From positions 1-46,013 of the IMG/VR virus record IMGVR_UViG_3300044980_000068: a stretch of 46,013 nt of DNA; one strand, given 5' to 3'. Shown here piece by piece: positions 1 to 46,013 of the stretch. The notes under the pieces were generated by a model, which was given only the letters and a program-made list of their open reading frames with translations, was not told the origin of the DNA and made no database searches. This stretch comes from a virus. How positions within the stretch are numbered: the first letter of the stretch is position 1; every line of letters begins with the position of its first letter. The position numbers and the translations under genes were made by a program.

Positions 1-6397: not shown

Positions 6398-7059
6398 TGC
6401 CAAAGAACACCACGTCCGCTATTACACGCGCGCGCGATGATGTAGTCGCTTCCGGTAAGGATCCGGTGTGTCAGTGGAGATTCGCCCGATATAAGGGTGG
6501 ACAGACGATGAAGAGTATTGCTACTGAGGACGGCGTGAGTTTGTCGGTGGTGCGGGACAGCATTAAAGATGTGGCAATGTTCAATTCGATGTTCAATGAA
6601 AAGTTTCTTCAGGCTGGCGAAATCCAGATGCTTGAGGAGCTTCGAGGTTTGAAGCGTTTGGCGATTGAAGGTGCGTTAAAGGCGGAAACGGTTTATCGCG
6701 ACCCGGAAACAAATAAGGAGATTGCGCGGGAACCGAATACCGAGGCGCAGTTGCGCGCGGTGGAGATCTTGAACGAAGAGTTGGCAACGATTGTTGGTAG
6801 CCACAAAGGGCCGGGAATTGCTGTCAACGTAAACCAGCAGCAGAACAATAACAACGTGTCCGCGTCGGATGCCGGCATGAGTTTTGAAAACGTGCTGCGG
6901 AAGGTGCAGGCGAAGCGTAGTAAGAATCTGGAATTGCCGGCCGCAGCGCCGGAACAGCTTCCCCCGCCATCGCGAAACGCATTGGAAGATTTGGACATAG
7001 AGATCGAACCGGAGGGGGTTGAGGTTGAAAGTAGACCGGAAAGATCCGTATCTCAATGA
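6397..7059 (+). CDS. Terminase small subunit (probable)
   Basis: 220 aa, GTG start overlapping the previous TAG. Residues ~30-60 form a helix-turn-helix-like segment (GQTMKSIATEDGVSLSVVRDSI), followed by long helices that could build the ring oligomer, and a Pro-rich tail. Small terminase subunits recognise the packaging site on phage DNA and regulate the large subunit. The call rests on the HTH, the helical make-up and the position directly before the large subunit, which it overlaps by about 40 nt. Sequence identity across such proteins is low. Confidence 0.55.
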   Translation: MPKNTTSAITRARDDVVASGKDPVCQWRFARYKGGQTMKSIATEDGVSLSVVRDSIKDVAMFNSMFNEKFLQAGEIQMLEELRGLKRLAIEGALKAETVYRDPETNKEIAREPNTEAQLRAVEILNEELATIVGSHKGPGIAVNVNQQQNNNNVSASDAGMSFENVLRKVQAKRSKNLELPAAAPEQLPPPSRNALEDLDIEIEPEGVEVESRPERSVSQ

Positions 7060-9073
7060 GGCCATTGAAGTACTCGATCGCCATATTGAACGTGCAAAGG
7101 GAGATTCGCGCCTTGCATATACTTATCTTTCCAAAAGCGAAACGGATTTTGTCATTCAGGAAGTTGAGCGCTGCCTAGATTTCCGCTATTACTCCGAAAA
7201 CTACCACGTCATCCAATCTGAATTTGAAGGTCTGAAGTGTCTTTTTCCGTGGTGGGAAAGCCAAGAAATTCTTTACGGTTACGTTCTTGAAGAGCAAGCC
7301 GCTGGCCGGCCTGTAAAACTCTTAGTGTTGAAAGCGCGCCAAGAAGGAATTTCTGAATTTTCGCAAGCGATGCTTTTTCACAAAACGATCTTCACTGAAG
7401 CCTGTAACACCCTTATCGTTGCGCAAGAACCAAAACAGTCCGACTACATTTTTGGTAAGTCCCGAAGCGCGTTGAGTGCGTTGCCGTGGTGGATGCGACC
7501 TGAAGTACGGTATGAGGAAGCCGGGTATCAAATTGTTTTCGACCGTCGCCGCGACATCGATCGCATGATGGATCCTGGACTGCAATCGAGAATCATTGTT
7601 GAGTCAGCAAATAAAATGTCGGGAGTTAGCGTTGGTAAAACGATTCGTGCCTGCCACTTGACTGAGTTGGCCGAGTGGTACAACCCTGGCGTTTTTTCTC
7701 AAGACATCAACCCGACCATGAATGCGCCGGATCTTCTAGCGATTGCTGAGTCCACGGCAAAAGGGCGCACCGGATTTTGGTATCGGTATTACAAGGCCGC
7801 GATGAAATCAAACATCGACGGATGGCGTGCGGTGTTTATTGAATTCTTCCGCGTGAAAAAGTACTCGCTGCCGATTCCAAAGGACGTAAAGTTTGAGCTT
7901 ACTGAAGATGAGGTCAAATTACGCGAGAAGGTGAAGAAAGAAGCCAGCCACGTTTTGACGAATGAGCAGTTTTATTGGCGGCGGGAAAAGATCAAAGTAT
8001 TTATTGCGGCCGATGGTGATGAGTGGAAATTCTTTGAGCAATATCCCCTTAACTGGGTAGAAGCATTTCAGAGCAGCGGGCGGTGTGCGTTTGATCGCCG
8101 CAAACTTCAGAAGATGCTTGAGACGCAATGCGTTCCGCCAAAGTGGTACGGCGAAATTAGTTTGGATAGGGATAAGGGAAAGATTCGTCCAGCGGTTCGG
8201 TTGACGGAAGTTAGTGATGGAAGTATTGTACCGCCCGCTGAGTTTTATGGATCTCGCTTGTACGTTTGGGAGCAGCCCGAAGATGGAGCTGAATATTATT
8301 TGGGTGCCGACGTTGCCGCTGGAATTGTTGGCATGGATTATTCATGTGCTCAAATCTTGAAGATTGGTCGCGGTCTGAATCCGGACGTGCAGGTTGCTGA
8401 GTGGCATGGGTGGATCAACCCTACGCCGTTTGCTGGCGTAGTTGCCGCACTTGGATATTGGTATCGTACTTGTGAAGTTTCGGTTGAGGGTAATAGCGAC
8501 GTTGGCGGTATGACCAATCAAGAGCTGATGCGTGTTATTGAGTATCCGAATATTTTCCTCTGGAAACACTACGATAAGGTCAAGAATTTCGTGACATCGT
8601 TTTTCGGGTGGTACACCAATCGTAAGTCGCGCGGCCAGTTGATTACAGCGTGGAAGGAAGCGATTGACGACGGAACGATCATAATTCGCAGCGAAAATCT
8701 AATTGATGAGTGTTTGGATTTTACGAATGAAGATGGTGGAAAGCGTTTTGAGGCTGGCGAAGAAAACGACGACCGATTATTTGGGGGGATGATTTCCCGT
8801 TGGTGTGCTCACGATATGGATTGGGGTATGGAAAACTCGCGTCCAAATTCGGACGGAGAAGAGGAAACACCGGAGCAGAGGGCAAGGAAGAAGCGCATGG
8901 ATTACGCGAACACAGAATACTCTCCGCTGTTTGATGGCGCGCACCGTAAAACTGGAAAAACTTCAGCGCCGACAAGCGTGATACAGATTGCCGACGCGGT
9001 GGCGGAAAACTATTTCAATTCTAGGTCGAGTTCGGGTACGACTGCACCTGGCGATGATTGGAAGTTAACTTGA
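7019..9073 (+). CDS. terL: Terminase large subunit
   Basis: 684 aa DNA-packaging motor. The N-terminal ATPase has a variant Walker A KARQEGIS (residues 105-112) and a Walker B/catalytic Glu region HLTELAEW (213-220), with a coupling motif SxAKGR at about residue 243. The C-terminal RNase H-like nuclease shows the first acidic ligand in LGADVAAG (Asp431) and a second in VEGNSDVGG. It cuts concatemers and drives DNA into the prohead through the portal encoded downstream. TTG 7019 is used; TTG 7025 is better spaced (9 nt) from the GGAGG at 7011-7015. An imperfect palindrome lies within the gene at 8840-8855. Confidence 0.92.
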   Translation: MRLKVDRKDPYLNEAIEVLDRHIERAKGDSRLAYTYLSKSETDFVIQEVERCLDFRYYSENYHVIQSEFEGLKCLFPWWESQEILYGYVLEEQAAGRPVKLLVLKARQEGISEFSQAMLFHKTIFTEACNTLIVAQEPKQSDYIFGKSRSALSALPWWMRPEVRYEEAGYQIVFDRRRDIDRMMDPGLQSRIIVESANKMSGVSVGKTIRACHLTELAEWYNPGVFSQDINPTMNAPDLLAIAESTAKGRTGFWYRYYKAAMKSNIDGWRAVFIEFFRVKKYSLPIPKDVKFELTEDEVKLREKVKKEASHVLTNEQFYWRREKIKVFIAADGDEWKFFEQYPLNWVEAFQSSGRCAFDRRKLQKMLETQCVPPKWYGEISLDRDKGKIRPAVRLTEVSDGSIVPPAEFYGSRLYVWEQPEDGAEYYLGADVAAGIVGMDYSCAQILKIGRGLNPDVQVAEWHGWINPTPFAGVVAALGYWYRTCEVSVEGNSDVGGMTNQELMRVIEYPNIFLWKHYDKVKNFVTSFFGWYTNRKSRGQLITAWKEAIDDGTIIIRSENLIDECLDFTNEDGGKRFEAGEENDDRLFGGMISRWCAHDMDWGMENSRPNSDGEEETPEQRARKKRMDYANTEYSPLFDGAHRKTGKTSAPTSVIQIADAVAENYFNSRSSSGTTAPGDDWKLT
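8840..8855. repeat. Dispersed palindrome, copy 5 (15/16)
   Basis: CGTCCAAATTCGGACG inside the terminase large subunit gene, read as RPNSDG. Confidence 0.85.
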
Positions 9074-9086
9074 GGAGGAAACGGCG

Positions 9087-9719
9087 ATGGGAAACGTAAC
9101 GCACAATATTGGATGTCCAGATTGTCGGGATCAGGGTAAAGGCGATGTTCGTTTGCAGACGCGCGAAGAAGGCGGTGGTGGGTATTTCTGTCCAAACGGC
9201 CACAAGTTTATGGACATGGGCGAATTGAAAGACCGTAATCCGAAGATGTTGAAGTTTCAAGCGCCATTGCCGCGGCCGATGGAGAATGCGAAGGACTTGA
9301 AACTTACCATGCCCGGCGATGCGCTGGAATTTCTCAATAGCAAGTTTGGCACGAGACTTAATGCGGCGGCGACTGCTATGTTGACGGCGATGGCCGATCC
9401 TGATGCGTTCATTGTGGATACGATGAGTGTGCATCGCCTGATGGAGCATTTGGGGGCGAAGCCGACGAGCGGCGAAGCTCTTGTTGGTATGGTGTTTTCG
9501 ATGAAAACCGACCGGGATCAATTTCGCAAGGAACGTGACGAATTGAAGGCTGGCGGGAAGGTTTCCGGTGGCGAAACCAGCGGTAAGGGACTTAAATTGG
9601 ATTTTGAAGTTGACCAAATTGTTGCCCTTTCTGAAATAGCAAAGCGAAAATCACTTTCAATTAAAGAATATCTGGAGCAGTATTTGAGCGTTGCGATCCG
9701 AGATGGTTGGCTAACCTAA
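9087..9719 (+). CDS. Zinc-ribbon protein between terminase and portal
   Basis: 210 aa. A strong GAGGAGG precedes ATG 9087. The N-terminus carries CPDC (residues 10-13) and CPNGH (about 35-39), consistent with a zinc ribbon. The middle is helical (ALEFLNSKFGTRLNAAATAMLTAM) and the C-terminus has a short ribbon-helix-helix-like section (ALSEIAKRKSLSIKEYLEQYL). The two possible nucleic-acid-binding ends suggest a DNA- or RNA-associated role in packaging or regulation; the function is not known. Confidence 0.6.
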   Translation: MGNVTHNIGCPDCRDQGKGDVRLQTREEGGGGYFCPNGHKFMDMGELKDRNPKMLKFQAPLPRPMENAKDLKLTMPGDALEFLNSKFGTRLNAAATAMLTAMADPDAFIVDTMSVHRLMEHLGAKPTSGEALVGMVFSMKTDRDQFRKERDELKAGGKVSGGETSGKGLKLDFEVDQIVALSEIAKRKSLSIKEYLEQYLSVAIRDGWLT

Positions 9720-9721
9720 AA

Positions 9722-11656
9722 ATGTCATCGTCGCCATTCCTTCCCGAAATTCCACAAAACCCGGCTGACGCCGCGAAGGGCGACGCTCTCGCCAAAGTAA
9801 AGGCGTGGGAAGCGCGCACAAACCTTTGGCTTGAAGGCGCGTATGAAGAAGCCAAGTACGAAGTCGCGCAGAACGAAGACGTCAAAGACCAAAACCGTTA
9901 CATCGAGTATTTCATGGGCAAGCAATGGCCCGGCGCCCGTCCGACCTACCGATCGTCCCCGGTAGACAATCGCGTGTGGCGCTTGGTGTGGGAATTGGTT
10001 TCGCTGCTCACGGATATTCGCCCCACGTTTGAAGTTCGCACAGGAAACTCGGAATACTCAAAGCACGCGGATATCGTGAACAAGACGATGCGATCGTGGT
10101 GGCTGAATTCCGATTCCGACATGATGCTCGCGTTCATTATCCTGTACTCGATTCTGACAACCGGGTACGGCAAGCTCGCGTGGAATCCGGATTTGCGGCA
10201 AGGAATGGGCGACTTCAATTTGCTGCCGATTGGCCCGCTTGGGCTTTTGCCGTTGAAGCCGGTTAACAGCTTGCAGTCGTCGCAAGTGGTGATTGAGGAC
10301 ACGGTAAAACCGCTTGGATGGGTAAAGAAGCGCTTCCCGATAACTGCGGCGAATTTGAGGCCCGACGTTGAACTTTCCCGCTATTCAATTCCTTCGCAAG
10401 CGCCCGCTCATATGGCGCAGGCATCGTTTGAATTACTGTCTCCGCAAATGCAGCGTGTGATTGGTGGACCGCCGCAAGCAATGGCGACATCATTCCCGAT
10501 GGTTCGTTACCGGGAATTCTGGACACAGGATTGGACAGTCAACGAATCGAACGTGATGGTCACGGTTGGTCCACCGGATAAGAACTGGTCGTACAAGGTG
10601 AAGCCGGGTGAGTTGCTGTATCCCCGCGGGCGACTGTTCATCAAAGCTGGCCGGGATCTGTTGCACGATGGCCCGAATCCTTACTGGCACGGGATGTATC
10701 CATACGAAGCGGTGCGGTTGAATGCGGTGCCGTGGCAGTTTTTAGGCGTTTCAGAATTACGTCCGCTTCTTCCTTTACAAGATATTATCAACAACACTCT
10801 CGCTGGCGTGCTCGACATGATTCGCAAAGCGGTGAACCCGCCGTTCGTTGCGCCAAAGAATGCGTTCTCTGATTCCGTGATGACGTCGCTTGACTGGTCG
10901 ATGCCGGGAGCGAAAGCAACGTACAGCCAGCTCGCGCAGCACAAACCGGAATGGATGCAGGTTCCACAGTTGCCGGCATTCGTGATGCAGGTTGTTCAAA
11001 TGGCATCGCGCGAGATGGATCAGTCTTCGGGAGTTGCGGCCGTTGACGAAGCCGTGCGAAAGAATCAGGTACCCGGCGGTGATACGCTTGAGCAAATCCG
11101 CGAGACAAAACAAACGCCGGTTCGTTTGAAGGGCCGCAATATTGAAGTCTTTCTGCGTACGTTGGGGCAGATGCAGGTATTCAATGTGTTCCAATTTTAC
11201 GGTGTCCGCCGGCGCATGTTTATGTTTGGGAATGAAGGTACGGTGCCGGAGGATTTTGATTGGGATCCGGACACAATGGTTCCCGCCGGCAAGGATCCAA
11301 TTGAATTTGCGCGAAACTTTAGTTTCCTGATTCAGCAAGGTTCGTTACTCAACGTGAATCGCGTTGAACGCGCGGCGACGTTACAGCGGTTGCGCGTGAT
11401 GAAGGACATCGATCGTCGCAGCTTATACGCCGGCTTGGATGTTGGTGTGGATGTTGATGAAGTCGAGAAGAATTTGAAGAACGAGCAACTTGAGCAGGCT
11501 GGTATTATGGCGCAGAGCCAAATGATTTTGAAGGCTGCGCAGGTTGCCGCGGCGCAAGGCGATCCAAAGACTGCGGCGATTTTGCAGGCGCTTGTAAATA
11601 TTGGCGCGCCGCCGATTACGGTGACAGATGAAAACCAACAACAGGTGGGCGCGTAA
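9722..11656 (+). CDS. Portal protein
   Basis: About 644 aa. Forms the dodecameric ring at one capsid vertex through which DNA enters and leaves. Recognisable features are the N-terminal helical region with YFMGKQWP, the stem-like segment DIINNTLAGVLDMIRKAVNPP, the section with PGGDTLEQIRETKQTPVRLKGRNIEVFLRTL, and a long C-terminal helix rich in Gln/Ala. The length fits the P22/podovirus type. ATG 9722 is preferred because TTG 9707 overlaps the upstream gene without a spaced ribosome binding site. The stop overlaps the next ATG (TAATG). Confidence 0.85.
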   Translation: MSSSPFLPEIPQNPADAAKGDALAKVKAWEARTNLWLEGAYEEAKYEVAQNEDVKDQNRYIEYFMGKQWPGARPTYRSSPVDNRVWRLVWELVSLLTDIRPTFEVRTGNSEYSKHADIVNKTMRSWWLNSDSDMMLAFIILYSILTTGYGKLAWNPDLRQGMGDFNLLPIGPLGLLPLKPVNSLQSSQVVIEDTVKPLGWVKKRFPITAANLRPDVELSRYSIPSQAPAHMAQASFELLSPQMQRVIGGPPQAMATSFPMVRYREFWTQDWTVNESNVMVTVGPPDKNWSYKVKPGELLYPRGRLFIKAGRDLLHDGPNPYWHGMYPYEAVRLNAVPWQFLGVSELRPLLPLQDIINNTLAGVLDMIRKAVNPPFVAPKNAFSDSVMTSLDWSMPGAKATYSQLAQHKPEWMQVPQLPAFVMQVVQMASREMDQSSGVAAVDEAVRKNQVPGGDTLEQIRETKQTPVRLKGRNIEVFLRTLGQMQVFNVFQFYGVRRRMFMFGNEGTVPEDFDWDPDTMVPAGKDPIEFARNFSFLIQQGSLLNVNRVERAATLQRLRVMKDIDRRSLYAGLDVGVDVDEVEKNLKNEQLEQAGIMAQSQMILKAAQVAAAQGDPKTAAILQALVNIGAPPITVTDENQQQVGA

Positions 11657-11844
11657 TGGCGTTTCTTTATAAAGGCGATAATGAGCTTGAGATCCAAGAA
11701 CAGACGCGTGTGCCTGATGAGGTTTATGATGCGTTTGTTGGATTCTTGCGTGCGGCTGATAAGCCTTCCGGAAATATTACGATTGATTTTAAGAATGGCG
11801 GAATCGCTGGTGTGAAATCGACGGTGACAAAAATCCTAAAGTAA
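11656..11844 (+). CDS. Small hypothetical protein
   Basis: 62 aa, starting in the TAATG junction with the portal stop. A short acidic alpha/beta chain (VPDEVYDAFVGFLRAADK, NITIDFKNGGIAGVK). No motif recognised. It is the last gene before the promoter/terminator gap. Confidence 0.6.
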   Translation: MAFLYKGDNELEIQEQTRVPDEVYDAFVGFLRAADKPSGNITIDFKNGGIAGVKSTVTKILK

Positions 11845-11872
11845 CTTTTCAAGCACAGCGGTTTGTTGTAGA

Positions 11873-11902
11873 TTGACGCAACATACGGTTTGCTGTTTTA
11901 CT
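11873..11902 (+). promoter_or_regulatory. Candidate sigma70-type promoter
   Basis: TTGACG (11873-11878) is followed 18 bp later by TTTACT (11897-11902), with an extended -10 TGT at 11894-11896. It sits in the 156 nt gap after the portal cluster and reads toward the hairpin and terminator at 11925-11991. This is the best promoter match seen in the window. Confidence 0.45.
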
Positions 11903-11908
11903 CAATTC

Positions 11909-11991
11909 GCACAACGGCTCCGAGTCGGATTCCTGAAAGGGTCGATCCGAAATTAGCCCAAGCGCCAAAAGCGTTTGGGCTTTTTGTTTTT
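11909..11991 (+). ncRNA. Candidate ~80-nt small RNA or attenuated leader
   Basis: From the predicted start to the terminator the transcript has two hairpins. The first is TCGGAT (11925-11930) with ATCCGA (11945-11950), with an inner CCT-GAA-AGG stem. The second is the terminator stem. No open reading frame with a ribosome binding site lies inside. It may be a phage small RNA, or a leader that limits read-through into the capsid genes. It was examined as a tRNA and does not fold as one. Confidence 0.35.
11955..11991 (+). terminator. Intrinsic (Rho-independent) terminator
   Basis: An 11-bp stem, AGCCCAAGCGC (11955-11965) with GCGTTTGGGCT (11971-11981) and one G-T wobble, with loop CAAAA. It is followed directly by a T-rich tract TTTTTGTTTTT. 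This is the only textbook + strand terminator in the window, and it separates the terminase/portal block from the capsid block. The next gene's ribosome binding site starts right after it. Confidence 0.85.
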
Positions 11992-12000
11992 GGGAGAGAG

Positions 12001-12225
12001 ATGGCAAAGAACTGGATTGCGAAAGCGGTTTCAAAGCATCCTGGATCCTTTAGTCGCTCTGCCGAAAAAGCGGGGAAAAGTACATCAGCCTTCGCACATG
12101 AACATGAAGGTGATTCAGGGAAAACTGGAAAACGGGCACGTCTTGCACTAACACTCATGTCAATGCGCCACAAAGGTTCCCGCCCGAAATCAGGGCGCAA
12201 TTCTAATCGGGGGTCGTCGCGATGA
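12001..12225 (+). CDS. Small basic phage protein
   Basis: 74 aa. ATG 12001 follows GGGAGAGAG right after the terminator. The chain WIAKAVSKHPGSF...AGKS...FA...RARLALTLMSMRHK matches the pattern of a common small phage protein of unknown function with an N-terminal WI-K-A--HPG motif. The Arg/Ser-rich tail suggests nucleic acid or capsid binding. It ends in ATGA with the next gene. Confidence 0.6.
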   Translation: MAKNWIAKAVSKHPGSFSRSAEKAGKSTSAFAHEHEGDSGKTGKRARLALTLMSMRHKGSRPKSGRNSNRGSSR

Positions 12226-12350
12226 AAGAACACGAAGAGAAAAAGGAAGAGCGCAAGGAAGAAAAGAAGGAAGAGCGCAAAGAAAAAGGCAAGCGCCACG
12301 GAAAACGCGAAGGCAAGCGCCATGAAGGACGTTCCAGCGGTCGGCGCTAA
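12222..12350 (+). CDS. Very highly charged 42-residue protein
   Basis: Starts in the ATGA junction. Almost the whole chain is Lys, Glu and Arg: repeats of KEER/KEEK in the first half, then a basic KGKRHGKREGKRH segment. It would be a single charged helix with a nucleic-acid-binding tail. The translational coupling supports it as a real gene, but the low complexity leaves doubt. Confidence 0.5.
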   Translation: MKEHEEKKEERKEEKKEERKEKGKRHGKREGKRHEGRSSGRR

Positions 12351-12407
12351 GTAGTCCAATTTTCTCGTTGTCAGTTTGGGATCTTGATTTCACCCGGAGG
12401 GCTTATC

Positions 12408-12593
12408 ATGTCGGTCGAAAAAACACCGCGGGACAAGGGTTACGAAGGTCACGGGGAAGACAGCAAATTCCCGAATCTGGTTTCCAAAGGTACGGCGCAA
12501 ATGGTGGGAACTGCGTCGCCGCTTGCGGAGAACGCAACCAGCGTGAACTCGAAGACGCCGACGATGGAACACGGCGCCGGCGAACGTATTTAA
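12408..12593 (+). CDS. Small hypothetical protein
   Basis: 61 aa. GGAGGG lies 6 bases before ATG 12408. Polar, Gly/Thr/Ser-rich and without predicted stable elements. The stop is followed after two bases by an exact copy of the palindrome (12596-12611). Confidence 0.55.
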   Translation: MSVEKTPRDKGYEGHGEDSKFPNLVSKGTAQMVGTASPLAENATSVNSKTPTMEHGAGERI

Positions 12594-12595
12594 CG

Positions 12596-12611
12596 CGTCC
12601 AAATTTGGACG
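12596..12611. repeat. Dispersed palindrome, copy 6 (exact)
   Basis: Exact, with the 18-mer also exact, two bases after the stop at 12593 and before the next start at 12624. Confidence 0.95.
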
Positions 12612-12623
12612 CCGTGAGGCTTG

Positions 12624-13055
12624 ATGTCAGCAACCGGTCCCCAACTTGAAAATCCGCCACCGATGTCGCCAAGTATTCAGGCGCAGATGGGTGGCAGCGG
12701 AGGCGGTGCAACAGCCGCAGTCGCGAAGGGGATTGCTGATCGTGCAAAGGCAGCACCGGGTCCAGGCGGTTCAACGCCACCGGATTTGCAAAGCACGATG
12801 GCCGCGCATCCACAAGGCGCGCTTCTTACGATGGCAGAGGCCACGCGCAAGGTTGCGCAGCAAATGGCGCGCATGAATCCGAAGTTCGCGCCGTATGCGC
12901 AGCGAATGATTCAGATCATGGATCAGGGTATGGGAGAAGTTACCGGAGAGAATTCGTCCGGGGCTTCTGCGGGGGATGGAAGTAATGGTCCGGCGTCCGC
13001 GAAGCCACCGCAGGATGGTGGTCAGTCGTCGCCGAATCCGGGGTTTCCTGGCTAA
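12624..13055 (+). CDS. Hypothetical head-region protein
   Basis: 143 aa. GTGAGG precedes ATG 12624. Gly/Pro-rich ends flank a helical core (LLTMAEATRKVAQQMARMNPKFAPYAQRMIQIMDQGM). Lying one gene upstream of the scaffold, it may be a head assembly or minor virion protein. No family recognised. Confidence 0.55.
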   Translation: MSATGPQLENPPPMSPSIQAQMGGSGGGATAAVAKGIADRAKAAPGPGGSTPPDLQSTMAAHPQGALLTMAEATRKVAQQMARMNPKFAPYAQRMIQIMDQGMGEVTGENSSGASAGDGSNGPASAKPPQDGGQSSPNPGFPG

Positions 13056-13129
13056 AAACCAGCGGAAGGGACCGCAGCCCGTTGCCTGATTGACGGGAAG
13101 GTTCCGCAGCCAACGGGGAGAATACGAAC
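13056..13129 (+). promoter_or_regulatory. Leader of scaffold gene with RBS-overlapping hairpin
   Basis: CCCGTTG (13078-13084) can pair with CAACGGG (13111-13117), whose last bases overlap the GGGGAG ribosome binding site. The loop contains GCCTGATTGAC, an 11-mer also present at 1795-1805. GGAAGGG, CCGCAGCC and CCTGA-type blocks also recur before the capsid gene. The stem may tune translation of the scaffold. Confidence 0.3.
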
Positions 13130-14020
13130 ATGGCATTGCCAAAAGAACTCGAAGAAATGATCGCTCTTTTACCGGCCGATGATCAGGCGACGATGCGTAC
13201 GCTTGCGGAAAAGAATCAGGTTGTGCGGGAAGGATATTTGCGGCAGGCGGATTACGATCGCCGACAGAATGAATTGAAGGCGGAGAAGGCGGCAGCAGCA
13301 GAGGCGCAAAAGAAGGCTGAAGCTGAAATCAAGAAAAATCAGGATTGGTTTAAGGAAAATGACGCTCGCAACAACAATAACATTGCCGAGCGTAACAAAT
13401 TTTTCAATGAGGCTACGGAGTTGAGATCGAAACTGGAAAATGCCGAGCGTGCAGTTGCCGCCGGCGGTACGGGTGCCGCGGACTCCAAAGTAATTATGGA
13501 TGCGGTTGAAGAGCGGTTCAAGAAAGCGCCGTATCTGAGTGACGCGCAAGCCCGCGCGATTGTGGCAGAGGAAACAGCAAAGGCGGTAGCTGCTGCGCGT
13601 GAGCAGTTCACCACGCAAACCATTCCGGCCATTATCAATTACAACTATGAAATATCAAAGATCATGCTCAAGCATGACAAGGAATTTGGCGAAGAATTCG
13701 ATCGTGAAAGCTTCTTGAAATTTGTTACGGAAAAAAATCTTGAGAATCGTGCGCCGCAAGATGTTTACGCTGAATGGGTTGCGCCGCGCCGGAATGAAGC
13801 GAAAGAGAAGAAATTGGTTGAGGACACCGAGAAGCGTGTACGGAGCGAGCGTGGCGTTCCCGGTGTTGGCGAAAGCAGGGAAGGATTGACGCCGGGTTCC
13901 GCGCCGGAAGATGGCGCGATGGTGGAATTCATCAAGCGCAGCAACGCCAATAAGACCAATGGCGCGGGCTATGGCGCGGCAGAAGCGGCAAACGCGCTTC
14001 GAGCTGAAGGAAAGATATAA
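13130..14020 (+). CDS. Scaffold protein (probable)
   Basis: 296 aa, placed directly upstream of the major capsid gene as scaffolds usually are. A long Ala/Lys/Glu-rich coiled coil covers about residues 45-110 (NELKAEKAAAAEAQKKAEAE, LRSKLENAERAV). A helical middle and a charged C-terminal part follow (KEKKLVEDTEKRVR), where capsid-binding helices normally sit. It would guide procapsid assembly and then leave. The call is from position, coiled coil and size; no catalytic residues are expected. Confidence 0.65.
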   Translation: MALPKELEEMIALLPADDQATMRTLAEKNQVVREGYLRQADYDRRQNELKAEKAAAAEAQKKAEAEIKKNQDWFKENDARNNNNIAERNKFFNEATELRSKLENAERAVAAGGTGAADSKVIMDAVEERFKKAPYLSDAQARAIVAEETAKAVAAAREQFTTQTIPAIINYNYEISKIMLKHDKEFGEEFDRESFLKFVTEKNLENRAPQDVYAEWVAPRRNEAKEKKLVEDTEKRVRSERGVPGVGESREGLTPGSAPEDGAMVEFIKRSNANKTNGAGYGAAEAANALRAEGKI

Positions 14021-14114
14021 ATTTGAGCGCGCGATGGAAGGGCCAGCGGCCCGCAGCCTGAACGCGTACAGGGAAAAGTAGCAGACGAATAAATCTGATT
14101 TTTGGAGGCTTGCC
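14021..14114 (+). promoter_or_regulatory. Leader of major capsid gene
   Basis: A 94 nt gap with a tight hairpin GGGCC-AGC-GGCCC (14040-14052) and blocks (GGAAGGG, CCGCAGCCTGA, ACAGGGAA) shared with the leader in front of the scaffold gene. GGAGG at 14104-14108 serves the TTG start. The repeated leader suggests common post-transcriptional control of the two most abundant head genes. Confidence 0.3.
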
Positions 14115-15077
14115 TTGAGTTTGACCTACGATGACCTTACCAGTAAAACAAATAGTTTCATCGTCCCGAAGCTGGTCGATGAAGTTTACAAGTCCTCTCC
14201 AATTTTCGTTCGTCTGCGCACGCAAAATGCGGAGAAGTTCGAGGGCGGGACTTCAATTCGGCAACCGATCATGTACGCGGAGTTGAAGGGCGCTGCGTTT
14301 ACTCGTGGCGGAACCTTTGACATTTCGTACGTCCAGACCGATACGGCGCTGGAGTTCCGGATCAAGTATTACTACGTCAATGCCACGCTGTACGGCACTG
14401 ACAACGTATTGAACCGCGGCCCGGAAGCCGCGATGTCGTACGTCGAATCGAAAATGGTCAACGCGGCCGGCAAGATGGCCAAGTTGATTGCGACTGATTG
14501 CTTCCTGGACGGCCAGGGAACACTCAGCTCGACCATCTCGCTCGACGGCTTTACCGCCGCGATCGATGACGGCACAAACTATTCCACTTACGGCGGGATT
14601 ACCCGCACGGATATTGCAACCGGCGCGAACGTCGGTATCAATGCCTACTACGCTTCGGTCCCAACCCTTTCGCTCGCCGCGGTGCAGACCGCGTACGGCG
14701 CGACATGGTTCGGTAACGAGCGTGTGGACTTGATGCCCACCACGCAAGCTGTTTGGGACATCCTCTGGAGCAAGATTCAGCCGCAACAGCGCTTCAATGA
14801 GGAAACCACGGACGTTGCCAAGATCGGCTTCCAATCGCTGCGCTACAACGGCGCCAGCGTTGTCGTGGATCAGTACGCGCCAACGGGCGTGCTCTGGTTC
14901 ATGAACACCAAGTACATCCAGTTCTATATTTCCACCATGCGGAAGTATCAGTTCGGCTTTACCGGATGGAAGGAAGCGCAGAACACGGATGACGTCGCCG
15001 GCCAGTATTTGTTTGGCGGCAACATGGTGGTCAGCGCGCCGCGCTTGATGGGCCAGATCGCTTCAATTACGGGCTAG
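14115..15077 (+). CDS. Major capsid protein
   Basis: 320 aa HK97-fold shell protein, by position and pattern. It has an N-terminal helical arm (DDLTSKTNSFIVPKLVDEVYKSSP), an E-loop-like GGTSIRQPIMYAELKG, a long spine-helix region (VESKMVNAAGKMAKLIATDCFL), and a C-terminal beta section with NTKYIQFYISTMRKYQFGFTG. The start is TTG 14115 with GGAGG six bases upstream; no ATG is available in frame nearby. A TTG start on what must be a very abundant product is unusual. A small hairpin follows the stop. Confidence 0.8.
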   Translation: MSLTYDDLTSKTNSFIVPKLVDEVYKSSPIFVRLRTQNAEKFEGGTSIRQPIMYAELKGAAFTRGGTFDISYVQTDTALEFRIKYYYVNATLYGTDNVLNRGPEAAMSYVESKMVNAAGKMAKLIATDCFLDGQGTLSSTISLDGFTAAIDDGTNYSTYGGITRTDIATGANVGINAYYASVPTLSLAAVQTAYGATWFGNERVDLMPTTQAVWDILWSKIQPQQRFNEETTDVAKIGFQSLRYNGASVVVDQYAPTGVLWFMNTKYIQFYISTMRKYQFGFTGWKEAQNTDDVAGQYLFGGNMVVSAPRLMGQIASITG

Positions 15078-15078
15078 T

Positions 15079-15094
15079 TTCGTCGTCTGACGAA
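15079..15094 (+). other. Small hairpin after capsid gene
   Basis: TTCGTC-GTCT-GACGAA, a 6-bp stem two bases after the capsid stop and without a T-run. It is more likely an mRNA stabiliser or spacer than a terminator, because the next ribosome binding site follows at once. Confidence 0.35.
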
Positions 15095-15114
15095 GAAAAA
15101 GGAGAATATCGGAC

Positions 15115-15669
15115 ATGGCAAATTCAATCATTGCTCAATCTTTGCAGACGATGGAGATCTCGACCGGGAACGTTGCAACGGTCAATGACGCTTACGTTTC
15201 AAACGTGGCGTCGTACAACGGGCCGCAGGCGGGCGCACTTAACCCGCTTGGCGGTGCGATGTACCTGACCGACACAAGCGCTCGCCGGTTGAAGTACCGC
15301 TACGTTCGCCTGAATTGCACCGCGCCGCCGACATTTATCGTCGGGCCGGTGTATTGGAAGGACAACACGTACACGGTTGTTACGGCGCTTTCTTCGGAGG
15401 CGCTGTACGGGATCAATTCGTTTGCTGGCGTGTTGCTTAACGTCAACGCGACGAATGGCAACTACGTGTTCATCCAAACCGCCGGGCATTTGGGCGGGGT
15501 TGTGGTCGCAGCGTCTACGGCCGCGGGTGACGCAATTATTCCAGCAACCGGCACTCAGCTTTTTGGTCGTACAGCCGCAAACACCGCACCGACGAACATT
15601 GTTGCTGCGTGGGCGGAAACGGCGATCGCGAGCTTGAAGTCCGACATCAACATCTGCGTCGAGCAGTAA
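15115..15669 (+). CDS. Head decoration-type protein (probable)
   Basis: 184 aa, Ala/Thr/Val-rich and almost entirely beta. The GHLGGVVVAASTAAGDAI segment resembles the DUF2190-type cement proteins that decorate phage heads. The position immediately after the capsid gene and a good AAGGAGAA ribosome binding site support a structural role. The precise family is not certain. Confidence 0.5.
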   Translation: MANSIIAQSLQTMEISTGNVATVNDAYVSNVASYNGPQAGALNPLGGAMYLTDTSARRLKYRYVRLNCTAPPTFIVGPVYWKDNTYTVVTALSSEALYGINSFAGVLLNVNATNGNYVFIQTAGHLGGVVVAASTAAGDAIIPATGTQLFGRTAANTAPTNIVAAWAETAIASLKSDINICVEQ

Positions 15670-15681
15670 AGGGAGGAATAC

Positions 15682-16020
15682 GTGGCACTTACTTTTACCA
15701 AAGTCGCAGACGCATATGACGTTTGGGGAAAAACACGCGCATCTGTTTACGACGTGACCCTTGACGCAAGCTATCCAGCAAACGGATACGCTATCACACC
15801 GGCCAATGTTGGCCTTCGGACAATCGAAGGCGTGATGTTTGTCGGTAGCAATCTTGCTGCCGGATCTGGTGGATATATTTTAGAGTGGGATGTTGTGAAC
15901 GGTAAGCTGTTGGTTTTTTGGCCGACGAATGCTACGCCCTCAGAAGGGCCAGGTGTTCAAGTTACGGCCGCAACAGATCTTCATACCGTTGGGCAGCGGT
16001 GTGTGTTTTTGGGTAACTAA
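15682..16020 (+). CDS. Small head-associated structural protein
   Basis: 112 aa. GTG 15682 is 7 bases after GGAGG. Beta-rich chain (GYAITPANVGLRTIEGVMFVGS, GGYILEWDVVNGKLLVFWP) of the kind found in small phage head proteins encoded after the capsid gene. The stop is followed by an imperfect palindrome (16029-16044) and a stem-loop. Confidence 0.55.
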   Translation: MALTFTKVADAYDVWGKTRASVYDVTLDASYPANGYAITPANVGLRTIEGVMFVGSNLAAGSGGYILEWDVVNGKLLVFWPTNATPSEGPGVQVTAATDLHTVGQRCVFLGN

Positions 16021-16028
16021 ACATCTCG

Positions 16029-16044
16029 CGTCCGAATTTGGATG
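16029..16044. repeat. Dispersed palindrome, copy 7 (14/16)
   Basis: CGTCCGAATTTGGATG, 8 nt after the stop at 16020 and just before the stem-loop 16050-16093. Confidence 0.75.
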
Positions 16045-16049
16045 CGACC

Positions 16050-16093
16050 GTGAGCTAAAACGAGGCGCTCTCTGCGGAGACGCCTCGACTCAC
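16050..16093 (+). other. Two-part stem-loop between head genes
   Basis: Outer stem GTGAG (16050-16054) with CTCAC (16089-16093). Main stem CGAGGCG (16061-16067) with CGCCTCG (16081-16087), continued by TCTC/GAGA around loop TGCG with one bulged C. The asymmetric internal loop holds CTAAAA. There is no + strand T-run; on the - strand TTTT follows the main stem. It is probably an RNA processing or protection element. Confidence 0.4.
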
Positions 16094-16107
16094 TTAGGGG
16101 GCTTCAA

Positions 16108-16395
16108 ATGGGTATGTCACCGGGTGGCGGAATCATGCCGGGCACGGATCCGAATATGAATTCCGGTTCCGATGGTCCAATGTCTCCGGATCAGTCCGGA
16201 AGTTCCGCTTCGCAGGCGAGTTATCAGGCACCGCGTAGTCCAAGTCCTCGAGTCCGCGCGCCGAAGTCGAATACGCCGCGCGCGCCACGAATGAAAAAGG
16301 CAATGGGATCGTCAATGCGTAGTTCAATGAAACGAATTGGCAAGCCACGGATGCGGACGGGAATTTCCATTCGTCCACCGAGCGGGCGGCGGTAG
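16108..16395 (+). CDS. Basic low-complexity protein
   Basis: 95 aa; ATG 16108, or ATG 16114. The N-terminal half is Gly/Ser/Pro/Met-rich. The C-terminal half is strongly basic (KKAMGSSMRSSMKRIGKPRMRTG). It could be a DNA-associated minor head protein. Function unknown. The stop overlaps the GTG of the next small gene. Confidence 0.5.
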   Translation: MGMSPGGGIMPGTDPNMNSGSDGPMSPDQSGSSASQASYQAPRSPSPRVRAPKSNTPRAPRMKKAMGSSMRSSMKRIGKPRMRTGISIRPPSGRR

Positions 16396-16562
16396 TGGCA
16401 AGGACATCGAATCCCCGCGCCGGCTTGCTGCGTTCTTTGTCGCGCGGCTTGGCGCGTCCAAAGGTTCGGGCAACGCCGGCAACTAAGCAAGCGCGTGCAT
16501 CAAGTAAGCGAGAAGCATTGAGTCAAGAAGTGGGGCGTTCGCTTCAAACTGCGACGAGCTAA
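16395..16562 (+). CDS. 55-residue basic protein
   Basis: A GTG start shares one base with the upstream TAG (TAGTG). The product is Arg/Lys/Ser-rich (GLLRSLSRGLARPK, KQARASSKREALSQEVGRS) and resembles the basic tail of its neighbour. The one-base overlap and filled gap argue for a gene; the missing separate ribosome binding site argues for coupled translation. Confidence 0.4.
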   Translation: MARTSNPRAGLLRSLSRGLARPKVRATPATKQARASSKREALSQEVGRSLQTATS

Positions 16563-16589
16563 CCCCACGAAAGGGAAGCGCGATCGCCA

Positions 16590-17543
16590 ATGCCGGCCTC
16601 AGCACTAACTTCAATCCTGCCTAACGCGCAACCTGCGTCCACTCAATTAAATGCAGCGAAAATGTGGGGAGAATTAAGTGAGTGGAATCCTGATGCGCCA
16701 ATAAATATCGTGAAAAGGATGGTCGCGAATTCCTACCGTCAGATCATTGATCGCCGGCAGTGGTATGGAACACTGGTCAAGGGGCAGGTAGTTGCACCGC
16801 AAGCGGTAACTGCGGGATCTGTGCTCGCGACTTTAGGCGACACCACAATCATCGGCACGGGCACATCGTGGGACATTACGATGGTTGGCCGGCAATTTCG
16901 GATTGGTTTTGGGAATCCGATTTATACGATTACCGCCGTCGATCCTGTTTTGCAAACTCTGGATCTTGATTTGCCGTGGGGAGGAAAAACTCAATCCGCG
17001 CAAGGCTATCAGATTTTCCAGAATCTTTTTACGCTGGATCCGAATTGCAAAAGCATCTATCAGATGGTGAATCAGCGGCAGGGATATTCGCTGAAGCTCC
17101 ATATTCCGCAAGACGTTCTGAATATCTACGACACTTGGCGGACGACGACTGGGTGGACGTATTACGAGTCCGATCGCGAACCTGCGCCGGATGGCTCGCC
17201 GCAAATTGAGCTGTACCCGGCGCCGACATTTCAGCAGTCGTTTCCTTTTTGGGCTTTTTTGCAGCCGGGAGATTTGCAGGCACCGAGCGACTATCCTTTG
17301 GCATACATTCGTTCGGATGTGATTGTTCTTGGCGCGATCGCTGACGTGCTTTTGTTTCGCGGCAAGAATTCCAAGTATTACGACCCAAACACATCAAACA
17401 TTTATAGGCAGCGCCAAGAGCAACAAATACAGATAATGGAGCGGGCCGACAATAATCTTTTGCAGCAGGACTTGCGGTGGGAGTTTGAGAAGTTCCCGAT
17501 GACGCAGTTTGGGGCAAGTTTTTATCAGTCACATGATTTTTAG
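16590..17543 (+). CDS. Head-tail adaptor-like protein
   Basis: 317 aa. The first ~55 residues are helical (KMWGELSEWNPDAPINIVKRMVANSYRQIID). A beta insertion with a recurrent phage pattern (LATLGDTTIIGTGTSWDITMVGRQFRIG) follows, then a helical C-terminus (ADVLLFRGK...RQEQQIQIMERADNNLLQQD). This layout matches podovirus adaptors that dock beneath the portal. Two proteins at 30565 and 31251 have the same general plan. Moderate confidence. Confidence 0.5.
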   Translation: MPASALTSILPNAQPASTQLNAAKMWGELSEWNPDAPINIVKRMVANSYRQIIDRRQWYGTLVKGQVVAPQAVTAGSVLATLGDTTIIGTGTSWDITMVGRQFRIGFGNPIYTITAVDPVLQTLDLDLPWGGKTQSAQGYQIFQNLFTLDPNCKSIYQMVNQRQGYSLKLHIPQDVLNIYDTWRTTTGWTYYESDREPAPDGSPQIELYPAPTFQQSFPFWAFLQPGDLQAPSDYPLAYIRSDVIVLGAIADVLLFRGKNSKYYDPNTSNIYRQRQEQQIQIMERADNNLLQQDLRWEFEKFPMTQFGASFYQSHDF

Positions 17544-17552
17544 GAGGCTGAC

Positions 17553-17723
17553 GTGAAGAAAGAATCGAGCAAGTCTGGTTATCCGCGGCCGTTAGGCGGG
17601 CCTGGCGCATCGCCGGCGAAGGGGAATCAGGCAATCATGCTGATTCATTTGCGCCCGATGAAGGGTGGGCCAAAGTCCAAATCTGGACGCATGGTGACTG
17701 GACGCGCTTGCAAGGGGCGATAG
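17553..17723 (+). CDS. 56-residue basic protein
   Basis: GTG 17553 is five bases after TAGGAGG. The product is Lys/Gly/Pro-rich (VKKESSKSGYPRPLGG...CKGR). An imperfect palindrome (17674-17689) is read in frame as SKSGR. Unknown function; the good ribosome binding site supports translation. Confidence 0.5.
   Translation: MKKESSKSGYPRPLGGPGASPAKGNQAIMLIHLRPMKGGPKSKSGRMVTGRACKGR
17674..17689. repeat. Dispersed palindrome, copy 8 (14/16)
   Basis: AGTCCAAATCTGGACG, in frame within the 56-residue gene. Confidence 0.75.
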
Positions 17724-17759
17724 ATTTTTAGAAGTGATAGTAAAACAAGGAGGATTCAA

Positions 17760-17936
17760 ATGACCGGACTGGTATTTCCTTTCATGCTTGTGGCTTGTTT
17801 GTGCTTTTTGGGAGCGGTATTTCAATATAACCCTAATCCACCGAATCCGTCTCCGTGGTATGGATACGGTCGGTTGATTTCGTTGGGCCTGTTTTTTTAT
17901 GTCGCAGCGGAAGCGATCGTTCACTACAAGGGGTAG
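17760..17936 (+). CDS. 58-residue membrane protein, holin-like candidate
   Basis: AAGGAGG stands seven bases before ATG 17760. Two hydrophobic segments (residues ~3-19 and ~37-53) are joined by an Asn/Pro-rich loop (QYNPNPPNPSPWYGYG), an arrangement seen in small class II holins. There is no adjacent endolysin, so the lysis role is only a possibility. Confidence 0.55.
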   Translation: MTGLVFPFMLVACLCFLGAVFQYNPNPPNPSPWYGYGRLISLGLFFYVAAEAIVHYKG

Positions 17937-17938
17937 AC

Positions 17939-18259
17939 ATGGCAAAGAGGAAACAGGCTGAAAGGGCGATTGGCGTTCCTACCGTGACCGGCAAGGGTGT
18001 GACTTGCCGCGGTTGCGGAGAGAAAAACATGATGCGCTATAAGATCGTGCCGGGCGCGGGAGATTTTTGTTACAACTGTGCGCCGCGCGCGAAGCGGGAT
18101 CCAAAGAGCACGTTCCCGTTTGTGACGACTAACATCAGCGGGAAGTCGATCGAAGTTCAATCGTTGCGCCATTTGCGTCAGCTCGAAGCGCAACACGGCG
18201 TGCAAAGTTTTGCGTACAACCAGGACCATCCTGAGACTCGCGAGAGTGCTCGGGATTAA
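17939..18259 (+). CDS. Small zinc-ribbon protein
   Basis: 106 aa. AAGGGG precedes ATG 17939. CRGCG (about residue 21) and CYNC (about residue 41) form a four-Cys ribbon with a basic N-terminus, and a helical C-terminus carries the motif VQSLRHLRQLEAQHGV. Several phage proteins that join a zinc ribbon to such a helix are known only as hypothetical. Possible nucleic acid binding. Confidence 0.6.
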   Translation: MAKRKQAERAIGVPTVTGKGVTCRGCGEKNMMRYKIVPGAGDFCYNCAPRAKRDPKSTFPFVTTNISGKSIEVQSLRHLRQLEAQHGVQSFAYNQDHPETRESARD

Positions 18260-18269
18260 GAAGGGGATT

Positions 18270-18566
18270 ATGGCGAAAATTAAAGGCACGGGAATTGATT
18301 TGGTTGGAACTCCGGACGCGATGCGGAATCAGTTCAACCGCATTCCGGACGAAGCGAAGGATTGCTACAGCGATTCGCGAGGCGCGTATCAGGGTGAATC
18401 TCCGATCGATGTGATTGGCATTCGCCGCACGAACGCGATTGAGTTGCGCTCGGACATTGAAACTGAGACGGGATTGCAGCGTCCAATTTTGGACGAGCGC
18501 CATCCAGCGGAGTTTATCGTGAACACGAACACAAAGGGCGGAAGCGATCCGACGCGCGGGAGGTAA
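18270..18566 (+). CDS. Hypothetical protein with in-frame palindrome
   Basis: 98 aa. AAGGGG sits five bases before ATG 18270. Polar alpha/beta chain; residues ~70-76 (LQRPILDE) are encoded by a palindrome copy (18480-18495). No family recognised. Confidence 0.5.
   Translation: MAKIKGTGIDLVGTPDAMRNQFNRIPDEAKDCYSDSRGAYQGESPIDVIGIRRTNAIELRSDIETETGLQRPILDERHPAEFIVNTNTKGGSDPTRGR
18480..18495. repeat. Dispersed palindrome, copy 9 (15/16)
   Basis: CGTCCAATTTTGGACG, within the gene at 18270, read as RPILDE. The next copy is 8 kb away, the longest gap. Confidence 0.85.
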
Positions 18567-18568
18567 TC

Positions 18569-18892
18569 ATGGCCGTAGCATCTCGAAGTGGAATTCAGGT
18601 GACACTCGCAGCGGCAGGTACAAAATACCAGCTATCCGCGTTGCTCGCCGCGATCGATGCGAATGCGGCCACAAAGTTTCGTCGCCTGCAGCTTCAGTCT
18701 GATCCGACCAACGGTGCAGCTCGAGTCCTTGTCGGTGATTCAAATATCAGCACGACAAGATATGGCTACAAACTTTTGGCCGGGGATTTTGGGCCTGTCT
18801 ATCAGGATGTTGTGCCAAGTTTTCCAACGCAGGATATGTGGCTTCAGGCAGATACCAATACTACATTGGTGAATGTCGAAGGACTCGCGTGA
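18569..18892 (+). CDS. Small structural-type protein
   Basis: 107 aa. GGGAGG precedes ATG 18569. Beta-rich (RRLQLQSDPTNGAARVLVGDSNIS, YGYKLLAGDFGPV), similar in style to small virion proteins found between head and tail genes. The stop overlaps the start of the signal-peptide protein by one base (TGATG). Confidence 0.5.
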   Translation: MAVASRSGIQVTLAAAGTKYQLSALLAAIDANAATKFRRLQLQSDPTNGAARVLVGDSNISTTRYGYKLLAGDFGPVYQDVVPSFPTQDMWLQADTNTTLVNVEGLA

Positions 18893-20985
18893 TGAAAAGA
18901 ATCTTGTTTGCTATTGCGGCCTGTGTTTTGTTTGCGTGTGGGTTAAGCGCGCAGACAACGCATACGGCCTATCGGTTTCTTGCCGCACCTTCTGCGCCGT
19001 CAACGTGCGCGCCGGGAGACGTGTACTACGACACCACTCAAAACAAACCATTTTATTGTTCGGCTACAAACACTTGGACGGCGTTTGGCTCCGGCGGTGG
19101 AGGTTCCGGCACGGTTACGAGCATCGTTTTTTCATCTCCTCTGACCGGTGGAACAATTACGACGACGGGGACGGTAGGTTGCCCAACGTGCGTTTTAGCG
19201 TCGTCGCCGGGGGTTGGAATCGCGCATTTCGCGGGATCCACACAGACACTTACGAGTAGCGCGGTGAATTTGGCTGGCGCTGATGTCACGGGGCAGTTGC
19301 CGATTGGTGCAGTTGGCAGTTCTGGTTTGAGTGCGACGTCGCCCATAACTATTTCTGCGGCCGGAGTAATTGCGTGCGCAACGTGCTCGACTACCACGGG
19401 TACGGTGACGGGTGCGACGTTTACCGGCGGGATTATTTCGGTTTCTGGCACGACGACGTTGGCGTTTACCGTGGCCGGAACGAGTGGTGGTATTCCGTTT
19501 TTTTCGAGTACGACGGCGTGGGGATCTTCTGCGTTGCTGGCGACGAATGCGTTGGTGGTTGGCGGCGGTTCGGGCGCAGCTCCGGCGACTGGTAACGCTG
19601 ATTTCACATACGCCACGCACACATTAACTGCCGGATCTTCCGGAATTTTGGATCTTTCCGCCACCGCGCCAACGGCAGGTTTGAAATTGCCTTCTGCGGC
19701 CGGTGCTGTGCCAACGGCCGATGGATTTATTGGCGTCAACACAACTACGCACGCGCTTGTCGTCGGGTCAAACGGGACAACGATTGTTGAAGCGGCAGCC
19801 GCAACCGGCACAGGGGTCGCAACTACTTGCTCGAATCAGTTTGTGTCGGCAATCAGCGCGATCGCGGCGCCAACGTGCGCGACTGTGAATTTGTCGTCTA
19901 TGGTGACTGGACAACTCCCCATTGGCGCGGTCGGCAGCGGGGGCTTGTCGGGCACGGCGCCAGTTGCGATTGCTTCAACCGGGGCGATTTCACTTTCTGG
20001 CGCGACCGGTCAGATTCCTAACGGTACAGCGGGAACATTTACGGCCACGCCTTCACTTGGAACGGATAACAGCGTTGCCGGTACGTTGCAGCTTGCCAAT
20101 GGCGCGGCGAACGCGCACACAATTTGGGCGTCTGGTGCGACGACGACGAACACGATCGCTGGTTTTACGGCCGTGTCGACGACCGGAGATCTGGTTTCTT
20201 GTACGGTGTCCTCGACTACTTGCACGCTGACGGATTCCGCGGTTCTTGCGGCCAATGTGGTTACGGCCAGCGGAACCCTTACTAGCAACACGCTGCTCAA
20301 GGGTGGCGGAAGCAAGGCCGCACAAACGTCAAGCGTTACCGATAATGGCACGACTGTTGCCACAACCGAAGCGTTGACAGCGTTAAGCGTTGCAACGGGG
20401 ACATCGCCGCCTACTTGCACGCCGGGAACGGGTGGAGCGGAATGCTTTGGTGAAGGCACGGCACCTACTGCGGTTTCAGCGGTTGATGATATTTGGGCGG
20501 ATTCGACCGCGCATACGTTCATGGCGCACGCGAACGGCGGTTCCCCGGCGATGGTTGTTTTGTCGCTGCCGGGATCGATCGCCTCTACCGCGAACGCCGC
20601 TGCGATTACAACCGCGACACTTTGCGCGGCTAGTGCCGGAGCATGTAATCAGGCGGGTCAATATCACGTTCACCTTGCGATGGAGCAGGCAGGTACGGCG
20701 TGCTCGGCGAATACGACGAATGGCGTGGCCGTGCAGCTTACATGGACAGATAAGAACGCTGTGACACATTCTGCTGTGACGATTCCACTGGATACTAGCG
20801 CGAGCTTGGTTGCCTTGAGTGGCACGATGGCGTGGCCCGCGACTGGGGTGACAGCCTATGCCAGCGCGGATTTCAATCTATTCTCAAACGGCTCGATTAT
20901 CCAGTACGCAACGACCTACTCGAATTGTACGACAGGCGGCGCGGCGAAATACGACCTTGCGATTGCTGTGACGAGGGTTCAATGA
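18892..20985 (+). CDS. Fibre-like repeat protein with N-terminal signal peptide
   Basis: 697 aa. Residues 1-20 are a Sec-type signal peptide (MKRILFAIAACVLFACGLSA before QTT). The rest is Thr/Gly/Ser/Ala-rich beta repeat. It includes the phage-fibre style module GTVTSIVFSSPLTGG (residues 66-101) that is also found in the 1315 aa protein, two copies of a QLPIGAVGSxGLS repeat, and a C-terminal SVATGTSPPTCT...WADST module again shared with that protein. Such repeats usually form elongated receptor-binding structures. A signal peptide is unexpected on a virion fibre, so the protein may be exported to the host envelope. It shares TGATG with the upstream gene and ATGA with the downstream one. Confidence 0.6.
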   Translation: MKRILFAIAACVLFACGLSAQTTHTAYRFLAAPSAPSTCAPGDVYYDTTQNKPFYCSATNTWTAFGSGGGGSGTVTSIVFSSPLTGGTITTTGTVGCPTCVLASSPGVGIAHFAGSTQTLTSSAVNLAGADVTGQLPIGAVGSSGLSATSPITISAAGVIACATCSTTTGTVTGATFTGGIISVSGTTTLAFTVAGTSGGIPFFSSTTAWGSSALLATNALVVGGGSGAAPATGNADFTYATHTLTAGSSGILDLSATAPTAGLKLPSAAGAVPTADGFIGVNTTTHALVVGSNGTTIVEAAAATGTGVATTCSNQFVSAISAIAAPTCATVNLSSMVTGQLPIGAVGSGGLSGTAPVAIASTGAISLSGATGQIPNGTAGTFTATPSLGTDNSVAGTLQLANGAANAHTIWASGATTTNTIAGFTAVSTTGDLVSCTVSSTTCTLTDSAVLAANVVTASGTLTSNTLLKGGGSKAAQTSSVTDNGTTVATTEALTALSVATGTSPPTCTPGTGGAECFGEGTAPTAVSAVDDIWADSTAHTFMAHANGGSPAMVVLSLPGSIASTANAAAITTATLCAASAGACNQAGQYHVHLAMEQAGTACSANTTNGVAVQLTWTDKNAVTHSAVTIPLDTSASLVALSGTMAWPATGVTAYASADFNLFSNGSIIQYATTYSNCTTGGAAKYDLAIAVTRVQ
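19087..19194 (+). repeat. Fibre module, copy A
   Basis: 36 codons (GSGGGGSGTVTSIVFSSP onward to GCPTCV) whose protein is identical to the module at 28973-29080, but with 20 synonymous codon differences. Confidence 0.9.
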
Positions 20986-21716
20986 TCCGAGCACTCTTAA
21001 TCCTATCGCTGATATTCGGGCAGTCGATAAGCGGACCTGCGAAAATTTCGGGGCCGGTGACGGTTCCCGCGCCGTCAACGATCGCACCTATCGCTCTGAC
21101 TGGCAAGACCTGCATTGCGGAATCCGACTTCGGCAACCCGACTTGCACATGGAGCACGGCACCATCCATCGGGGAGACGATTTATTGCGCCGTAGCGAAC
21201 CAAAACTTTGGTGGAGGCACTCCATTTTCTGTTACAGATAATGCCAGCACACCCAACACCTACACAGGAAATGGCTCCGCATTCACAAGCTCAAACACGT
21301 TGGTTACGCATCAATTTTTTGCTTCATTCAGTATTTTGCATTCACCGACGACGACGACATTTTCCGATACGGGCGCAAACCAGAATCACATGGAAATGGT
21401 GTGCTTCTCAGTGACCGGAGGCGTTGGTGCTGTGGATGGTTCGGTAGGTACGCTTGACCAGGCATCGGGAACTTCAGCGTCCGTGACAGTTGTTCCGACT
21501 GGAAGCGTAGATATTGCCATTGGCGCGGCGCACGGTAGCAATAATACAACGGTGTGGACACAGGGAAGTGGCTACACGCAAATCGGTGCGACATCCTGCA
21601 CGAACTGTAATTTGAACGTGGAGGCCAAAATTCTCTCAGCGTCCGGTTCGCAATCCGTCCCATATTCCTACACGCCGAGCGGTGTAGCTTCTATGATTGG
21701 AGCGACGTACAAATGA
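20982..21716 (+). CDS. Exported beta-rich protein
   Basis: 244 aa from the ATGA junction. Residues 1-18 look like a signal peptide (MIRALLILSLIFGQSISG). The mature chain has six or more cysteines in a Thr/Ser-rich beta context (KTCIAESDFGNPTCTW, TSCTNCNL), consistent with disulfides outside the cytoplasm. The sequence style resembles surface adhesin or lectin-like domains, but no family can be named. It is cotranscribed with the two neighbouring signal-peptide proteins. Confidence 0.55.
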   Translation: MIRALLILSLIFGQSISGPAKISGPVTVPAPSTIAPIALTGKTCIAESDFGNPTCTWSTAPSIGETIYCAVANQNFGGGTPFSVTDNASTPNTYTGNGSAFTSSNTLVTHQFFASFSILHSPTTTTFSDTGANQNHMEMVCFSVTGGVGAVDGSVGTLDQASGTSASVTVVPTGSVDIAIGAAHGSNNTTVWTQGSGYTQIGATSCTNCNLNVEAKILSASGSQSVPYSYTPSGVASMIGATYK

Positions 21717-24517
21717 GGAAATTCGTTCTAGCGGTGGCGATTCTACTCTCGGCGGGCGCGGCGCACGCGCAGTCTACGACGGGCCTAATTGCGAATTCTC
21801 GTGTAAGCGCAGGATGGTCGACTGCGGGAGTAATTGGCGGAAATCCGGATGCGACGTGGACGCAATGCGGGCCGACGATCTCTGCGTATTCCGGAAACAT
21901 GAATACGATCAACAACGCTCTGAATCACACTGCTTTTGGATATACGTCTTGTGGATCAAATACCTACGTTCTTTTAGGAAACGGAACCTTCTCGCTCACG
22001 ACTGGCGGGACACTTCCTTGTATTGAAGTCCCGATTTCAAATACCGAACTTCGCGGTGGGGGTGCTAATCAGACATTTATTATCGCTGGTGCGAATACGT
22101 TTTGTGGTGGTGCCGGTGGAAGCGCAAACACATTTGTTTTGATCTCCAATCCAAACGGAAACACCGCGCCATTCATTCCGCAAAACGGAGGCGACCCAGG
22201 ATTTGTGCCAGTCCCAGTTACCGGTTATTCACAAGGCTCAGGAACGCTGACGGTCACTATCAAAGGCGTTTATAGTGGTGCCGGAAGCTACAATCCTGGA
22301 GACGTGGTTTCTGTGAGCGGAAACACAACGAGCCTTTTCATTTGTTATTTGTCCTGCAATGGCACGACGCCAACGGGAACAAATATTGAATGGACGGCCA
22401 TTACGCCAAATTCCAGCATCGTCTTTATTGATCAGTGCTCAGATGGGAATTCAGGAGTATCTTGCACGTCAAACCCAGAAGTAGATAACGGGAACTTTTT
22501 TAATTGCGACGTAGCTTACTCAGCTCCAAATGGATGCGCTGACAACGGCCCGGATGGTGGTAATCAGCGGTTGAACCGGCCTCAACAGGAAGGCTATTTG
22601 CTTTCCGCAGTCAACACCACGACCGGGGCACTGACTCTCATAGGAACAATTCGCGCGCCGAATTGGAATTCGGCGATGACGCCAGAGATTTTCGTAATCC
22701 AAAATCCAATTCAGTATGCGGGTGCGCGAGATTTTTCCGTTGATCTAACTGCGGATACTGCGACCACATATGGTATTGCCGGAGGTTACGCTGCGAATTG
22801 GTGGGTTCGTGGAGTGAGGATGATTGGGTTAACGCACGGTGGTATCTACGGCTTTGGAGCGGTGCATTACTCGATCACCGACAATTATATTTTCGGTACG
22901 ACGACGACCGCCGGAGCGGATAGCTTCGGATATCTCGCCACTTCAACGTCGGATGAGTTGATCCAAAATAATATTTGTCAGGGCGTGGAGGTTTGTGTAT
23001 CAACAGAGGGAGGAAATACCGGGAAGGTCACAGCATACAATTTTTTTATTCACCAACTTTCACCGAACAGTTCACTGTATCCCGCATTTTTCGAGCACGC
23101 AGGTGATCGCTATCAGCTCGCGGAAGGAAATATCGCGAATAGCTATTACGGTGAAAATCTCCACGGCTCCAAAATTATGAATACGCTGTTTCGCAATTTT
23201 TTTACTGGTTGGGAATCTTGCGCCAATGGAACCTGCGGAAGCGCGACATTTAAGGGAACAGGCGGAAGCTCAACAACCGCAGTGCGATTCGTCCACCAAT
23301 CGCGCTATCCGAATATCATTGCGAATATTCTAGGGACTCCGAGTATACACAATATTTATCAGACGACGACATCTGGATTTGCGACGGATACGATTTATGA
23401 ATTTGGTACTCCTGATGTTGCGCCGACTGATTCTGTGGTGCTCTCTACGCGATATGCTTATGGAAATTATGATGTGGTGACGGGCGGCGTGCGTTGGTGC
23501 TTGAATTCATCGAGTACAAATTGGACTGCGTTCTGTGGAGGAACGTCCGAAGTGCCAACGTCTTTTTCTCCATATGGCCAACCCGCGCCGACAGTCGGAG
23601 ACACCGGAGCCGGCCAATCAGCGCTTCCGGCATCACTCTATCTCACATCGAAACCGTCTTGGTTTGGATCGATGCCTTTTCCAATAATGGGTCCAGATGT
23701 TACTGGCGGAAACGCTGGACAATGCAACGGAACATTTGGCCCTTCAACTCCAAATGTTCCGGGACAATATGGCGGAGTCATGTCTGACGCCGCAGCCGGA
23801 TGCCCGGGAACGTCGCTCGCAACTGGCGCGTGGGGAGGGCACCTAAACACAAATCCTGCGGCACATTGTTTCCTTGATGTAATGGGTGGCCCACCAGACG
23901 GATCAAACACGTCTGCGCTTTCTTTTAATGCAGACGGTTGTTATGTAAGTTCTGGTCCAGTGATACCCCCTGTTGGGATGGGAATTTTACCCCTTGCGAC
24001 GATTACTGTTACCGCGGCACCCGTGCCAGCGCTGGTCATTACCACGGCTTCAATGTCGAACGGAGTAGTCGGGACACCCTACACGAATACGGCTTTTACA
24101 TTTACGGGCGGCAAGCCGCCGATCACGTGGACGGCAACGGGATTGCCGGCTGGAGTTGTGTTGAGCACTACAGGCGTGTCGAGCGGAACGCCAACGGTGA
24201 GTGGTACATACGGCCCAAAAGTCACTGCGACGGACTCAAGCTCGCCGGCGTTGACGGCTTCGGCGACTTACGCGGTCACGATTGCGCCGCTGCCATCCGT
24301 GGTAGCTGGTACCGCGCCGGCGAAGTTTCAAGTGTCTGTCCCGGTATCTTGGACGTTTACAGCGTCCAATTGTGCGGCAACGGTGTGCAAGTGGGGATCG
24401 ACGGGAACGCTTCCGCCGGGGTTGACGTTGACCAGCACAAGTAACACGACGGCGGTGTTGGCAGGAACGCCGACGACGGCAGGAAGTTATACGGGTATTT
24501 CGATCACCGTCCAGTGA
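21713..24517 (+). CDS. Exported right-handed beta-helix protein with C-terminal Ig-like domains
   Basis: 934 aa. Residues 1-20 are a classic signal peptide ending AHA before Q. Residues ~60-560 have the Gly/Asn-rich pattern of a right-handed parallel beta helix (RGGGANQTFIIAG, ITDNYIFGTTT, LIQNNICQGVEV), the fold of many phage tailspikes and polysaccharide lyases. From ~residue 765 there are two putative-Ig (He_PIG-like) repeats with the pattern PPITWTATGLPAGVVLSTTGVS and LPPGLTLTSTSNTT. Together these suggest a carbohydrate-binding or cleaving surface protein. Catalytic residues cannot be assigned. ATGA overlap with the gene before and TGATG with the one after. Confidence 0.6.
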   Translation: MRKFVLAVAILLSAGAAHAQSTTGLIANSRVSAGWSTAGVIGGNPDATWTQCGPTISAYSGNMNTINNALNHTAFGYTSCGSNTYVLLGNGTFSLTTGGTLPCIEVPISNTELRGGGANQTFIIAGANTFCGGAGGSANTFVLISNPNGNTAPFIPQNGGDPGFVPVPVTGYSQGSGTLTVTIKGVYSGAGSYNPGDVVSVSGNTTSLFICYLSCNGTTPTGTNIEWTAITPNSSIVFIDQCSDGNSGVSCTSNPEVDNGNFFNCDVAYSAPNGCADNGPDGGNQRLNRPQQEGYLLSAVNTTTGALTLIGTIRAPNWNSAMTPEIFVIQNPIQYAGARDFSVDLTADTATTYGIAGGYAANWWVRGVRMIGLTHGGIYGFGAVHYSITDNYIFGTTTTAGADSFGYLATSTSDELIQNNICQGVEVCVSTEGGNTGKVTAYNFFIHQLSPNSSLYPAFFEHAGDRYQLAEGNIANSYYGENLHGSKIMNTLFRNFFTGWESCANGTCGSATFKGTGGSSTTAVRFVHQSRYPNIIANILGTPSIHNIYQTTTSGFATDTIYEFGTPDVAPTDSVVLSTRYAYGNYDVVTGGVRWCLNSSSTNWTAFCGGTSEVPTSFSPYGQPAPTVGDTGAGQSALPASLYLTSKPSWFGSMPFPIMGPDVTGGNAGQCNGTFGPSTPNVPGQYGGVMSDAAAGCPGTSLATGAWGGHLNTNPAAHCFLDVMGGPPDGSNTSALSFNADGCYVSSGPVIPPVGMGILPLATITVTAAPVPALVITTASMSNGVVGTPYTNTAFTFTGGKPPITWTATGLPAGVVLSTTGVSSGTPTVSGTYGPKVTATDSSSPALTASATYAVTIAPLPSVVAGTAPAKFQVSVPVSWTFTASNCAATVCKWGSTGTLPPGLTLTSTSNTTAVLAGTPTTAGSYTGISITVQ

Positions 24518-24690
24518 TGGCGAGAGGAATGAGTATCGGTGGTGCTGGCGCTTGCGTGTGTTGCGGCAAGGTAGAAGCGTGTGACTGCAATTTTTCTTGT
24601 TTTTTGTCTTGGTGTAAAGTTTGCAGGAAATGTGAAAAGCATTGTGAGTGCGATAAGCGGAAAAAGGAGCCACATGGACGCCAGCACTAG
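24517..24690 (+). CDS. Cysteine-rich 57-residue protein
   Basis: ATG 24517 shares one base with the upstream TGA. The product has 11 cysteines in about 36 residues (CVCC, CDC, C, C, CxxC, C, CEC patterns between residues 13 and 47) and a basic end. The spacing could hold two metal centres. It overlaps the next gene by 17 nt and contains that gene's ribosome binding site. Unrecognised. The ordered Cys pattern and the coupled start argue against chance. Confidence 0.5.
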   Translation: MARGMSIGGAGACVCCGKVEACDCNFSCFLSWCKVCRKCEKHCECDKRKKEPHGRQH

Positions 24691-25102
24691 CCTAGTTGGA
24701 ACGCAGGTTGGTTCAACACTTCTAGCTGTTGGCGGTATGCAGTATTTGAAAAACGCCAAGTGGTTTAAGTTTCTTCAACCGGGCCAGAAGTCGGTCAATC
24801 GAATCGTGAGCGTGCTTGTTGCTGGCGGAATCGCAATCGGAATTCACGTCACATTTACTGGCTCCGCGTCTCAGGGATGGAGTGGTACATTTTCAATCCC
24901 TAGCGTCTGGACGATGTTGGTTGCTGCGTTTCATTGGGCGAGCCAATACATCTATCAGGAAACGGGTTATTCCATTCTCGGTGGCTTGCAATCGCTTTCC
25001 AGCCTTGCGGAGAATTTGAAGTCAGTGATCCCGCAGGCGGCTTTTGAGGCGCATCCTGAACCTGGGGAAGCGGCCGTAAAGGTGATTCCGGTAAAATCGT
25101 GA
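24674..25102 (+). CDS. Small membrane protein (holin-like candidate)
   Basis: 142 aa. AAAAAGGAG stands four bases before ATG 24674; an upstream GTG at 24581 would add an unlikely Cys-free leader across the preceding small gene. There are two or three hydrophobic helices (residues ~8-22, ~38-58 and ~73-90) and a soluble acidic C-terminus. It is followed by two more small membrane proteins in an overlapping run, as in lysis cassettes, but no endolysin is present. Confidence 0.5.
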   Translation: MDASTSLVGTQVGSTLLAVGGMQYLKNAKWFKFLQPGQKSVNRIVSVLVAGGIAIGIHVTFTGSASQGWSGTFSIPSVWTMLVAAFHWASQYIYQETGYSILGGLQSLSSLAENLKSVIPQAAFEAHPEPGEAAVKVIPVKS

Positions 25103-25440
25103 CCGAAACAGTACAATACGCGGAAAAGAATCTTACGGAATGTCAAATTTCCGCGTTAAAAGAACTTGTGTTTGCGAGGTTTACCGCCGAAAAACAGGCA
25201 ATGGAAATCGCATATCGAGAATTGCAGCGCCGGCTCGACGTTTTGAATCACGCGCATGAGGAAGCCAAGCAGAAGGAAATTGACTTCTATACGAGGAAAG
25301 AGCATGACGGATGGTACAAGGATTTTACGAGTTGGCGAGATACGGTCAACGCTTACATGAATAATCTGACCGGAAAAATCGCTGTGATGGTTGGCGCGGT
25401 TAGCATCATCCTGTTTTTGTTGCAGCATTATTGGAAATGA
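25099..25440 (+). CDS. Coiled-coil protein with C-terminal membrane anchor
   Basis: 113 aa, GTG in a GTGA overlap. Residues 1-85 form a charged coiled coil. Residues ~92-109 are a transmembrane helix (GKIAVMVGAVSIILFLLQ). Such tail-anchored phage proteins occur among holin/spanin clusters and membrane effectors; the exact role is unknown. Confidence 0.55.
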   Translation: MTETVQYAEKNLTECQISALKELVFARFTAEKQAMEIAYRELQRRLDVLNHAHEEAKQKEIDFYTRKEHDGWYKDFTSWRDTVNAYMNNLTGKIAVMVGAVSIILFLLQHYWK

Positions 25441-25740
25441 TTGCTTGGGAAACTCATGACTTCAGCGATGTACTCAATCTTGATCGCCCTGGCCGCCTTG
25501 ATTGTCATGTCACTGATGAATTTTTGGCTTTATCGTCGGGGATCTCGCGCCGAGAGCATTGCAGAGGGTGAGCGAAGGAATGCGTTAGCCCAAATCGCGC
25601 GAGAGACAGAGGAGCATCGCAGATCGGTATCGCGAGAGTTTGGAAATTTGTGGCAAGAAATTTCTTTGTTAAATGCCAAGATCGCTGCTTTTACAGGTGT
25701 GGCGAACGGGCATAATTACAGACGTGAGGAGGAGCCATGA
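25441..25740 (+). CDS. N-terminally anchored coiled-coil protein (spanin-like candidate)
   Basis: 99 aa from TTG 25441, or 94 aa from ATG 25456; neither has a strong ribosome binding site. One transmembrane helix at the N-terminus (YSILIALAALIVMSLMNFWLY) is followed by a charged coiled coil (EGERRNALAQIARETEEHRRSVSREF). The layout is that of an inner-membrane spanin, but the partner lipoprotein is not evident. Ends in ATGA with the next gene. Confidence 0.5.
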   Translation: MLGKLMTSAMYSILIALAALIVMSLMNFWLYRRGSRAESIAEGERRNALAQIARETEEHRRSVSREFGNLWQEISLLNAKIAAFTGVANGHNYRREEEP

Positions 25741-26012
25741 AAGAGTTAGCGGTTGTGACGTTGAATCCGGTGTTTGATATTGAAAGCGGAAAGCGAATTT
25801 CCCACGATGGACAGGAGTTGGTACTGTCCGAGAAAGTGATGCAGTTCGGTGGCGGACCTGGACCCGACTGGACTCCGGACGATGCCCTAACCCAACACAA
25901 CGGGATTACCACGGTGATCTCATCGACAACTGTGAGCGTGGCGAAAAAGGGGGAAAAGACTATCGTGATTGACATCGCGAGCTGGTCTATTGTTCCGGAC
26001 GGAGGCAAGTAA
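25737..26012 (+). CDS. Hypothetical protein
   Basis: 91 aa from an ATGA overlap preceded by GAGGAGG. Beta-rich (LAVVTLNPVFDIE, ITTVISSTTVSVAKKGEKTIVIDIASWSIV), with no signal peptide or membrane helix. Unrecognised. Confidence 0.5.
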   Translation: MKELAVVTLNPVFDIESGKRISHDGQELVLSEKVMQFGGGPGPDWTPDDALTQHNGITTVISSTTVSVAKKGEKTIVIDIASWSIVPDGGK

Positions 26013-26612
26013 TTGCTCCTTCTTATCTATTTAGCATCGGCAATTTGTGCGGCGTGGGCCAAGTTGCCGATGGATGTTGAGCGGTACTTTCTCTCGCAGG
26101 TTCTTTATGGCGTGGCGATAGAAATATCGGTGCATATTTGGGGAACACACTCCCCGGTTTACGCAGCGATTTATTCTATTTTTACGCTCGTAATTATTTC
26201 TTCCATGTTCGGGGTGTTGAACGGAAAGATGCGAAGCTGGAATTCGGTGCTGTTTTCTTTTTTTGTTGGGTTTCTTGTCACGTTGGTTTGCGTGGCTTCG
26301 CTTCACAGCCCAATTCCGTACTACAAGTCTATCTTTGTGATTGAGGGGTTCTTTCTAACGGCTTGCGGAGTGTTTTTGATTTTCAATTTTCAATATACCC
26401 GCCCACAGTGGCTTTATTTTTCACTTGGGATGCTTTGGTTATTGCTAGCCGGGTTTCGTTTGTGTTTTGCGATGGGAATGGGTTCTGCTTTTTGGTCCAA
26501 GTTGAACTGGGACATTCCTTCGCTGCTGTGTTCTGTGACGTTTCTAGGTATCGCTTATTGGGCGCACAGGCAAAAGATGAGCGGTAGTTTTGGATTCAAG
26601 GAAGCGGCCTAA
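26013..26612 (+). CDS. Multi-pass membrane protein
   Basis: 199 aa from TTG 26013, directly after the preceding stop. About six hydrophobic helices (around residues 2-16, 26-44, 50-66, 77-98, 108-127 and 130-152, with another near 170-188). Unusual for phages outside lysis or superinfection exclusion. Host-takeover or exclusion is a guess only. Confidence 0.55.
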   Translation: MLLLIYLASAICAAWAKLPMDVERYFLSQVLYGVAIEISVHIWGTHSPVYAAIYSIFTLVIISSMFGVLNGKMRSWNSVLFSFFVGFLVTLVCVASLHSPIPYYKSIFVIEGFFLTACGVFLIFNFQYTRPQWLYFSLGMLWLLLAGFRLCFAMGMGSAFWSKLNWDIPSLLCSVTFLGIAYWAHRQKMSGSFGFKEAA

Positions 26613-26614
26613 AA

Positions 26615-29600
26615 ATGAAACTGGCGTCCAAATTTGGACTTGCGATTTTTCTGATGATCTTTGGCGCGCTCGATGTCCACGCGCAAGCCGCCCATTATCA
26701 TGATGTTGCGACGACAAATCTTGGCGGGTTTCTGCACGTTATTTCAAAGGCGACGATCCGGCTTTGTACTGCTAGTGCTACGGGTACACCTTGCACGCCG
26801 ACTGTCCAGGCGTATTCGGACATTGCGCTGACTCAGCCGCTTGCGACGCCGTTTAACGCGGACGTGAATGGGAATTATGATTTTTACGTTGCCGCGGGGA
26901 CGTATCAACTTCAGATTTCGAGTTTGGGTGTGGCGACGCAGACGATCGCGAATCTTCAGCTTGGTGTTGGTGGAGGCGGGGGAACGCCGGGTGGAGCTAC
27001 AACGAATTGCCAGTCGAATCAATCGGGAGCTTTTTATGGCGACGCGGGATGCACTTACAACACGACAACGCAATCACTTGGCGGACTTTCAGGGTTTTTG
27101 ATCACGCCATCCCAGGCGGGTACATTTGCAGCTCCAACGGTTACACCGAATTCAACGGCATCTACCGGCTACTGCTACACCATCGTCGCTTATAAGGGGA
27201 ACGTGCCGATAGCGATTTCCGGGCAGACTTGCATCACGAATGGCCCGACGACGATTGACAGTTCGCACACGGTTTCGGTTTCATGGGCCGCAGTTCTTGG
27301 CGCTCAAAAATACTATGTTTGGCGCGACATGAATCCCGACGCTGGATTGGCGGTTCCGACAGTGGTGCAGGGAATCGTGGCGACTATTTCTGCGCCTACC
27401 ATTGCAGCAACCGATAACATAACTAATGCGACGGGGCCGTTTACGACCCCTTATCCGGCGATTGGTGGAACGGGAATAACGCAGCCGCTTGTTCTTGGCG
27501 ATTCTTTCCCGACGAGCGGGGGACGTTTTTGGACTGGCGACAGTACAACCGCGAGTCCGTCCTTACAGATTTATCAAAATTCGCGCGGAGCACCCGCTAT
27601 ACATATAGCTACGCAAAACGACATCGGTGTACAAATCATAGGCTATTCTGATGCTAATTTCGATGCACGGGGGCTATTAGGCGCGGCGTTCAACACAAGT
27701 AGCACAGTAAGTTCTGGACAGGCAGTTGGCATGTCCGGGCAGGCGGGAAATACAGGGACAGGTAGTATTCCGCTTGCTGTCGCTGGAATCTTTGAAATTG
27801 ACAACGAAAATTCCGGGCAGGTAGCGCAAGCCGCCACCGTGATCGCTGATTCACCTTTAATTATTTTTCCCGCTACGTCGAGCACTACAACGGAGCAGGA
27901 CGGATTGCTTGTCAGAGATCAATCTGGAAATGGTGTGACCAGTTACGGAATTCATATATTGTCGCAGGCGAACAATGGTGCATCGCATCCCTATTTTGCG
28001 ATGGACGGCGCGACGAGCGGAACGTCAGTCATTAATCCTCCAGCAACGGGCGGTGGTGTGGCGACATTGCCAACTGGAAGCGGAACACTTTGCTACTCCC
28101 CCTGTGGCGCTGGTAGTGGTGTTTCGTCATGGAGTGGGGACGGTGCGTTTTATTCAAACAGCGGATCAACCGGAGCGGTAACAGCAACACTCACGGTCGC
28201 TGGCGCGCATCAATGGTGGGGCAATAATACCAGCTCGACCGCTACGCCTGGGTACGAATCTCTTACCGGGGCGGATCTGCCAAATCCGGGTCCATCCTCA
28301 AAGGGCGGCATAGATTCAATTACCTGTGCTTCTCATCAATGGATAAATGTTCTTTCAACGGCCGGCGTTCCTTCCTGTACGCAGCCGACGCTTGCCGACA
28401 TCGCGGCCGGCGTAGCGCCGACTGGAACATTTGACTTTAGTGGCGTCACGATATTTAAGACGCGGGTTGCGGCCGGCCTTTCGACTTCGGTAAACGGAGA
28501 TTTTGGGTACGACACGACAAATAAGAACTGGCATTTTTGGGATAACGGCGCGGATTCTCTTGCCGCGATTTTCAGTGGCTCGCTGACGAACGGCCATTGC
28601 GCGCAGATTCAAATTTCGAGCGGTGTCACAAATATCATTGACGCGGGCGCCGCGTGCGGTGGTGCGGGCGGCGCATCGTGGTCTGGAGTTACCAACGGCA
28701 CGAACACCAACGCCGGATCTTTTATTTCCACGGGGAATACTTGGGACTTTAGTGGTGTGACGTTGTTCAAGTTGCGCGTGGGTGCAACTGCGACGACAAC
28801 CGTGAACGGCGACATCGTTTACGACACAACGAACAAAAATTGGCATGGCTGGAATAATGGTGCCGACCTTCTTTTTCCGGAAGTACCGATTGGCACGCCC
28901 GTAAACGGAGATTGCGTTAATTGGGTGGTTTCTTCCGGCAATGTGCGCTTTGGAGACGCTGGCGCAGCTTGCGGCTCCGGTGGCGGAGGCTCCGGCACAG
29001 TCACGAGCATTGTTTTCTCGTCGCCCTTGACCGGCGGGACGATCACGACGACCGGGACGGTGGGTTGCCCGACGTGTGTGATTTCCGGCGCTTCACTGAC
29101 AAATAATCAGTTGATTTTTGGGGCTGGTGGACAGTCGGTTGCAGTCGGAAACTTGACTGGCGATGTGACGACATCGGGCGGGAAAACTACTGCGGTGACG
29201 AACATTCCAACCGGCGTCACGATGGCGGGATTTCTAACTGCGACTACCGTAACTGCGCCGGCTACACCCGCTGCCGGTCACGTCCAAATTTGGACGGACT
29301 TAACGAATGCGGTTTTGAGTTCTAAGAATGCAGCCGGGGTTGTGAGCAACACTGTTGTACCGAACACCCTTGCAGCTCACAATTTCGTGAATGCGATTTC
29401 AGTTTCCGGTGTTGTGAGTGGCGCGCAGCCGGCATTCACGGATATTTCCGGGGCAATTTCTTTTACGCAGTTTCCGACGCCATCGGCGAACGGTGATATA
29501 CCGTGCGTGGTGAGTTTGGCTTGGACGGAATGCACGCCCGGCGCTCCCGTTATCGCCAAGACTGCCGGATATACATTCGTGCAGGGCGACAACGGAAATA

Positions 29601-30562
29601 TCTTCACGATTAGCGATACCTCCGCCTCGACGTTTACGCTTTCTGCTGCCAGTGGATTTTCCAGCGGCTATCGGACGGCATTGCTGAATATCAATACCGG
29701 ACTGGCGACGCTTTCTGGAAGCGTGAATGGTGGATCCACGCAAATCGTTCCGCAGAATTGGTTCGCTCCGATTTACAACACGGGATCGGTTTGGTTTGCG
29801 CCGACAATGCCAACGCTTGCTGCTTTTCCAAACTGTCCTGATACCGGCGGAAACCACCTGAATATCGTCATCGCAACCGGAGTATTTAGTTGCGGAACTA
29901 GCTCGAGCGGTGGCAGCGGTATTTCCGGGCTTACAACCAACGTCATCACAAAGGCCACAAGTTCAACAACGATCGGAAATTCCAGCATTACGGACAACGG
30001 TACAACGGTAAGCACGACAGAGCCGTTGACGGCAACCAGCGTCGCGACGGGTACCAGTCCGCCGACCTGTACGGCGGGATCATCTGGAGTGTTGTGCTTG
30101 GCGGAAGGTACGACGCCCACTGGCGCATCGGCTGTGGATATGTTGTGGGCGGACTCGACCAATCATTGCTTGCACGCGAACATGAATAACGTTGACACGG
30201 GTTGCGTGCAAACGCCGCTGGTTTCTTTTACGTCCTCATCGCAGACAGGAAGCCTAGGATCGACTTCGGTTGTTTCCTCCACCGCACAGGATGGATTTTG
30301 GATGTTTGCGGTAACGGCCAATGTAACCTCATCTACCGGCACACCGACGATGAGCGTGAATATTGGTCCTAACTGCACGAGCGCAACGAATAGCAGCTTG
30401 TCGGTTGGAACTGCCACTTTTGGGTTTGCTGCGAGTTCCGTAAACACTCAATGCGTTCCTACGTTTTTGGTTTCGGGTAGTGCGATAAATGTGAGCACTA
30501 CGGTCGGTGGAACTGGCACGATTGCTTACACTCTGACCGTAAAGGCGAAGTACGTTAACTGA
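26615..30562 (+). CDS. Giant fibre-like protein with signal peptide
   Basis: 1315 aa. Residues 1-24 are a signal peptide (SKFGLAIFLMIFGALDVHA before QAAHY); its first half is encoded by a palindrome copy. An N-terminal beta domain (residues ~25-115) with SDIALTQPLATPFNADVNGNYDFYV is the pattern of fibre attachment or carboxypeptidase-like modules. Two internal copies of a DFSGVT-LFK-RVGA...YDTTNKNWH-WNNGAD repeat occur near residues 605 and 710. The GTVTSIVFSSPLTGG module (residues 787-822) and the C-terminal ATGTSPPTCT module are shared with the 697 aa protein. It is probably a surface or receptor-binding protein; export versus virion incorporation is unresolved. Confidence 0.55.
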   Translation: MKLASKFGLAIFLMIFGALDVHAQAAHYHDVATTNLGGFLHVISKATIRLCTASATGTPCTPTVQAYSDIALTQPLATPFNADVNGNYDFYVAAGTYQLQISSLGVATQTIANLQLGVGGGGGTPGGATTNCQSNQSGAFYGDAGCTYNTTTQSLGGLSGFLITPSQAGTFAAPTVTPNSTASTGYCYTIVAYKGNVPIAISGQTCITNGPTTIDSSHTVSVSWAAVLGAQKYYVWRDMNPDAGLAVPTVVQGIVATISAPTIAATDNITNATGPFTTPYPAIGGTGITQPLVLGDSFPTSGGRFWTGDSTTASPSLQIYQNSRGAPAIHIATQNDIGVQIIGYSDANFDARGLLGAAFNTSSTVSSGQAVGMSGQAGNTGTGSIPLAVAGIFEIDNENSGQVAQAATVIADSPLIIFPATSSTTTEQDGLLVRDQSGNGVTSYGIHILSQANNGASHPYFAMDGATSGTSVINPPATGGGVATLPTGSGTLCYSPCGAGSGVSSWSGDGAFYSNSGSTGAVTATLTVAGAHQWWGNNTSSTATPGYESLTGADLPNPGPSSKGGIDSITCASHQWINVLSTAGVPSCTQPTLADIAAGVAPTGTFDFSGVTIFKTRVAAGLSTSVNGDFGYDTTNKNWHFWDNGADSLAAIFSGSLTNGHCAQIQISSGVTNIIDAGAACGGAGGASWSGVTNGTNTNAGSFISTGNTWDFSGVTLFKLRVGATATTTVNGDIVYDTTNKNWHGWNNGADLLFPEVPIGTPVNGDCVNWVVSSGNVRFGDAGAACGSGGGGSGTVTSIVFSSPLTGGTITTTGTVGCPTCVISGASLTNNQLIFGAGGQSVAVGNLTGDVTTSGGKTTAVTNIPTGVTMAGFLTATTVTAPATPAAGHVQIWTDLTNAVLSSKNAAGVVSNTVVPNTLAAHNFVNAISVSGVVSGAQPAFTDISGAISFTQFPTPSANGDIPCVVSLAWTECTPGAPVIAKTAGYTFVQGDNGNIFTISDTSASTFTLSAASGFSSGYRTALLNINTGLATLSGSVNGGSTQIVPQNWFAPIYNTGSVWFAPTMPTLAAFPNCPDTGGNHLNIVIATGVFSCGTSSSGGSGISGLTTNVITKATSSTTIGNSSITDNGTTVSTTEPLTATSVATGTSPPTCTAGSSGVLCLAEGTTPTGASAVDMLWADSTNHCLHANMNNVDTGCVQTPLVSFTSSSQTGSLGSTSVVSSTAQDGFWMFAVTANVTSSTGTPTMSVNIGPNCTSATNSSLSVGTATFGFAASSVNTQCVPTFLVSGSAINVSTTVGGTGTIAYTLTVKAKYVN
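26625..26640. repeat. Dispersed palindrome, copy 10 (15/16)
   Basis: CGTCCAAATTTGGACT, ten bases after the start codon of the 1315 aa gene; it encodes part of the signal peptide. Confidence 0.9.
28973..29080 (+). repeat. Fibre module, copy B
   Basis: The second copy of the 36-residue module; identical at protein level to copy A at 19087-19194, diverged only at synonymous sites. Confidence 0.9.
29281..29296. repeat. Dispersed palindrome, copy 11 (exact)
   Basis: Exact, inside the 1315 aa gene, in a third reading frame (read as VQIWT). Confidence 0.95.
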
Positions 30563-30564
30563 TT

Positions 30565-31239
30565 ATGGCGATTATCTCTGATCTCGTTGCGGACGTTTTG
30601 AATAGGCTAGAGGAAGATCCAACAAATCCTATTTTTTGGGATGTCCAAGACGAGATCCGTGTGTTTCTTGCTGATGCCATGTTTGAAGCCTCATTGATTA
30701 CTGGTGAGCCGCAGATTCGGCAGACAACACCGTTGACACTTCTCGCCAATCAAACGCTTCAACCAATGCCGCCGAACGCACTGGCAATCTTGCGGATCGA
30801 CGGTCCCGGTAAAGTGGACAAAGTTTCGTGGTACGAGCTGGATAAAATGACGCCTGGATGGAGAAACGATCCGCCGTCCGACACGATCGACGCGTGGTTC
30901 CCGTTTGGATTGTCGCAATTTGGGATTCACCCGCAGCTTGAAGTCGAGCAGCAAGTTTTTGTGACTTACGTTTCAATTCCCGTACAGGTGCCGCGGCCGT
31001 ACACTGGCGCCGAACCTGTGAATTTTCAGGCTGAGTATTTAGAAGGATTCGTAGACAGTGCCACCCACGATGCGCGCACCAAAGAGGGCGGACAAGAGCT
31101 TTTGCAGTCGCTTGCGAATCTTGAACGCTATCTGACAAAGATGGAAGAATTGTCCAAATTTGGACTTCGCAAAGGGTCGCTCCGGTTTACGAAAGTTATG
31201 GGTGCGACCGCGAAGCAGACGGAAATCGAGATTCGCTAA
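30565..31239 (+). CDS. Head-tail adaptor / tail gatekeeper-like protein
   Basis: 224 aa. It begins with two helices (ISDLVADVLNRLEEDPTNPIFWDVQDEIRVFLADAMFEASLITG), then a beta section (LLANQTLQPMPPNALAILRIDG) and a C-terminal helix. This is the architecture of phage adaptor proteins under the portal. A palindrome copy (31151-31166) is read as LSKFGL. It pairs with the next gene, which has the same general plan. Confidence 0.5.
   Translation: MAIISDLVADVLNRLEEDPTNPIFWDVQDEIRVFLADAMFEASLITGEPQIRQTTPLTLLANQTLQPMPPNALAILRIDGPGKVDKVSWYELDKMTPGWRNDPPSDTIDAWFPFGLSQFGIHPQLEVEQQVFVTYVSIPVQVPRPYTGAEPVNFQAEYLEGFVDSATHDARTKEGGQELLQSLANLERYLTKMEELSKFGLRKGSLRFTKVMGATAKQTEIEIR
31151..31166. repeat. Dispersed palindrome, copy 12 (14/16)
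   Basis: TGTCCAAATTTGGACT, near the end of the adaptor gene at 30565. Confidence 0.8.
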
Positions 31240-31250
31240 AGTGGGGAACC

Positions 31251-32183
31251 GTGGGACTGCTGTACGCAAAAGATATTCTGGCCGATGCGAGCAAGGTTCT
31301 GCTCGATCCCATTGTAAATACGACGCTCTCCGGTTCGGTAACGGCGCCGTTCACGATTTTCCGGTCTACGATTTTCACCGATACAGATAGTTGCTATATC
31401 GGTGCGATGTTGATTGTTGATTTTGGGAATCTAAACCAAGAAATCGTAATGCTGACTCCGCCATTACTCGCTTTTCCTAACGATCCCTTTAGCGTGGGGT
31501 TTGCCAAGACTCATGCCGCCGGCGCGCCGGTCTATGCGCCTACGTTTCCAACCGGACAGACAGACCACCCTCTCTACACCCAAAGCGAAATGCTTCAGTA
31601 CCTTGCTGACGCGCAGAACGATTTTCTTTTGCAGACGCGCATGATTTATGCGGAGGCAATTATAAATGCCAGCATCGGCACGCGCGCCTACGCGCAGCCA
31701 TCGGATGCGATTCGTGTCGAGCGCGTGGAAGCAAACGGTGAAGAATTGTTCGCGACCGCAACGGCTGACTTGGACATGGAAGATCCGGGTTGGCAGGCAG
31801 ATACCGGAGGAGCGCTAAGTCACTATTTTTTGGACGAATTAAACACGGGACAGTTTGGCGTGAAGCCGCTGCCATCACAGCCTACGCCGATGACGTTGTG
31901 GTATTCGCAGCGCGCGCCGGCGACGATGCAGTTGACGGATAGTTTCTTGGTGCCGGATTCGTTCACGCGTTATTTGCGGTGTGGTGTGTTGTGGCGCGCT
32001 TTTAGTAAGGACGGAGAACAGAGGGATCCGTTACGATCTGAGTTTTATAAAAAGCGGTATGAGTTTGGGGTTGTTTTGGCGCAGAGATTTATGGAAAGAA
32101 TGGACATTCAAGATCCAAAGCAAACTTTAAATGTAGCGACTTATGAGCGTTTCCCGATTTATCGCAGTCTCTATGGAAGTTAA
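31251..32183 (+). CDS. Adaptor / tail tubular protein A-like protein
   Basis: 310 aa, GTG start after GTGGGGAACC. Two helical blocks (YAKDILADASKVLLD and YTQSEMLQYLADAQNDFLLQTRMIYAEAIIN) enclose a beta insertion. The C-terminal half has a YLRCGVLWRAFSKDGEQRDPLRSEFYKKRYEFGVVLAQRF helix, the same layout as podovirus tail tube A and adaptor proteins. The location just before the large tail protein fits. Confidence 0.5.
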   Translation: MGLLYAKDILADASKVLLDPIVNTTLSGSVTAPFTIFRSTIFTDTDSCYIGAMLIVDFGNLNQEIVMLTPPLLAFPNDPFSVGFAKTHAAGAPVYAPTFPTGQTDHPLYTQSEMLQYLADAQNDFLLQTRMIYAEAIINASIGTRAYAQPSDAIRVERVEANGEELFATATADLDMEDPGWQADTGGALSHYFLDELNTGQFGVKPLPSQPTPMTLWYSQRAPATMQLTDSFLVPDSFTRYLRCGVLWRAFSKDGEQRDPLRSEFYKKRYEFGVVLAQRFMERMDIQDPKQTLNVATYERFPIYRSLYGS

Positions 32184-32248
32184 CATAATAAGTAGTAAAC
32201 ATGGAGATGGAATGTTGCAAGTCGTAGGGATAAATTGGAAGGTTGGAA

Positions 32249-35200
32249 ATGGCAGATCCCAGGTTTCAGACTTTTAGCTCAAGTCTCCAGGACGCGGGAC
32301 TTGTCGCCCGGTACGCGAACGATCGCGCGCCTGATAAGAGCTTTGTCAATTTGCGAAACCTTGAGGCGCGGCAGGAAAACGCTATCAGCTCGCGCTTTGG
32401 CCGCAAACTTCTTACAACGAATTTGACGAATAATTTTCCGTTGCCGGGGCCGGTTCACACTCTCGCGCGCTTGAAGGCGTTGTTTGGGAATACCTACCGC
32501 TATGCGATGTCGGGCACGGGACTTTATCGGGCGACCGGCGATAATCCGCAGCAGTTTTTGCAAATAAATCAGGATCATCTTTTCAGCGGAAATCGTGTAA
32601 CGCCGATGGTTTACCGCCCGGATTTTTCATCGGTGCCGTATATGTTTTTTGCCGATGCGTTGCAGATGTTGAAGGATAACGGAACATTTTCAGATACAGG
32701 GACGGTGCCGACACAACAATGGGGAATATTTGCGCCGACAATTCCGCCAACGCTTGAGCTTGAGGCCACAGCATATTCGCCGTTTGACACTTTTGAGTTG
32801 AGCGAGTTCTCTCCGCCAAGTGTTTATTCCTACTCGAATCTAACTGGTTTGTCGCCGGTTACGATCGCTGCTGCGCCAACTGGCGCGGTGCGGATCTCGT
32901 TTTTTGGGCCGTGGCAGGTCACGATTACGACGACTTCTCCGCATGGCTTTGTTGTTGGTCAAGCGGTCACGATGGAAAATATTACCGATGCGAGTTTTGA
33001 TGGGACGTACATCATCGCGACAACGCCAAGCCCGACTACGTTTACTTATCTTCAGAACGGAGCTTTTGCCCCCGCGACCAGTGGAAGTGGAACGGTTTCA
33101 CTTCGATTGGTTCCGATAGTTTCCACGAATCTTCCGACTGGGATTCCCGCGGCTGGTGTGACAGCGGCAGTTCCGGCGAGCATGGCAAACATCGTAGTCG
33201 GAATGATTTTAGATATTGATAGCGGTGCTCAGTTTGAACAGGTGTTGGTAACAGCGATCACGGGAATAAACTTCACGGCTTTTTTCACAATGGCTCATGC
33301 GGCCGGAACGAGTGTGATTGTCAATTCAAGTCAAGGCACGGTTGCGGCGTCTACAGTCGCTACGCTGACGCGAGTGGGTGCTTTGGATTTGAGTGTCGTT
33401 GACGGTGCGCCGGCGCCACCTGCGACGACATACATAAACTTTTTTGCTGGTTTTGATGTGCCAACAAATGTATTTCCATTTGAAATCTTGTTTGATGTTG
33501 GAGACGGAAGTTTTACGGATACTTATAGCCGGGTGTACACACCGACTGCATTTGGACTTCAAAATTTCTTTGCACAGGCTGGATATACAGAAAATGGAAA
33601 GGCTGGACAGATCGGCCATACCTGGGCGGATGTGACAGCCTATCGGATAAGCATTACGACGAGTGGGCCGGTACAGTTCACGCTCGCGAGTATGTATCTT
33701 ACTGCTGCTGGTGGCCCTGATTCGAGTACTGGCGGAACATCTCCTTACGATTATCGCTATACGTATTTCAACATCAACACGGGTGCGGAATCGAATCCGT
33801 CAACGGTGTTGGCTGGAGATAATTTTGTTTCTCCGGTGATGCAGCCAATTCTTATTACGTGGACGGCATCTCCTGATCCGCAGGTGACTCACGTTCGTAT
33901 TTATCGGCGTGGCGGCACGCTTAATGATGGATGGTTGCGTGTTGCTCAAGTGCCGATTGGCATGACGTCCTACGTGGATAACTTTACGGATGCGGATATT
34001 GCGTCTGCGACGCCGCTGGATATCGACAACGATGTGCCGGTGACGAGTACCCTGTCTGTGCCGATTGATATTTTCTTGCAGGCTGGAGTAACGATTCCGG
34101 CCAACGAAGTTACGACCGTAGTTTTTACGGGTGCCGCAAGCACGGTTGTTTTTTATCCGAATCAGCAAGTGACCGTGGGCACTGAAGATAATCAGGAAGT
34201 GGTTTATTTGATTGCCGGCGGCACTGGACAATTCACCGCTTTTTTCCAGAATGATCATGAACCGGGGGCTGAATTTACAGCCAGTACGCGATGTGGAACG
34301 CCGGTAAATTTGGGGGCGATTGCGTATCAGCAGGCGTGGCTTGCCGGCGATCCCGCGAATCCGCATATTCTTTATTATTCAAAGCCGGAAAGCCCGGAAG
34401 CGTTTCCGCCGGAAAACACACTTGAAATTGGGACACCTGATCAGCCGATTATGGCGGTGATTTATTTCAGTGGTCAGCTTTTTGTATTCACAACGGCGAC
34501 GGTGTGGCTCATATTTGCGCCGGGGCCGAACATCCCGAATCCAATTCCAACTGGTGTGCGGCATGGCTTGGCGTCCAATTTTGGATGGGCCGCGGTTGAA
34601 GGTGGCTTGATTTATTACCAGTCTTTCGACGGAATTTATGCGTGCCAGGGTTTTGGTTCAACTTATATCAGCAAGGCAATTGAGTGGTTGCCGCGCGGCG
34701 ATAATTTGGGGCCGGTACTGCCATACGATTTGACGCAGCTAAATAATGTGCTCATGGCGTTCCGGCAGAACGAAGTATTTGTTTCCTATCCGCAAATTGG
34801 CGGCGGGCAGGGGCGCATTGCATTCGATACGACGTATCAGCGGTGGCGGAATGACGATGTAGGCGCCACGGCGATGCTCAACGAGCGCGACACGGACAAT
34901 CTGATCATCGGATTGCCGAATGGAAATGTGTACATCGATCGCGTGGGAGATTTTGACGACGGTGGATATGCAGGTGGAGTCCAGACAAAGATTCCGATTG
35001 CCTTTAATTTGCAGACGCCGGCAATGGATCAAAACTTCCTGAAAAACGAGAAGGTCTATCAGGAATTGACGTTGGACATCAACACAAACGGGCAAAACGT
35101 CACGGCCACATTGCTTTTTGATAACGGCCAAACGGTAGTGCCGATTTCCACGACCATCAATACTTCCGAGCGTGGGCAAGTGTGTCTGAATATTAATCAG

Positions 35201-35668
35201 GGTGCAGGCCAGCGATCGTTGAACGTGGCGTTGCTACTTACCGCGTCCGTAACGCAGGTTGTTGATTTATTTGAGTATCACATTCGTGCGGAAGTGGATG
35301 CCGAGCGCCGGCAGTCTTTTGACACCTATTGGCAGAAGTACGGCACGGATGAATGGAAAATGATGAAACAGGCGTGGCTTGAGTACGAGACGCCCGGCGG
35401 TCAGCCGATCACGTTCAATGTTTATTTCGATGGCAGCGCGACACCGAACACGCAGAATGGTTTTCCATTTACATTGCCGGCGGTAACTTTACGGACAACG
35501 AAGCGCTTGCGGTTTCCGCCCGTGAAGTTTAGTACAGTGAGGTTTATTGCCACGTCTCCGGGGGATTTCAAAATCTATACGGAGAGTTTCACGGAAATTA
35601 AAATGATTGCTCACGACAAGGGCTACTTCAAGTCGAAGCTGGATGATGCGCGGCCACAGGAGCAATAA
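32249..35668 (+). CDS. Large tail protein, tubular B / nozzle-like
   Basis: 1139 aa. GGAAGG lies upstream of ATG 32249. The chain is almost wholly beta. It opens with GRKLLTTN, ARLKALFGNTYRYAMSGTGLYR and contains blade-like repeats (VAYQQAWLAGDPANPHILYYSKPESPEAF, FSGQLFVFTTATVWLI, YFQSFDGIYACQGFG, VFVSYPQIGGGQGRIAFDTTYQRW) typical of the beta-propeller tail nozzle family of T7- and P22-like phages. Ig-like insertions sit in the first half. It would form the distal tail tube. One imperfect palindrome lies within it (34572-34587). Confidence 0.5.
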   Translation: MADPRFQTFSSSLQDAGLVARYANDRAPDKSFVNLRNLEARQENAISSRFGRKLLTTNLTNNFPLPGPVHTLARLKALFGNTYRYAMSGTGLYRATGDNPQQFLQINQDHLFSGNRVTPMVYRPDFSSVPYMFFADALQMLKDNGTFSDTGTVPTQQWGIFAPTIPPTLELEATAYSPFDTFELSEFSPPSVYSYSNLTGLSPVTIAAAPTGAVRISFFGPWQVTITTTSPHGFVVGQAVTMENITDASFDGTYIIATTPSPTTFTYLQNGAFAPATSGSGTVSLRLVPIVSTNLPTGIPAAGVTAAVPASMANIVVGMILDIDSGAQFEQVLVTAITGINFTAFFTMAHAAGTSVIVNSSQGTVAASTVATLTRVGALDLSVVDGAPAPPATTYINFFAGFDVPTNVFPFEILFDVGDGSFTDTYSRVYTPTAFGLQNFFAQAGYTENGKAGQIGHTWADVTAYRISITTSGPVQFTLASMYLTAAGGPDSSTGGTSPYDYRYTYFNINTGAESNPSTVLAGDNFVSPVMQPILITWTASPDPQVTHVRIYRRGGTLNDGWLRVAQVPIGMTSYVDNFTDADIASATPLDIDNDVPVTSTLSVPIDIFLQAGVTIPANEVTTVVFTGAASTVVFYPNQQVTVGTEDNQEVVYLIAGGTGQFTAFFQNDHEPGAEFTASTRCGTPVNLGAIAYQQAWLAGDPANPHILYYSKPESPEAFPPENTLEIGTPDQPIMAVIYFSGQLFVFTTATVWLIFAPGPNIPNPIPTGVRHGLASNFGWAAVEGGLIYYQSFDGIYACQGFGSTYISKAIEWLPRGDNLGPVLPYDLTQLNNVLMAFRQNEVFVSYPQIGGGQGRIAFDTTYQRWRNDDVGATAMLNERDTDNLIIGLPNGNVYIDRVGDFDDGGYAGGVQTKIPIAFNLQTPAMDQNFLKNEKVYQELTLDINTNGQNVTATLLFDNGQTVVPISTTINTSERGQVCLNINQGAGQRSLNVALLLTASVTQVVDLFEYHIRAEVDAERRQSFDTYWQKYGTDEWKMMKQAWLEYETPGGQPITFNVYFDGSATPNTQNGFPFTLPAVTLRTTKRLRFPPVKFSTVRFIATSPGDFKIYTESFTEIKMIAHDKGYFKSKLDDARPQEQ
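34572..34587. repeat. Dispersed palindrome, copy 13 (14/16)
   Basis: CGTCCAATTTTGGATG, inside the large tail protein gene. Confidence 0.7.
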
Positions 35669-35670
35669 AA

Positions 35671-36237
35671 ATGCCGGGAGCGCCACTAACATTTTCGTTT
35701 CAGTTGCTTACGCAGGCGGATCTTAAAGATCCGCAGCTTGGCAATTTGAATAATCAGCTTCGGCAGTTCTTTTTGGCGATTCAGAGTCGCTACGGAACTA
35801 TCGGCCCGGTGCAAATGTTTGGCGACATTGACATGCAGGGACACGTTTTACTTAACGTGGGGCCAACGATGCACACGGTGAGTTTGAAGAAGAAGGTTAT
35901 TGCGCCGGCCGCGCGTCCAAATTTGGACGCAGCCAAACCGCTGACGGCCGCTCCTTCGACATCGCCACCCGCGCCGGTATCAACGCTCACGGTGCCGCCG
36001 TTGGTCAAGGTCGTGGATCTGGACGGAAGGCACGCGCAGATTAGCGTGGGGCCGGGGGTAAAGTTCGGCGTGGCATACTCACGGCGGATTGACACGGTTG
36101 CGAAGTCGGCAACGGCCGATGAGTACGATTATTACGTTGATCCGAAGACTGGAATTTTGACAATGAGCAAGGGCGCGTTCGCCGATGCGAGTAACCTTAT
36201 TGCCACAGTGAGGACGAAAATTGCAGACGCAGCTTGA
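35671..36237 (+). CDS. Tail-region protein with in-frame palindrome
   Basis: 188 aa. The N-terminus (FSFQLLTQADLKDPQLGNLNNQLRQFFLAIQSRYG) is helical. The middle is a Pro-rich linker interrupted by a palindrome copy read as ARPNLDA (35914-35929). The C-terminus is beta-rich. Unrecognised; the location suggests a minor tail component. Confidence 0.5.
   Translation: MPGAPLTFSFQLLTQADLKDPQLGNLNNQLRQFFLAIQSRYGTIGPVQMFGDIDMQGHVLLNVGPTMHTVSLKKKVIAPAARPNLDAAKPLTAAPSTSPPAPVSTLTVPPLVKVVDLDGRHAQISVGPGVKFGVAYSRRIDTVAKSATADEYDYYVDPKTGILTMSKGAFADASNLIATVRTKIADAA
35914..35929. repeat. Dispersed palindrome, copy 14 (exact)
   Basis: Exact, with the 18-mer exact, in the Pro-rich linker of the gene at 35671 (read as RPNLDA). 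Confidence 0.95.
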
Positions 36238-36493
36238 AGTTGTGGCGCAAAATGAAGACCGCAAGGCTGGCATGTGGACGTTTACCGTCCGCGTTGTTGT
36301 TGGCATGGATAGCGGAAATTCCGAGACAGGCCCGGAAACTGTAATCGGCATCAGTAACGCATCCCTGAATGATCTTTATGGAGGGGATGCTGAGAAGTAT
36401 TTGTTGAGCATTAAGGATGAGCTGGTTCGAGACTTTGAGGTTGCGCGTGCGCTTCGCGCGAAGGTTGGCACATTAAAGGGGAGACGACTTTGA
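36221..36493 (+). CDS. Small hypothetical tail-region protein
   Basis: 90 aa from TTG 36221, overlapping the previous gene by 17 nt. A short beta/alpha chain (MWTFTVRVVVGM, LNDLYGGDAEKYLLSIKDELVRDFEVARALRAK). No motif recognised. Confidence 0.5.
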   Translation: MQTQLEVVAQNEDRKAGMWTFTVRVVVGMDSGNSETGPETVIGISNASLNDLYGGDAEKYLLSIKDELVRDFEVARALRAKVGTLKGRRL

Positions 36494-37083
36494 GCACTGA
36501 CACCGTTACCAATCCCCCGAACTGGAAATATCAAACCGACGACGTTCTGTTGCTGCCCTACGCTTCGGAAAACTTTCCTGATTCGTTGCTGCCTGAACTT
36601 TACATGATGTGCAAGCGCGACAAAACGATTGGTCTGATTTTTCCCGGACAGCCGAAAGTTGGTATGGGTGAATTTTGCGCTGCGCTTTGGGATAAGCCGT
36701 TATTGATTGGAATTTCCAAAGAGGAAAAGAAAATCTTGGGTTTTGCATGGCTGCATTCTGTTGAGGGTACGGAAAACGCGAGAAAGGGTGCGCTTGGTTT
36801 TGCATGTTTTCGAGAAGGGTGGGGTCGTCGCCGCAATCCGAAGATGGGACAAAAGATTCGCGAATTGACACGCTTGGCGCTTGGCTGGTGGTTTTGTGAA
36901 TTAGGGGTGCAGATTTTGTACGCAAACACATTGGCGACGAATCGGTTGACACAGGCTTTTGTGTCCGAATTTGGATTTAATCGCATTGGAACATTGCCGA
37001 AGTTTTTTTCGCGTGATGGTGCGTTGGTGGATTCGGTTTTGTTCTGCCTTGATCGCGATGCGTTTATGGGAGGCGCTGGATAA
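36490..37083 (+). CDS. GNAT-family acetyltransferase-like protein (gp13-like position)
   Basis: 197 aa from TTG 36490. The second half has a GNAT core: beta strands ILGFAWLHSV and ILYANTLATNR, the helix LTQAFVSEFGFNRIGT and the closing LPKFFSRDG. A protein of this fold (T7 gp13-like) is encoded at the same place in podoviruses, just before the ejection proteins. A canonical acetyl-CoA P-loop (Q/RxxGxG/A) is not obvious, so it may act structurally in the virion. A weak palindrome (36962-36977) lies in the SEFGF stretch. Confidence 0.6.
   Translation: MSTDTVTNPPNWKYQTDDVLLLPYASENFPDSLLPELYMMCKRDKTIGLIFPGQPKVGMGEFCAALWDKPLLIGISKEEKKILGFAWLHSVEGTENARKGALGFACFREGWGRRRNPKMGQKIRELTRLALGWWFCELGVQILYANTLATNRLTQAFVSEFGFNRIGTLPKFFSRDGALVDSVLFCLDRDAFMGGAG
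36962..36977. repeat. Possible degenerate palindrome, copy 15 (12/16)
   Basis: TGTCCGAATTTGGATT within the GNAT gene. May be a decayed copy or chance. Confidence 0.35.
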
Positions 37084-37718
37084 TGGGCGGACCTTCACAG
37101 TCAACGGAAACTACGCAGAATAATCTCACAACCGCCGAAACAAATTTGGCGAATACTGAGAATTCTAATGCGCAAACTTTATTTGGTGAGAGTAATCCTG
37201 GATTCCAAACAGCCGAAAATTATTATCAAGGACTTGCAAGCGGAAATCCTGCTGAAATTTTCAAACTAATTTCTCCGGCAACTTCGCAGATTTCCCAGCA
37301 GTCGGCAACGGCTGCGAATCAGATTAAACAGAACACGCCACGGGGTGGCGCGCAGAATCTCGCGCTGGCGCAGAATGATATTACTAAGGCTTCGCAAATT
37401 GGAAACCTTGCAACATCAGCGTATACCAGTGCGTTCCCTGCATTGGCGCAGATTGGTGGGTCTGGAATTGGATTAAGTACGGGACAGGCCAATACCGCCA
37501 TAAGCGGATTGAATGCGGCTAGTTCTAGTAATCAGGCTTTGGCATCGCAGCAGAATGCAGCAAAGGCTTCTACGATGGGATTCTTGGGGTCATTGGCTGG
37601 TGTTGGTGGATCATTGGGTGGTGCTGCACTCAGTGGTGGTGGAGCTTTAGGTGCTTCTGCGTTGGGTAAGCCGGGCACCAGTAGTGCGATACCTTCGGGC
37701 ACTACGGTACCAGGATAG
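37083..37718 (+). CDS. Internal virion protein B-like ejection protein
   Basis: 211 aa. Gln/Asn/Ala-rich helical chain (TTAETNLANTENSNAQ, QISQQSATAANQIKQNTPRGGAQNLALAQNDITKASQIG) ending in a Gly/Ala/Leu-rich hydrophobic stretch (GFLGSLAGVGGSLGGAALSGGGALGASALG). Small ejection proteins such as T7 gp14 have this make-up: a helical body and a membrane-inserting tail that forms the outer-membrane pore. Confidence 0.55.
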   Translation: MGGPSQSTETTQNNLTTAETNLANTENSNAQTLFGESNPGFQTAENYYQGLASGNPAEIFKLISPATSQISQQSATAANQIKQNTPRGGAQNLALAQNDITKASQIGNLATSAYTSAFPALAQIGGSGIGLSTGQANTAISGLNAASSSNQALASQQNAAKASTMGFLGSLAGVGGSLGGAALSGGGALGASALGKPGTSSAIPSGTTVPG

Positions 37719-37720
37719 GG

Positions 37721-37736
37721 CGTCCAAATTTGGACG
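37721..37736. repeat. Dispersed palindrome, copy 16 (exact)
   Basis: Exact, with the 18-mer exact; it fills most of the 27 nt between the stop at 37718 and the start at 37746. Confidence 0.95.
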
Positions 37737-37745
37737 CCGAAAATT

Positions 37746-39578
37746 ATGCCATCGAGCGGACAATCACTCGCACCACCGATGAACGCGCCGGAGCTACCAC
37801 AGGCTCCGCAGGGGGATACCCTTACCCCTCCGCCTACCCGTCCGCCTGAACCAATGCCGCGCGATGCTGGCGCTGGAGGAACAAGGGCTGGAATTCTCAA
37901 CGTCGCCGCCAACTTCATGCAAGGTTGGATGGGCGCGGTAAACAAAAGCGTTCAGCAAAAACAAATTGCCGCGAATCAGGAAGTTGCGAACGCACACGCG
38001 AATCTAACTTCGTCGTGGGTGAATTTTGAGAACGCGGCGAAAGATCCGCGTATCCCGTCAATTCAGAAAAAACTTCAAGGACAGGCACAGGCGGGTAGTG
38101 CGTTACAGCCAATTCTCACGAAATTCATGTCTGGTCAGCAACTTACGGACGACGAGCAAAAAGCGATTCAGGATTTACAGCAGCACGCGCTCGATCCGGA
38201 CGAACAGGCCGCACTTGCGAAATACCAGTCGGCGCAATCGGCATATCAGGGCGCGGCGTCGGCGTTTAAGAGTACTGCCGCGAAGTTTGTTGCACCGGAT
38301 CAACAGGGTGGTGGCGGGGTAAAGGGTGCAGCAAAGAAAGTCGGCAAGCAATTAACCGGCGGTGGATTGCCGGAATTTATCAGTTCGACTTATTTGAAGT
38401 CGCTGGATGCGTTGCCGCAGATGACGCCAAGTGGTGCCGGGCCGCGGGAACAGATGGAGCAGGGCCAGCTTGATGAATTCAATGCTGGTGCGTCTACGCG
38501 TAAAGCCGAACAGGATTTATTGAAACAGGAAGTGGATTTGCGTACCCAATTATCAAAGGCGGTCGCAGATCCAAATACATCAACGGATGAAGTGACTCGC
38601 CTTTCTGATCAGCTTGCCGCAGTACAGGGCAAGATTCGGACGCCGGGTGAAAAACTACAAGACACGCTCGCGAACACTGGAATTGGCGCACTCTCGAAGA
38701 TGAATGCAGGGACGCCAATTAAGGATATGACGCCAGCGGAACAGTCTTTTATTAATAAAACGTTTCCGCGTGACATCCCCACAAATATGTTCCAGATGTT
38801 TATGAAGCGGGCGAACGATGGTGAGCAGATTAAAGATCCGAAGACCGGCCAAATGCGGGCGTACACGACCGACGACGCGATGGCGGATAACGCGAAGTGG
38901 GAAGCCCGAATGCGCGCCGTTGAACGAGGGCCAAATGCAACACAGGAATTAATCAACGAGCTGAATACGCTCGCGAAGACGATTTATCCGAATGCTTCAA
39001 AAGAAGACCAGGCGAAGTGGGTTGCCGATCGATTGCGTCCATCGCCACAAGATAAGGCGGATGCGAAACCCGAAGATGTTAAGCCGCCAGAGGCGAATCG
39101 CTTCACACAATCGTCGCTATATTCGATGGTGCAGAATCATCCAGAATTATCGTATCTCGTTACCCATGATCCTAAGACCGGATATAAAATGTCGGACGCG
39201 CCGGATGTTGGTTCGCATTGGTTCTCAAAAGATGACCATCCAAACCCGGCAGGTGATCGCTTAAAGTTTATGGATTTGTGGGCGCAAGAATTGCAGAAGC
39301 GGGGCGCGCCGTCTGGATTTATTAAAGCAACGACAGGCGTTGACGTTGCGGCGCAAGGACAGGGCCAACAATTACAGCCGCCACCGAATAGCAATACACA
39401 GACCACAACGAATCAGCCAGCGAAGCCAACGGGAGCGGCGCAAAACGGGCAAATTAATTACTACAAAGGTGTCCCATATAAATTTGTGAATGGTCAGGGG
39501 TGGGTGAAGCAAAAGCCGGGAGTGACACCGCCGCCCGCGCCGGCCGCTGGTGCGCAACTACAGCCACCGCCGGGATAA
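37746..39578 (+). CDS. Internal virion / ejection protein
   Basis: 610 aa. ATG 37746 follows a palindrome; a ribosome binding site is weak. Mostly helical (residues ~45-300: long Gln/Ala/Lys helices) with a Pro-rich start (APPMNAPELPQAPQG) and a C-terminal short motif YYKGVPYKFVNGQGWVKQ between QLQPPP-type linkers. Position and composition match the second ejection protein (T7 gp15-like role). It would enter the host with DNA. Confidence 0.5.
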   Translation: MPSSGQSLAPPMNAPELPQAPQGDTLTPPPTRPPEPMPRDAGAGGTRAGILNVAANFMQGWMGAVNKSVQQKQIAANQEVANAHANLTSSWVNFENAAKDPRIPSIQKKLQGQAQAGSALQPILTKFMSGQQLTDDEQKAIQDLQQHALDPDEQAALAKYQSAQSAYQGAASAFKSTAAKFVAPDQQGGGGVKGAAKKVGKQLTGGGLPEFISSTYLKSLDALPQMTPSGAGPREQMEQGQLDEFNAGASTRKAEQDLLKQEVDLRTQLSKAVADPNTSTDEVTRLSDQLAAVQGKIRTPGEKLQDTLANTGIGALSKMNAGTPIKDMTPAEQSFINKTFPRDIPTNMFQMFMKRANDGEQIKDPKTGQMRAYTTDDAMADNAKWEARMRAVERGPNATQELINELNTLAKTIYPNASKEDQAKWVADRLRPSPQDKADAKPEDVKPPEANRFTQSSLYSMVQNHPELSYLVTHDPKTGYKMSDAPDVGSHWFSKDDHPNPAGDRLKFMDLWAQELQKRGAPSGFIKATTGVDVAAQGQGQQLQPPPNSNTQTTTNQPAKPTGAAQNGQINYYKGVPYKFVNGQGWVKQKPGVTPPPAPAAGAQLQPPPG

Positions 39579-39580
39579 CG

Positions 39581-39596
39581 CGTCCAAATTTGGACG
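39581..39596. repeat. Dispersed palindrome, copy 17 (exact)
   Basis: Exact, with the 18-mer exact, in the 27 nt between the stop at 39578 and the start at 39606. The flanks match copy 16. Confidence 0.95.
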
Positions 39597-39605
39597 CTGA
39601 AAAAT

Positions 39606-42600
39606 ATGCCCGACACACAAAATCCCGTAGCCAATCCACCTGATACCCTACCCGCGAGCTTTACCGGGTGGGATGATCAGTCGAAACCCGCTGCGCCCGC
39701 GCAAACGCCGCCTGCAGCTCCGCTGCCGCAAGCTCCTGATACGCTTCCCGCCAATTTTAGTGGATGGGATAAACAGCAACCTGCCGCGGCGACGCCCGTG
39801 CCGCTTCAACCGGGCGAGCGCGATGCGATGCTCGCACAACTGAAAAAGTGGGGCATTTCCACTCGCCACGATCCGAACACGATGTCGGATGATCAGTTCA
39901 AACAGGAATTTGATCGCGTTTCGGCCACGATGCAGCAGCCGGTAAGAAAGTTTTATTCAACGAATTTCTCTCGTGATGCTGGCCCGCTTGGACAGTGGTT
40001 TGATAATCATGTTGCCGCGCCGATAGAAAAAAGCTGGCAGGAACATGCAGACCATCCTGAAAATTTTACAGGACCAGCGGCGGCATACAATCTACCGCAC
40101 GCATTGAAGGAACTGCATGAAGGTTCCGAAAAATACGTCGCGCCAGTTGTTGAAGCTGCACTAAATGATCCGTCTCTTTTAGCTCCTGGCCCCGCACAAA
40201 CCGGACGATGGACTGCCGCCGCCATGCAGTACGCGAACATGACGGACGAAGATCGCAAGCATGTTGGTGACGACATTGCTGACACGCATCCGTGGATGGC
40301 GACATTTGAAAAACGATACGGACAGGCCGCGCATACAGCATCGAAGGGGATTGTTGACGCCGCAACCGATCCGGTGAATTTGGCGTTGATGGTGGGAAGT
40401 GGTGGCTTGGCGGATGTGGCGCCGCTTGCCAGCTTCGCGATGGATACTTATTTTCAAGGCATGATGGCGAAGGGGACTTACGATTCATCTGTTCATGCAG
40501 GAAAAGCGTTGGCCGCTGGTGATATGGATAGTTTTTTTGGAGATCTTGGCTCTATTCCGATGCAGGCTTATTTTGCCAGCCACGGGATAGACGGCATCGG
40601 CGAAAAAATCCGCACGATTAGTATGACGCACGCAGTTGATACTACCGCGCAGGAAACCTTCGGAAAGCCGTTTACGGACTTGCAGTTGGACGAAAAACAT
40701 CAGGTAGTGCAGGGGGTTTTGAAAACCCTTTCGTCGCCGAAGTACGTTGAGTTCGCGCAGAATTTAATGGCAGCGGAACAAGCAAAAGATTCAGGGAAAA
40801 TTATTAATGCTTATCAGCAACTTATGGCGCAAGAGGGGCCGGAAGTACCCGACACGCTGCGCGACCGGGCGGATACCCTGCTGCAATACAATCGTGCGCG
40901 CGGACTGAATACCAATATGGCGGAAGCGCCGCCGCATCTTGTTAATTTGTATCAGGCGTTGGGTGAGGGTTCGCTAGCGCGGAGGATTTCCGACGAGGCT
41001 GCGCGGGATGTTCAAGAGGGCCAGCTTACCCCGCCGCCGTCCGCGATCGAAACCGCCGCGGACCAGCAGACCCAGAACCTACTCGCCGAGCGTCGACGCG
41101 CTGATGTCAATCAAGCCGTCCAAGATATGCTTGCTGGAAAGACGCCGGTGGTTTACGACGATGAGGTTCGCGCTCGCGTGGAACGCGCGACGGAGCAAAG
41201 CAAGCAATCGCTTGATGCGCGCCTGAAACTCGAGAATGATAAGGGCACCGCGCAGTCTGGAATAGCCCAAGCTAAAATTGAGGCAGACGCCGCACGCGAG
41301 AAGGCCGCGGGCGCGGGATTGACACCGCCGCCGATGGCTGACGAAATTGAGCGGTTGCGCGAGCGGATTGAACAGGAAGCCGATAAACAGGGCGTGGAGG
41401 GTGTCAGGGACTTAGGGCGACGTCAGGGCGGGCCAGAGGGTACGCCAGCTTTATTGCCGTCTCCGGCCTTCCAAGCGCCGCCTGTGCCATTTCTGGGGGG
41501 TTCACCGCTTACTCCAGAGCAAAAGTTCGCCGAGGCCGAGTCCGAAGCGTGGAAACTGGTGCATGAGGGCCGCGCCCAAGACGCCTTGCAGCTCTTGGCA
41601 CAGTACGACGAGTACTTGCGCGAGCAGCCGGACGCGCGTGCACAACGGTTTCAGGATCAGACGCGCGGCGAAATGCAGCGGTTGGCCGACGCTTCTTTGG
41701 CTGAAGAAGAGCGTTTGACAGGCGAACGTGGGTTTCGTGATGTTGGACGAAAACAGGGAGACTTTGAAAAATCTCCGCAGGTTATTGAGTCACCTTTAGC
41801 AGAGGGTGGAGCTGTTGAGCATCTTTCTAGTAAGAATGGATTTAGGTTTGAAGGTAGGGCTTTAGAAGACATAGGAAAACATCTTGATCTGGACTGGAAT
41901 AGCGTTGGGCCGCTTGGTTCTTATGAAATACGTGTGTTGAATTCTGCGGGAGAAGAAGTTGGTCATGTTTTAATTGGACTGGGCGCAGATGGTAAAGCTT
42001 CTATAAGTGATTCTGTGATTAATGAAGAGTATCGTCGGCAAGGACTTGGAAAAGAGGCGTATGAGCAAGCTATTAAAATAGCCCAAAAATACGGTGCTAC
42101 CGAAATTCATTCAGGTGTTTTGGGTACGTCTGACAAGGCTGCGGCTGTCTGGAGATCTTTAGGGAAAAAATACGATCTTCGTGATTTGAGCAGCGAAGGA
42201 AAAAACAAGTTTTTGATAAAACTTAAAGAAGATGTCGGCACTACTCCGCCGCCTCTTCAGGAGCCGGGCGCGGAGCGCACGCTGACGCCGCCATTGGCGC
42301 CTACAGAGGCACCAAAGACCGAGCCAGCCAAGAAAGCCACCTTCGAGACGCCGGGTACTGTTACTACCTTACCGCACAAGATTTCAGGAGAGGGCGAAGC
42401 AGGTGGTACGGCGACTGCTACAAGGCAAGGTATTCCCGTTGCGTGGGGAAATCGCGGCACGGTAGTTACACCAAACAATCGCCGCGTCGAGTTCCAGTAC
42501 GCGATGGTGCCCGCCCAAGCGGTTGTCACGTCTTTTGATAGCGCGTTCAATGTAAATCCTGATATTCCCGCAGGATGGCAACCGCGTGAGCGTGGCCGTG

Positions 42601-45600
42601 CGGCCAGCCAAGACCAGTTTAATTCAATGCTGACTCCCGGCGAGGGGCAGTTGGATGCTCACCGCATGGCGGAAAGTCCAAACGCCGGAGACGGTGCTCC
42701 GATCGTTACTCTGGTAAAAAATCCAGATGGTACTACCACAATAAAAGCCATTACACGGCACATGGGAGCTACCGTCGCAAAGACGGCATACGAAAGAGAA
42801 AGCCCGATAGCGGCACAGTTTAAGCAGGACACTATTGATTCCGCGTCCAAATTTGGACTCGCAGACGCGAATATTGACCATCCAATGTTGGTGCGTTTCC
42901 TCAAGACGGACATGAGTGACGCCCAGATTGCTTCCTTCGCGCAAGAGGCGAACGTTTCTACCACGGCACGCATGGGGGCGGTCGAGACGGCAAAGGTAGA
43001 CGCACAGAAGCTCACGCCGGAGGTTATTGGCCTGTTGCAGCCAACCGATGACGGCAGCCTGAATAACGTCGCCAACGCCGACTTTGTGCGCGCCTTTGTG
43101 GACTCAGTGGCTTCGCCAAGCGAGCGCGGCGCGCTGATGACCAAAGAGGGCCAGGTATCGGTCGAGGGACTGGCGCGCATCCGGAACGCGCTGTTCGCCA
43201 AAGCCTACCCCGGCGCCAGTGAAATCACCGAAATGGCTCTGGAATCGCCTGACATCAACATAAAAAACGTCAAAAACGCGATGGATGCCGCGGCGCCACG
43301 GTTCGCACAGATGCAGGATATGATCGACCGCGACGTGCTGTACGACTTGGGAATTACTGAAGATATTGGCGACGCCGCGAAGAAACTGTCCGAATTGCGG
43401 AAGACCGGGCGCAGCGTTGAGGATTATCTGGGGCAGATCAATTTGCCGGGTGCTTCGGATATGTCGGATGCCGCGCGCGAGTTGTTGCGCGCAATCAACG
43501 AGAAAGGTCGTAGCGTAAAAGGATTGACGCAGATCTTATCGCAATATGCCGATGTGGTGATGGACCGTGGGCGCAAGGATCAAATTGGAATGTTTGGCGC
43601 GCCGGGCACGCCTGAAATTTCAAAGGAAAGCGTGCTTCGTTCTGTTGTTGGCAATAACTCGCTGATTGATTTTGGCGACGAAGCACCGGCACCATTGCCC
43701 GAACCCGCACCAGCGTCGAACAAACTCACGCCGCCGCCCGCCGCTGAGAAACTTACTCCGCCGCCTTCGGCAACGCACATTGAGTTCCCGGCCAGTCGTG
43801 AGATTCAGCCGAACGCGGCCGATGTCGATCGCCACAAGGAAATGCTGAAGGGACTCAACGCGAAGAAAGTGGCACAGGAAGTGGTTGCCGCGAAGCGCGA
43901 CGAACGGCACATGGTTGACCAGTACGACAGGATTCGCGACGGTGGAATTGGGGCCGTCCTTAATACTTTCGATGGAAGTGAATTACGCGGGATGTTGGAA
44001 GGTGACGAAAACGTTGCCGAGATGTCAGATTCAGAATTAGAAAGCTACATAAGAGAAAATCAGGACGAAATCATTCATGGTTTGCTGACTAATTTACAGG
44101 ACAGCATTTTCGAGACGCGCGCGCGTGAGCGTGCTGCATCAGGATTGAGTGGGAAAACCGCTGGTGAGTTGGAACCACCGCCTGCTGTAGAGCCACAAAC
44201 CGTGCAGGTTGAAGCCGCGCGTCCAAATTTGGACGTGGAAAAACAACCCGAACAGTTCAAGGCCAAAAATAAAGGTGGCGTCGCTTCTATCGTTGTTACT
44301 GCTGACGGGCGTGAAGTTGTGGCTAGCGACTATTCCAAAGAGTTCACCAAAAAGAATCGTGACAAGCTAATCGCCCGGACGGGAAGCTCATCCGAGCCAA
44401 TGATGTTGGTGGACGAAAACGGTAATGTGTTGGCGCAGTCCGCGGCGTGGAACATGCGGCAGGAATCGAAGTCGCCGGCCGAGACGCTGCAGGCGATGCC
44501 GGATACCGATCTGAAGGCCAAGATGGATGCCGCACGCGGAAGTTTAGCTGAAGCTAAACCCGGTAGCGCGATGCACAACGATATGGCGTCATACGCATCG
44601 CGTCTTGAAGATGAACTAAAGCGTCGCACAGATCTTGAAGCGCAACCGACTGGTTTTGGTAGCCGCAACACGATTGTTACCGAGGACGAGAAAGACGAAA
44701 TTATCCGCCGGCTGACCAGCGGCCAGCTTCAGTCGGGCTTGCCGATTGATGACATCGCGAAACTCGGAATGTACTACTTCGAGGCCGGCGCGCGCGAGAT
44801 TGGCGCGTGGACGCAGCAAATGGTCAAGGCGCTTGGCGAAGTGGTGCGTCCATATTTGGACGAGGCATGGAAGCGAATGCCGGATGTGGCAAAGACCGTC
44901 GCGGAAACCAAACTCGCAACGGCCGATGACGCCACACGCGAGAAAATAAATTCAGAACTTGATGCAGTCGACAAGAAACCGGAGGTGTTGAATGGCGCAG
45001 ATACCGCCCGACCCGTGGGAACAGCGAATGATGTGGGAGTACAAAATCAAGGACGTGGAACAACTCCGCCGGATCTTGCAGCGCCCGCCAAACCCGAAGT
45101 TCAGCCAGCGAAGCCAGCAGCCCGACCAGTCCGACCAGGAGACGGAACTGGCACAGCCCCAAGACGATCTCCAGTCGCTATCCAACTTGATGCCCCCGCC
45201 AGAGTACGAGGGCAGTGGGTTGTAGACGTGGACAAATGGAAAGCGGAATTGCGCGCGAACGGATTGCCGGAGTCAGCGCCGGGGCCAACCGTCACATTAT
45301 CGCCCGACGTGGACAAGATGCTCGTCTATCGCCCGCAAAAGCCGATCGTGGAAATGGCGCTGTCCGAGCTTGAGCATGGTTCTGGTTCATTTGTTGTGGG
45401 GGCCAGTACCGGCACGGGCAAGAGCTATGTGGGTGCGGCGATTATTAAAGAAACTCTTGACCGTAATCCCGGCCAACAATTCGTTGCGTTCCTTACAAAG
45501 AATCAAGATTTAGTTCGTGACATGAAGAATACATTGGCTGAATTTGGAATTGAAGGCATGGAGTTTCCATCCGGAGTAAGCGCGCCGCCGGAACCAGGTG

Positions 45601-46013
45601 TGTACGTCACGACGTATGCCACGCTTCGCAACCGACCGGGGATGGAAAACTTCCCGTGGAATCTTTCGGTGTATGACGAAGCCAGTGAAATGCGGAACTG
45701 GCAAAGCAGTCAGCAGGGAGCAAAGGGCCGCGTCATGGGCCGCAGCTCCGAAAAGAATCTATATCTCTCCGCCACGCCGTTTTCAAATGCGATTGACTTG
45801 GGGTACTTGGACTCTCTTGGATTGTGGAGTAAGCAAGGCTTTGAAACCTTCGCGAGACAGTTTGGCGTCACCGTTGACAAGCAAACGGGAATGCTCGCCG
45901 GCGGTAATGCGCCTCTGAAACTTGCCGCGTTCCGTGAACAGCTTATCCAACGCGGACAGTTTGTGAATCTGGACACGGATCTTACCGGCCATAAATTCTC
46001 GGTTGGTATCGCG
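39606..46013 (+). CDS. Giant polyvalent protein: GNAT, DdrB/ParB-like and SF2 helicase (3' partial)
   Basis: 2136 codons with no stop before the window end. The N-terminus has two repeats PDTLPASFTGWD / PDTLPANFSGWD, then a helical region. A GNAT domain lies at about residues 750-860 (EEYRRQGLGKEAYEQA, then AAVWRSLG). A DdrB/ParB-like region spans about 950-1310 (VEFQYAMVPAQAV, GWQPRERGRAASQDQ, PSERGALMTKEGQVSVEGLARIRNALFAKAYP), without the usual GNGR signature. From about 1890 there is a superfamily II helicase with Walker A GASTGTGKS (from residue 1933), Walker B YDEAS (2023-2027) and motif III SATPFS (2055-2060), resembling strawberry-notch/DarB-type phage helicases. LTPPP-type linkers separate domains. 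Placed directly after the ejection proteins, it is probably packaged and injected, like P1 DarB. Three palindromes lie inside. Confidence 0.8.
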   Translation, partial: MPDTQNPVANPPDTLPASFTGWDDQSKPAAPAQTPPAAPLPQAPDTLPANFSGWDKQQPAAATPVPLQPGERDAMLAQLKKWGISTRHDPNTMSDDQFKQEFDRVSATMQQPVRKFYSTNFSRDAGPLGQWFDNHVAAPIEKSWQEHADHPENFTGPAAAYNLPHALKELHEGSEKYVAPVVEAALNDPSLLAPGPAQTGRWTAAAMQYANMTDEDRKHVGDDIADTHPWMATFEKRYGQAAHTASKGIVDAATDPVNLALMVGSGGLADVAPLASFAMDTYFQGMMAKGTYDSSVHAGKALAAGDMDSFFGDLGSIPMQAYFASHGIDGIGEKIRTISMTHAVDTTAQETFGKPFTDLQLDEKHQVVQGVLKTLSSPKYVEFAQNLMAAEQAKDSGKIINAYQQLMAQEGPEVPDTLRDRADTLLQYNRARGLNTNMAEAPPHLVNLYQALGEGSLARRISDEAARDVQEGQLTPPPSAIETAADQQTQNLLAERRRADVNQAVQDMLAGKTPVVYDDEVRARVERATEQSKQSLDARLKLENDKGTAQSGIAQAKIEADAAREKAAGAGLTPPPMADEIERLRERIEQEADKQGVEGVRDLGRRQGGPEGTPALLPSPAFQAPPVPFLGGSPLTPEQKFAEAESEAWKLVHEGRAQDALQLLAQYDEYLREQPDARAQRFQDQTRGEMQRLADASLAEEERLTGERGFRDVGRKQGDFEKSPQVIESPLAEGGAVEHLSSKNGFRFEGRALEDIGKHLDLDWNSVGPLGSYEIRVLNSAGEEVGHVLIGLGADGKASISDSVINEEYRRQGLGKEAYEQAIKIAQKYGATEIHSGVLGTSDKAAAVWRSLGKKYDLRDLSSEGKNKFLIKLKEDVGTTPPPLQEPGAERTLTPPLAPTEAPKTEPAKKATFETPGTVTTLPHKISGEGEAGGTATATRQGIPVAWGNRGTVVTPNNRRVEFQYAMVPAQAVVTSFDSAFNVNPDIPAGWQPRERGRAASQDQFNSMLTPGEGQLDAHRMAESPNAGDGAPIVTLVKNPDGTTTIKAITRHMGATVAKTAYERESPIAAQFKQDTIDSASKFGLADANIDHPMLVRFLKTDMSDAQIASFAQEANVSTTARMGAVETAKVDAQKLTPEVIGLLQPTDDGSLNNVANADFVRAFVDSVASPSERGALMTKEGQVSVEGLARIRNALFAKAYPGASEITEMALESPDINIKNVKNAMDAAAPRFAQMQDMIDRDVLYDLGITEDIGDAAKKLSELRKTGRSVEDYLGQINLPGASDMSDAARELLRAINEKGRSVKGLTQILSQYADVVMDRGRKDQIGMFGAPGTPEISKESVLRSVVGNNSLIDFGDEAPAPLPEPAPASNKLTPPPAAEKLTPPPSATHIEFPASREIQPNAADVDRHKEMLKGLNAKKVAQEVVAAKRDERHMVDQYDRIRDGGIGAVLNTFDGSELRGMLEGDENVAEMSDSELESYIRENQDEIIHGLLTNLQDSIFETRARERAASGLSGKTAGELEPPPAVEPQTVQVEAARPNLDVEKQPEQFKAKNKGGVASIVVTADGREVVASDYSKEFTKKNRDKLIARTGSSSEPMMLVDENGNVLAQSAAWNMRQESKSPAETLQAMPDTDLKAKMDAARGSLAEAKPGSAMHNDMASYASRLEDELKRRTDLEAQPTGFGSRNTIVTEDEKDEIIRRLTSGQLQSGLPIDDIAKLGMYYFEAGAREIGAWTQQMVKALGEVVRPYLDEAWKRMPDVAKTVAETKLATADDATREKINSELDAVDKKPEVLNGADTARPVGTANDVGVQNQGRGTTPPDLAAPAKPEVQPAKPAARPVRPGDGTGTAPRRSPVAIQLDAPARVRGQWVVDVDKWKAELRANGLPESAPGPTVTLSPDVDKMLVYRPQKPIVEMALSELEHGSGSFVVGASTGTGKSYVGAAIIKETLDRNPGQQFVAFLTKNQDLVRDMKNTLAEFGIEGMEFPSGVSAPPEPGVYVTTYATLRNRPGMENFPWNLSVYDEASEMRNWQSSQQGAKGRVMGRSSEKNLYLSATPFSNAIDLGYLDSLGLWSKQGFETFARQFGVTVDKQTGMLAGGNAPLKLAAFREQLIQRGQFVNLDTDLTGHKFSVGIA
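42844..42859. repeat. Dispersed palindrome, copy 18 (15/16)
   Basis: CGTCCAAATTTGGACT in the ParB-like part of the giant gene, read as ASKFGL. Confidence 0.85.
44220..44235. repeat. Dispersed palindrome, copy 19 (exact)
   Basis: Exact, inside the giant gene in a Pro-rich linker (read as RPNLDV). Confidence 0.95.
44847..44862. repeat. Dispersed palindrome, copy 20 (15/16)
   Basis: CGTCCATATTTGGACG in the giant gene, 612 nt after copy 19 (read as RPYLDE). Confidence 0.8.

Follow-up and report, generated by a model that had tools for sequence, protein, structure and literature searches.

Polyvalent proteins, giant multidomain polypeptides encoded beside late virion or conjugation genes and carried into the host together with the DNA, were surveyed by Iyer et al. 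(PMC5512222), and DdrB-type ParB domains, SNF2-like helicases and GNAT acetyltransferases are all listed among their domain classes. According to the same survey, these proteins are thought to gain domains singly under host-defence pressure, and their GNATs, described as two families as early as 2017, are placed in a RimI-like clade and in phages usually adjoin an ART domain (PMC5512222). Two examples come from phage P1. DarB combines an SNF2-like helicase with an N6-adenine methylase in a virion-gene context and guards incoming DNA in cis against type I restriction. Its N-terminal 30 residues suffice to target the capsid (PMC9024508). DdrB, a separate protein of the virion head with an ESGNGR pocket in its ParB domain, helps DarB incorporation (PMC9024508) and, according to Iyer et al., ends in a metallopeptidase (PMC5512222). 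In Burkholderia phages JC1 and Bcep22, DarB-like giant genes (gp69 and gp75, respectively) end the virion module, and mass spectrometry detected the 4515-aa JC1 protein in virions through 51 unique peptides (PMC9144972). Acetylation as counter-defence also has a precedent in AcrVA5, which acetylates Cas12a (PMC9114340).

The DNA that we have studied, here called the window, is the entire IMG/VR record IMGVR_UViG_3300044980_000068 (46,013 nucleotides). From an ATG at position 39606 a reading frame runs stop-free to the final base, 46013, in full agreement with the preliminary description of at least 2136 codons; the chance of such a run is ~8e-45 at this composition. The C-terminal part of this giant, past residue 2136, lies beyond the record end. 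Complete relatives have giants of 2,955-3,828 aa that continue ~1090-1180 residues beyond the window's end point, and from this homology a full length near 3,220-3,320 aa is predicted. A domain search of the whole protein recovered, in a single frame and in this order, a GNAT, a ddrB-ParB and an SF2 helicase (Table 1), every one above its curated Pfam cut-off. With three functionally unrelated domains in one polypeptide encoded near virion genes, an order conserved in relatives, the protein belongs to the polyvalent class proposed for it at the outset: it is of the known DdrB/DarB kind, yet not a DarB. The GNAT class is known from such proteins, and what is unusual is the combination and its recent capture. 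We find no account in the available text of PMC5512222 of a GNAT that adjoins a pocket-less DdrB-ParB and a helicase while methylase and metallopeptidase are both lacking. The window has no DNA-level match among phages, its protein matched nothing of the JC1 or Bcep22-like kind in the phage collection, and IMG/VR pattern searches retrieved no close relatives of either the whole giant or its helicase part.

Table 1. Features of the giant gene and its surroundings in the window.
Feature	Position (nt)	Strand	Residues, basis or remark
1141-aa internal-virion-like protein	32243..35668	+	phrog_511 internal virion protein, E 3.3e-9
Solo GNAT-like cassette gene	36490..37083	+	Acetyltransf_3 E 0.0014, below cut-off
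211-aa conserved cassette protein	37083..37718	+	41-54% identity in relatives
610-aa neighbour directly upstream	37746..39578	+	in place of relatives' ejection-type genes
18-bp perfect palindrome GCGTCCAAATTTGGACGC	39580..39597	.	just upstream of giant
Giant polyvalent protein ORF	39606..46013	+	2,136 codons, open at 3' end of record
N-terminal tandem motif PDTLPA[SN]F[TS]GWD, putative packaging signal	39639..39776	+	residues 12-23 and 44-55
Conserved N-terminal domain	40218..40814	+	residues ~205-403; common to all giants examined
Segment conserved with relative G001	41436..41764	+	residues 611-719, 45% identity; at or just before insertion start
AT-rich inserted segment	41691..42233	+	best change-points residues 696-876
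Embedded GNAT domain	41832..42227	+	residues 743-874; Pfam and AlphaFold2 model
DdrB-like ParB region	42414..43715	+	residues ~937-1370; Pfam, alignment, model
Degenerate ParB pocket motif TRHMGA	42753 (start)	+	residues 1050-1055; alignment
SF2/SNF2-like helicase, RecA-like domain 1	45234..46013	+	from residue ~1877; motifs I, II, III; Pfam ResIII, AAA_34, DEAD

The giant gene follows those for portal, capsid, SU10-type adaptor and internal-virion-like proteins, a position after the internal virion genes that had been recognised from the start and is kept in relatives. Among these relatives, which we located via their capsid protein, the 1141-aa protein is present in 13 of 18 and the solo GNAT-like gene in 11 of 13; the 211-aa protein recurs in G001, G017, G005, G019, G013 and G016, and the 610-aa neighbour has 27% identity over 434 aa in G001, with weaker similarity in G017 and G016. 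Nine relatives encode a giant homolog, and wherever the flank is comparable it follows the same cassette at the same position. The cassette, the N-terminal domain and the helicase are shared with the window by the IMG/VR giants G001, G017, G005, G008, G012, G013/G014, G018 and G019, which differ from it in having no GNAT; six distinct giants of the same group have a zincin-like HExxH motif ahead of the helicase and show weak or no ParB match. The gene position, together with the precedents of P1 and JC1, leads us to infer virion packaging and co-injection of the giant. Helicases are common replication proteins, and the giant might instead be made after infection and act, unpackaged, in phage replication or transcription; we regard this as quite unlikely in view of its conserved place among late virion genes and the presence of the P1 and JC1 homologs in virions.

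The N-terminus offers a plausible route into the head. The tandem motif lies inside a 24-residue repeat (residues 7-30 and 39-62) with a self-alignment score of 80, compared with at most 53 across 200 shuffles, and most giants of the virus group start with a short motif in two or three copies. Five other proteins encoded at this place have similar but sequence-unrelated tandem motifs that beat all shuffles; the motif of G001 is borderline (4/200 shuffles) and none was found in giants L075, L076 and L078. Since 30 N-terminal residues are enough to target P1 DarB to the capsid, the tandem motifs fit capsid targeting and are a testable candidate packaging signal. The conserved N-terminal domain that follows is recognised in nine giants, three of which seeded the profile, with an iterated-profile E of 6e-36 or better.

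The C-terminal portion of the visible protein is matched by ResIII (residues 1907-2011, E 7.3e-8) and AAA_34 (residues 1928-2084, E 1.4e-7), both above the Pfam cut-off, as well as by the DNA helicase families phrog_62 and phrog_16, and contains Walker A GASTGTGKS, DEAS and SATP starting at residues 1932, 2024 and 2055. The SF2 helicase first read from GASTGTGKS and SATP is thus confirmed by motifs and profiles, but as a half: the window holds RecA-like domain 1, and the second, C-terminal half can be seen in relatives only. The suggested likeness to P1 DarB stands for this SNF2-like helicase and fails elsewhere. No methylase profile was detected by Pfam N-terminal of the helicase in the giant, up to residue 2136, none was found in the giants of complete relatives, no NPPY-like motif was seen, and the ParB part matches P1 DdrB; given the missing methylase, the mechanism of P1 DarB may not carry over. 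An HExxH peptidase was likewise not found in the window giant, another difference from P1 DdrB. The giant of Pseudoalteromonas phage vB_PalP_Y7 (4675 aa) also joins ddrB-ParB and then a ResIII-type helicase in one polypeptide, but it lacks a GNAT and has, besides an intact ESGNGR pocket, an Eco57I-type methylase and an ART domain.

The DdrB/ParB-like region already suspected in this protein matches ddrB-ParB (PF18763) at residues 957-1098 with E 2.7e-8 and 34.4 bits, above the cut-off of 27.6, and is ~28% identical to that of P1 DdrB, a match that also covers the helical part behind the ParB fold; an HTH-like part at that place is not established. Its profile retrieved G001 and G017 alone in IMG/VR, and Piluca, TPWB-05 and ctype202 have a homologous region in ejection-type genes. 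The predicted model, of moderate quality (mean pLDDT 69.9), adopts a ParB/Srx fold and is structurally closest to ParB, Noc and KorB at modest Z (5.3-6.6), with sulfiredoxin at about 4 and unrelated rows at 3.1 or less. The absence of the usual GNGR signature, noticed at first sight, is borne out by the alignment: ESGNGR in P1 and others corresponds to ITRHMG in the window, and its arginine aligns with Gly1054. Across the family the pocket passes through ESGNGR, GGNMRS, LTRNMG and ITRHMG while the fold is kept, and Tyr1062, which may be the conserved extra-helix tyrosine of PMC5512222, is invariant in nine DdrB-like ParB members. In the window, alignment and model together indicate that the pocket arginine is lost and the fold retained. 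The lost pocket suggests that this DdrB-type domain can function with neither nuclease nor NTPase chemistry, a point relevant to the way in which P1 DdrB assists the entry of DarB into the head.

The GNAT, previously reported in frame, is confirmed by Acetyltransf_1 (Pfam, residues 780-853, E 7.8e-8, 33.0 bits, cut-off 20.7), and its acetyl-CoA motif A, RRQGLGK at residue 810, fits Q/RxxGxG/A. The GNAT part of a 676-aa AlphaFold2 model, the only part used (mean pLDDT 54.7, poor outside domains), is predicted to have a GNAT fold and superposes on 3lod with VIA Z 12.6 and rmsd 3.0 over 120 residues; the structural matches listed are acetyltransferases or GNAT domains. This domain is an in-frame insertion into the giant, and a recent one, since third-position GC falls to 0.30 in the insert from 0.60 and 0.63 in the flanks and no embedded GNAT was found in the nearest relative, G001, or in 39 related records. 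The AT-rich segment yields a GC log-likelihood gain of 31.7, with shuffles reaching 14.1 at most; its start is uncertain between residues 696 and 720, since residues 611-719 still align with G001. The sharp change of composition, and the failure to find a relative with the same joint, would also be expected if a foreign read had been joined into the contig. Such an assembly artefact is very improbable: the insertion is in frame and stop-free, sits in a low-conservation linker and ends together with the GNAT domain, and G001 aligns to both flanks. The remark that an embedded GNAT is uncommon thus holds for the combination and its recent capture (0/39 related records), but not for the domain class, which had been described. 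Ten other DdrB-ParB phages have solo GNAT genes or no GNAT, and in JC1 and Bcep22 a solo acetyltransferase is encoded as a separate gene a few genes upstream of the giant. A search of phages, plasmids, IMG/VR and genome contigs by a pattern method that detects close relatives only returned no GNAT homolog or donor. The cassette's own solo GNAT gene is unsupported as a source, as the sequences around the acetyl-CoA motif differ; PF00583 matches the embedded GNAT only.

Phage Mu Mom modifies nucleobases, and the embedded GNAT could act on DNA or small molecules, such as nucleobases or polyamines, rather than on host proteins. Among solved sequences the closest to it are spermine/spermidine acetyltransferases (E 5e-4), and its best NCBIfam match is PaiA, far under the cut-off. 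Any GNAT typically gives matches this weak, the predicted fold is matched equally well by RimL and other protein acetyltransferases, and the RimI-like placement of polyvalent GNATs in PMC5512222 also speaks against this target, which we find unlikely.

Taken as a whole, the giant is probably a polyvalent protein for counter-defence that a short-tailed-type phage packages in its virions and co-ejects. Its entry into the head would be directed by the N-terminal tandem motif together with the shared N-terminal domain, the arginine-less ParB would serve as a binding or scaffolding part, not as a nuclease or NTPase, and the SNF2-like motor would move along incoming DNA and hinder host restriction enzymes, in the way suggested for P1 DarB. 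The GNAT would be a newly captured payload, most likely acetylating a host protein as infection begins. Alternatively, the giant might be mainly a structural ejection protein (channel or core) with vestigial or accessory enzyme domains. Its location in the ejection cassette, the degenerate ParB pocket and the occurrence of family ParB regions in ejection-type proteins of Piluca and ctype202 all point in that direction, as does G016, where merely a 731-aa protein without detected similarity to giants occupies the same place, which implies that the giant is dispensable in this virus group. We nevertheless consider a mainly structural role unlikely, as the window keeps helicase motifs I, II and III intact, helicase similarity is present in every giant compared and the fresh GNAT insert retains its acetyl-CoA motif.

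More tentatively, beyond this counter-defence role, the giant gene might be a cargo slot in which a fixed N-terminal packaging region, made up of the tandem motif and the shared domain, is followed by a payload changed through in-frame domain capture. Under this possible but doubtful scheme, a GNAT is a very recent gain here, relatives have a metallopeptidase-type motif or neither of the two, and G016 is reduced to 731 aa; its small protein keeps a tandem N-terminal motif. If so, the N-terminal motif could load foreign proteins into such virions. One domain gain here looks recent enough to show in the DNA itself, and the window and its near relative without the insert form a before-and-after pair with which to ask what an acetyltransferase delivered by the virion contributes.

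Dispersed palindromes had seemed possible loading sites for the ParB region of the giant, an idea now weakened because G016 has such sites and no ParB-type giant was found there. In the palindrome GCGTCCAAATTTGGACGC, a 14-bp core ends 10 nt ahead of the start codon of the giant, and the spacing is identical in G001.

The giant polyvalent protein opens at ATG 39606 and is still open after 2,136 codons at the end of the IMG/VR record, which is complete at 46,013 bases and was not excised from a longer one. Domain searches of this frame find GNAT, ddrB-ParB and SF2 helicase domains, all above curated Pfam cut-offs, and the helicase residues quoted in the preliminary description (GASTGTGKS and SATP) are in place, together with DEAS. 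As ~1,090–1,180 residues of its relatives lie beyond the window's end point, sequence comparison predicts that the full protein should reach ~3,220–3,320 aa.

Coordinates of features (residues of the giant protein, or nucleotides of the window unless another record is named)
Feature	Position	Remark
GNAT (Acetyltransf_1)	780–853 (residues)	Pfam
ddrB-ParB	957–1098 (residues)	Pfam
SF2 helicase matches	1907–2084 (residues)	Pfam
DdrB-type families	947–1347 (residues)	PHROGs
DNA helicase families	1858–2093 (residues)	PHROGs
Helicase motifs	1932; 2024; 2055 (residues)	GASTGTGKS; DEAS; SATP
Solo GNAT-like gene, small protein	36490–37083	in ejection cassette; conserved in 11/13 relatives
Dispersed palindrome	1873, 3302, 3688, 5271, 8839, 12595, 16028, 17673, 18479, 26624, 29280, 31150, 34571, 35913, 37720, 39580, 42843, 44219, 44846	
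Start-codon palindromes	37720–37737, 39580–39597; G001 5655–5668	

The GNAT domain of this protein is a recent insertion. The nearest related virus record, G001, is ~45–51% identical to the giant on both sides of the domain and has no GNAT between. Third-position GC is 0.30 at residues 725–885, versus 0.60 before and 0.63 after, and a change-point scan delimits the inserted segment to residues 696–876 (log-likelihood gain 31.7, whereas 200 codon shuffles reached at most 14.1), its left edge being uncertain because residues 611–719 still align with G001. The embedded GNAT carries the acetyl-CoA motif RRQGLGK and is modelled as a complete GNAT fold (VIA, Z 12.6, rmsd 3.0, 120 residues), built without support from any related GNAT. 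It is as unusual as had been proposed: PF00583 has no match in 39 related records, with all control genomes positive, and of ten further phages that encode DdrB-ParB proteins, three have a PF00583 GNAT as a separate small gene and the others have none detected. No donor was found in phages, plasmids, IMG/VR or genome contigs, the pattern method being able to detect close relatives only. A separate, solo GNAT-like gene lies in the window's ejection cassette; Piluca, TPWB-05, ctype202 and Y3 likewise have annotated GNAT genes close to a DdrB-type gene.

The ParB region indeed lacks the GNGR signature. In the alignment, P1, Y7, Y11, Piluca and TPWB-05 have ESGNGR in the pocket, versus GGNMRS in the relative G017, LTRNMG in G001 and ITRHMG in the window, where the hairpin preceding this motif is longer. 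The active-site arginine, described as highly conserved by Iyer et al. (PMC5512222), corresponds to Gly1054. Since conservation is high elsewhere in the region (53% identity to G001) and ParB, Noc and KorB remain the best matches of its model (Z 5.3–6.6, sulfiredoxin next), degeneration is, judging from alignment and model, specific to the pocket, and we infer a binding or scaffolding role.

Likeness to P1 DarB holds in part: an SF2 helicase is present, but tblastn gives no match to DarB and no methylase was found in complete relatives of the giant. What tblastn does find is P1 DdrB along with further ejection or giant proteins of the DdrB type, at 25–33% identity and confined to residues ~943–1358. 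Like the window's protein, the Y7 giant joins ParB and helicase in one polypeptide. In PMC5512222 every domain class of the giant is already on record among polyvalent proteins; two families of GNAT are listed there, as is a Strawberry-notch-type helicase protein, for which that paper's GNAT figure panel is cited. What sets this giant apart is the GNAT/ParB/helicase combination, the loss of the ParB pocket and a recent capture that can still be seen in the DNA, not the domain classes themselves.

Searches with the window's capsid protein found 58 related IMG/VR loci, some on contigs of 80–108 kb. The giant has homologs in 9/22 records tested, with complete frames of 2,955–3,832 aa (those of G013 and G014 have equal length and the same termini), and a domain at residues ~205–403 is common to all nine giants compared. 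The giant's position is conserved, directly after a cassette retained in relatives and comprising an internal-virion-like protein (13/18 records), a 211-aa protein and one of ~500–640 aa. The C-terminal helicase half is present in complete relatives, with Helicase_C or Helicase_C_4 in two and a QxxGRxxR motif VI in most. Six distinct giants (L073–L078) have a zincin-type HExxH motif before the helicase, rather than the clear ParB region of the window, G001 and G017. In another relative, G016, the slot is filled by a 731-aa protein (L116:3855–6050) that carries DPSKVKLV in tandem at its N-terminus and lacks detectable similarity to the giants.

Within its first 65 residues the giant has two tandem motif copies, PDTLPASFTGWD and PDTLPANFSGWD, scoring 80 against at most 53 in shuffles. 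Short N-terminal motifs in two or three copies, different in sequence in each protein, exceed all 200 shuffles in slot proteins L072, L073, L074, L077 and the G016 protein; that of G001 is borderline (4 of 200 shuffles), and L075, L076 and L078 have none. A packaging signal is plausible by analogy, because P1 DarB has an N-terminal capsid-targeting signal, its first 30 residues sufficing to carry a reporter into the capsid (PMC9024508). DdrB helps P1 DarB get incorporated into the head (PMC9024508). In podovirus JC1, purified virions were found to contain a DarB-like protein of 4,515 aa whose gene closes the virion module (PMC9144972). Most likely the giant would be packaged through its N-terminus and ejected together with the DNA; its helicase motor would act on incoming DNA against restriction, and its GNAT would acetylate a host target, as AcrVA5 acetylates Cas12a in counter-defence (PMC9114340). 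As the methylase is missing, the P1 model is only partly transferable.

A palindrome whose sequence is lineage-specific recurs many times in the window and near relatives, and is absent from most other relatives. In the window its sequence is GTCCAAATTTGGAC, and the form GCGTCCAAATTTGGACGC has 17 sites with ≤3 mismatches, versus 0.05 expected; GTCCATATATGGAC occurs in G001, G002, G023 and G024, CTCCAAATTTGGAG in G017, and GTCCCAATTGGGAC with variants in G016. At three sites the 14-bp core stops exactly 10 nt upstream of a start codon: two of them are in the window, one being ahead of the giant, and the third precedes the G001 giant and differs in its centre sequence. The palindromes may be operators for a phage regulator whose specificity changes.

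At the record start, an RNA ligase (phrog_562, 2–892) adjoins a polynucleotide kinase (phrog_505, 893–1786), an RNA repair pair. Among cellular records, a related capsid gene (69% identity) occurs only in L121, a 4.9-kb contig from an Acidobacteriota MAG, a weak hint from sequence that the host may belong to this group.
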